Positions 1 to 43,415 of a stretch of DNA of 43,415 nt are shown in pieces. The notes below the pieces were generated by a model. The model saw nothing but the letters and a program-made list of their open reading frames with translations, was not told where the DNA came from and made no database searches. Position 1 is the first letter of the stretch; every line of letters begins with the position of its first letter. The stretch lies in the NCBI GenBank assembly GCA_025352965.1, contig JANXRP010000159.1, positions 1 through 43,415 on the forward strand, written 5' to 3'. The DNA is from Comamonadaceae bacterium (GTDB lineage Bacteria; Pseudomonadota; Gammaproteobacteria; Burkholderiales; Burkholderiaceae_C). The position numbers and the translations under genes were made by a program.

Positions 1-202
1 CTTGGAAATGCGCCCACAACGCCTCTTGGCTCGCCCATTCCTCTACAAACACCAACTTGCGCGGGTTCTCAGAGTCAATATGTACGGCATGCGCCACGCA
101 ACCAGCCTCTAGGCGCGAGCGCGTGACATGCTCTTGGCTTAGCGCCAAAGCCTCGGCGAGCTTGCCTTCGCGGGCGATGATGTCGCCTACTACCAAAATC
201 AT
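1..202 (-). CDS. ABM-domain (YgiN-like) putative quinol monooxygenase, 3' end outside window
   Basis: This is a partial reading frame of 67 codons that runs off the left edge. The ATG at 202-200 overlaps the scoB stop codon in an ATGA junction, which implies translational coupling. The visible protein begins [19 protein letters not shown] and contains a central [11 protein letters not shown] helix and turn, then [14 protein letters not shown]. That is the order expected for the antibiotic-biosynthesis-monooxygenase (dimeric alpha/beta ferredoxin-like) fold, in which family members oxidise quinols or small aromatics without a cofactor. The substrate cannot be told. It is the last visible gene of the leftward relA-scoA-scoB run. 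Family assignment is good; the function is inferred. Confidence 0.75.
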
Positions 203-837
203 ACGAAAGCCACACCTGTCTTGCTTTGCAGCTCTTCCATCGTCACGCCAGCAGCGAGTTCGACAACTTTTAAACCTTCTGGTGTCACGTCCATCACTGC
301 AAGGTCGGTGATGATGCGATCGACCACGCCTTTGCCTGTGAGTGGCAAGGTGCAGTTTGGCAAAATTTTCATATCCTCCGTGCCATCTTTCTTTTTGGCG
401 ACGTGCTCCATCAGCACAATCACGCGCTTCACGCCAGCCACCAAATCCATCGCACCGCCCATGCCTTTGACCATCTTGCCTGGAATCATCCAGTTGGCCA
501 AATCACCGTGCTCGCTGACTTGCATGGCACCCAAGATGGAGAGATTAATCTTGCCGCCACGGATCATGGCGAAGCTTTCGTGGCTGCCAAAAATAGAAGA
601 TCCTTTGATCGTGGTCACGGTTTGCTTGCCTGCGTTGATGAGGTCGGCATCGACTTCGCCATCCATCGGGAATGCGCCAATACCCAACATGCCGTTTTCG
701 CTTTGCAGCCACACGTCCATGGTGGATGGCACATGGTTCGCCACTAGCGTGGGCATACCGATACCGAGGTTGACGTAGAAACCATCTTGCAATTCTTTAG
801 CAGCACGCGCCGCCATTTGATCTTGTGTCCAAGCCAT
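199..837 (-). CDS. scoB: 3-oxoacid CoA-transferase, beta subunit (ScoB/PcaJ type)
   Basis: This is the 212-residue beta subunit of a family I CoA-transferase, which moves CoA between succinyl-CoA and a 3-oxoacid (acetoacetate, or 3-oxoadipate in the Pca enzymes). The catalytic glutamate lies in the SENG segment, E47, followed by GMLGIG, as in the family. The start is the ATG at 837, with an AGGAG inside the end of scoA 7-8 bases upstream. It begins 2 bp after the scoA stop, so the two subunits are probably made together. It overlaps the downstream ABM-domain gene by four bases. Sequence alone does not decide between acetoacetate and 3-oxoadipate as substrate. Confidence 0.9.
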
Positions 838-839
838 GA

Positions 840-1547
840 TTACGCTCCTGCTTTCTCAGTGATAGTTCTTTTTTCAATGCGCTTTTCAGGCGTTGCGTTC
901 AGCACAATGCGGTGCACATAAATACCTGGTAAGTGAATATCGTCGGGCGCTAACTCGCCTGTTTCGACAATTTTTTCAACTTCGACGATGCAAATTTTTC
1001 CTGCCATCGCCGCAGCAGGATTAAAGTTACGCGCGGTTAAGCGAAAACGTAAATTGCCCGACTTATCGGCCACATCGGCTTTGACGAGTGCCACATCAGG
1101 CACCAGCGAGCGCTCCATCACATAGGTCTCGCCATCAAATTCGCGCAGTTCTTTTCCATCCGCCACCACCGTGCCCACGCCTGTTTTGGTGAAGAAGGCT
1201 GGGATGCCCGCACCGCCTGCACGCAGCTTCTCAGCCAGTGTACCTTGCGGCGTGAACTCTAGGCCCAGCTCGCCCGCCAGATATTGACGCTCAAACTCTT
1301 TGTTTTCGCCCACATAAGAGGAAATCATTTTTTTGATTTGACGCGTCTGCAAGAGCTTGCCAAGGCCAAAATCATCAACACCTGCGTTGTTAGAAATAGC
1401 CGTTAAATTTTGTACGCCAGAGTCTTTGACCGCATCAATCAAGGCTTCGGGGATACCGCAAAGGCCAAAACCACCAACGGCAATCAATTGGTTGTCAAAC
1501 AACACACCGTCTAGCGCCGCACGGGCGCTGGGATAAATCTTATTCAA
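840..1547 (-). CDS. scoA: 3-oxoacid CoA-transferase, alpha subunit (ScoA/PcaI type)
   Basis: This is the 235-residue alpha subunit of the CoA-transferase heteromer and partner of the adjacent scoB. Residues 24-34 carry the [10 protein letters not shown] glycine-rich CoA-binding segment typical of family I alpha subunits. The start codon is TTG at 1547-1545: no in-frame ATG lies near it, while an AGGAG at 1554-1558 sits six bases upstream, so the TTG is well supported. The gene lies 38 bp downstream of relA in the same direction, with no visible terminator between them. Full length for the family. Confidence 0.9.
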
Positions 1548-1585
1548 ATCAAACTCCTAAAAAATGAATTTTAACGATACCCATG

Positions 1586-3775
1586 CTAGCGGCGACGGCA
1601 AGACCGCACACCCGCCACGGTGCGAATCGTCGCCATCACCGATGTCAGCTTAGAGGTATCACTCACCTCAGCCGTAAACGTCATCCACGCTGTCGAGCCT
1701 TCGCTGCCTTTGACAGACTGCGTTTGCACACCGATCACATTAATTTTTGAGGCGGAAAACACCTCAGAAATATCGCGCAAAAGTCCATTTCGATCAGCCG
1801 CCTGCACGCTCACATCCACAGGATAAACAGGCTGGGAAACCTTAGAGTGCCCCCAAGACACATCAATCACACGGTCACTCGATCTTGCAGCGATTTGCAC
1901 GAAGTTAGAACAATCCGCGCGGTGAATACTGACGCCCTTGCCGCGCGTCACAAAACCACCAATCGCGTCGGGAGGCGCGGGCTTGCAGCATTTAGAGAGC
2001 GTTGTCATCAGCGAGTCCACACCCACCACCAGCACACCACTTTTATCGTTTGAATGTTTTTTAGCTTTTGATTTTTTATAAATTAAAAACTCATCGGGCG
2101 GCAGCAAGTCAGTAGCTGGTTTGAAGTGCGTTTCAATGGTTTTGAGCGAGAACTCATCTTTACCCACAGATTCAAACAAATCGTCAGAGGATTTAAAACC
2201 CAGTGCATCCGCTAAATCTTCTAGCTTTGTTGCCGTCTTGCCTTCGCGCTGCAAGAGCTTCTCAACCGCTTCGCGTCCGCGCGCAATCGTCTCATCCAAG
2301 ACCTGCGCATTAAACCAAGCTCGCACTTTGGCACGGCCTCGGCTACTGGCCATAAATCCCAGCTCAGGATTCAGCCAATCACGCGAAGGCCCACCTTCCT
2401 TGGTTGTGGTGATGGCCACCGTCTGACCGCTTTGCAGCTTGGTATTGAGTGGCACAAGTACGCCGTCCACTGTTGCACCTCGGCAGCGGTGACCAATCGT
2501 GCTGTGCAGTTGATACGCGAAATCGACGGGGGTTGCGCCTTGCGGTAAATCGATGATGGCAGCTTCGGGTGTGAGCACATAAATACGATCTTGTAAGAGA
2601 GATGTATCGAGCCTTGACTCGCTCGTTGCCACTTCACGCTCCCAATCGAACAGTGCACGCAACATGACAATTTTGCGGTCATAGTCCCCGCTGGCTTGCA
2701 CGCCGCTATAACCCTTAGCGCCCGCTTCTTTGTATGCCCAATGCGCGGCTACGCCTTGCTCAGCATGCTCGTGCATGAGATAAGTGCGAATTTGTACTTC
2801 AATGGGCTTGATGTCTTCAGGGTCAACAACGACCGTGTGCAACGACTGATAACCGTTCGATTTGGGCTTGGCAATGTAATCGTCAAATTCTTCCGTAATT
2901 GGCGCAAAACGACTATGGATATGGGCTAGCGCCGCATAGCAATCCTCTATGCTGTCAACCAAAACACGCATAGCGCGTACATCAAACACACGTTCAAACG
3001 GTAGATTTTTGCCACGCATTTTGCGAGCGATGCTGTAAATGTGCTTGGGGCGAGCCTCTACAGTCGCCGTGATTTTTTGCACCGCCAACTCCGTTTGCAA
3101 CTGAGTACGAAGCAGTTCAATTTTGGCGCTTCGTTCAGCACGTTTATCCAACAGCAAACGGGCAATCTCTTTGTACTCGGCTGGCTCTAAAAACCGAAAG
3201 CTAAGGTCTTCTAATTCCCATTTAATTTGCGAGAGTCCAAGGCGGTTTGCCAGCGGGGCAAAGATGTCCAATGTTTCGCGAGCAATCGAATGGCGAGCCA
3301 ATACCAACGCGGCCTGCCGAGCATCACCCGTATTGGTTTTAGAAAAATTAGCGGCATAAAACCTAAGCGTTTGCAAGCGTGAAGCCAGCCGAAGCAGCAC
3401 CACCCGCAAATCGCGGCCAAATGCCAAAAGCATCTTGCGGATATTCTCTGTTTGAGACTGTACGCCGCCAGCCAAACCTGCAGCCGTACGCGAACGATCC
3501 TGCAAGTCAATCAGTTGGCGCGTCTCTACGGTCAGCCTCGCGACACCTTCACCAAAATTTTTGGTTAGCACCTCAAGCGGTTTGTTCAATGAGTCAACGG
3601 CATAGAGCAAATAGCACGCAGCTTGTAACTCTTCCGAGCCGTCCAAATCAGCAGCAATAGCAGCTGCGCCGATTGCATGCTCTAGCGCGGCCTCGCCCGA
3701 GGCAAGCCGAATATCCGCTATCAAAACGGACGCAAAGTCGCGGGCGCGGGTAGTAAGTTCTGTGTTGAAAGGCAT
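1586..3775 (-). CDS. relA: GTP pyrophosphokinase RelA, synthetase-only (p)ppGpp synthase
   Basis: This is a long RSH protein of 729 residues from the ATG at 3775 (an upstream in-frame TTG at 3805 would add ten residues but has no ribosome-binding site). Domain order: degenerate HD hydrolase region (about 25-175), synthetase (about 235-350), TGS (about 395-460), helical region, zinc-finger-like segment with CC at 596-597, H618 and C622, and a C-terminal ACT domain (about 655-729). The His-Asp pair of active hydrolases is missing; the equivalent stretch reads LLYAVDSLN (57-65). The synthetase has EFDD at 296-299, the signature of monofunctional RelA, where SpoT has RFKD. It should therefore make but not degrade (p)ppGpp on stalled ribosomes. 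A SpoT must be encoded elsewhere. Confidence 0.93.
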   Translation of the reverse strand: MPFNTELTTRARDFASVLIADIRLASGEAALEHAIGAAAIAADLDGSEELQAACYLLYAVDSLNKPLEVLTKNFGEGVARLTVETRQLIDLQDRSRTAAGLAGGVQSQTENIRKMLLAFGRDLRVVLLRLASRLQTLRFYAANFSKTNTGDARQAALVLARHSIARETLDIFAPLANRLGLSQIKWELEDLSFRFLEPAEYKEIARLLLDKRAERSAKIELLRTQLQTELAVQKITATVEARPKHIYSIARKMRGKNLPFERVFDVRAMRVLVDSIEDCYAALAHIHSRFAPITEEFDDYIAKPKSNGYQSLHTVVVDPEDIKPIEVQIRTYLMHEHAEQGVAAHWAYKEAGAKGYSGVQASGDYDRKIVMLRALFDWEREVATSESRLDTSLLQDRIYVLTPEAAIIDLPQGATPVDFAYQLHSTIGHRCRGATVDGVLVPLNTKLQSGQTVAITTTKEGGPSRDWLNPELGFMASSRGRAKVRAWFNAQVLDETIARGREAVEKLLQREGKTATKLEDLADALGFKSSDDLFESVGKDEFSLKTIETHFKPATDLLPPDEFLIYKKSKAKKHSNDKSGVLVVGVDSLMTTLSKCCKPAPPDAIGGFVTRGKGVSIHRADCSNFVQIAARSSDRVIDVSWGHSKVSQPVYPVDVSVQAADRNGLLRDISEVFSASKINVIGVQTQSVKGSEGSTAWMTFTAEVSDTSKLTSVMATIRTVAGVRSCRRR

Positions 3776-3872
3776 AGCAAGATTATGGTTTGAATCCAAT
3801 CGCAAACTATCTGCGTATTAAGAGATGGAAGCTTGTCCTCCATCATTTTTTTATCTATCTTTAGGAGTTTTC

Positions 3873-4433
3873 ATGAAAACAATCGCTACTCGCCTAAGCC
3901 TTGCCTCTACCGCTGCGCTCACCCTAGTCGGCCTAGCTGCCTGCGGCAGCATGTCCATGACACCGCCCTACTCGCAAGGGGCACTGCCCGCCAGCGTCCA
4001 AGTGCCTGCGGGTCACACAGTTGCGTGGGAGACGGTCGGCATCGGCAGCATTACCTATCAATGCGATGCCAAAAAAGACATGGCTAATCAATTTGAATGG
4101 CGCTTTGTCGGACCCGATGCTAAATTAAACGATCGCCAAGGCAAGCAAGTCGGCAAATACTTTGGCCCTCCTGCCACGTGGGAAAGCTTGGACGGCTCCA
4201 AACTCACTGGCGTACAAGTTGCTGTCGCGCCCAGCAGCGCTGGCAACATCCCCCTGCAACTGGTCAAAGCCAATCCTGCAATGGGCAGCGGTGGCATGAA
4301 CGGAGTCAGCTACATCCAGCGCGTAGCGACACAAGGCGGCGTTGCGCCAACAAGCCCATGCGACATGGCAGCGGTTGGCAGCAAGCAGGTGGTGAACTAC
4401 CAAGCGGATTACATTTTTTATAAACCGCAGTAA
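3873..4433 (+). CDS. DUF3455 family lipoprotein
   Basis: This is a 186-residue predicted lipoprotein. A 23-residue signal peptide ends in the lipobox LAAC, with C24 as the lipidated cysteine. The mature part begins with a PPYSQGALPASVQVPAGH segment and contains ITYQC and FEWRFVGPDA, then VSYIQRV near the C-terminus, the layout of DUF3455 proteins common in Burkholderiales. No function is known for the family. The start is ATG 3873, with AGGAG five bases upstream; an upstream in-frame ATG at 3825 would place 16 residues before the signal peptide and is rejected. It is divergent from relA and converges on the Bug receptor gene 24 bp away. Confidence 0.8.
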   Translation: MKTIATRLSLASTAALTLVGLAACGSMSMTPPYSQGALPASVQVPAGHTVAWETVGIGSITYQCDAKKDMANQFEWRFVGPDAKLNDRQGKQVGKYFGPPATWESLDGSKLTGVQVAVAPSSAGNIPLQLVKANPAMGSGGMNGVSYIQRVATQGGVAPTSPCDMAAVGSKQVVNYQADYIFYKPQ

Positions 4434-4457
4434 TTGAGCCTCGGCTGGGCTGCTAGC

Positions 4458-5444
4458 TCACTCCTGCTTAATTCCCAGCCTCTCGATAATCGTCTTCCAT
4501 TTTTTGGTCTCAGCGCTAAGCGTGCTGGCAAAGCTCTCAGCCGAGCCACCAACGACCTCTAAACCTGCGGCTGTGAGCCGTGCACGAACGGCATCGTCTT
4601 TCAGCACGGCATCAAACTCACGGTTCATGCGCTCCACAACGACTTTGGGCGTGGCGCTTGGTACCAAGATGCCATTCCATGCCAGTGCTTCAAACTGGGC
4701 AAGTTCTTTAATGCCACTTTCTCTAACAGTTGGAATGTCTGGCAAGATAGAAAAGCGCTTGGGCGAGCTCACCGCCAACGCCCGCATCTTGCCTGCTTTG
4801 ACCTGCGGCATGATGATGGTGGGAATGGTAAAAATCATCTGTGTGTCGTTGGCGGCAACCGAGAACGTGGCTGGCGGCGATCCGTTGTATGGGATATGCG
4901 TAGCGAAGATATTTGCTTCTGACTTGAAGAGCTCCATCGCCAAGTGCGAGCTAGAACCCACACCCACCGATGCGTAGTTGTATTTAGCAGGATTAGCACG
5001 CAAAAAAGTCACCAGCTCTTGTGTGGTTTTGACAGGCAAGCCTGCGTTCACGGCCAACACATTAGGTTGGCTCGTCGTCATGATGACAGGTGTTAAATCT
5101 TTGGCGGGGTCATACGGCAGTTTGCTAATGAACTGCGTAAACGCGAGGGGCCCATTGAACGACAGCACAAAGGTGTGGCCATCGGGCGCGGCTTTGGCAG
5201 CCATATTGGTGGCAATCGTGCCGCTACCACCTGCTACGTTTTCAATAACGACGCTTTGCCCTACGCGCGGCGCAAGCTTCTCGCTCATTGACCTAGCAAT
5301 CACATCCAGCGAGCTACCTGCTGGCGCTGCCACTAAAAACCGTAGCGGCTTGCTAGGCCAAGCGGATTGGGCGCTCTGGGCATGCACGGCCTGCAGACCA
5401 AGCGTCATAAGGCTTACGGCAATGATGCTTATTAATTTTTTCAT
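4458..5444 (-). CDS. Bug/TctC-family tripartite tricarboxylate transporter periplasmic receptor
   Basis: This is a 328-residue periplasmic binding protein. A Sec signal peptide ends near VHA-Q (about residue 22), followed by WPSKPLRFLVAAPAGSSLDV, the classic Bug N-terminus, then VIENVAGGSGTIAT and the APDGHTF loop. These receptors bind carboxylates or other small metabolites. Many Burkholderiales carry dozens of orphan copies without adjacent tctAB, as here. It lies 17 bp downstream of an alpha/beta hydrolase gene in the same direction, so it is probably co-expressed with the two hydrolases and may bind a related ester or acid. The ligand is not predictable. Confidence 0.9.
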   Translation of the reverse strand: MKKLISIIAVSLMTLGLQAVHAQSAQSAWPSKPLRFLVAAPAGSSLDVIARSMSEKLAPRVGQSVVIENVAGGSGTIATNMAAKAAPDGHTFVLSFNGPLAFTQFISKLPYDPAKDLTPVIMTTSQPNVLAVNAGLPVKTTQELVTFLRANPAKYNYASVGVGSSSHLAMELFKSEANIFATHIPYNGSPPATFSVAANDTQMIFTIPTIIMPQVKAGKMRALAVSSPKRFSILPDIPTVRESGIKELAQFEALAWNGILVPSATPKVVVERMNREFDAVLKDDAVRARLTAAGLEVVGGSAESFASTLSAETKKWKTIIERLGIKQE

Positions 5445-5461
5445 AATTGATTCAATCCTAG

Positions 5462-6406
5462 TCAGTCCATTAAAAATTGGGTCACTAAATCGTGCTGGTC
5501 TTTGGCTACAAAAGTGGGGGCGTGCCCTACACCTACAAACTCAACTAGGCGAGCGGGTACAGGCATTTTGTGGCCACGCTTTGTCATCGCTTTGGCTGTA
5601 GCTGCTGATAGCAAATCGGACTCTTGGCCGCGTGTAATCAAGGTTTTTGCCGTGATGTGCTCGTAGAGTTGCCACATCATGGCTTCGCCCGCAGCGGTAG
5701 TTTCGCGGCTAGCCGTTTTAAACAGCGTTGCGATGGCGGGATCGTACGCCAAGGTGAATTTGCCATCTGCACATTTTTTCATTTGATGTTTGGATAGCTC
5801 CAGCCACTGCGCCGTCGTATGTGGACCAAAGCTGGAAGCCAACACCCACATGGCATCCGCACCTTGTTGCTCGGTTTCAAAAATACCAACACCCGGCGCA
5901 TGCCGCCCCAAATAGGCACCTATGCGAACCAAAGACGACCACTCAATCACGGGACCCACATCGTTTAAAACCAAATGGCGCGGAACCACTGGCAAGGCGA
6001 TGTCACCAAGGCCCACTGAGCCTAAAACGGCCATGCCAATCAAGCCGCCCATGCTGGTGCCGACCCAATCCAATGTTTCATAAGAGCTAGCGCTGTGCAA
6101 AGCTGTCAAAAACACCATCATGTCCTGCGCGTAATTGGGGATCGCATAAGTCATAGGGTCATCCGACCAATCGCTCATACCGCGTCCAATAATGTCCACA
6201 CAAATCACACGGACCGATTCACCTTTGCTGGAAGCCTTATCCAGTATGGCCTCTGCAAGCACATCAAAGTCACGGCCTTGGCGCGTCAAACCATGCACGC
6301 ACACGACCAAATGCTTAGCCGCAGGGTCGCCCCAGCTCCAATAGCCCATCTTTTTATTGCCACGATGCACAAGTGGGAAATACTCAAGCGTGGGTTGGGT
6401 TGACAT
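5462..6406 (-). CDS. Alpha/beta-fold hydrolase
   Basis: This is a 314-residue alpha/beta hydrolase. The oxyanion-hole strand VVCVHGLTRQGRDFD is at 34-48. The nucleophile elbow GTSMGG places the serine at 118. The C-terminal GVGHAPTF places the catalytic histidine at 295. VICVDIIGRGMSDW (67-80) resembles the lid-preceding region of C-C hydrolases and lactone esterases. There is no signal peptide, so it is cytoplasmic. It begins 2 bp after the stop of the upstream hydrolase and is followed 17 bp later by the Bug receptor; the three look like one transcription unit. The substrate is unknown. Confidence 0.85.
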   Translation of the reverse strand: MSTQPTLEYFPLVHRGNKKMGYWSWGDPAAKHLVVCVHGLTRQGRDFDVLAEAILDKASSKGESVRVICVDIIGRGMSDWSDDPMTYAIPNYAQDMMVFLTALHSASSYETLDWVGTSMGGLIGMAVLGSVGLGDIALPVVPRHLVLNDVGPVIEWSSLVRIGAYLGRHAPGVGIFETEQQGADAMWVLASSFGPHTTAQWLELSKHQMKKCADGKFTLAYDPAIATLFKTASRETTAAGEAMMWQLYEHITAKTLITRGQESDLLSAATAKAMTKRGHKMPVPARLVEFVGVGHAPTFVAKDQHDLVTQFLMD

Positions 6407-6408
6407 GA

Positions 6409-7332
6409 TTAGCCCTTCTTCACAAGCTCAAGCACCGTCTCATGCACCCGCGAGCCGTTTTGCTGCGTAAGCGAACTCAAAACGCTAAAGTGATTTCGCG
6501 ATTCAACCGATGACACCGTTGGCACAACCGCCTTGCCCCAAGCTGTTTGCATGAGCGCGTTTTGACGAATGAATTCTGCGCTTTCATCTGCGCCCACAAA
6601 GCAGTGAAGCTTTCCACTAGACGGGGCGCTAAGCCATACTGGGCTTGCCTTCGCAGCGTCCGCTTCGGTGAGTTTGAGCGAGTCTTTCAAAAATGGCGTG
6701 TGGCGTATCGGCTCCAAGTCAAACAGCCCCGAAATCGACACAGCGTTCTTCACCAAGTCCGCAGGCAAATCATTGGCGACCACTTGCCAAGCGCAAGCTA
6801 GCAGCATCGCTGCCAAGTGGCCTCCAGCCGAATGTCCCACCACGGTGATGCGCTTGGGGTCGCCACCAAACTTGGCGATATTGCGATACGTCCATACCAG
6901 CGCTTGCACCATTTGCATCGTGATGCTAGGGATCGTCACCGTCTCGCCATCCGTCTTCGGGCACAACGCATAGTTGGGGATGACCACGCACGCGCCTTGC
7001 AGCGTAAAAGCGGGAGCTACAAAGCTGTGATCCGATTTATCGAGCGAGCGCCAGTAGCCGCCGTGGATAAAAAACAGCACAGGCGCGTGACTCGACGTGG
7101 CAGGAAAAATATCCAACGTCTCATTCATGCCATCGTCTTGATACACGCCGTAGGGAATATCCAAACGGCAAACATGCTCTTGGCGTGCTTTGATGGAGGT
7201 GCTCTTCCAACGTGCGAAATAGCTCGCGTGATCGGGCACAAGCGCACGGTTGTTGTACTGAGCATCCAGCCAAGCAGGATCGAGTTTTGAAGTGGCTTTT
7301 GGATTGGTTTTAGATTTGTTCATGTGAATCAT
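6409..7332 (-). CDS. Alpha/beta hydrolase, arylformamidase/esterase-like
   Basis: This is a 307-residue hydrolase of the carboxylesterase/kynurenine formamidase-like group. It shows HGGYWRSLDKSDH (oxyanion HGGYW motif), IPNYALCP, and the nucleophile elbow GHSAGGHLAA. HGGYW with VIPNYAL is typical of bacterial arylformamidase-like esterases, but no kynureninase or tryptophan dioxygenase gene is nearby, so KynB is not claimed. The start is ATG 7332 or ATG 7323 (three residues shorter); neither has a clear ribosome-binding site. Its start faces that of gcvH with only 14 bp between them. It leads the leftward hydrolase-hydrolase-Bug unit. Confidence 0.8.
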   Translation of the reverse strand: MIHMNKSKTNPKATSKLDPAWLDAQYNNRALVPDHASYFARWKSTSIKARQEHVCRLDIPYGVYQDDGMNETLDIFPATSSHAPVLFFIHGGYWRSLDKSDHSFVAPAFTLQGACVVIPNYALCPKTDGETVTIPSITMQMVQALVWTYRNIAKFGGDPKRITVVGHSAGGHLAAMLLACAWQVVANDLPADLVKNAVSISGLFDLEPIRHTPFLKDSLKLTEADAAKASPVWLSAPSSGKLHCFVGADESAEFIRQNALMQTAWGKAVVPTVSSVESRNHFSVLSSLTQQNGSRVHETVLELVKKG

Positions 7333-7346
7333 TTTAGAATGAGCCC

Positions 7347-7721
7347 ATGAACCTTTATTTCACCGAAGAACACCAATGGGCACGGCTATCAGCCGACGGC
7401 CAAACCGCCACCATCGGCATTAGCCAACACGCGCAAGACGCGCTTGGTGATATTGTTTTTGTAGAACTGCCTGCTATTGGCAAGCGATTTTCGAAAATGG
7501 ATGTGGGTGCGATTGTGGAGTCGGTCAAAACTGCTGCCGATGTCTTTATGCCACTTAGCGGTGAAGTCATTAAAGTGAATGAAGCGCTACGCGCCGACCC
7601 AGCGCTGGCTAACACGGACCCCATGGATGACGGCTGGTTTATAAAAATCAAACTTGATCTCGCCAATACAGCCGCCGAGGTTGCCAAGCTAATCCCAGAA
7701 TCAAGTTATCAGCCGTTGTAG
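7347..7721 (+). CDS. gcvH: Glycine cleavage system H protein
   Basis: This is the 124-residue lipoyl carrier of the glycine cleavage system, which shuttles the aminomethyl group between the P, T and L proteins. The lipoylation site ESVKTAADVFMPLSGEV places the modified lysine at K61, and GDIVFVELP precedes it as in the family. Length and motifs are normal. Unusually, gcvT and gcvP are not adjacent; the gene stands alone between a divergent hydrolase and convergent kdpE, which ends 3 bp beyond it. No clear Shine-Dalgarno precedes the ATG, and the promoter must lie within the neighbouring hydrolase 5' end or the 14-bp gap. Confidence 0.93.
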   Translation: MNLYFTEEHQWARLSADGQTATIGISQHAQDALGDIVFVELPAIGKRFSKMDVGAIVESVKTAADVFMPLSGEVIKVNEALRADPALANTDPMDDGWFIKIKLDLANTAAEVAKLIPESSYQPL

Positions 7722-7724
7722 AAA

Positions 7725-8441
7725 TTACGCATCCAATAACAATCGATAGCCCACGCCAGTCTCTGTTAGTAGATGGCGCGGTTGTGCAGGGTCAACTTCG
7801 AGTTTTTGCCTGAGATGCGCCATATAAATCCGAAGGTAATGACTCTGTTCCGAATGTGATGGTCCCCATACATCGCGAAGCAGTTGTTTGTGCGTCATCA
7901 CCCGTCCAACATTCGCCACCAAAACTCCGAGCAAACGGTACTCTATGGGCGTCAGATGTATTTCAATACCTTCACGTCGTACAACCCTACCCAACCGATT
8001 GAATTCAACATCGCCAAATCTAAATATGCCATCACCATGTACGGCTTCACGAGATGACGTTTCATCTAAGACCGTTCTAGGTCGGCGCAAATTGGCACGA
8101 ACACGCGCCATGAGTTCCCCCAAACCAAAAGGCTTGACCAAATAGTCATCCGCACCAGCATCTAGCGCATCGATTTTGTCAGACTCCTCCGTACGGGCGG
8201 AGAGTACAAGAATGGGAACATTTGACCAGCCACGCACATCTCGTATGACGTCCATGCCATCACCATCTGGCAAGCCTAGATCAACGATTAGTAAATCTGG
8301 TTTCCGTGTTCCTGCATCAGCCAATCCACGCTTGGCTGTTTCGGCTTCATGTACGTGCCAACCCTCTGCCTCCAATGCCGTGCGCACAAAACGGCGTATT
8401 TGAATTTCGTCTTCGATAAGAATGATGACGGGCTGTGTCAT
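7725..8441 (-). CDS. kdpE: KdpE response regulator of potassium transport
   Basis: This is a 238-residue OmpR/PhoB-family regulator. The receiver domain has D54 as phospho-acceptor (VDLGLPDG), the acidic pair ED at 10-11, switch S81 and K103 in LVKPF. The winged-helix DNA-binding domain follows (about 130-236), with HLTPIEYRLL and the ending LLTETGVGYRLL. It activates kdpFABC when phosphorylated by KdpD. Its ATG overlaps the kdpD stop in ATGA, so the two are translationally coupled. It is the last gene of the kdp operon and converges on gcvH with a 3-bp gap. Confidence 0.95.
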   Translation of the reverse strand: MTQPVIILIEDEIQIRRFVRTALEAEGWHVHEAETAKRGLADAGTRKPDLLIVDLGLPDGDGMDVIRDVRGWSNVPILVLSARTEESDKIDALDAGADDYLVKPFGLGELMARVRANLRRPRTVLDETSSREAVHGDGIFRFGDVEFNRLGRVVRREGIEIHLTPIEYRLLGVLVANVGRVMTHKQLLRDVWGPSHSEQSHYLRIYMAHLRQKLEVDPAQPRHLLTETGVGYRLLLDA

Positions 8442-11155
8442 AGGGTTGTTGGTGGTGAATTTTTGGGTAGTGTCACTGTGAACTCTGCTCCCCCGTCGAC
8501 GGCTTGTACGGCCGTAATCGTGCCGCGGTGCACATCAATGATAGCCTTGCAAATAGCCAAACCTAAGCCCACCCCTCGGGTTGAAGATTCACTATGGCCG
8601 CGAGTAAATTTGGTAAATAGACTGTCCTCTCTTCCTTTGACATTGAGTGGTAGTCCAGGCCCAAAATCTCGAACAGTCATCACTAGTTTGTCTTCTTCAA
8701 TGCTGGCACGAACAACAATGGCTGGAACAACGGGGTTGTTCCTCACGCCATATTTGGCGGCGTTTTCTAACAGATTGACCAATACCCGTTCGATCAAACT
8801 AGCATCAAACTCAACTAAAGGCAGATCGGTTGGAATCTCTGTCCGTACCGACAATGTACCAAGCGCATGACGAGCAGATCGGATCGCGCTACCTATGACC
8901 TCTTCCACTGATTGCCAATCCTTTCGCAACTCCACTTGACCACTTTCCAAACGCGCCATCTCCAATATATTGGTCACCAAGGTACTCAACTCCCGTGCTT
9001 CTTGACTAATCGTCTGAGCCAAACTGAGTTGATCTTGCGTTAAAGGTTTTGAGGTCGTCAATAATTCTGCTTGACCCATCAAAGCAGTTAATGGCGTACG
9101 GATGTCATGCGACATAGCAGCCAGCAGGGTGCTACGCAAGCGCTCAGACTCCATTTGCACGACAGCCTGCTGAGCAATCTCAACGTAATGCACCCGCTCT
9201 AGTGCAATAGCGATTTGCCGCGTCAACGTGTCGAGTTGCTGTAACTGCTCGGGAATTAACAACCAGCGTGGTTGTGCAGGTTTGAGCCCGAGTACGCCAC
9301 GCACACGCATAGGCGCTTTCAGCGGTATGTAGTGCCAAGAATGCGCAGACAAAGTCGTGGTGGCCAAGCCTGCAGCACGCTCGTTACGAAAAACCCAGTC
9401 GGCCACACTGGCATCAAAGTCAGGAGGGGATCTGGCAGGAATAGCTAAGTGATCATTCGCATCAGTCACCAGCACCAACGCCTGTCCGTCAAAATTACGC
9501 TGCACAGCAGCCTCACCCATCTCGACGACTTGTGTGCTTAAAAGAGCCCCCGATAAGTCGCGTGTGAGTTCAAACAACAACTGCGCACGACGCTCGCGAC
9601 TGGATGAAATTCGCGCTTGAAAACGCAAACCCGCAGTAAGCTGACCAGTCAGCAACCCTACCGCCAGCATGACAGCAAAAGTCAAAAGATATTGCACGTC
9701 ACTGACAGCAAAAGACAGGCGAGGCGGCACAAAAAAATAGTCGAACGCTGCAACGTTCAAGAACGCAGCCAATGCCGCAGGACCGCGACCGAACTTCACA
9801 GCAACCAATACCGTACCCAACAAAAATAGCATCACGATATTAACGAGATCAAAAAATTCCAATAGTGGTGTGGCCAACAGCGTAATCAACACGACACTGC
9901 CTATCGCCCACGCATAACGAGGCGCATTTTTGTGCCAAGCGCTATCTTGTGTGTTTTCTTGTGTGTAGTGAACATTACTGGTAAATCGCCGAGTGCTCTC
10001 GGCACGACCAACCTCAACGATGTCCAGCGTAAGTGCCTGCACTGCCAGTTGACGCGTCATGCTGCGCGCGCCCCATGAACGCCAGCTAGACGGCGCTGGG
10101 CGGCCGACCACCAACGTGGCACAGTTCAGCATTTGAGCGTGCGATACCAACGCTTCAGCCGCATCGCTCCCAGTTAACACCGCTGTACTAGCACCCATAT
10201 CTTCTGCAAGCTTAATCACCGTTAGTATGCGATCCCGTTCGCTCGCCGCGAGTCTTTGTAAATAAGGCGTTTCAACATAAGCGGCATACCAACGCACATT
10301 AAGCTGGCCCGCTAACCTTGCTGCCGTGCGAACAGTTTGTTCAGCACCCTCGCGTGCACCGATGCAGGCGAGAATCGCACCCTCCGTGTTCCAGACTGGC
10401 GCGATAGATTGTTCTACGCGGTAATTGCGAACATCATCTTCCACGTGCTCGGCCGTGCGGCGTAAGGCAATCTCACGCAAGGCAATGAGATTGCCTTTGC
10501 GAAAAAAGTTTTGTGCAGCGCGTTCTGCCTGGTGTGGCAAATAAACCTTGCCCGCTTTGAGGCGGCTCATCAACTCATCGGGTGTCACATCAATCAAAAT
10601 CACTTCATCAGCCGTATCAATTACGGTGTCGGGTACCGTTTCATGAATGCGAATACCCGTGATCGCGCCTATCGTGCCGTTTAGGCTTTCTAAGTGTTGC
10701 ACGTTAAGGGCAGACCAAACGTCAATGCCCGCTTCAAGCAACTCCTGTACATCCTGCCAGCGTTTGGGATGGCGTGACCCCTCTACATTACTATGCGCAA
10801 GTTCATCCACCAATAACACCCTAGGTTTACGCTTCAAAGACGCATCAAGGTCGAATTCTTTGAGCGTTCGCTCCCGATAGGGGATCTCTTTTAACGGCAA
10901 CGATTCAAGCCCTGCGACAAGCCCTGCCGTATCGCTACGGCCATGCGTCTCAATAACACCAATCACCACTTCTCGCCCTGCTTCGCGCTCGCGCTGAGCA
11001 GCACTGAGCATGGCATAGGTTTTCCCAACACCTGCACTGGCTCCAAAATAAATACGTAGTCGTCCGCGATGGGCACGTGCCTCTTCACCGCGAAGCTTCT
11101 CCAGCAACTGGTCGGGATCAGGACGAGGATCTACAAAATGACTCATGCGCTCCAT
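8438..11155 (-). CDS. kdpD: KdpD potassium-sensing histidine kinase
   Basis: This sensor kinase has 905 residues from the ATG at 11155, which has an AGGA five bases upstream; a TTG at 11176 overlapping the kdpC stop gives a less likely 912-residue form. Order: N-terminal KdpD domain with Walker A GASAGVGKT (38-46) and the VLLVDELAHSN segment; a USP-like domain; four closely spaced membrane helices (about 410-510); a GAF-like region; HisKA with H683 in AAMSHDIRTPL; and an ATPase domain with N-box LLENAAKYG and G-box GVGLGLAICK. Length is as in E. coli KdpD. It phosphorylates KdpE in response to low potassium. Confidence 0.95.
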   Translation of the reverse strand: MERMSHFVDPRPDPDQLLEKLRGEEARAHRGRLRIYFGASAGVGKTYAMLSAAQREREAGREVVIGVIETHGRSDTAGLVAGLESLPLKEIPYRERTLKEFDLDASLKRKPRVLLVDELAHSNVEGSRHPKRWQDVQELLEAGIDVWSALNVQHLESLNGTIGAITGIRIHETVPDTVIDTADEVILIDVTPDELMSRLKAGKVYLPHQAERAAQNFFRKGNLIALREIALRRTAEHVEDDVRNYRVEQSIAPVWNTEGAILACIGAREGAEQTVRTAARLAGQLNVRWYAAYVETPYLQRLAASERDRILTVIKLAEDMGASTAVLTGSDAAEALVSHAQMLNCATLVVGRPAPSSWRSWGARSMTRQLAVQALTLDIVEVGRAESTRRFTSNVHYTQENTQDSAWHKNAPRYAWAIGSVVLITLLATPLLEFFDLVNIVMLFLLGTVLVAVKFGRGPAALAAFLNVAAFDYFFVPPRLSFAVSDVQYLLTFAVMLAVGLLTGQLTAGLRFQARISSSRERRAQLLFELTRDLSGALLSTQVVEMGEAAVQRNFDGQALVLVTDANDHLAIPARSPPDFDASVADWVFRNERAAGLATTTLSAHSWHYIPLKAPMRVRGVLGLKPAQPRWLLIPEQLQQLDTLTRQIAIALERVHYVEIAQQAVVQMESERLRSTLLAAMSHDIRTPLTALMGQAELLTTSKPLTQDQLSLAQTISQEARELSTLVTNILEMARLESGQVELRKDWQSVEEVIGSAIRSARHALGTLSVRTEIPTDLPLVEFDASLIERVLVNLLENAAKYGVRNNPVVPAIVVRASIEEDKLVMTVRDFGPGLPLNVKGREDSLFTKFTRGHSESSTRGVGLGLAICKAIIDVHRGTITAVQAVDGGAEFTVTLPKNSPPTTL

Positions 11156-11172
11156 TACATCCTGTTTTCGAA

Positions 11173-11745
11173 TCAATGCAGCGCTTGCAGAGCCAGATTA
11201 AGCCTGAGCACATTGACTTGCGGCTCTCCAATTAGACCAAACAGCGGGTGTTCGGTTTGCGTATCAACCAGTGCTAAAACTTTATCAGAGGACAGCCCAC
11301 GTGCTTTGGCAACACGTACCACCTGATAGCGTGCAGCCGCGAGACTAATGTGCGGATCTAAGCCGCTGGCTGATGCCGTTACCAAATCGACGGGCACCGC
11401 AGCGACGTTCTCCGGATCCACTGCCCGCAAGGCTTGCACACGAGCCTTCACTGCATCGACTAAGGCTGGGTTGAGTGGCCCTTGGTTAGAACCGCTCGAC
11501 GCGGCTGCGTTATACGGCATAGGACCTGTCGCCGAAGGACGACCCCAAAAGTGTTTGGGATCGGCAAAGTTCTGTCCAATGAGTGAAGAGCCAACGGTTT
11601 TACCATTGCGAATGATCAAGCTACCCGAAGCCTGATCTGGGAACACAGTTTGTGCAACCCCAGTCACGATCAATGGATAGGCCACACCCGTCATCAGGGT
11701 CAGCAATGAAAACAGCACAAGTGCAGGACGAAGAATGGTTTTCAT
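11173..11745 (-). CDS. kdpC: KdpC subunit of the K+-transporting ATPase
   Basis: This is a 190-residue subunit with one N-terminal membrane helix (about 7-30). The periplasmic domain contains [16 protein letters not shown] and the conserved [14 protein letters not shown]. KdpC stabilises the KdpFABC complex and raises its K+/ATP coupling. The ATG at 11745 is preceded by AAGGAA. The next gene, kdpD, begins just after its stop. Gene order and length are normal. Confidence 0.95.
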
Positions 11746-11775
11746 GAGATTTCCTTTAATTGCTTAAAACATTGT

Positions 11776-13860
11776 TCAGGCTAGGTTGAGCGCGACTAGT
11801 AGAACGTCAATGACCTTGATGCCAATGAAGGGAACGATCAGTCCACCCAAACCGTAAATCAACAAATTGCGACGCAGCAACGTAGCAGCACCAACCGCGC
11901 GGTACTTCACGCCCTTAAGCGCCAATGGAATCAAAAACACAATGATCAGCGCGTTAAAAATCACTGCAGACAAAATCGCTGATGAAGGGCTACCCAATCG
12001 CATCACATTGAGTGCGGTGAGCTGCGGATACGTCGTCACAAAAATGGCTGGGATGATGGCGAAGTACTTGGCCACATCATTGGCAATTGAAAACGTCGTG
12101 AGCGAACCGCGTGTCATCAAGAGTGCCTTGCCAGTCTCCACAATCTCTAATAGCTTGGTGGGATTGGAGTCCAAATCCACCATATTGCCCGCTTCTTTAG
12201 CCGCTTGTGTGCCGCTGTTCATGGCAACGGCGACATCGGCCTGCGCTAATGCTGGTGCATCGTTGGTGCCGTCCCCCGTCATCGCCACCAATCGGCCTTC
12301 CGCTTGATATTGACGAATCAATTTGAGCTTGTCTTCAGGAGTGGCTTCCCCTAGGAAATCATCGACGCCCGCCTCAGCAGCAATAGCCGCCGCTGTGAGT
12401 TTGTTATCTCCCGTAATCATGACGGTCTTGATACCCATACGGCGTAGCTCACTGAAGCGTTCTTTGATGCCTGCTTTAACGATATCTTTGAGCTCAACCA
12501 CGCCCAAAACACTCAAGCCGTCAGCCACAGCCAACGGCGTGCTGCCGCGACGCGACACATCATCAGAAGCTCTCATCACTTCAGCAGAAACACTGCCACC
12601 CAAAGCCTCAACGTATTTGCGAATCGCATCGACTGCGCCTTTACGCAATTGACGAATGTTGCCATCGGGTAGTGTCACATCAATGCCGCTCATGCGAGTT
12701 TGGGCAGTAAACGGAATCTCTTGTATCTTGCCAACCAATGGCACATCTGCACCAAATTTTTGTGCTAGAGCCACAATGCTGCGCCCTTCGGGTGTTTCAT
12801 CCGATATAGATGCCTGCATCGCGCAGGCAGCCAGCTTCGCTTCGCCCACGCCAGGGGCTGGAAAGAATGTTGAAGCTTGACGATTGCCATGCGTGATAGT
12901 GCCAGTCTTATCCAGCAGTAACACGTCCACATCACCCGCCGCTTCAACAGCACGACCCGATGTTGCAATGACATTGGCCTGCATCATGCGGCTCATCCCA
13001 GCCACACCTATGGCGGACAACAAACCACCAATGGTGGTAGGAATCAAGCAAACCAACAAAGCAATAAGCGCTGTGACACTGACCACCGCACCTGCACCAG
13101 CCGCACTCACGCTAAAAATAGAAAATGGCAACAAGGTCATGGTGACAACTAAAAACACAATCGTTAAGGCCACAAGCAAGATCGTCAAGGCCACTTCATT
13201 CGGTGTCTTCTGGCGTTTCGCACCTTCAACCATGCTAATCATTCGGTCTAAAAACGACTCGCCTGGGTTGACAGAAATGCGCACGACCAGCCAATCCGAC
13301 AGCACACGCGTTCCTCCCGTCACAGCAGAAAAATCACCCCCCGACTCACGCACCACAGGGGCAGATTCACCAGTGATCGCACTCTCATCCACGGTGGCGA
13401 CGCCTTCAATCACCTCGCCATCCAGCGGAATCATCTCACCCGTATCAACCAACACCACATCACCCTTACGCAAGTTCTCCGCTTGCTCTGGTAAGAAGCT
13501 GCGATTGTGTTTTGGTTCTTTTAATTTCTTGGCCCACGTGCTCTTTTTTAAGCTTCGAAGAGAAGCCGCTTGAGCCTTACTTCGACCTTCAGCAAGCGCT
13601 TCGGCAAAGTTGGCAAACAGCACGGTAAACCAAAGCCAAACGGCCACCGTAAGGATAAAACCTGCCGAGGTCATCCCCTTACTTGGCACAAGAAGTAACG
13701 CTTGAAATCCGAGCAAGGTCGTCAAAATACTACCAATAAAAACAACAAACATCACAGGATTACGCCACTGCACGCGCGGACTGAGTTTGGTAAACGATTG
13801 GATAATGGCTGGCTTGAGCAATACAGCATCGAACAATATAAATGGTTTTTGAATAGTCAT
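11776..13860 (-). CDS. kdpB: KdpB catalytic subunit, P-type K+ ATPase
   Basis: This is a 694-residue P-type ATPase subunit. The phosphorylated aspartate is D317 in [12 protein letters not shown]. The actuator loop TGES is at 163-166, whose serine corresponds to the inhibitory phosphorylation site known in E. coli Kdp[12 protein letters not shown] and [16 protein letters not shown] (hinge) are present. About seven membrane helices are seen. It hydrolyses ATP to drive K+ uptake through KdpA. A GAGGT precedes the ATG at 13860, 11 bp after the kdpA stop. Confidence 0.97.
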
Positions 13861-13871
13861 GATTTGTTACC

Positions 13872-15671
13872 TCATTTACTGAGCCACAGCATCAGATGCT
13901 CGACCATCGGCCCTAAAGCTAAGGCTGGTACGTAATTAAGTAGCCCGACCAAAAGCACCGTGCCAATCAGTAACGTCACAAACAACAGACCATGTGTGGG
14001 CAGTGTCCCTGCTGTAACGGGTAGGCGTTTTTTTGCAGCAAGGCTACCTGCTATCGCCAACACGGGGACGATCACACCAAATCGCCCCAACCAAATAGCA
14101 ATACCCAGCAAGATGTTGTAGAAAGGTGTGTTAGCTGAGAGACCCGCAAAGGCGCTTCCATTGTTGTTGGCGACCGAGGTGAGCGCATAGAGGATTTCCG
14201 AAAAGCCGTGCGCCCCAGGGTTAGCGATGCCAGCCCTCCCAGCCGCTGTCAACACAGCAATCGCGGTGCCCGCGAGCACCACAATAGGTGTCACTAGGAT
14301 CGCAATCGAAGTCAATTTCATCTCATGCGCTTCGATTTTTTTACCCAAATATTCGGGAGTTCGGCCAATCATGAGCCCTGCGATGAATACCGCCAAAATG
14401 GCAAAAATTAGCATGCCATACAGCCCACTGCCAACCCCGCCAAACACCACTTCGCCAAGTTGCATCATCACCATAGGCACCATCCCGCCTATCGGTGTAA
14501 ATGAGTCATGCATGGCATTGACAGCGCCACACGATGCAGCCGTCGTGATGACAGCAAACAAGCTAGAAGCATTAATGCCGAAACGGGTTTCCTTACCCTC
14601 CATGTTTCCGCCAGCTTGCAAACTGCTTTGTATTTGGTCAACCCCGAGCGGCGTGAGCAGTGGATTACCCGTCTGCTCGGCTGGTGTGATGATCACAACA
14701 GCAATAAGAAACATCACGATCATCGCTACCAGTACAGCCCAACCCTGACGCGGATCACCGATCTCGCGGCCAAATGCAAAACACAGCGCAGCAGGAATCA
14801 AAAAGATAGCAAGCATCTGCACAAAATTGCTCAGTGCCGTCGGATTCTCGTAAGGATGCGCGGAGTTGGCGTTGAAGAACCCGCCACCATTCGTGCCCAC
14901 CATCTTGATCGCTTCCTGCGAGGCCACAGGTCCCATGGCCAACGTTTGCGTAGTCGCCTTGGACTCTTCCGTTATGGCATTGCCCTTGGCATCCTTAAGT
15001 GGTTGACCATCAGAGCCATTTTTCGGGTTCTGGTACATGGTTACCTCAAGCGTGCTCACATCCTTGTAGGCATCAAAATTCTGAATCACGCCTTGCTCCA
15101 CTAAAAACACCGCGAACACCAGCGACAGCGGCACCAATAACCAAGCGGTGATGCGAGTCACGTCAACCCAGAAGTTGCCAATGACACCACTGGAGCGCGC
15201 AGCAAAACCACGAAACAGTGCAAACACCACGGCAACCGCCGTAGCCGCAGAAAAAAAGTTCTGCACCGACAAGCCCAGCATCTGTGTGAGATAACTCATC
15301 GTGGACTCGCCCGCATAGCCTTGCCAGTTGGTGTTAGTCACAAAGCTAACGGCAGTGTTGAAGGCGGAGTCAGGTGAGACCGCCACCATGCCAGCTGGAT
15401 TGAGTGGGAGTACAGCTTGGACGCGCTGTAGTATATAGACGACAACCATGCCAAGCGCATTGAATGCAAGCACCGCAAGCGCGTAATGCGACCAGTTCAT
15501 GGATTGACTAGCAGACGTGCCCGCCAAACGATAAAGGAGCGCTTCTAGCTTGTGCATCCAGCCTGGCAATTGACCCGAGCACAGACGTGCCAGCCAAATA
15601 CCTAACGGCCATGCTGCGATTAGCAAAGCACCCAAATAAACAGCCAACAGGCTCCAGCTTGAGGTATTCAT
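13872..15671 (-). CDS. kdpA: KdpA K+-binding and translocating subunit
   Basis: This is a 599-residue polytopic protein of the potassium-transporter superfamily. Filter-loop segments are recognisable, including [26 protein letters not shown] and the NNGSAFAG stretch. It is about 40 residues longer than E. coli KdpA, mainly from a hydrophilic insertion (about 213-240, with [13 protein letters not shown]) before the second filter loop. It selects K+ and passes it to KdpB. Its ATG overlaps the kdpF stop by one base (TGATG), so translation is coupled. Confidence 0.96.
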
Positions 15672-15769
15672 CAGAACTCCTCAGCGCAAATCAGCGCGTA
15701 GCCTAGATAGGCCAGTAGCAGCACGGCACAAACACCGCCAAAACCGTAAAGCAAGTTAAGACTAATCAT
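15671..15769 (-). CDS. kdpF: KdpF small membrane subunit
   Basis: This is a 32-codon gene that automatic callers often miss. The ATG at 15769 has a strong GGAGG (15776-15780) six bases upstream, and the TGA overlaps the kdpA ATG. The peptide starts [13 protein letters not shown], continues with one hydrophobic helix rich in Val, Leu and Ala, and ends ICAEEF. Position and length match KdpF, which stabilises the KdpABC complex in lipid. The usual basic C-terminal tail (often KPERF) is replaced by an acidic one. Confidence 0.85.
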
Positions 15770-15870
15770 GATCGACCTCCTACAGGCTTCTCAAGATTTT
15801 TTAACCCCCAGACCAGCAAAGTCATCGTGCCCCAGAGCAGAATGACCCCCAATAGAAATGCAATATCCAT
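15766..15870 (-). CDS. Small single-helix peptide gene preceding kdpF, unrecognised
   Basis: This is a 34-codon frame from ATG 15870 with GGAGAGAG at 15874-15881, ending in a TGA that overlaps the kdpF ATG (ATGA). The peptide begins MDIAFLLGVILLWGTMTLLV and ends in a polar, basic tail with [11 protein letters not shown], giving one membrane helix with a likely cytoplasmic C-terminus. It is the first gene after the putative KdpE site. The ribosome-binding site and the ATGA junction argue that it is real. I do not recognise the family. It could be an extra Kdp subunit, or mainly a leader that couples translation of kdpF. Confidence 0.7.
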   Translation of the reverse strand: MDIAFLLGVILLWGTMTLLVWGLKNLEKPVGGRS

Positions 15871-15947
15871 CAACTCTCTCCTATTAAAACGATGGAGGAA
15901 GCATATCTTTCATGTCATAAAAATAGGAGGAAAAGTGACTATGGTTT

Positions 15948-15969
15948 TGTAAAAATAGCGTAAAAAATA
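15948..15969 (-). promoter_or_regulatory. Putative KdpE operator upstream of the kdp operon
   Basis: Read on the minus strand, two direct repeats ATTTTTTAC and ATTTTTACA lie 11 bp apart, one helical turn. This resembles the T-rich tandem site that E. coli KdpE binds ahead of kdpFABC. The site lies about 80 bp upstream of the first kdp ATG and begins right after the stop codon of the SMP-30 gene. No convincing -35/-10 pair was found downstream; TATGAC around 15915-15920 is a weak -10 candidate. The assignment rests on pattern and position. Confidence 0.55.
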
Positions 15970-16908
15970 CTAGTCTTTAAAAAAATTGACAGGCGCACCT
16001 GCGGTGTCCACACGCCTACAGAACACATGCCCCAAATCAGGCTGCTCGGCCAACTCTTCTGGTGTGCGGTTTTCGCGCAGCGACGTTACAAATAGCGTTT
16101 TCAAATCTACGCCACCAAAACAAGGCATGGTGGGAAAGCGAACGGGTGCTGGAATACGCGCCAGCTCGGTGTGATCGGGTGCCAGTTTTAAGATGCCCTG
16201 CCCTTCCATCAAGCACACGTAGTAGTTGCCATCAGCGTCCATCGCTGCACCGTCGGGTCTGCCGCCATAAACTGCCTCTTCACCTTTACGAGGGAAATTT
16301 TTTAGCACGCGCCGATTTGCGAGCACATTGCTTTTTGCATCCCAATCAAAGATAGAGAGCACATGGTTAAACGAATCCGACCAGTACATGGTTTTGCTGT
16401 CTTTTGACCAAGCTAGGCCATTCGGAATGCTAGCGCCACTGGCCTGCACGTCAATGTGGACGTGGCCTGCACGGAGGTCTAAACTGTAGAGTGTGCCGAT
16501 TTTGGAAGCCCGCATCTCCATCGGCTCAATCATGGTGCCACACCAAAAGCGCCCCTCGGGATCACACCGACCATCGTTAAAGCGCATGGTTTTAGGGTCA
16601 TAGTCCAAATGCCCTGTGCCCGTTGTTGCCAATGGCGTGATCGCGCCGCCCCACACTTGAGCGCGGTAAAAACCATCACGCAGCGCAATAACCAAACCGC
16701 TTGGTTTGCCATTTGTTTTCGCGGGCGCGATACAGCAAGGTTCTTGAGGCATTTCCCACGATTCCTGCACGCCTGTCGCCACATGCAGTCTGTGAATACT
16801 GAACCCAAGGATGTCCACCCAATACAGCCGCTCTTCATCAGGATGCCAAAACGGCGACTCACCCAAAATACTATGCTGCTTTGTCAGCTTCGTCCATTCT
16901 TGGTTCAT
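15970..16908 (-). CDS. SMP-30/gluconolactonase-family lactonase
   Basis: This is a 312-residue six-bladed propeller of the SMP-30/regucalcin/gluconolactonase family. The first metal ligand is E17 in LGESPFWHP. The family segments RFNDGRCDPEGRFWCGTM, SIPNGLAWSKDSKTMYWSD and RPDGAAMDADGNYYV supply the other Ca2+/Zn2+ ligands and substrate-site residues. Such enzymes hydrolyse sugar-acid lactones. It overlaps the upstream galM by four bases, suggesting a sugar-oxidation step, but no sugar dehydrogenase is adjacent. Its stop is followed at once by the kdp operator, with no terminator between. Confidence 0.88.
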   Translation of the reverse strand: MNQEWTKLTKQHSILGESPFWHPDEERLYWVDILGFSIHRLHVATGVQESWEMPQEPCCIAPAKTNGKPSGLVIALRDGFYRAQVWGGAITPLATTGTGHLDYDPKTMRFNDGRCDPEGRFWCGTMIEPMEMRASKIGTLYSLDLRAGHVHIDVQASGASIPNGLAWSKDSKTMYWSDSFNHVLSIFDWDAKSNVLANRRVLKNFPRKGEEAVYGGRPDGAAMDADGNYYVCLMEGQGILKLAPDHTELARIPAPVRFPTMPCFGGVDLKTLFVTSLRENRTPEELAEQPDLGHVFCRRVDTAGAPVNFFKD

Positions 16909-17786
16909 GCGTTCTCCACGTTGATGCTCATTTGAGCGCTAAATGTCTCTCCGCTTGCCAGCACACGCACGCCTAGTCGCTCAAGCTGCTCCGCATTCGC
17001 CCCTGCCAAATTAATCGCGTTATTGGCGTGACTCACAGGCTCGATAGCAATGCAATCAATGCTAGGTTTGGTGTACACCACCAAACGCGGCAAATTGGAT
17101 GCGATACGCGTGCGAATACATTCATCACGCAGCTCGGCCACGCCCGTCCAGCCTTCAAAACAATTGTCGATCTCTAAATCGGCACACGGCGAGGCCAATC
17201 CAGATGCGGCTTGCAGCACGGTTGGCAACTTGTCCGCGTTCATCTCCCAGCGCGAGGTCGCATCAAAACGGATATGCGCGCCAGCACGTTTGGCAAAGTA
17301 GGGATGCCAGCCCAGCCCCACAGGCGCAGGGTTTGGCGCTTGATTCGTGATAGAGAGCGTCATGTTCAGCGCACAGCCATCCAGCTTAAACACTTGCGAC
17401 ACATCGAACGCAAACGGCCACGCGCTATCGGCCTTGTGCTCATGCGACAGCATCACAAAATCAGCGCTTGCTTCCAGCACTTCCCAAGACCGTTGCCACA
17501 CCACCCCGTGCATGGCGTGTTCCTCCGTTGTTCCCATTTTGATGAGCGGATGATCCGTTCCCTGCCACTGCAACTGCGCTTTCGCCACGCGGTTAGAAAA
17601 TGGCACGAGCGGAAAACTGCCCATGTCCCGCACGGTATGAATCACCGCTGGCGGCACTCGCAGCACTGGCACATCGCCCGCGAGGCCGTAGTAGATAAGG
17701 CTTTCAAGAGAGCCTCCCAAATCAGGTCTAACGACAGCGCGCAAGCTCCCGTTTGCTAGGATGATGTTCGCAGATGAAGTGTTCAT
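16905..17786 (-). CDS. galM: Aldose 1-epimerase (GalM-like)
   Basis: This is a 293-residue mutarotase. PFSNRV (62-67), H93 in MHGVVW, H161 in GWHPYF and E249 in IEPVSHANNAIN match the conserved arginine, the two histidines and the general-base glutamate of the galactose mutarotase fold. It interconverts anomers of an aldose; the exact sugar is not given by sequence. It sits 16 bp after the M23 lipoprotein gene and overlaps the SMP-30 lactonase gene (ATGA), so mutarotase and lactonase are made together. Confidence 0.88.
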   Translation of the reverse strand: MNTSSANIILANGSLRAVVRPDLGGSLESLIYYGLAGDVPVLRVPPAVIHTVRDMGSFPLVPFSNRVAKAQLQWQGTDHPLIKMGTTEEHAMHGVVWQRSWEVLEASADFVMLSHEHKADSAWPFAFDVSQVFKLDGCALNMTLSITNQAPNPAPVGLGWHPYFAKRAGAHIRFDATSRWEMNADKLPTVLQAASGLASPCADLEIDNCFEGWTGVAELRDECIRTRIASNLPRLVVYTKPSIDCIAIEPVSHANNAINLAGANAEQLERLGVRVLASGETFSAQMSINVENA

Positions 17787-17802
17787 GCTTTAATTGTCGC
17801 TT

Positions 17803-18525
17803 TCATTGACGGGTCTCACAGCGTATCGGGAAAGTCAAACCCGTGAGCAATTGTTGCTGCACCCAATCTCTGTCACCGTAGTCCATTGCCTCGATCCATT
17901 TAGGAAAATACACTGGCAGTGTGCTCACGCTGTTAGCCACGCCAATAGGATAAAGAAATAAGTTGGGACTCACTGGTTCGGTGCCCTGCACATTTTCAAC
18001 ATCTGTGCTGTAGTTATTGACTTTGCGCACGGCAATTCCAAAATGCAAATGCGGCCCTTCGCTGCCGACACCCGCGCCTGTATTGCCCGAACGCCCAATG
18101 AGCTGCCCGCGCACCACCCGCTCACCTTTGCGAACCAAACGCTCATGCAAATGCGCACTGTAGGAATAAATTTGATTGCCATCCATATCCTGCCCGTGAT
18201 AAATCCAAACCACGGCGCCACTGGTTACTTGAAAACCGCTTACTACCACCACGCCTGGCGCAGCCGCAATGACAGGCGTGCCGCTCTTTACGGCCATGTC
18301 AAAACCATTGTGTAGGCCACCACCCATGTTGCGCTTCATGCCATTGATGGCAAATTCGTCTTCGTACCATGACAAGATAGGTGCGCAAACTTCGCTGCTA
18401 GGCGCTTTGGTTTTGGCGCGTGCAATCGCCTGCTCAGTCACAGGATTTTTAATAGGATTTGTCCGAGCACAGCTCGCAAGGAGCAGCACTAACGCGCTGA
18501 TAACGATCAGCGCGATTTGCGTCAT
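17803..18525 (-). CDS. M23-family peptidase lipoprotein
   Basis: This is a 240-residue envelope protein. The signal peptide ends in the lipobox LASC with C19 lipidated. The LytM/M23 domain keeps its zinc ligands: H72 and D76 in HNGFDMAV, and the HLHF pair near 160. GRSGNTGAGVGSEGPHLHFG is the usual active-site stretch. With both ligand motifs intact it may be an active murein endopeptidase rather than a degenerate activator. There is no LysM domain. Its ATG overlaps the stop of the TIM-barrel gene (ATGA), so it is embedded in a catabolic and repair operon, which is unexpected context for a cell-wall hydrolase. Confidence 0.87.
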   Translation of the reverse strand: MTQIALIVISALVLLLASCARTNPIKNPVTEQAIARAKTKAPSSEVCAPILSWYEDEFAINGMKRNMGGGLHNGFDMAVKSGTPVIAAAPGVVVVSGFQVTSGAVVWIYHGQDMDGNQIYSYSAHLHERLVRKGERVVRGQLIGRSGNTGAGVGSEGPHLHFGIAVRKVNNYSTDVENVQGTEPVSPNLFLYPIGVANSVSTLPVYFPKWIEAMDYGDRDWVQQQLLTGLTFPIRCETRQ

Positions 18526-19415
18526 TGCCGTTTCAACCGCATCTGATTGGCAACTGGCGTGGAGCGTTTTAGCACATGCTCTGCTAGCCAGACAGCACTC
18601 TTTTTGGCACGCTCAGCAACAAAAGGCAACGGCATGTTTTGATAGTCGTCATTAAACACTTCAAAGCTGTAGTCGCCCGTATAACCCAACTTGTCGATGC
18701 GCCGCACAAGATCAATCAAGTCATCGTTATGAACGCCTTCACCTGGGAAGACACGGTAGGTGCGGGCCGTCGTCATCCGCTCTTCAAAGCTCTTCGTCTC
18801 TTGCCACAGAAAATCAGCCAACTGCACCAAGTAGATTTTGTTTGGGTCGATAAATTCAATCTCATCGAGTGATGTCTTGGCAGCCAAGATATGGAACGAA
18901 TCAAGGCAAGTGCCAAGATTGGGCATATTGGCGCGGCAAATCACATCCCAAGCGGTGTGGTACTCGTTAATCGTTTTGCCCCACGACAGTCCCTCGTAGG
19001 CGATCTTCAAACCCATGGGCAACGCCAGCATGGCCAGCTTGCGTAAATCAGCAGCAATCTTGTCTAAGTCGCTGGTAGCGTGTGCTGATGTCGAAGAACA
19101 GCACAGCAGAAACTTGGCATCCAAACTTTTCGCCATTTGCAGCATTGATTTCGCAATGTCAATCTTGTAATCGTGCAAATCGCCGCTGAGCCCTTCAAAG
19201 TCGCGCAGCACTTGAAAACCCGTCACGCGCAGCCCGCTGTTTTTTACCGCCAAAACGGCTGCCTCAATCCCTTGCGGATAACCCACAATGTCATTGGCTT
19301 TCAGCATAATCTGCGTAAAGCCCGCATCCAACGTGGCTTTAAGCTTGGCCTCTAGCGTGCCCGCAAAGGTAATGGTGTCAACACCAAATTCTTCAAAATG
19401 AGGTTTGATTTTCAT
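18522..19415 (-). CDS. 3-dehydroshikimate dehydratase-like TIM-barrel enzyme
   Basis: This is a 297-residue xylose-isomerase-like TIM barrel. E141 (AYEGLSW), D172 (TCLDSFH), Q198 (LVQLADF) and E252 (SFEVFND) match the Glu-Asp-Gln-Glu metal set of bacterial 3-dehydroshikimate dehydratases (QuiC/QsuB type), which make protocatechuate. The RVFPGEG loop is also typical. The start is ATG 19415, 7 bp after the upstream stop; a TTG at 19448 would add eleven residues ahead of the first strand and is unlikely. In QuiC1-type enzymes this domain is fused to an HPPD-like domain; here that partner is the separate gene just upstream. An IolE/IolI-like sugar isomerase is the alternative. Confidence 0.75.
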   Translation of the reverse strand: MKIKPHFEEFGVDTITFAGTLEAKLKATLDAGFTQIMLKANDIVGYPQGIEAAVLAVKNSGLRVTGFQVLRDFEGLSGDLHDYKIDIAKSMLQMAKSLDAKFLLCCSSTSAHATSDLDKIAADLRKLAMLALPMGLKIAYEGLSWGKTINEYHTAWDVICRANMPNLGTCLDSFHILAAKTSLDEIEFIDPNKIYLVQLADFLWQETKSFEERMTTARTYRVFPGEGVHNDDLIDLVRRIDKLGYTGDYSFEVFNDDYQNMPLPFVAERAKKSAVWLAEHVLKRSTPVANQMRLKRQ

Positions 19416-19422
19416 ACGGGCA

Positions 19423-20316
19423 TCACTTTGTGCTTTGCACAAGCTCAAACATCACCGAGCCCAAATACGTTTTCGTAATCGCGCCGCGCGCTTCGGCATG
19501 GACTTCGTTCGACTCGACAAACTCAACACCCAAGCTTCGTAGCGCCTTCACAGCCGCCATCACATCGGGTACGCCAAGACCTATGCGCTGCAACTTTTCG
19601 TCCAAATCAATTTCCATCACGTCAGGCTCGACCAATTGCCACATAAAACCTTGACCCGTCTTAACGGACGGGGCATTTAAGAGTTTCCCTTTGGGCATGA
19701 TGCCAAAGCGCTCTTCGTCGGGTACCAGCTTAAAGCCCAGCAAAGATTCGTAGAACTCAACCCAGTCGAAGCTGCGCTCTGAACCAATGTATTGCACTGT
19801 GCCAAAAAAATGAATCCCAGCCGTAGCAGCAGGATGTGCGTCCACACCTGGGATGGGCACAAAGTCCACGTCATAAATCGAAAACTCGTTATAGCGATCC
19901 ACAAAGTAAATGTGGCTATCACCAACACCGTGGATGGCGGGGATATTGAGCTCCATCACTTCGCTGCTCGTGGGTACTGCCCACGCGCCGCGCTCGATCG
20001 CATAAGCAAAAGCACTGCGCGCATCGCGTACCCGAAGGGCAATAGCAGACATCGTCGGTTGACTCTCGCCGTGCGTATCGGCTGGGTGAGCATTCACCAC
20101 CACATTCATCTCGCCTTGGCGATACAGCGTGACCTCACGCGAGCGATGCCGTGCCACGGGCTTAAAACCCATCATCTCCAGCACCTGACCCAGCGCTTGC
20201 GGCTTGTCGGTGGTGTATTCAATAAACTCCACGCCGTCTAAACCAATCGGGTTGGATGCGTCGCTAAACGATGCCTGCAAAGGCTCGCGTTGCTGTTTGA
20301 GAAGAAGATCGCTCAT
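19423..20316 (-). CDS. HPPD-like double VOC-domain protein
   Basis: This is a 297-residue protein with two vicinal-oxygen-chelate halves, related to 4-hydroxyphenylpyruvate dioxygenase and to the C-terminal domain of QuiC1. H169 (GIHFFGTVQYI) and E291 (SVMFELVQ) fit two of the three metal ligands of HPPD, but the second-His position appears to be R244 (LQRIGLGVPDV). Ordinary dioxygenase activity is therefore doubtful. AGGAA precedes the ATG at 20316. The gene begins 28 bp after addA and is followed 7 bp later by the dehydratase-like TIM barrel. A true HPPD acting in tyrosine degradation is less likely. Confidence 0.72.
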   Translation of the reverse strand: MSDLLLKQQREPLQASFSDASNPIGLDGVEFIEYTTDKPQALGQVLEMMGFKPVARHRSREVTLYRQGEMNVVVNAHPADTHGESQPTMSAIALRVRDARSAFAYAIERGAWAVPTSSEVMELNIPAIHGVGDSHIYFVDRYNEFSIYDVDFVPIPGVDAHPAATAGIHFFGTVQYIGSERSFDWVEFYESLLGFKLVPDEERFGIMPKGKLLNAPSVKTGQGFMWQLVEPDVMEIDLDEKLQRIGLGVPDVMAAVKALRSLGVEFVESNEVHAEARGAITKTYLGSVMFELVQSTK

Positions 20317-20344
20317 ATCAAGTTCCTATGAAAACTGTGTTGAA

Positions 20345-23300
20345 CTAAGTAGTACATAGCCTAGAGTTTATCGGAGTCACGAAGACAGTTTGCACCTGAC
20401 TGATCGGCACACTAAAAACCTCAACAATGGCTGCTTTGTAGTCTGCCAACTGTGCGCGTAATGCCGCTGATTTTTCTGGCTCTAGCGCTGATTTGAAATC
20501 AATCACCCACCACATTTGCGTTTCACGCTGACGCACCAATCTGTCAATACGCATGACTCGTCCCTGATGCACAAGCTCATATTCATTGGCTTGCCAATCG
20601 ATTTTTGTAGCATCCCATATCCAAGCGCCTTCACCCGTCAGCATCGCTTTCGCGCTGACAGACACAGCTTGCACTTGCTCTTTTGTCAAAGAAAATTCAC
20701 TCGTCACAGCCATGAGTGCAGCAGCATCCGTGCTTTGCCATTGCAAAAGCCTATGCAACGCACTGCCCTGCCGCGATGCAGCATTTGAATCGTCAGATAC
20801 CGCTACCGTCATGGTGGGTGGCAGCGTGAACAGTGCCGAAGGCAGCATTTTTATCTCTGTGGGAAGCCTTGTTAGATATGGCTTAGAGGCTACTTCATCC
20901 TGGGCAACCACGGGTACGCAAAGCGCTTGCAGTCGATGCCACACACTTTTTGGATTGGGGTTATATGCCTCAGAGGCCGAAAGCACAAGCGCCCGCCGTG
21001 CCCGCGTGGTGGCAACGTACATCGTATTGAGTTCCTCCACTTCACGTGCCTTGAAATCGGCTTCCAGCAAAGTTTTGGCACAGCTTGGCGGATTCGATTC
21101 GCTTAGCAAAAAGACAAATTTTTGCGGCGCTGAGTCTTCGGGTTGCCAGTCGATCAGCGTGGTCATGGATTGCATTTTTCGCGGCTCTGGATCGCTGGCG
21201 AGGAGTAGCACCATATCCGCTTCCAAACCTTTTGCGCCGTGCACCGTGAGCAATTGCACAGCGGATGCGATCTGCGCCACCGCAGGCGCTTTAATGCTTT
21301 GCAGCGAGGCACGCATGGCGCGAACAAACGCATAGGCGCTTAAAAAACGACCACCCCCCACCTGCAAAGCCGCACCGAGCAAGGCTTGCAGAGCGGCATG
21401 ACTGGAGAGCCTTACCGCATTTGGCATAGCGGCAAGGTACTTATTTAAAACATCAGCATCGTCGTAAATCGCTTGTAGTGCATCGTGCGGTGGCAATTGC
21501 TGCATCCATGCCTGCCAGCGCTCCAGCGTCTCTTTCATGTCACCTGTTAGCAAATCAAACCAAGATTTTTTCTCTGGTAAAGCGGCCAGTTGTTCTTTGC
21601 GCAACGTCATCAGCTGCGCATCCGTCCACGCAAACAGAGGCGACTTGAGCGCTCTGGCCAAATCCAAATCACTATGCGGTGAGATTAAAAAATTGAGGAG
21701 TGCTAGCACATCTTGCACGGCGGGAACATCCGCCAAATCGTTCTTTTCTAACTTTGCAGCGTGCACGCCGTAGCGCTGTAAGGCTTGCTGGATAAGGCTA
21801 AGCGGCTCATGCGTGCGCGACAACACCATCACCGATTGACCGCCCGTGTTGGCTGCAATCCACCGCGCCGCTTGATCGGCTTCGCGTTCTTTGAGCGACT
21901 CTTCCGCATCTTCGCGCGGCGTGGTGAAGCTGTCGCGCCATACAGGTTGAGTGACTGAAATTGAATCGTTTTTTTCTTTTTTAACCCGCGCAATTAACGG
22001 CAAGCAAAGTGCTGATCCAGCCTCTGTGCTCGTCGTCGTGTGCGGCCTGAAACCCGCAAATTCATTGGCTTCTTGCGCATTCAGCATAGCGCTATTGACG
22101 ACGGCTAGCACGCCAGATGCGTTCCTGCGCGTATGGTCGCACGAGATCAGCACCGCATCAAACGTCTCCTGCATAAACGTCTGCGCAGCCGCAAACACAC
22201 GCGGCTCGGCACGGCGGAATCGGTAAATACTTTGCTTGGGGTCGCCCACGATGAACAGGCTCGGTCGCTGCTGACCACCGCCGCTGCCCGCATAGCCAGA
22301 GAGCCACGCATGCATCGCCTGCCATTGCAGCGGATTGGTGTCTTGGAACTCATCAATCATCACGTGGCGCAGCCGCTGATCTAGGCGTTCTTGTACCGCG
22401 CCCGAAGCTTCAGCATCAGACAGCAAAAGCGTTGCGGCACGTTCCAAATCCGCCATATCGACCAAGCCCTGCTGGTATTTGAGCTTCGCAAAGCAATCCA
22501 GCCACGCGCGCCCCACGCGCGTCATGCGCTGCTGATAGAGCCAACAGGTGTGTTGGTGCTTGGCTGCGAGAATCACCAGCAAATCGTCTTGCGCCGCAGT
22601 GACGAACTGGCGATCTTCGTCGCTGATTTTGGACTTGTATTTTTTTGGCGTTAAATCTTTTGTGAGTAACCCAGCAAGCAGTAAATCAACATCTGAGTTT
22701 GAAAGTCCAGCCTCAATGCTGTTTCCCGCCGCTCTGAGCTCATCCGTTTTATAGCTACCTAGCACTTTTGCGGCAATAGCGTGTAACTCGTGGCTCGGTT
22801 GTTTTTCTTCTGCATCCTCTACTGAATTCTCTAACAATCCTTGCGCATCTGTCAGTTCAAACTCAACTCGCTTGGCCAGCAAGTTCACCAGCGCATCGTC
22901 TACTTTGGAGCGCCCCCAGTCTTCAATCAATGCCGCAAAATCCTCTCGCAAGCCTCGATTAGAAAGGGCTTTGGCATAGAACGCATGGCGCAATTCGGGC
23001 AAAAGCGTCTGCTCATCTTCTAGCAATTCGTAAGTCAATGGATACTTTAGTTTTTGCAAAACAACCAACGGCGCAGCCTTGAGTAGCTGCGCAAACCATG
23101 CGTGAAAAGTGGAGATTTGGACAGCGCGACCGCTCGCCAATATCTTGCTTCGCAGCCCCTGCAACCCTGGTTCGGTCAATCTTTTTTGCAAGCGTTCGCG
23201 CATTTCGCCAGCGGCTTTTTTGGTAAATGTGATTGCCAAAATTTGATCAGGCTCAGTGCCTTGTTCCAAGGCTTTCACCATGCGTTCAATCAGCATCCAC

Positions 23301-23431
23301 GTTTTGCCCGCGCCCGCGCAGGCCTCAACGCAAACGCTACGCACAGGGTCGCAGGCGATGGCATAGAAAGCCTCCGAGCTGGCGAGCTTGCCGTTAATGG
23401 CGTAAGCGGGATTTTGTGCCTCTAGGGTCAT
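20345..23431 (-). CDS. addA: UvrD/AddA-like ATP-dependent helicase-nuclease
   Basis: This is a 1028-residue superfamily 1A helicase with a C-terminal PD-(D/E)XK nuclease domain. Walker A is AGAGKT at 39-44. ILAITFTKKAAGEMRERL, VMIDEFQDTNPLQWQ (Walker B/DEXQ) and LLTVHGAKGLEADMV are helicase motifs. The nuclease region has MRIDRLV and WWVIDFKS near the end. The start is ATG 23431 in ATGA overlap with addB; a longer frame from 23476 is rejected. With AddB it should resect double-strand breaks for RecA loading, the role of RecBCD elsewhere. Confidence 0.88.
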   Translation of the reverse strand: MTLEAQNPAYAINGKLASSEAFYAIACDPVRSVCVEACAGAGKTWMLIERMVKALEQGTEPDQILAITFTKKAAGEMRERLQKRLTEPGLQGLRSKILASGRAVQISTFHAWFAQLLKAAPLVVLQKLKYPLTYELLEDEQTLLPELRHAFYAKALSNRGLREDFAALIEDWGRSKVDDALVNLLAKRVEFELTDAQGLLENSVEDAEEKQPSHELHAIAAKVLGSYKTDELRAAGNSIEAGLSNSDVDLLLAGLLTKDLTPKKYKSKISDEDRQFVTAAQDDLLVILAAKHQHTCWLYQQRMTRVGRAWLDCFAKLKYQQGLVDMADLERAATLLLSDAEASGAVQERLDQRLRHVMIDEFQDTNPLQWQAMHAWLSGYAGSGGGQQRPSLFIVGDPKQSIYRFRRAEPRVFAAAQTFMQETFDAVLISCDHTRRNASGVLAVVNSAMLNAQEANEFAGFRPHTTTSTEAGSALCLPLIARVKKEKNDSISVTQPVWRDSFTTPREDAEESLKEREADQAARWIAANTGGQSVMVLSRTHEPLSLIQQALQRYGVHAAKLEKNDLADVPAVQDVLALLNFLISPHSDLDLARALKSPLFAWTDAQLMTLRKEQLAALPEKKSWFDLLTGDMKETLERWQAWMQQLPPHDALQAIYDDADVLNKYLAAMPNAVRLSSHAALQALLGAALQVGGGRFLSAYAFVRAMRASLQSIKAPAVAQIASAVQLLTVHGAKGLEADMVLLLASDPEPRKMQSMTTLIDWQPEDSAPQKFVFLLSESNPPSCAKTLLEADFKAREVEELNTMYVATTRARRALVLSASEAYNPNPKSVWHRLQALCVPVVAQDEVASKPYLTRLPTEIKMLPSALFTLPPTMTVAVSDDSNAASRQGSALHRLLQWQSTDAAALMAVTSEFSLTKEQVQAVSVSAKAMLTGEGAWIWDATKIDWQANEYELVHQGRVMRIDRLVRQRETQMWWVIDFKSALEPEKSAALRAQLADYKAAIVEVFSVPISQVQTVFVTPINSRLCTT

Positions 23432-25920
23432 ACAAAATCCCGTCGGCACAAACCGCGAACTTGGCAATACGTGCAAGCCTCACCCTCGCCCAAGGCACGC
23501 AGACCATGGCCTGCCGCCATATTGGAGAGATCGCCCCAGATGCCGTCCAGCAAAACATCACGCCGATTTTCTAAGCTTGGCAGCTCGTTCGTGCTGGTGG
23601 AATTTTTGTCATTGGCTCGTTCTACTAAATTGACGTAGGCTGCACGAATCGGTGCTTCGCTTTGTTCAGAATCGCTTAAGACCAGCGCGGCATAAAACGC
23701 GAGCTGCGTATCCTCGTCCGCGTTTTTGATGCGCTTGCGCGTTTTATCTAACGACTCCGTTTTGTAGTCCAGCAGCCACTGTGCGCCACCGCTTTTCGCA
23801 TCTCCCCTATCCATGCGATCTAACGTGCCTACCAAGTTGACTGTTTTGCCCTCCACCGTGAGCGAGAATGACTTCTTCACTTCGCCCGCCTCGTACCGTA
23901 CGCCGCTAGCCTCATGCTTGGTAAGCCACGCCAGATAAGCCTCGCGGGTCTTTGGCCAAATGAGTGCGAAAGGCAAAAATGCGGCATCGTCGAGCGATAG
24001 AGATTTTTGTTCGGCAGCGGCGCAAGCATTAATGGTTGTGCCGCGATCAAGCGTTGGCTCATGCCTCAATGCTTCGTGAAATCGATACAGCGTGCCATGC
24101 AGCCACGTACCAAAGTCGCGCTTATCAACGGTTTCGTCTAACTCATCAGCATCCCGCAAACCCAAGATGCGTGTGGCGTAAAAGCGATACGGGCAGGCAC
24201 GCAAATCGGCGTAGGCACTTGCGGACAAAGTCGCGGGGGCTAAGGTTTGCCAGTCAATGCTGGCACCTTGGCCAAAGACATCTAATACAGGCAAAACAGG
24301 CTGGGAAGCCATGCTGGTCGTGGCTTTCAAAAGGAACGAATTTTCGAGTACCGATTTTTGAGGTTGCAACCCGCCCTCCATCTCCAGCACTTGCAGCAGA
24401 TTGCTTTTTGATAGCAACTCATTACCCTCCATTTGCTGCCAAAGCAGACTCACGTTTGGCTGACTGCACAGCCATGCCCATGCTTTGGACTGCGCGGCAG
24501 CTGCATCATCAGCCGTGGGAAGCCCAAGAGCTTCACGCTGCGCTGCGCTCCAATCGCTTTGCAGGCGTGGCCTAGCAGGCAGACGGCGCTCGTCGCAACT
24601 GGGCACAACGACCGTCTCAAAATGCCGTCCCCACATTTGCGCCAGCGGCAAGATGGTGACAGTTGCTGCATCAAACTTCAATCGAAAGCGATTCGCCTCC
24701 AGCACAGCGCGAACCCACGCCGAATAAGCGCTTGGCAACATTGGCGCTGAAAAATTGGCAGTCAAGGACGCTGCCGAGCTCCCATCTAAATGCAAAGCTT
24801 TGAGCATGGCCTGCCCCGCTAAATCGGCTTGCATGGTGTCCCACAAGAGGACGTGCTGCAAGAGCGCTGTTGTCTCCGACAACCACGCAGCAAGCGGGCG
24901 CGGGCGCGAAAACCGTGCGGGCCAATCACCTAGCATGTCGCTACCTGTCTGCGACCAAGTCACTTGCGATTCACGTCGAATCTGCTGCTCTAGCTCAGAC
25001 ACATCGGCTGGCAAAAACCGCACGGATGCACTCTTTAAAGCAGCGAGCACTAGGTCTGACGTGGCATCGCGCGACATCGCTTCCAACCACGCCATCAATT
25101 GCGCAGCAACTGTCGTGGTCGATAGCGCCCAACCCGTCTCGTCAATCAAAGCCACGCCGCGATTGGCAAGCACCGCGCTCAAACGGCGTGTGAGCTGACG
25201 ATCCAGTGCAATCAGCGCAATAGTTTTGGCATTGCTTGCCAGAATCACTGCGGCTGTTTGCTGAACTAAATCTTCAAAATCGGAGGCAATGTATTCGTTT
25301 ATTAATCCATCACTTATCGCTGGCAATGCGCCCAAATCAATCAAAGTGGTCTTGCTGGAAGCCCCATCCAGTATGGCCTGCACGAGGGTGTCTGGTTGCA
25401 AACCTTGGGTCACATAAAAGTACTCGGTGGATTCCAAAAGCGCCGCTCGTCGCTCCCACAGCACATCGGTGTCGTAGTTGGTCGCAGCCGCCCACATGAG
25501 CGCGACAAAGCCAATCGCGCCTTCCAACTGAAACTGCCCACCTTGCTGAAACAGCCCTGCACGTGCGCTGGCCCACGAAATGCGGCCACTCGGATGCATC
25601 GCGGCAAGCGTGGATGCGGCATCAACGGCCATATCCAGCAAGCGCTGCACAAGCGCGGGCGCGGTGTCCAACCCCGCACGGCGCAAGAGCATTTCTGCAT
25701 TCAAGCGGTCAATGCCAGCATCAAACTGAATGTCGGTGGGCGCTTTGGCAACGACACCCAAACTAACCGCCCATTCGCGCACCGTCATGATTTGCGGCAT
25801 TACGGCTGCCTGCGAAGTAGCCTGAGAAGTGGTCTGCCAAGCCATACGGGCTGTGGCTTTGAGCTGTGCGTAGGGGATGAGCCAGACGCTTGGGGCAGTG
25901 ACTCTAAGGTCGTGGGACAT
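23428..25920 (-). CDS. addB: AddB-like PD-(D/E)XK nuclease subunit
   Basis: This is an 830-residue partner of AddA. The N-terminal two thirds is a divergent helicase-like region without Walker motifs (WLIPYAQL near the start, ETVVVPSCDERRLPAR about 435-450). The C-terminal nuclease has GTLDRMD with D701 and LLDYK with D718 and K720. Four cysteines, C576 (RACPYRFYA) and C816, C819 and C825, are placed as the iron-sulfur staple of AddB nucleases. It is the first gene of a long leftward run and faces trxA across 126 bp. Confidence 0.85.
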   Translation of the reverse strand: MSHDLRVTAPSVWLIPYAQLKATARMAWQTTSQATSQAAVMPQIMTVREWAVSLGVVAKAPTDIQFDAGIDRLNAEMLLRRAGLDTAPALVQRLLDMAVDAASTLAAMHPSGRISWASARAGLFQQGGQFQLEGAIGFVALMWAAATNYDTDVLWERRAALLESTEYFYVTQGLQPDTLVQAILDGASSKTTLIDLGALPAISDGLINEYIASDFEDLVQQTAAVILASNAKTIALIALDRQLTRRLSAVLANRGVALIDETGWALSTTTVAAQLMAWLEAMSRDATSDLVLAALKSASVRFLPADVSELEQQIRRESQVTWSQTGSDMLGDWPARFSRPRPLAAWLSETTALLQHVLLWDTMQADLAGQAMLKALHLDGSSAASLTANFSAPMLPSAYSAWVRAVLEANRFRLKFDAATVTILPLAQMWGRHFETVVVPSCDERRLPARPRLQSDWSAAQREALGLPTADDAAAAQSKAWAWLCSQPNVSLLWQQMEGNELLSKSNLLQVLEMEGGLQPQKSVLENSFLLKATTSMASQPVLPVLDVFGQGASIDWQTLAPATLSASAYADLRACPYRFYATRILGLRDADELDETVDKRDFGTWLHGTLYRFHEALRHEPTLDRGTTINACAAAEQKSLSLDDAAFLPFALIWPKTREAYLAWLTKHEASGVRYEAGEVKKSFSLTVEGKTVNLVGTLDRMDRGDAKSGGAQWLLDYKTESLDKTRKRIKNADEDTQLAFYAALVLSDSEQSEAPIRAAYVNLVERANDKNSTSTNELPSLENRRDVLLDGIWGDLSNMAAGHGLRALGEGEACTYCQVRGLCRRDFV

Positions 25921-25941
25921 GAATTTTGACTATCGCTTTAA

Positions 25942-25969
25942 TTGATGCTTGGATTGCTAAATTTATAGA
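25942..25969 (+). promoter_or_regulatory. trxA: Candidate trxA promoter
   Basis: TTGATG (25942-25947) and TATAGA (25964-25969) lie 16 bp apart, each four of six to consensus. A second candidate, TTGTCT (25976-25981) with TATTCT (26000-26005), has 18-bp spacing and is about as good. Which is used cannot be told from sequence. Confidence 0.3.
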
Positions 25970-25991
25970 AGGGACTTGTCTTCTGTCACAA
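25962..25991 (-). promoter_or_regulatory. addB: Candidate addBA promoter
   Basis: On the minus strand, TTGTGA (25986-25991) and TATAAA (25962-25967, five of six to consensus) are separated by 18 bp, giving a leader of about 35 nt before the addB ATG. This is the best sigma-70-like match in the addB-trxA gap. Its -10 overlaps a forward -10-like TATAGA used in one trxA promoter candidate. Confidence 0.45.
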
Positions 25992-26046
25992 TTTACCCAT
26001 ATTCTCACTTCATAACAACCTTAAACGATTCAAAAAAGGAAAAACC

Positions 26047-26376
26047 ATGGCCAGCGATCTCATCAAACATATCTCCGACGCAAGTTTTGAAGCCGACGTG
26101 CTGCAAAGCGATCTGCCTGTGCTGGTGGACTATTGGGCTGAGTGGTGCGGTCCTTGCCGCATGATTGCGCCTGTGCTGGATGAGTTGTCTGAGACTTACA
26201 AAGGCAAGTTGCAAATCGCCAAGATGAATGTGGATGAAAACCAGTCGATTCCTGCGCAGTTTGGCATTCGCGGCATCCCAACGCTCATGATTTTTAAAGG
26301 CGGTAAGCTGGTGAAGACACAAGTCGGTGCGATGTCTAAAGGCCAAATGACGGCGCTGGTGGCTGAGCACGTTTAA
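26047..26376 (+). CDS. trxA: Thioredoxin 1
   Basis: This is a 109-residue thioredoxin with the redox motif WCGPC (C34 and C37), VLVDYWAEWCGPC leading into it, and the cis-proline segment RGIPTLMIFK. It reduces protein disulfides in the cytoplasm with electrons from thioredoxin reductase. An AAGGA lies about seven bases before the ATG. A rho-independent terminator follows 25 bp after the stop, so it is probably monocistronic. It sits just ahead of rho. Confidence 0.97.
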   Translation: MASDLIKHISDASFEADVLQSDLPVLVDYWAEWCGPCRMIAPVLDELSETYKGKLQIAKMNVDENQSIPAQFGIRGIPTLMIFKGGKLVKTQVGAMSKGQMTALVAEHV

Positions 26377-26401
26377 ACGCCCGCTTTTTACTAGCTACTC
26401 A

Positions 26402-26428
26402 AAGCCGCTCCAAAAGAGCGGCTTTTTT
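26402..26428 (+). terminator. Rho-independent terminator after trxA
   Basis: A perfect 9-bp stem AAGCCGCTC (26402-26410) and GAGCGGCTT (26416-26424) with a CAAAA loop is followed by a T run ending at 26428. It lies 25 bp after the trxA stop. Confidence 0.92.
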
Positions 26429-26504
26429 CATGTATCATCGCGCCTGTTCGCTGTTTCTTTTCTTTTTGCAGCTTGAGCCCTTGGCAGTCATTGTGACCTC
26501 GCCG

Positions 26505-26553
26505 CCCACCTCCTCCTCACTTTCCCCACTCTCACTCATTCATTTATTCAAAT
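26505..26553 (+). promoter_or_regulatory. rho: C-rich, G-free rho leader (possible rut-like autoregulatory site)
   Basis: There are 49 consecutive nucleotides without a G, 22 of them C, immediately before and into the rho start codon. This composition suits Rho loading (rut sites are C-rich, G-poor and unstructured). E. coli rho is known to be autoregulated by termination in its leader. No Shine-Dalgarno is present in the stretch. The transcription start is unknown; TATCAT at 26433-26438 is a possible -10. Confidence 0.5.
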
Positions 26554-27814
26554 GCATATCAATGAACTCAAGGCACTGCACGTGTCAGAAGTCCTGCTTC
26601 AAGCTGAAGCCCTAGAAATCGAAAACACAGGCCGCATGCGCAAGCAAGAGCTGATGTTTGCCATCATCAAAAAACGCGCCCGTGCTGGCGAACAAGTGTT
26701 TGCCGATGGCGTGTTAGAAATCCTGCCCGATGGCTTTGGATTTTTGCGCTCGCCCGATACCAGCTTTACGGCGTCAACGGACGACATCTATATTTCCCCC
26801 AGCCAAGTGCGCCGCTTCAACCTGCACACGGGCGACATGATTGAAGGCGAAGTCCGCACACCCAAAGACGGTGAGCGCTACTTTGCACTGAACAAACTCG
26901 ACAAAGTCAACGGCGGATCGCCTGACTCGAACAAACACAAGGTGATGTTTGAAAACTTGACGCCGCTGTTTCCTAAAGAGCAAATGATCTTGGAGCGCGA
27001 CATCAAGTCGGAAGAGAACTTCACAGGCCGTGTGATTGACATCATTGCGCCGTTCGGTAAAGGTCAACGTGCCTTGCTAGTCGCATCGCCCAAATCGGGC
27101 AAGACCGTGATGATGCAGCACATTGCACACGCGATTGCCGCCAATTACCCTGACTCGCACCTGATGGTTTTGCTGGTTGACGAGCGCCCTGAAGAGGTCA
27201 CCGAGATGCAGCGCACGGTGCGCGGCGAAGTGATTAGCTCGACGTTTGACGAGCCCGCAGCGCGTCACGTTCACGTCGCCGAAATGGTGATTGAACGCGC
27301 CAAGCGCCTTGTCGAACTGAAAAAAGACGTGGTGATTTTGCTGGACTCGATCACGCGCTTGGCGCGTGCTTACAACAACGTGATGCCATCCAGCGGGAAG
27401 ATTGGCTCGGGCGGTATTGACACCAACGCTCTGCATCGACCTAAGCGGTTTTTTGGCGCAGCGCGTAACGTGGAAGAAGGCGGCTCGCTGACCATCATCG
27501 CCACGGCGCTGGTCGATACGGGCAGCCGCATGGATGAGGTGATTTTTGAAGAGTTCAAAGGCACGGGTAACTCCGAGGTTCACCTCAGCCGTCGCCTCTA
27601 CGAAAAACGCATCTTCCCCGCGATTGAGCTCACCAAATCGGGCACACGCCGCGAGGAGTTGCTCTTGGCACCTGAAGTTCTGCAAAAAACGCGAATCTTG
27701 CGCCAGTTCATGTTCAACATGGATGAGATCGAATCTATGGAAATGGTACTCAAGAGCATGAAGGCGACCAAGAACAATAGTGAATTCTTTGAAATGATGC
27801 GCAGGGGTGGGTAG
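26552..27814 (+). CDS. rho: Transcription termination factor Rho
   Basis: This is the 420-residue hexameric RNA helicase that ends transcription at rut sites. The N-terminal RNA-binding domain includes [11 protein letters not shown] (28-38) and RNP1-like GFGFLR (61-66). Walker A is SPKSGKT at 179-185, [15 protein letters not shown] carries Walker B, and [10 protein letters not shown] and RKEEL-like TRREELLL follow. The start aligns with E. coli Rho (MNLTELK against MHINELK), so ATG 26552 is firm although no ribosome-binding site precedes it. A VOC gene follows 33 bp later with no terminator between. Confidence 0.98.
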
Positions 27815-27847
27815 ATAGCGAACAAATGACGAATAAAGGAGAAACAC

Positions 27848-28243
27848 ATGTTTAGTCACATCATGGTTGGAGCGAACGACATTGAGCGTTCAAAGCGTTT
27901 TTATGATGCCGTACTTGGCGTGCTGGGCGCGGGCGAGCCAGCTCAGAACGTCGCCAAAACAGGGCACGTTCGCTATTTCTATCGCCACGATGGCTCTACG
28001 TTTGGCATTAGTGAACCGATTGACAACAAGTCCGCAAGCTTTGCGAATGGTGCCACGATTGGCTTTAAATGCAACTCACCCGAGCAACTCAAGCAATTCC
28101 ACGATGTCGCCGTTGCCAACGGCGGTAAGTCGATTGAAGATGAGCCAGGTTTGCGTGAAAATTCGGTGGGATCAGTGTATCTAGCCTACGTGCGCGACCC
28201 AGATGGCAACAAGCTTTGTGCCATGCATAGACCCAAGGCATAG
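27848..28243 (+). CDS. VOC-family (glyoxalase/bleomycin-resistance-like) protein
   Basis: This is a 131-residue single-unit VOC protein. HIMVGANDIERSKRFYDAVL opens the first beta-alpha-beta unit, and YLAYVRDPDGNKLCAMHRP ends the second. The DPDGNK motif with the preceding H4 fits the usual metal-site layout of small lactoylglutathione-lyase-like proteins that act as dimers. AGGAG stands seven bases before the ATG. It lies 33 bp after rho and may be read through from it. The substrate is unknown. Confidence 0.82.
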   Translation: MFSHIMVGANDIERSKRFYDAVLGVLGAGEPAQNVAKTGHVRYFYRHDGSTFGISEPIDNKSASFANGATIGFKCNSPEQLKQFHDVAVANGGKSIEDEPGLRENSVGSVYLAYVRDPDGNKLCAMHRPKA

Positions 28244-28252
28244 CGAATAAGT

Positions 28253-28258
28253 TATAAT
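28253..28258 (+). promoter_or_regulatory. rpmE2: -10 element of a likely rpmE2 promoter
   Basis: A perfect TATAAT stands 82 bp before the rpmE2 ATG and ten bases after the VOC stop. No good -35 lies 16-18 bp upstream, so the promoter call rests on the -10 alone. The resulting leader of about 75 nt is long for a small ribosomal protein gene and could hold a control structure, though I see no strong hairpin. Confidence 0.45.
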
Positions 28259-28340
28259 CGAAGGCTTTGCGAAAAGTACAAAGTTTGAGAATAAGCTCCT
28301 TTGCGGCTGTCGCGTTTGATGTATTTACAAGGATTTCCCC

Positions 28341-28613
28341 ATGAAAGATGGCATTCACCCTAATTACCGCGAAGTTTGCTTTTTGGACTTGTCCAATGGC
28401 TTCAAGTTTGTGACCCGCTCTTCGGTTAACGCCAAAGAAATGATCAAGATGGACGACGGTCGCGAGTTGCCGCTGTACAAACTGGATACATCCAGCGAAT
28501 CACATCCTTTCTACACGGGCACACAAAAATCTGTGGACACGATGGGCGGACCAGTGGCTAAGTTCTTGAACCGTTACGGCAGCAAAAAAGCAGCCGATAC
28601 GCCAGCAGCGTAA
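28341..28613 (+). CDS. rpmE2: 50S ribosomal protein L31 type B
   Basis: This is a 90-residue L31 of the zinc-free (type B, C-minus) class: MKDGIHPNYREVCFLDLSNG at the start and ESHPFYTGTQKSVDTMGG near the middle. It lacks the CxxC pairs of zinc-binding L31, having only C13. AAGGAT precedes the ATG. A strong terminator follows 27 bp after the stop. In many bacteria type B replaces zinc L31 when zinc is short; here it may be the only copy, which this window cannot show. Confidence 0.96.
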   Translation: MKDGIHPNYREVCFLDLSNGFKFVTRSSVNAKEMIKMDDGRELPLYKLDTSSESHPFYTGTQKSVDTMGGPVAKFLNRYGSKKAADTPAA

Positions 28614-28640
28614 GGATTAAGAGCCTCACAAGGCACAATC

Positions 28641-28670
28641 AAAGCAGTCCAAATTTGGACTGCTTTTTTT
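28641..28670 (+). terminator. Rho-independent terminator after rpmE2
   Basis: AAAGCAGTCC (28641-28650) pairs perfectly with GGACTGCTTT (28657-28666), with AAATTT between, and the T run reaches 28670. The next reading frame's ATG is the very next base. Confidence 0.92.
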
Positions 28671-30152
28671 ATGGCAAATCAAAACCCTTCTCCACTAACG
28701 CCTAAAACGCGTCTCCCTTCGCCCGCTATCGTGGCGCAGGATGCGGTGAGGCGCTTTCCACGCTGGGCATTAGTAGCCTTGTGCACCGCCTATGCTTTTG
28801 CGGGTTTTGCAGGACGCGAGCCTTGGAAGAGCGCCGACATTGAGGGCTTTGCACAGTTATTTGATGTGCTCGGCGCATCGGAATTCACATGGATTTTGGT
28901 GCGGTCACTGGCAGCGGTGCTGCTAGGCTTCATTTTTATCAGCACGTGGTACGCCACGTATTATTTGGCGCGGCGCGATGCAGCACAGCCTGTGCCATTT
29001 GCCTTTGGCGGCGAGGCTAAGCCGACCGATTACGCCCGTGCCATAGCAGACGGGGCTTTGCTAGCACTCGTTGCCTGTTTAGGTTTGGCGCAATTGGGGC
29101 ATGAAACAACGTCCGCGCTACTGCAAACGACACTGATTGCTCTGGGGTTTTTTAGTCTTGCTGCCTATCAATATCATCCCATCAAAGCACTGATGGCTGG
29201 GGTTATTGCGGGTAGTGGCCTCATCTTCACCATACGTGGCTGGATGTTTGACGTTAGTCAATGGCATAGCTTTGCTGCGTGGAAAAATGGCTTGCACATG
29301 TTGGTTTGGTTTGCTTGGCCAGCGTGGGCATTAGCTGCGTTGGCCATTCTCAAGTGGCGCAGGCATTGGTTCAGCCGCTGCCCAGCTCCGCATATTGCGA
29401 TTCCACTTGGCATTGTGCTGATGCATATGGTGGTGCTGCCCATCGCCATGCAACAAGATCGCTGGTTTTTAGGCGCGTTACCCGCCTTGGCAGCGCTTGC
29501 CGCATTTGCACTACCGACGCTACGGCGTGCCATGAAGAGCTTGATTGACCTCTTTACGTTACTTTTTTTTAGCGGCTGTGCTTTTGTGATTTGGGTCGTT
29601 TGGATCGCCATGCAAACAGGTGTACCGCCCGAACCTGCAGCAAACGTGACAAGGCTTTTGCCCGCATTCACGCCCACGTTTTCAGCCCCTGTCATGCTGC
29701 TGGCGCTAGCAGCGACGGTGGCTTGGGGATTTTTAGTCTACTGGCGTCTGGGCAAGCACCGTCCAGCCATCTGGATGAGTATGGTGCTGCCAGCAGGTGG
29801 GGCAGCACTGTGCTGGGCACTTTTAATGAGTCTGTGGCTGCCGCTGCTAGATCATGCGCGTAGTTACAAGCCACTCATGACGCTTGTGCAAAAACACATT
29901 TCACCGCCATCTGAGCAATGCTTATCTGTCCATGGTTTGCGCCCTGCCCAGTACGCGGCACTGCGCTACTACACAAATCGCCCCCTCGCACAGGCCAATC
30001 GGGATGCGACCTGCGAATGGCTCGTGGTCGATGTCGACTCCGTCCCTAGTTTGCCAGACTATGTCACCACCGAACATTGGCAACTCCTCACTACGATTCG
30101 TCGCCCTAGCGACAAAAATGAAGACTGGTTGATTTACAAGCGCAAAAAATGA
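28671..30152 (+). CDS. Polytopic membrane protein, possibly GT-C (ArnT-like) glycosyltransferase
   Basis: This is a 493-residue protein with about ten hydrophobic helices and a soluble C-terminal tail (about 405-493). After the first helix, FAGREPWKSADIEGFAQL resembles the acidic first periplasmic loop of GT-C enzymes such as ArnT, and VLPIAMQQDRWFLGALPALAAL fits a later helix pair. This suggests transfer of a sugar from a lipid carrier, but the match is weak. The start is unclear: ATG 28671 abuts the terminator, while a GTG at 28746 with AGGA five bases upstream would remove 25 residues and keep the first helix. It overlaps the MATE gene by four bases. Confidence 0.6.
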   Translation: MANQNPSPLTPKTRLPSPAIVAQDAVRRFPRWALVALCTAYAFAGFAGREPWKSADIEGFAQLFDVLGASEFTWILVRSLAAVLLGFIFISTWYATYYLARRDAAQPVPFAFGGEAKPTDYARAIADGALLALVACLGLAQLGHETTSALLQTTLIALGFFSLAAYQYHPIKALMAGVIAGSGLIFTIRGWMFDVSQWHSFAAWKNGLHMLVWFAWPAWALAALAILKWRRHWFSRCPAPHIAIPLGIVLMHMVVLPIAMQQDRWFLGALPALAALAAFALPTLRRAMKSLIDLFTLLFFSGCAFVIWVVWIAMQTGVPPEPAANVTRLLPAFTPTFSAPVMLLALAATVAWGFLVYWRLGKHRPAIWMSMVLPAGGAALCWALLMSLWLPLLDHARSYKPLMTLVQKHISPPSEQCLSVHGLRPAQYAALRYYTNRPLAQANRDATCEWLVVDVDSVPSLPDYVTTEHWQLLTTIRRPSDKNEDWLIYKRKK

Positions 30153-31507
30153 GTCTCCAACTTAAAACCGAACGCAGTCTGATCTGGAAGCACACACTGA
30201 CGGTACTGACGGGGCAATTGGCTGCTGTGCTCTCAGGCGTAGTCGATACAGTTGTCGCGGGACAATACTCCAACGAAGCACTAGCCGCGCTATCGGTTGC
30301 CAGCGCGCTCAATATCAGCGTGATCGTGAGTCTGATTGGTGTGCTCAATGTGCTATTGCCGATTTATGCCGAGCACCGTGGTGCAGGCAGGCACACCGAA
30401 GTCGGTAAAACCTTGCACCAAGGGCTCTATTTGGCGATGGGTTTATCCGTCGTGGCTTTTTTGATTTTGATGTTTCCGCGCTGGCTGCTCAGCCTCTCGC
30501 AAGTGCCGCCGCATCTGATTCCCGACATCGAACACTACCTCGCCATTCAAGCGTTTATGGTGCCTCTGTTCATGCTCTTTCGAATGTACGCGGCGCTCAA
30601 TCAAGCGCTAGGCAAGCCGTGGTTTGTGACGTGGCTACAAGTGGGTATTTTGGCGCTCAAGATTCCACTCTCCTATGCGCTCATCAAAGTTTATGGCTTA
30701 CCAGGCTGTGCTATGGCATCTTTAATTACGATTGCAGCGGGCTTGGGCATTGGCGTGTACTTAGTCGCCACGCATGCAGACTATCGCCCGTTTGCCGTTT
30801 GGCGCAAGTTAGATCACCCCAACTGGGTCGCGATAGGGCGGCATTTGCGGCTAGGCCTACCTGCGGGACTAAGCCAGCTAGTCGAAATTACCTCTTTCAC
30901 CTTGATTGCGCTACTGGTTGCACGACTAGGCGTGACAGCCTCTGCCGCGCATCAAATTGCAGGCACGATGGCGGCGATGGTGTTTATGTTGCCAATCTCT
31001 TATGGCGTGGCGGCAACGGCACGCGTGTCGTATTGGATTGGTCATGGCAATCCCAAACTGGCGGCTCAGTTGATTCGGCAAACCTTAACTTGGGGATTGG
31101 TTTTTAGCTGCACGCTTGGCGCAGCTATCTTAGTAAGCCGCCATTGGCTTGCCACGCTCTTTAGCAGCAACCCAGACGTGGTGGCGCTTGCCAGCACACT
31201 CCTTGCTTTTGTCGCCTTTTATCACGTACCCGATAGTCTGCAAATCATGGGCATGTTCTTGCTGCGCTGCTACCGCATCACACTGATGCCACTCATCGTC
31301 TACAGCATCTTTTTATGGGGCATTGGCCTTGGCGGCGGTTACTACTTGGCTTATGGAAGTAGCACAAGCTTTGCCCAAACGCCTAACGCCTTTTGGCTGA
31401 CCGCCATCATCTCGCTTGGCATCGTGGCTGCATGGTTTAGTATGGCGCTACTCACTGTGAGCAAACAAAAGGCGAATACGCTATGGCAAACAAAGGTGTC
31501 TGTTTAG
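30149..31507 (+). CDS. MATE-family multidrug efflux transporter
   Basis: This is a 452-residue transporter with twelve predicted membrane helices in two halves. GVVDTVVAGQYSNEALAAL in helix 2 and ALNQALGKPWFV fit NorM-type MATE proteins, which expel cationic drugs using Na+ or H+. The second half has GLPAGLSQLVEITSFT and SAAHQIAGTMAAMVFMLPIS, the repeated signature. The ATG overlaps the upstream membrane-protein stop (ATGA). The downstream SDR gene starts 25 bp inside it, so the run is probably one transcript. Confidence 0.9.
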   Translation: MSLQLKTERSLIWKHTLTVLTGQLAAVLSGVVDTVVAGQYSNEALAALSVASALNISVIVSLIGVLNVLLPIYAEHRGAGRHTEVGKTLHQGLYLAMGLSVVAFLILMFPRWLLSLSQVPPHLIPDIEHYLAIQAFMVPLFMLFRMYAALNQALGKPWFVTWLQVGILALKIPLSYALIKVYGLPGCAMASLITIAAGLGIGVYLVATHADYRPFAVWRKLDHPNWVAIGRHLRLGLPAGLSQLVEITSFTLIALLVARLGVTASAAHQIAGTMAAMVFMLPISYGVAATARVSYWIGHGNPKLAAQLIRQTLTWGLVFSCTLGAAILVSRHWLATLFSSNPDVVALASTLLAFVAFYHVPDSLQIMGMFLLRCYRITLMPLIVYSIFLWGIGLGGGYYLAYGSSTSFAQTPNAFWLTAIISLGIVAAWFSMALLTVSKQKANTLWQTKVSV

Positions 31508-32211
31508 TAATCGGGGCTGGTGACGCAACGGGCGGCGCCATTGCCAAGCGCTTTGCAAAAGATGGCTACATCGCCTGCGCAACAAGGCGCAGTGCCGACA
31601 AGCTGCAAGCGCTCAAACTAGAGATCGAATCAAACGGCGGTGTCTGCCATGCGTTTGGCAGCGATGCTCGCGTAGAAGAGGAAGTTGTTGCCCTAGTCGA
31701 ACACATAGAGACCGACATCGCACCGATAGACGTGATGGTCTTTAACATCGGCGCGAACTCACCCATGAGCATCCTCACGGAGACCGCGCGGCGCTACACC
31801 AAAATGTGGGAAATGGCGTGTCTTGCGGGGTTCCTCACGGGACGCGAGGTTGCCAAGCGTATGCTGCCTAGGGGCAAAGGCACAATCATCTTTACAGGTG
31901 CAACCGCTTCCCTACGCGGCAGCGCAGGCTTTGCGGGCTTCTCGGGTGCCAAGATGGCGCTGCGGGCGTTAGCGCAAAGCATGGCGCGTGAACTCGGGCC
32001 GCAAGGTATTCACGTCGCACACCCCATTATTGATGGCGCAATTGACACTGAGTTCATCCGCACCACATTTCCCGAGCGTTACGCCTTAAAAAATGTGGAC
32101 GGCATCGTCAATCCCGCTCACATTGCCGATATGTATTTGATGCTGCACCAGCAGCCCCGCGATGCTTGGACGCACGAACTTGATTTGCGGCCCTACATGG
32201 AGAAATTTTGA
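31483..32211 (+). CDS. Short-chain dehydrogenase/reductase family protein lacking the catalytic Tyr
   Basis: This is a 242-residue Rossmann-fold SDR. The nucleotide loop is GAGDATGGAIA (11-21) and VFNIGAN (87-92) replaces the usual NNAG. At the active site, where SDRs have YxxxK, this protein has F153 with K157 (FSGAKMALRALAQS). I recall related proteobacterial sequences with the same Phe, so the change is probably a subfamily trait rather than a defect, and chemistry may differ or be absent. DAWTHELDLRPYMEKF ends the protein. It overlaps the MATE gene by 25 bp and the next gene by one base. Confidence 0.85.
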   Translation: MANKGVCLVIGAGDATGGAIAKRFAKDGYIACATRRSADKLQALKLEIESNGGVCHAFGSDARVEEEVVALVEHIETDIAPIDVMVFNIGANSPMSILTETARRYTKMWEMACLAGFLTGREVAKRMLPRGKGTIIFTGATASLRGSAGFAGFSGAKMALRALAQSMARELGPQGIHVAHPIIDGAIDTEFIRTTFPERYALKNVDGIVNPAHIADMYLMLHQQPRDAWTHELDLRPYMEKF

Positions 32212-32798
32212 TGAGAAATTTTGATTTTTATTTTGACTTTGGTAGCCCTGCCGCTTACCTTGCATTTACGCAACTAAATAAGCTGCAAGCCGAAACTGGC
32301 AGTACAGCCGTTTACAAACCCATGCTGCTTGGCGGCGTGTTTCAAGCCACAGGCAATCACTCGCCCGCTACGATTCTCGCCAAAGGTAAATACACATTCG
32401 TCGATTTTTCGCGCTTTGCCGCTCGCTATGCTGTGCCCTACCACATGAATCCACATTTCCCCATCAACACGCTGATGCTGATGCGCGGCGCGGTGGGTTT
32501 GCAGCGGACAGCTCCTGAGAAATTCTTAAGCTATTGCGATGCCATGTTCAAAGCGATTTGGGTCGATGGTCTCAATATGAATGATCCCGCTATAGTTGGC
32601 AAAGCCTTATCAGATAAGGGTTTCGAGCCTACTGCCTTGGTGGCTTTGTGCGGTGAGCAAGCGACTAAAGATACACTCAAAGCAATAACAGAAGAAGCCG
32701 TCGCACGCGGCGTGTTTGGTGCGCCCACTTTCTTTGTGGGCAACGAGATGTTTTGGGGGCAAGACCGAATGGATTGGGTGCGAGAGGCACTCAATTAA
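32211..32798 (+). CDS. 2-hydroxychromene-2-carboxylate isomerase/DsbA-like (kappa GST-like) protein
   Basis: This is a 195-residue thioredoxin-fold protein with helical insertion. FDFYFDFGSPAAYLAF places the glutathione-activating serine at S12, and GVFGAPTFFVGNEMFWGQDR is the conserved C-terminal cis-Pro region. These are hallmarks of HCCA isomerases of naphthalene-type pathways and of related GSH-dependent enzymes. No ring-cleavage genes are nearby, so the substrate is open. The start is ATG 32211 in TGATG overlap with the SDR stop; a TTG three bases earlier is less likely. It converges on phoR with a 3-bp gap. Confidence 0.87.
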   Translation: MRNFDFYFDFGSPAAYLAFTQLNKLQAETGSTAVYKPMLLGGVFQATGNHSPATILAKGKYTFVDFSRFAARYAVPYHMNPHFPINTLMLMRGAVGLQRTAPEKFLSYCDAMFKAIWVDGLNMNDPAIVGKALSDKGFEPTALVALCGEQATKDTLKAITEEAVARGVFGAPTFFVGNEMFWGQDRMDWVREALN

Positions 32799-32801
32799 TC
32801 A

Positions 32802-33917
32802 TTAGCTAAAAACCAATCGGAATGTGGAGCCCACCCCGATAGCACTGTCTATTGCAAGCGTTGCACCATGCCGCTGTGCGACGTGCTTGACGATAGCTAA
32901 ACCCAGACCCGTTCCTGCTGTTTCGCCCAACTCCCGAATACGGCTTTTGTCCACGCGGTAAAAACGCTCAGTCAGCCTTGGTAAGTGCTCTGGCGCAATG
33001 CCAAGACCTGTATCAGTAACCGTGAGCACATCTTGCCGCCACTGCACGTGAACAGTACCGCCATTAGGTGTGTAACGCACCGCATTGGTAATGAGGTTAG
33101 AAAACGCACTTTGCAACTCGCTGGCCGAGCCAAGCCTATCTGTATCAGGCGCGATATCAAATGTGATGGTGATGTCCCGCTTTAATGTGGCCGCCAATGT
33201 ACGCGCCTCGCGCTCGCATTGCCCCAATATGCTTTGAATATCCACACGTTCAAGCAACGGTTTCGCCTGCGCATCCAACTTGGATAGTGTGAGCAAATCT
33301 GCCACCAAAGCGCCAAGTCGCTGGCTTTGCGTAGACATTAATTGCAGATAGTGTTTTTGCTCTTCTGCACTGAGATCCAGTGTTTGCAGTGTTTCGATAA
33401 AGCCCGACAAAACTGTCAGCGGTGTGCGAATTTCATGTGACACGTTGGCCACAAAATCACGCCGCATTTGCTCAGCACGCTCCACGTCCGTCACATCACG
33501 CACCAAGAGCAGCGCACGGCCAAGACCATACGAATGCAATTGCAAGGCTTTGTTATCGAAACGCAGCTCATACTCAAAGTGCTCTTGTGATAAATACTCT
33601 AGAAATTGCGGCATGCGTACAAGGTGCGCGATGTGCTGCGCAATATCCCGCGTGGCATCGAGTCCCAGCAAACGTGCCGCTGTTTGATTGCACCATTCAA
33701 TGCGGCGTTCGCTATCCAAAATCACCACGCCATTAGGCGAAGCTTGCAGCGCAGACAAAAAGGCTTGCAGGCGCTGTTCATGTGTTTGGCTGTTTTGGCG
33801 TTCAGCTTTGAGCTGCCTTTGAAATTGAATCTTCAGTCGCTGTTCGCGTTTATGCATCCAAAAAACGGACACGCATACGGCCACCAACAAACCGACAAAC
33901 AAAACCGAAGAGTTCAT
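32802..33917 (-). CDS. phoR: PhoR phosphate-regulon histidine kinase
   Basis: This is a 371-residue kinase from ATG 33917, which overlaps the phoB stop by one base; a GTG at 33920 in GTGA overlap is equally possible. One N-terminal membrane helix (about 3-21) is followed by a basic linker, a PAS domain (about 50-145), HisKA with H161 in ANVSHEIRTPLTVL, and an ATPase domain with LITNAVRYTPNGG and GTGLGLAIVKH. There is no periplasmic sensor domain, in keeping with control through PstSCAB and PhoU. It is last in the leftward pst-pho run. Confidence 0.93.
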   Translation of the reverse strand: MNSSVLFVGLLVAVCVSVFWMHKREQRLKIQFQRQLKAERQNSQTHEQRLQAFLSALQASPNGVVILDSERRIEWCNQTAARLLGLDATRDIAQHIAHLVRMPQFLEYLSQEHFEYELRFDNKALQLHSYGLGRALLLVRDVTDVERAEQMRRDFVANVSHEIRTPLTVLSGFIETLQTLDLSAEEQKHYLQLMSTQSQRLGALVADLLTLSKLDAQAKPLLERVDIQSILGQCEREARTLAATLKRDITITFDIAPDTDRLGSASELQSAFSNLITNAVRYTPNGGTVHVQWRQDVLTVTDTGLGIAPEHLPRLTERFYRVDKSRIRELGETAGTGLGLAIVKHVAQRHGATLAIDSAIGVGSTFRLVFS

Positions 33918-34624
33918 CACAGCGCAGACTTAGAGAGTCGGTAGCCCATACCCCGTATGGTCTCTACCTGTGCCGACGCTGCTGGAGACACCGCTGTTAA
34001 AGCTTCACGAAGACGCTTGATGTGTACATCCACCGTGCGCTCGTCAATATCGCTGTAATGCCCCCAGACCATATTCTGCAAGGTCTCGCGTTTGAGCACT
34101 TTGTCACCTTGCTGCAAGAGCGCGTTGAGCAGTTTGAATTCAGTTGGCGCGAGTTTGACATCTTTGCCCTCAGCCGTCACGCGATGTGCCACGCTATCCA
34201 GCGAGATCACCCCCACGGTCAGTGTTGATCCAGACACCACCACATCAGGTGCACGGCGACGAAGCACAGCCCGCACACGAGCCAAAAGCTCTTTCGTAGA
34301 AAACGGTTTTGTCATGTAATCATCAATCCCAACATCTAGACCAGCCACTTTGTCCGCCTCTTCAGCTCTAGCTGTCAGCATGATGATGGGAAGTAACTTG
34401 GTTTCGATTTGGCTGCGCCACTGCTTCGCCAGCGAAAAACCGCTCATGGTGGGCAGCATCCAATCTAAAAGCACCAAGTCTGGCAAGCGTTCAAACACCA
34501 TGCTTTGCGCCTGGGCACTGTCAACGGCAACCTCACACTCAAAGCCCGAGTGACGCAGGTTAATCGCGACCAGCTCGGCAATCGCTGCCTCGTCTTCCAC
34601 AATCAGGATGTATGGTTTTTTCAT
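33917..34624 (-). CDS. phoB: PhoB phosphate-regulon response regulator
   Basis: This is a 235-residue OmpR/PhoB-family regulator. D54 (LLDWMLP) is the phospho-acceptor, with acidic ED at 10-11, T in IIMLTAR and K in MTKPF. The C-terminal winged helix has LAPTEFKLLNALL, ending in ETIRGMGYRL. It binds Pho boxes under phosphate starvation; one such box lies ahead of pstS in this window. It starts 15 bp after phoU, with phoR directly coupled downstream. Confidence 0.95.
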   Translation of the reverse strand: MKKPYILIVEDEAAIAELVAINLRHSGFECEVAVDSAQAQSMVFERLPDLVLLDWMLPTMSGFSLAKQWRSQIETKLLPIIMLTARAEEADKVAGLDVGIDDYMTKPFSTKELLARVRAVLRRRAPDVVVSGSTLTVGVISLDSVAHRVTAEGKDVKLAPTEFKLLNALLQQGDKVLKRETLQNMVWGHYSDIDERTVDVHIKRLREALTAVSPAASAQVETIRGMGYRLSKSAL

Positions 34625-34639
34625 CAGTGTTTAAAAAAA

Positions 34640-35338
34640 TTATTTAACAGCTGTTTCAATTTCTTCCATGCTGGAGTGCCGCACATCCGCGCCTTTGACA
34701 ATGTAGATCACGCACTCGGCAATGTTTTTAGCATGGTCACCAATGCGTTCGATCGCCTTGGCGATGAAGAGTAAATCAAGACTGGCGCTAATCGTGCGCG
34801 GATCTTCCATCATGTAGGTAATGAGGCGGCGCACAAAGCCATTGAACTCTTGGTCAATCAAATCGTCCTCACGCAAGATGCTCACGCAATCTGCGGCATC
34901 CAATCTTGCAAAAGCATTCAACGCCTTGCGCAATTGCTTGGCTGCTAAATCAGAAGCAATACGCAAATCGCCTGATGGCAACCGAAGCGTCGCACCTGCC
35001 TTGCAAATCGATTGCACCATTCGTGCCATGCGCTCGGCTTCGTCACCCACGCGCTCTAAGTTGGCAGTGGTGCGTGAGATCGCCATGAGTAAGCGCAAAT
35101 CCCGCGCTGTGGGCTGTCTACGGGCAATGATGCTTGAGAGTTCGCGGTCAATGTCCACCTCAAATTGATTGACCGCCTCTTCAGCTTCAATCACCTTGTA
35201 GGCCACGTCCGCATTCATCATGGCCAAGGCCTCAATGGCAAGGCGAATTTGTGCTTCAACTAAGCCGCCCATTTCCAGCACTCGGCTAGAAACTGCACGC
35301 AACTCCGTATCAAATTGTGTTGAGATATGTTTATCCAT
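34640..35338 (-). CDS. phoU: PhoU phosphate signalling protein
   Basis: This is a 232-residue all-helical protein built of two PhoU repeats. ISTQFDTELRAV opens the first; the metal-binding helix motifs are seen as RVGDEAERMARM and RIGDHAKNIAECVIYI. It links PstSCAB transport to PhoR inhibition when phosphate is ample. It sits 14 bp after pstB and 15 bp before phoB. Length is normal. Confidence 0.95.
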   Translation of the reverse strand: MDKHISTQFDTELRAVSSRVLEMGGLVEAQIRLAIEALAMMNADVAYKVIEAEEAVNQFEVDIDRELSSIIARRQPTARDLRLLMAISRTTANLERVGDEAERMARMVQSICKAGATLRLPSGDLRIASDLAAKQLRKALNAFARLDAADCVSILREDDLIDQEFNGFVRRLITYMMEDPRTISASLDLLFIAKAIERIGDHAKNIAECVIYIVKGADVRHSSMEEIETAVK

Positions 35339-35352
35339 GCTGTACCCCTTGT

Positions 35353-36135
<783 letters not shown>

Positions 36136-36146
36136 TTTTTAATCCA

Positions 36147-36977
36147 TTATTTGACGCGAGTGATCCAGCGTGCCAGCACATTTAAGGTCAGCACAAACAT
36201 CGTGATGATGAACACGCCTGCCCACGCCAGCTTTTGCCAGTTCTCATAGGGGCTCATGGCAAATTTAAAAATTGTGACAGGCAAACTGGCCATCGGCTGC
36301 GTGATGTCGCTACTCCAAAACTGATTAGAAAGTGCCGTAAAGAGCAGCGGCGCAGTCTCGCCCGCAATACGCGCTACTGCCAGCAGTACACCCGTCAGCA
36401 CACCAGAGCGCGCGGCGCGTAGCGTGATGGTGAGAATCACCCGCCACTGCGGCGTGCCCAGCGCGTAAGCCGCTTCGCGCAAGGCGTTGGGGACTAAGCG
36501 CAGCATGTTCTCAGTGGTGCGAATGACCACGGGAATCACAATCAAAGCTAAAGCCAAGACACCTGCAATCGCAGAGAAGCTTTTGAATCTGGCCACCACT
36601 AACGTGTAAATAAAAAGACCAATCACGATGGACGGTGCAGACAGCAAGATGTCGTTGACAAAGCGTGTGATCGAACCCAGCCAAGTCTTCTCACCAAACT
36701 CAGCCAGATAGATGCCTGCAAAAATACCAATCGGTGTACCTACAAATGTGGCCAGCAAAACCATTAAGCCCGAGCCATAAATCGCATTAGCAAGACCGCC
36801 TTCGTCATTGGGCGCAGGTGTCATTTGCGTAAAGGCAGCAATCGACAAGCCACTGATACCTTGGCGCACAATTTCCCACAAAATCCATGCCAAAAAGAAA
36901 AGTCCAAAAGCCATAGCCGACAAAGACAAAGTGAGCGCCAAACGATTCACCCATTGGCGTTTTTCGTACTTGGTCAT
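36147..36977 (-). CDS. pstA: PstA phosphate ABC transporter permease
   Basis: This is a 276-residue permease with six membrane helices. The EAA-like coupling loop [20 protein letters not shown] is near 165-185. It pairs with PstC to form the phosphate channel. Its ATG overlaps the pstC stop (ATGA), so translation is coupled. Confidence 0.96.
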
Positions 36978-37918
36978 GATGCCTTCCCTTCACTCTTTTT
37001 AAGCTGTGCGAGTAACAATTTAGAAATTGCTAGTACCACGGTGGTAATTGCAAACAACACAAGCCCAAGGTAAATGAGTGAGGCCTGATGAAGTCCTTCG
37101 CCCGCTTCGGCAAATTCGTTGGCGAGCGCCGAGGTAATGGAATTCGCAGCCTCAAAAAAACTAGCGGAATTCAATTGGTTGGTATTGCCAATTACAAACG
37201 TGACTGCCATCGTCTCGCCCAGCGCACGACCTAGGCCTAGCATCACGCCGCCCATCACGCCCGTTTTGGTGTATGGCAGCACGACCTTGGAGACCACTTC
37301 CCACGTCGTTGAACCTAGTCCATAAGCCGACTCTTTAAGCAGTGCAGGGGTCACTTCAAACACATCGCGCATCACTGACGCGATAAACGGAATCACCATG
37401 ATGGCCAAAACGACGCCAGCGGAAAAAATGCCGATGCCGACAGGAGGTCCCGATACCAAGTTCGCAAGGCTTGCCAACATGGGCACGCCAGAGAATAGCT
37501 TCTGCAAGGGCTGCTGGACATAGCTTGCGAGCACGGGACCCAGCACAAGCAATCCCCACATGCCATAGACGATAGAAGGAATCGCGGCCAAAAGCTCAAT
37601 CGCCGTACCCAATGGACGCTTGAGCCACGCGGGCGCTAGCTCAGTCAAAAATACCGCAATGCCAAAGCTAACAGGCACGGCAATCAACAGCGCAATGATG
37701 CTGGTGGCAAGCGTGCCATAAATCATCACCAAACCGCCGTAGTTGTTTTGGACAGGATCCCACACAGGATTGATAAAAAAGTGCCAACCAAACTGATGGA
37801 TAGCAGGCCATGCACCCGCCAAGAGCGAGAGCAAAATGCCCACCAGCATGGACAGTGTCAGCACCGCTGCGCTTTTAGCCGTGAGCGCAAACAATTGGTC
37901 AGCCAAACGCATCTTCAT
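36974..37918 (-). CDS. pstC: PstC phosphate ABC transporter permease
   Basis: This is a 314-residue permease from the ATG at 37918, five bases after the pstS stop; a TTG at 37942 inside pstS is rejected. It shows six to seven membrane helices, with [15 protein letters not shown] and the coupling loop [20 protein letters not shown]. It forms the membrane channel with PstA. The ribosome-binding site is weak, so expression may depend on coupling with pstS. Confidence 0.95.
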
Positions 37919-37923
37919 ACTAC

Positions 37924-38946
37924 TTACTTGATTTGAGCCCAAGACTTTTCAATCAAAGTCTTCACGCCAGCAGGCATAGGAACATAGTCTAAGTCTTCTG
38001 CTGTTTTGTCGCCACCTTTAAAGGCCCACGAGACAAACTTCAGCACCGATTGCGACTTCGCCATGTTGTCGCTCTTGGCTTGCATGAGCAAGAACGTCGC
38101 ACCCGAAAGCGGCCAAGCTTCTTTGCCTGCTTGATTAGTCAATATTTGGTAGAAAGATTTATTCCACTCTGCGTTAGCCGCTGCCGCTTTAAAGGTCAAG
38201 TCATCGGGCGCTGGATAGTTGCCTGCTGCGTTTTGCACAAGGGCATAGGCCATTTTGTTTTGCTTCACATAGGCGTACTCCACATAGCCAATGCTATTGG
38301 GCAAACGCGCCACAAATGCAGCCACGCCTTCGTTGCCCTTACCACCTGCGCCTGTTGGCCAATTCACTGCTGTGCCCTCGCCTACTTTGTCCTTCCACTC
38401 TTTATTTACTTTAGAGAGGTAATTCGTAAAGATGAAGCTTGTACCCGAGCCATCCGCACGACGCACCACCGAGATCGGGTTGGTTGGCAATGCCAGCTTG
38501 GGATTTAAAGCCTTGATCGCCTTGTCGTCCCACATCGTAATTTTGCCAAGGTAAATATCGCCTAGTACTTGACCTGTGAGCTTGAGTTGACCCGCCGCAA
38601 TGCCCTTGATGCTGACCACAGGTACCACACCGCCAATCACTGTCGGGAATTGAATCAAACCTTTGGCTTTTAAATCTTCGTCTTTAAGCGGCATATCGGA
38701 TGCGCCAAAGTCCACGGTCTTTGCTTCGATTTGTTTGAGACCAGCACCCGAGCCCACGGATTGGTAGTTCACCTTCGTGCCCGTCTCTTTGTTGTAATCA
38801 GCCGCCCACTTGGCATAAAGCGGAGCAGGGAAGCTAGCCCCTGCGCCCACAACGTCTTGCGCCTGAACCATAAACGTGCTCGCCAAGCCAAGCACCATAA
38901 GGCTTGCAGCAAGACCAGTTTTGAGAATTTGTGCCTTATTTTTCAT
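37924..38946 (-). CDS. pstS: PstS periplasmic phosphate-binding protein
   Basis: This is a 340-residue receptor. A signal peptide is cleaved near VQA-Q (about residue 29). Phosphate-site segments [31 protein letters not shown] and [12 protein letters not shown] are all present. It captures phosphate for PstCAB. It is first in the pst-pho run and is preceded by a Pho box about 65 bp upstream of its ATG. Confidence 0.97.
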
Positions 38947-39011
38947 TTTTTATCCTTTAGTTGGATTAGTTATCAACGTGAGCACATGCCCACGAACCCT
39001 AATGTAAAAAA

Positions 39012-39033
39012 GCTTTATGACAGTTGTGTGACA
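39012..39033 (-). promoter_or_regulatory. Pho box upstream of pstS
   Basis: On the minus strand, TGTCACACAAC is followed directly by TGTCATAAAGC, an 11-bp direct repeat close to the known PhoB consensus half-site CTGTCAT plus four bases. A third TGTCA lies nine bases further upstream (39038-39042). A -10-like TACATT (39001-39006) follows after five bases. The box sits between divergent pstS and ppx and faces pstS. Confidence 0.8.
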
Positions 39034-39065
39034 TTTCTGACAAACTAACTGGACAATAAGCCTCC

Positions 39066-40553
39066 ATGCAAGACAACACTCAACTCGCCGCCATCGACCT
39101 TGGATCTAACAGCTTTCGTTTAGAAATTGGCAGATTTGAACACGAACAGCTCCAGCGTGTGGAGTACATCAAAGAGACGATTCGCCAAGGCAACGGCCTC
39201 GACAAAGATCGCAATCTCTCGACGGACGCGATGCAACGTGGCTGGGATTGTTTAGCGCGGTTTTCCGAGCGACTGACGGACTTCAAGAAAAAGCAAGTTC
39301 GCGTAGTCGCTACGCAAACGCTGCGCGAAGCACGCAACCGCGATGTCTTTTTGACTAAAGGACAAGAGATTCTGGGATTCCCGATTGATGTGGTTTCTGG
39401 CAAAGAGGAAGCTAGGCTAATTTATTTGGGGGTGTCGCATTTGTTGCCGCAATCCTCTGAGCGTCGTTTGGTCATTGACATTGGTGGCCGATCGACAGAA
39501 CTCATTCTCGGTCAAGGCTATATGGCGCAAACGATGGAGTCTTACCGCGTTGGTAGTGTGACATGGTCTATGAAATACTTTGCTGATGGTGAGGTTTCTA
39601 AGGAGGCATTTCGCCAAGCGGAAGTTGCCGCCAAAGCAGTGCTGGACGAGGCTCTTAGCATGTACACCAAACAGCATTGGGATAACGTGTACGGTTCGTC
39701 GGGCACAGTAGGGGCGATAAGCGACATCTTGGTGGGTTTGGGCTATGCGGCGCACGAAATCAGCCGCACGGGCTTACTGCATATTAAAGAGATTTTGCAA
39801 AAATCTGGGCGGATAGATCGTGTGCGATTAGAAGGCTTGAGGGATGACAGGCGTGCTGTGCTATGCGGTGGCCTTGCTGTGCTATCCGCACTTTTTGAGT
39901 TGCTTGACATTGACACTTTGCTCGTGGCGGATGGCGCTCTGCGTCAAGGCGTACTCTACGACATGGTGGAGCGCGGATGGAGCGCCACCGATGTGCGCAG
40001 CAACACGGTGACACGTATGATTAGCACATTCAAAATCGATCCTGTACAAGCCCAGCGTGTAACGAAAGTGGCGCACATGCTGTTTGATCAAATCATGTCC
40101 AAGCAAGACATGGCCACGTTCGACAGCTTAAATCGTAAGCTCGGTTGGGCGGCGCAACTGCATGAAATTGGAAGTCATATTTCGCATAGCGATTATCACA
40201 AACATGGCGCGTACATTTTAGAAAATGTGGACGCGATCGGTTTTGCACAGCATGAGCTGCATCGCCTTGGATTGCTGGTTTTAGGGCACAAAGGTAAACT
40301 CAAAAAATTAGGTGAGCACCTATCAGATAGCAATTTTGCCTGTCAATTGCTGACACTCAGGCTTGCAGTCATTGCTTGCCATGCAAGAGCCAATTCCGAC
40401 TGGTCTGCTGTGCGGCTGAATATCAAAAACAATAGCTTAACGTTGCAAGTACCCAGCAATTGGGCGCAGCTCTATCCGCAATCGGTTCATTTACTCAAAC
40501 AAGAAGTAGAAGCTTGGCAAAAATCACCTTGGTTGTTTCAATTAAAAATTTAA
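39066..40553 (+). CDS. ppx: Exopolyphosphatase Ppx
   Basis: This is a 495-residue Ppx/GppA-family protein. AAIDLGSNSFRLEIG at the N-terminus is the phosphate-1 loop of the ASKHA fold, GKEEARLIYLGV carries the catalytic-region glutamate, and LVIDIGGRSTELILG is the second phosphate loop. A C-terminal HD-like helical domain (from about 305) has KLGWAAQLHEIGSHISHSDYH. It removes terminal phosphate from polyphosphate; GppA activity on pppGpp is also possible. It diverges from pstS with 119 bp between and has no clear Shine-Dalgarno. Confidence 0.9.
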   Translation: MQDNTQLAAIDLGSNSFRLEIGRFEHEQLQRVEYIKETIRQGNGLDKDRNLSTDAMQRGWDCLARFSERLTDFKKKQVRVVATQTLREARNRDVFLTKGQEILGFPIDVVSGKEEARLIYLGVSHLLPQSSERRLVIDIGGRSTELILGQGYMAQTMESYRVGSVTWSMKYFADGEVSKEAFRQAEVAAKAVLDEALSMYTKQHWDNVYGSSGTVGAISDILVGLGYAAHEISRTGLLHIKEILQKSGRIDRVRLEGLRDDRRAVLCGGLAVLSALFELLDIDTLLVADGALRQGVLYDMVERGWSATDVRSNTVTRMISTFKIDPVQAQRVTKVAHMLFDQIMSKQDMATFDSLNRKLGWAAQLHEIGSHISHSDYHKHGAYILENVDAIGFAQHELHRLGLLVLGHKGKLKKLGEHLSDSNFACQLLTLRLAVIACHARANSDWSAVRLNIKNNSLTLQVPSNWAQLYPQSVHLLKQEVEAWQKSPWLFQLKI

Positions 40554-40562
40554 ATTAAATAC

Positions 40563-40578
40563 GTATACGGTATATACT
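40563..40578 (+). promoter_or_regulatory. Promoter -10 with overlapping palindromes ahead of the Lys-rich protein gene
   Basis: The stretch holds GTATAC (40563-40568) and GTATATAC (40570-40577), two adjacent palindromes, around the -10-like TATACT (40573-40578). TTTAAA at 40549-40554 is a possible -35 with an 18-bp spacer. The gene downstream encodes a ribbon-helix-helix-like protein, so this may be its own operator; that is inference. Confidence 0.45.
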
Positions 40579-40606
40579 GTTTTCTTATTTTATTTTTAGG
40601 AACCCT

Positions 40607-40951
40607 ATGAACGCCAAATTACCTGTCAAAAAAACACCTCCTGTGAAAGCACCAATTGCAGCTAAAAAAGTTATTGCACCTGCCCTTGTGAAAGTCAGAC
40701 TGGAAAAGGTTTTGAAGCCTGCGAAACCAAAATTGGTACGTGATAGCTTTACGATTCCTAAGGATGAATATCAAGTGCTAGTGGACTTAAAGGCGCGCAT
40801 GACCAAGCTGATGCAACCTGCAAAAAAGAGTGAGTTACTACGCGCTGGTTTGAAAGCACTGGCAACCATGTCAGACGCGATGATCAAAAAATCCTTGTTG
40901 GCTGTGCCATCCATCAAAACAGGACGTCCTGCCAAAATTGTTAAAAAGTAA
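40607..40951 (+). CDS. Lys-rich ribbon-helix-helix-like protein, unrecognised
   Basis: This is a 114-residue basic protein containing 23 lysines. Residues 1-43 are a Lys/Pro/Ala/Val-rich tail (11 lysines, with KKTPPVKAP and KPAKPK) like a histone H1-type tail. Residues 44-92 read as a short strand RDSFTIP and two helices, EYQVLVDLKARM and KKSELLRAGLKALATM, the layout of a ribbon-helix-helix DNA-binding dimer. The end has TGRPAKIVKK, with a GRP core like an AT-hook. AGGAA precedes the ATG. It lies between ppx and sixA-ppk, so it may bind DNA, polyphosphate or both. Its function is unknown. Confidence 0.75.
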   Translation: MNAKLPVKKTPPVKAPIAAKKVIAPALVKVRLEKVLKPAKPKLVRDSFTIPKDEYQVLVDLKARMTKLMQPAKKSELLRAGLKALATMSDAMIKKSLLAVPSIKTGRPAKIVKK

Positions 40952-41413
40952 TTAGAGCAACTCGGGGGTTTGCACGGTGACGACCACGGTCTCACCTACC
41001 CCCGCTCGTTCGCGATACCGCAGCCACCAAACAGCGCCTTTTTTAAGATTAATCTCTTGTGTGGGCAAACCTAGAAGCTGCGCAATCGCTTTGCCTAGCA
41101 GTGGTTGATGTCCTATCACCAAAGCAGTTGATTTTTGAGATGGCCAGTGAATGATTTTTAGTAAATCTTCTGGCGTTCCAGTTGGCGCAAGTTCTTTTCG
41201 GATTTTGTACTTTCGATCCAAGGCAATCGCTGTTTGCACCGTACGCAGCGCAGGACTGACCCAAATTCTCGTCGCTTCCGGCATTTGGCGATTCAGCCAT
41301 GCCGCCATTCGCGTGGCTTGTTTTTCGCCTTTGGATGTCAAAGGTCGATCCAAATCTAGGCCATCATCAACTAGCTCTTTGGCCTCAGCGTGACGCCAAA
41401 AAATAATATCCAT
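40952..41413 (-). CDS. sixA: SixA-type phosphohistidine phosphatase
   Basis: This is a 153-residue histidine phosphatase of the RHG superfamily. The catalytic histidine is H8 in WRHAEAK; the second histidine is in ALVIGHQPLLG, with RPLTSKGEKQA and SPALRTVQTA in between. SixA removes phosphate from phosphohistidine in proteins (ArcB and the PTS-Ntr in E. coli). Its ATG overlaps the ppk stop by one base (TGATG), so it is coupled to a kinase that works through a phosphohistidine. Its stop codon directly abuts that of the convergent Lys-rich gene. Confidence 0.88.
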   Translation of the reverse strand: MDIIFWRHAEAKELVDDGLDLDRPLTSKGEKQATRMAAWLNRQMPEATRIWVSPALRTVQTAIALDRKYKIRKELAPTGTPEDLLKIIHWPSQKSTALVIGHQPLLGKAIAQLLGLPTQEINLKKGAVWWLRYRERAGVGETVVVTVQTPELL

Positions 41414-43415
41414 CAGGGGGGTGCTCCCAAGCCAGCTTTTGCATAACGCAGCATCAGTGCATGTTGGACACTGTGCCTTGCTTGCGCCGCTGGCAAAGCC
41501 TTACCCAGTAATGCATAGTGACCATCTGGACACAGAATCCATGCATCTTTGGTGTCCAACAAATATGCCACGAGCGACTCATCAATAATGCGCTGACGGG
41601 TTTCTGAATCCAGCACGGGCCAAGCAACTTCCACACGGCGCAGCATATTTCGGTTCATGAGATCGGCGCTCGCTAGGTAAAGATCCTCTTGCTTACCTGA
41701 ACGGAAATAAAAAACCCGTGAATGCTCTAAAAAACGTCCAATGATGGAGCGCACGCGGATGTTATCGGTATAGCCCGCCACTTGCGCAGGCAAGATACAA
41801 GCGCCGCGCACAATCAAATCAATCTGAACCCCCTGAGAACCAGCATGGATTAAGGCCTTTGCCAACATCTCATCCGTTAAGGCGTTCATTTTGAGCACAA
41901 TACGCCCTTTATGACCTGCGGTGGCGGCACGCCCTGTGGCAGCAATCAAAGCCAGTAATTTATCGTGCAGATGAAACGGTGCAACCCACAATTTTTTGAG
42001 CTTAGGCAACCGTGTTTGACTGGCCAAATGCACAAACACCGCCTGCATATCGCTAGTGATGTCCACATCTGCCGTGAGATAGCTCATGTCCGTGTAGAGC
42101 TTGGCCGTGCGCGAGTTGTAATTACCCGTGGATAAATGTCCGTAGCGACGCAACACACGCCCTTCTTTGCGCGTGAGCAAGAGCATCTTGCAATGCGTCT
42201 TCAGCCCAACGACACCGTACACCACCTGCGCACCAATTGACTCTAGGGCTTCAGCCCAATTGATATTGGCCTCCTCGTCAAAGCGCGCTTTAAGCTCCAC
42301 CACAGCCAACACCTCTTTGCCGCGCAGTACCGCTTCGCGTAGTAACTCCATCATCTCCGACTCGGCGCCTGTACGATAAATCGTGAGCCGAATCGACAAC
42401 ACCGCTGGATCGTTCACGCCCTCGCGCAGTAAGGCTAGCACAGCCTCGAAACTTTCAAATGGTTGATGAATCAGGATGTTCTTCTCGCGCATTTGCGCCA
42501 TGACGCTGCGTTGCGCATCTAAGCTGCGCGGCCACACAGGCTTATAGGGTGCGAAGAGCAGTTTTTGTTTGGCAACCAAATCAATCAACTGGGTAAATCG
42601 GCTCAAATTGACAGGGCCATGTACGGTGTAAAGCGCCTCCTCGGGTAGCTCAAACTGGGTGAGTAAAAACTGCGAGAGAAAAGGCGAGCAGCCCGAGGAA
42701 ACCTCTAGCCGCACCGCTTGTCCGTAGTTACGGTGCTGCAAACTTTGCCGTAGCGCCGTGCGGAGGTCACGCACATCTTCTTCATCAACGGCTAACTCAG
42801 AATTTCTAGTGATGCGGAACTGTGAAAACTCAGACGGTTCGCGTCCAGGAAAAATATCTGTGAGATGCGCCCGAATCACGCTTGAAAGCGACACTACCAC
42901 TTGGCCTCTGCCGTCTTTGTAGGCAAGCTTATCTGGCAACAAAATCAAGCGCGGCAGGGCGCGTGGCACTTTCACAATCGCAATGACGTTTTCACGACCA
43001 AATGCATCTTTGCCTTTGAGCTTGACGATGAAGTTCAGTGATTTATTAGCTACCTGCGGAAACGGGTGCGCGGGATCTAAGCCCACGGGCACCAGCAAAG
43101 GCTTCACCGCGCGCTCGAAGTAATCTTTGACCCAGCGCCGCTGCTGCACATTGCGCTCGCCATGTGAGAGCACGTGAATGCCTTGCCCATCTAATGCAGG
43201 CATGATGTGATCGTTGAACACCTTGTACTGTTTTGCCACTAAAGCATGTGCAGCTTTAGACAATGCTTGAAAATGATGTGTGGCAGCCGAGTCATCACGC
43301 CCTGATTGCTTGCTAGCAGCATGATGCTGCTCCATTCGCACCTCAAAAAACTCATCTAAATTAGAGGCAACAATACATAAAAATTTAAGCCGCTCTAGCA
43401 AAGGGTAATCTTCAC
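41413..43415 (-). CDS. ppk: Polyphosphate kinase Ppk, 5' end outside window
   Basis: About 667 codons are visible. The frame stays open to the right edge with EDYPLLERLKFLCIVASNLDEF, so some 20-30 N-terminal residues are missing; a TTG at 43401 is internal, not a start. The catalytic histidine sits in RRYGHLSTGNYNSRTAKLYT (codon at 42136-42138) and is the one autophosphorylated in Ppk1 enzymes. RSIIGRFLEHSRVFYF and LYLASADLMNRNM are further catalytic-domain motifs. It makes polyphosphate from ATP. sixA is coupled downstream. Confidence 0.96.
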   Translation of the reverse strand, partial: EDYPLLERLKFLCIVASNLDEFFEVRMEQHHAASKQSGRDDSAATHHFQALSKAAHALVAKQYKVFNDHIMPALDGQGIHVLSHGERNVQQRRWVKDYFERAVKPLLVPVGLDPAHPFPQVANKSLNFIVKLKGKDAFGRENVIAIVKVPRALPRLILLPDKLAYKDGRGQVVVSLSSVIRAHLTDIFPGREPSEFSQFRITRNSELAVDEEDVRDLRTALRQSLQHRNYGQAVRLEVSSGCSPFLSQFLLTQFELPEEALYTVHGPVNLSRFTQLIDLVAKQKLLFAPYKPVWPRSLDAQRSVMAQMREKNILIHQPFESFEAVLALLREGVNDPAVLSIRLTIYRTGAESEMMELLREAVLRGKEVLAVVELKARFDEEANINWAEALESIGAQVVYGVVGLKTHCKMLLLTRKEGRVLRRYGHLSTGNYNSRTAKLYTDMSYLTADVDITSDMQAVFVHLASQTRLPKLKKLWVAPFHLHDKLLALIAATGRAATAGHKGRIVLKMNALTDEMLAKALIHAGSQGVQIDLIVRGACILPAQVAGYTDNIRVRSIIGRFLEHSRVFYFRSGKQEDLYLASADLMNRNMLRRVEVAWPVLDSETRQRIIDESLVAYLLDTKDAWILCPDGHYALLGKALPAAQARHSVQHALMLRYAKAGLGAPP

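Follow-up and report, generated by a model that had tools for sequence, protein, structure and literature searches.

The window analysed here, a 43,415-nucleotide stretch of DNA from a Comamonadaceae bacterium (contig JANXRP010000159.1), closes with a phosphate/polyphosphate region of 9.5 kb. On the minus strand of this region lie phoB-, phoU-, pstB-, pstA-, pstC- and pstS-like genes, which were named from their translations, while ppx, sixA and ppk were scanned for domains. From 33917 to 43413 the PhoB-, PhoU-, Pst-, Ppx- and PPK1-type genes form one unbroken block. The ppx gene for a Ppx/GppA exopolyphosphatase occupies positions 39066–40553 on the plus strand. On the minus strand follow a sixA-type histidine phosphatase gene (40952–41413), which stayed under the NCBIfam SixA cut-off, and ppk1 for polyphosphate kinase 1 (41413–43413), whose 5′ end lies past the edge of the window. 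An earlier note on this DNA had drawn attention to a protein with 23 lysines encoded between ppx and sixA-ppk. The open reading frame list, the genome search, composition and codon comparison confirmed its gene at 40607–40951 on the plus strand, stop codon included, in a convergent arrangement in which its stop codon abuts that of the sixA-type gene. An AGGA sequence at 40598–40601 of the plus strand, read by eye, is the probable ribosome-binding site.

The deduced protein has 114 residues, a pI of 10.7 and a net charge of about +20. Its lysine fraction of 0.202 is the highest among the 60 six-frame open reading frames of at least 100 codons in the window, the runner-up having 0.103. No Pfam family matched it at E values up to 1, and the one NCBIfam match (E 0.062) was at chance level. 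A genome search returned the gene as a single copy. Compared with its relative in L002, it differs by 19 synonymous and 10 non-synonymous codons, with 25 changes at third and 4 at second positions; for L099, the most distant of the five relatives compared, 28 codons of each kind were counted. Synonymous changes predominate between close relatives and the core has been preserved in many families, on which grounds we regard the reading frame as a real gene; by the same codon counts it is under purifying selection.

Members of the family share a common layout, namely an N-terminal Lys/Ala/Pro tail, a core of about 65 residues with the features of a ribbon-helix-helix (RHH) domain and a C-terminal KTGRP motif. 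In the window protein, composition and low model confidence delimit a tail of residues 1–38 (40607–40720, plus strand; 9 K, 6 P, 6 A and 6 V), which is presumably disordered and is short for the family (median 79 residues, range 14–153 in 105 loci). Distant relatives mostly have shorter and less lysine-rich tails, as judged by eye. The KTGRP motif was located by the core alignments at residues 104–108 (40916–40930, plus strand). Each of its five residues reaches at least 90% in an alignment of 52 sequences, and just G and R do so in a broader core alignment of 72 members. The AT-hook-like end that had been proposed for this protein stands as a conserved motif in the 52 sequences and is a putative AT hook at most, Pfam AT_hook giving a weak match in one of the 52 members (E 0.097).

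To judge by our genome surveys, the RHH family is found mainly in Burkholderiales. A search with the single sequence detected the gene in 24 of 60 related genomes, its own included, and left 36 without it. A profile of the 52 cores (A1) detected it in 96 of 399 genomes from the order, representing 49 of 165 genera, and in 9 of 370 genomes from the class, leaving 303 and 361 genomes, respectively, without it. Since many genomes do without the gene, it is not needed for polyphosphate (polyP) as such. One set of loci was fetched with peptide patterns from the window protein, so that close relatives are over-represented in it, and the tree of homologues, based on about 75 columns and midpoint-rooted, carries a wrong label (f1) for L099 from Methylophilus. 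Two or three RHH genes per genome occur in part of family f21 (G602, G728 and G682). G602 has one of them beside parA and CHAD genes (L159) and the other beside pst-phoU genes (L160). The homologue in L177 was considered as a fusion and rejected, the long open frame that runs into the gene looking unrelated by eye.

An RHH core had been called probable for the window protein, and profile-profile comparison supported this assignment. The 72-sequence core (A3) aligned by hhalign with 17 RHH_1 proteins at an E value of 4e-7 and a probability of 92.8, the best of 20 column shuffles reaching 0.047. Against 9 ParD proteins the values were 1.7e-4 and 49.4, with 0.011 as the best of 20 shuffles. Both reference sets (17 of 20 RHH_1 and 9 of 10 ParD matches) exclude contig-edge or weakest matches. 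In this register, alignments, the core model and hhalign place a putative β-strand at KLVRDSFTI, residues 42–50 (40730–40756), models place helix A at residues 52–67 (40760–40807), models and hhalign place helix B at residues 74–87 (40826–40867), and models add a short third helix at residues 90–99 (40874–40903), all on the plus strand. Seven core positions are invariant in the 52 sequences. R45, S47 and T49 (R7, S9 and T11 of the core) each reach at least 90% there, and of the three the arginine alone does so among the 72. In CopG-like proteins, bases are contacted by every other residue of the strand, and in this register R-x-S-x-T would fall on these positions.

Searches of family, sequence and structure collections gave weaker signals. 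The NCBIfam ParD-type RHH antitoxin family matched 15 of the 72 members at E up to 0.1 (best 3.2e-5), Pfam RHH_1 matched 5 at E up to 1 (best 0.005) and Pfam ParD matched 3 (best 8e-4). Pfam HNH_repeat also matched 3 members and, with 1.1e-4, gave a better single E value than RHH_1 or ParD. A search of PDB sequences with A1 returned nothing below E 0.8; with A3, ParD antitoxin chains appeared among the top rows at E 0.09–0.22, amid unrelated chains. PHROGs gave weak matches only, the commonest being an antitoxin family (3 of 72 members). The single-chain model of the core (pLDDT 88, pTM 0.64) consists of an extended segment and helices at core positions 15–30, 37–50 and 53–61. DSSP marked no strand in it, and a strand would form in the dimer only. 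The structural matches of this model were weak (2k5j with Z 4.3, rmsd 3.7 and 49 aligned residues; 6gyg with 3.9, 6.9 and 55; 3h87_C with 3.1, 2.0 and 44). They include the plasmid regulator Reg576 and an antitoxin, both RHH proteins, and three of the ten Foldseek rows, all at E values of at least 2.2, are presumably RHH or RHH-like. Unrelated proteins fell into the same range, as 8p03_L (Z 3.2) did and as did the ribosomal chains that VIA-align ranked among the RHH matches. The core model found nothing under E 0.09 in BFVD, and the model of all 114 residues (pTM 0.43) yielded nothing usable from the PDB (best E 5.6, best Z 3.2). The weak similarity to the ParD family might suggest the antitoxin of a ParD-like toxin–antitoxin pair. 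We consider this hardly credible: in the window the gene is flanked by ppx and sixA-ppk and not by a toxin gene, and no toxin was seen in neighbour clusters present in at least 3 of 60 loci from outside the window's family, whose representatives were read by eye.

Motif, matrix and unit searches located an operator between ppx and the RHH gene, at 40565–40582 on the plus strand. It is made of two tandem palindromic 9-bp units of the form AWACNGTWT, ATACGGTAT and ATACTGTTT, both of them perfect, and ends 24 bp before the start codon. The motif was first noticed in translated upstream DNA and tested afterwards. Of 165 loci, a number that includes at least 10 fetched twice from the same place, 124 had a 16-mer consensus with up to three mismatches close to the start; 20 mononucleotide shuffles gave 0.25 on average. 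A matrix of 36 columns (38 bits), centred on the 27-bp near-palindrome AAACGGTATAAACTGTTTATACCGTTT, scored higher in 145 of the 165 loci than in any of 800 control windows, although this matrix shares sites with its test set. For a held-out test, we used a matrix trained on the window's family (95 loci, a few of them titled as other taxa), and 44 of 60 loci from other families still exceeded all 800 controls. The 20 of the 165 loci that remained below the control maximum with the former matrix include most of the distant members. Among plasmids, 14 records contained a match to the protein; 11 of these were opened and one was added from another query, and 10 of the resulting 12 stretches scored above the control maximum. 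That the operator is built of tandem palindromic units of 9 bp is evident from an autocorrelation peak at lag 9. Pairs of neighbouring units with no more than one mismatch were present in 110 of the 165 loci and runs of at least three units in 88, each compared with none of the 800 control windows; at least four were present in 14 loci, while the window has two.

Genome-wide searches covered 14 genomes, 13 with the RHH gene and one (G191) without a match in the class survey. Nine of the 13 contained a site with at most one mismatch, in all nine at the RHH promoter, and four had no such site; one genome had one additional site of this quality. Sites with two mismatches occurred at the level of a reversed-pattern control. 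In its own genome, the window operator is the sole site with no or one mismatch to the 16-base pattern, and one further site has two mismatches. Within the window it is present at the promoter of the RHH gene only, and hence the protein seems to control only itself there. A PhoB box or a bare promoter as the source of the motif is disfavoured, since the operator is near-unique per genome at this stringency and forms arrays on a plasmid; the Pho-box consensus was used in this weighing. The motif and the protein family travel together across neighbourhoods and families, which is a mark of autoregulation. Specific DNA binding by the RHH protein is strongly implied by this pattern, and it is highly probable that the protein is a specific DNA autoregulator.

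Several further operator-like sites were observed. In Methylophilus and family f190, they lie about 320–370 bp ahead of ppx (L144:5719, score 13.1; L145:5658, 17.2; L099:794, 11.1), where the ppx reading frames start from 6080, 6027 and 1150, respectively. The site in L144 precedes an 89-codon reading frame without Pfam match that leads into ppx. A weak site (8.7) precedes ppx in L173. The positions in the former lineages suggest that the RHH protein may control ppx there. Together with the operator itself, these sites speak for an ordinary specific transcription factor of phosphate and polyP genes, whose tail would merely raise DNA affinity and which would make no contact with polyP. On the other hand, the good site is the gene's own promoter in nine genomes, including that of the window, with one exception in one genome. 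At a stringency of no or one mismatch, there is consequently almost no regulon, and a transcription factor of this kind appears rather unlikely to us.

Strong copies were also seen at two other places. At L159:7030 a palindromic copy (23.2 and 22.1) stands directly before the gene of a Nudix hydrolase; parA and the RHH gene are close by, and a CYTH-CHAD-like gene lies on the opposite side. In L150 a second copy (5858–5899) lies more than 3 kb from the RHH gene, and CHAD, ParA and sixA genes are found together about 4–6 kb to the other side. A matrix site at the start of pstS in L026 (16.1) was rejected as an operator and taken as chance, for it lacks palindromic symmetry and has no counterpart in the window.

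The earlier note had named linkage with ppk or ppx in relatives as a check on its proposal, and this linkage proved strong. The window protein served to fetch 80 loci, each with flanks of up to 4 kb. Of these, 75 had ppk, 66 ppx, 76 either of the two and 77 sixA, and three loci had none of these genes; for the most part this linkage is a single gene order passed on by descent. Among 60 loci outside the family, 24 had a ppk, ppx, sixA, PPK2 or CHAD gene no farther than about 9 kb away, compared with 1 of 40 random regions (Fisher 1e-5), and the numbers rose to 26 and 2 when pst and phoU were counted too (Fisher 2e-5), both Fisher values treating loci as independent. The 60 loci had been hand-chosen from profile matches to cover families, about half of them already viewed with flanks of 1.5 kb, 12 stretches were shortened by contig ends, and the ParA, PPK2 and CHAD baits were drawn from loci under test. 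The controls, each 18 kb long, were drawn from 11 of these genomes. Where proteins were checked against Pfam (L155, L174, L175 and L317), the PPK2 and CHAD assignments were borne out.

Gene orders vary among these loci and include ppx-RHH-sixA-ppk, PPK2-sixA-RHH-ppk, RHH-phoU-ppx, ppk-ppx-sixA-RHH and pstS-RHH with ppk farther on. Plasmid copies lie beside CHAD in Caballeronia, beside phoU in Paraburkholderia and between CHAD and ppk1-pstS in Cupriavidus. Three of the 12 plasmid stretches thus matched polyP or phosphate baits and two matched ParA; the remaining ones gave no match to a polyP bait. One more plasmid neighbour, without Pfam match, is annotated as ‘phosphate transport regulator’, and a copy on a Comamonas plasmid adjoins arsenic genes. 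No polyP gene appeared in 36 of the 60 stretches, among them every locus of families f5 (four loci), f14, f16, f176, f199, f208 and f209. In family f8 (L170, L171 and L182) a gene resembling Acetyltransf_5 (GNAT) lies one or two genes downstream, the domain being confirmed in L171 only. The lack of linkage in many families would agree with a general nucleoid protein whose place by ppk and ppx is inherited synteny without function. The several polyP gene orders and the plasmid copies beside CHAD, phoU and ppk1 argue against this explanation, which we hold to be very improbable, and a functional tie of the RHH protein to polyP is likely.

A short gene for a ParA/MinD-type ATPase lies within 1 kb of the RHH gene in 12 of the 60 loci outside the family, and one anywhere in the stretch was found in 14, compared with 1 of 40 controls (Fisher 0.004, again with loci taken as independent). 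In L099, L144, L145, L152 and L159, parA is divergent from the RHH gene and the operator lies between the two. More distant relatives have parA and RHH genes paired on the same strand; one such pair, on a plasmid of Piscirickettsia, has four operator units in between. On plasmid5 of Calothrix (L316:2911–4261), 26 units in five arrays surround divergent parA and RHH genes; these arrays may form the centromere of a partition system of the RHH type. The earlier note had mentioned neither the operator nor the links to ParA, CHAD and PPK2. The pairings with parA favour a partition-type partner of a ParA ATPase that would position polyP granules, or the chromosome, by ATP-driven movement. Several observations make this improbable as a general explanation. 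ParA and polyP genes are both present in just 5 of the 60 loci, and seven of the 12 close pairs (L188, L190, L194, L195, L198, L199 and L201) are weaker-matching members, none of which has the operator by matrix. In the window, no parA adjoins the RHH gene. ParA as a general partner in this lineage was rejected, a related ParA being present in 17 of 24 relatives with the RHH gene and in 24 of 36 without it, that is, with no association. The related ParA gene of this genome adjoins a gene that we take to be purM.

The closest known arrangement of repeats and ATPase is that of omega/ParB of pSM19035, an RHH protein whose binding sites are tandem 7-bp repeats in its own promoters, at least four of them being required to activate ParA (PMC9499535). 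The family described here shares with it the RHH character, tandem short repeats at the own promoter and a ParA partner in some relatives, and the arrays of 3–6 units in one plasmid relative resemble the omega system. However, the omega units are 7 bp long and non-palindromic, whereas those of the RHH family are palindromic, 9 bp long and mostly present in 2–3 copies on chromosomes, which is below the four of omega; an H1-like tail and linkage to polyP likewise set the family apart. Conceivably, a plasmid-partition module became a storage-polymer partition system. The H1-like tail would make polyP granules the cargo of a ParB-like RHH protein, the centromere would have shrunk to an operator of 2–3 units as a read-out of free protein, and some lineages (Methylophilus, family f190, some of f5 and f21) would have kept a divergent ParA under the same operator for ATP-driven spacing of granules. 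We offer this scenario as a speculation that is doubtful at present, the missing operator in the seven weaker-matching members with parA counting against it. If true, it would bear on whether the placement of polyP granules uses energy, a point left open in a 2025 review (PMC13052382).

Pfam domains of the PhaR type (PhaR/PHB_acc) were detected neither in the window protein (E up to 1) nor in the domain matches listed for the core members. The logic proposed below is nevertheless that of PhaR, an autorepressor that binds its target DNA and PHB (PMC3570403). PhaR also represses the phasin gene, whereas no second target of the RHH protein was seen in the window lineage, and the polymer would here be polyP instead of PHB. 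AlgP of Pseudomonas aeruginosa is an H1-like, DNA-binding protein that is located on polyP granules and is proposed as a tether between granule and nucleoid (PMC9239181). A similar Lys/Pro/Ala tail, disordered in AlgP, characterizes the window family. By layout, AlgP consists of a helical N-domain of 124 residues and a C-terminal tail of KPAA repeats; here the tail is N-terminal and joined to an RHH-like core, and the RHH gene lies in polyP clusters with a specific operator. The earlier note had pointed to PhaM of Ralstonia, whose histone-like DNA-binding part places storage granules on the nucleoid (PMC13052382). The analogy holds for a histone-like granule protein that binds DNA; compared by description only, PhaM serves PHB and not polyP, and AlgP, PhaR and the RHH partition proteins are closer. 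CHAD-domain proteins bind polyP and are often encoded in polyP gene clusters (PMC6537752); in several loci a CHAD gene lies close to the RHH gene, although by Pfam the two proteins are unrelated.

The precedent of AlgP, in whose absence granules are fewer and larger (PMC9239181), raises the question of a plain tether. Its tail would hold polyP, its RHH core and KTGRP would hold DNA, and autoregulation would be housekeeping without any sensing. The mean tail composition in fetched loci with tails of at least 20 residues (K 18%, A 28%, P 14%) is in line with such a role. Yet a non-specific tether needs neither the strand triad nor an operator kept across many families, and we therefore regard a plain tether as unlikely.

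The reading we prefer, with a probability of about 0.5, is that of a dimeric RHH autoregulator of the polyP system that is titrated by polyP through its tail and ties granules to the nucleoid. The RHH protein would dimerize and repress its own promoter. As polyP accumulates, the polyanion would bind the lysine-rich tail and pull the dimer off the operator, and this release would raise synthesis of the RHH protein in step with polyP, much as PHB acts with PhaR. Dimers bound to granules might still hold DNA, whereby granules would be tied to the nucleoid in the way proposed for AlgP. A divergent parA that shares the operator with the RHH gene may contribute active spacing through its ATPase. The sequences themselves carry the RHH-like core with R-x-S-x-T, the upstream operator in most members of the main family, the recurrent linkage to polyP genes and, in the main family, the H1-like tail with KTGRP. 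Both functions had been suggested for this protein before: sensing of polyP through competition with DNA fits the operator evidence, and a tether of polyP to the nucleoid is possible.

In the open-licence literature, we found no work that joins ribbon-helix-helix, polyphosphate and granule for such a protein, and none was encountered in open-licence polyP papers on AlgP, PhaM, CHAD, ParA or the granule proteome. The family, for which no description was found, thus provides a candidate for an H1-tailed granule and nucleoid protein built on an RHH autoregulator. In the table of the 2025 review, AlgP is the sole entry for polyP granules and ATP dependence is given as unknown (PMC13052382). The family touches on how bacteria measure polyphosphate and position its granules. 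Its window member is without a Pfam match at E up to 1, and the core profile gave only weak RHH-like matches, in NCBIfam and PDB. A compact operator accompanies it within polyP clusters, and in some lineages a ParA gene lies under a common operator. If the proposed reading is true, polyphosphate, nucleoid and plasmid partition would be linked in one protein family.
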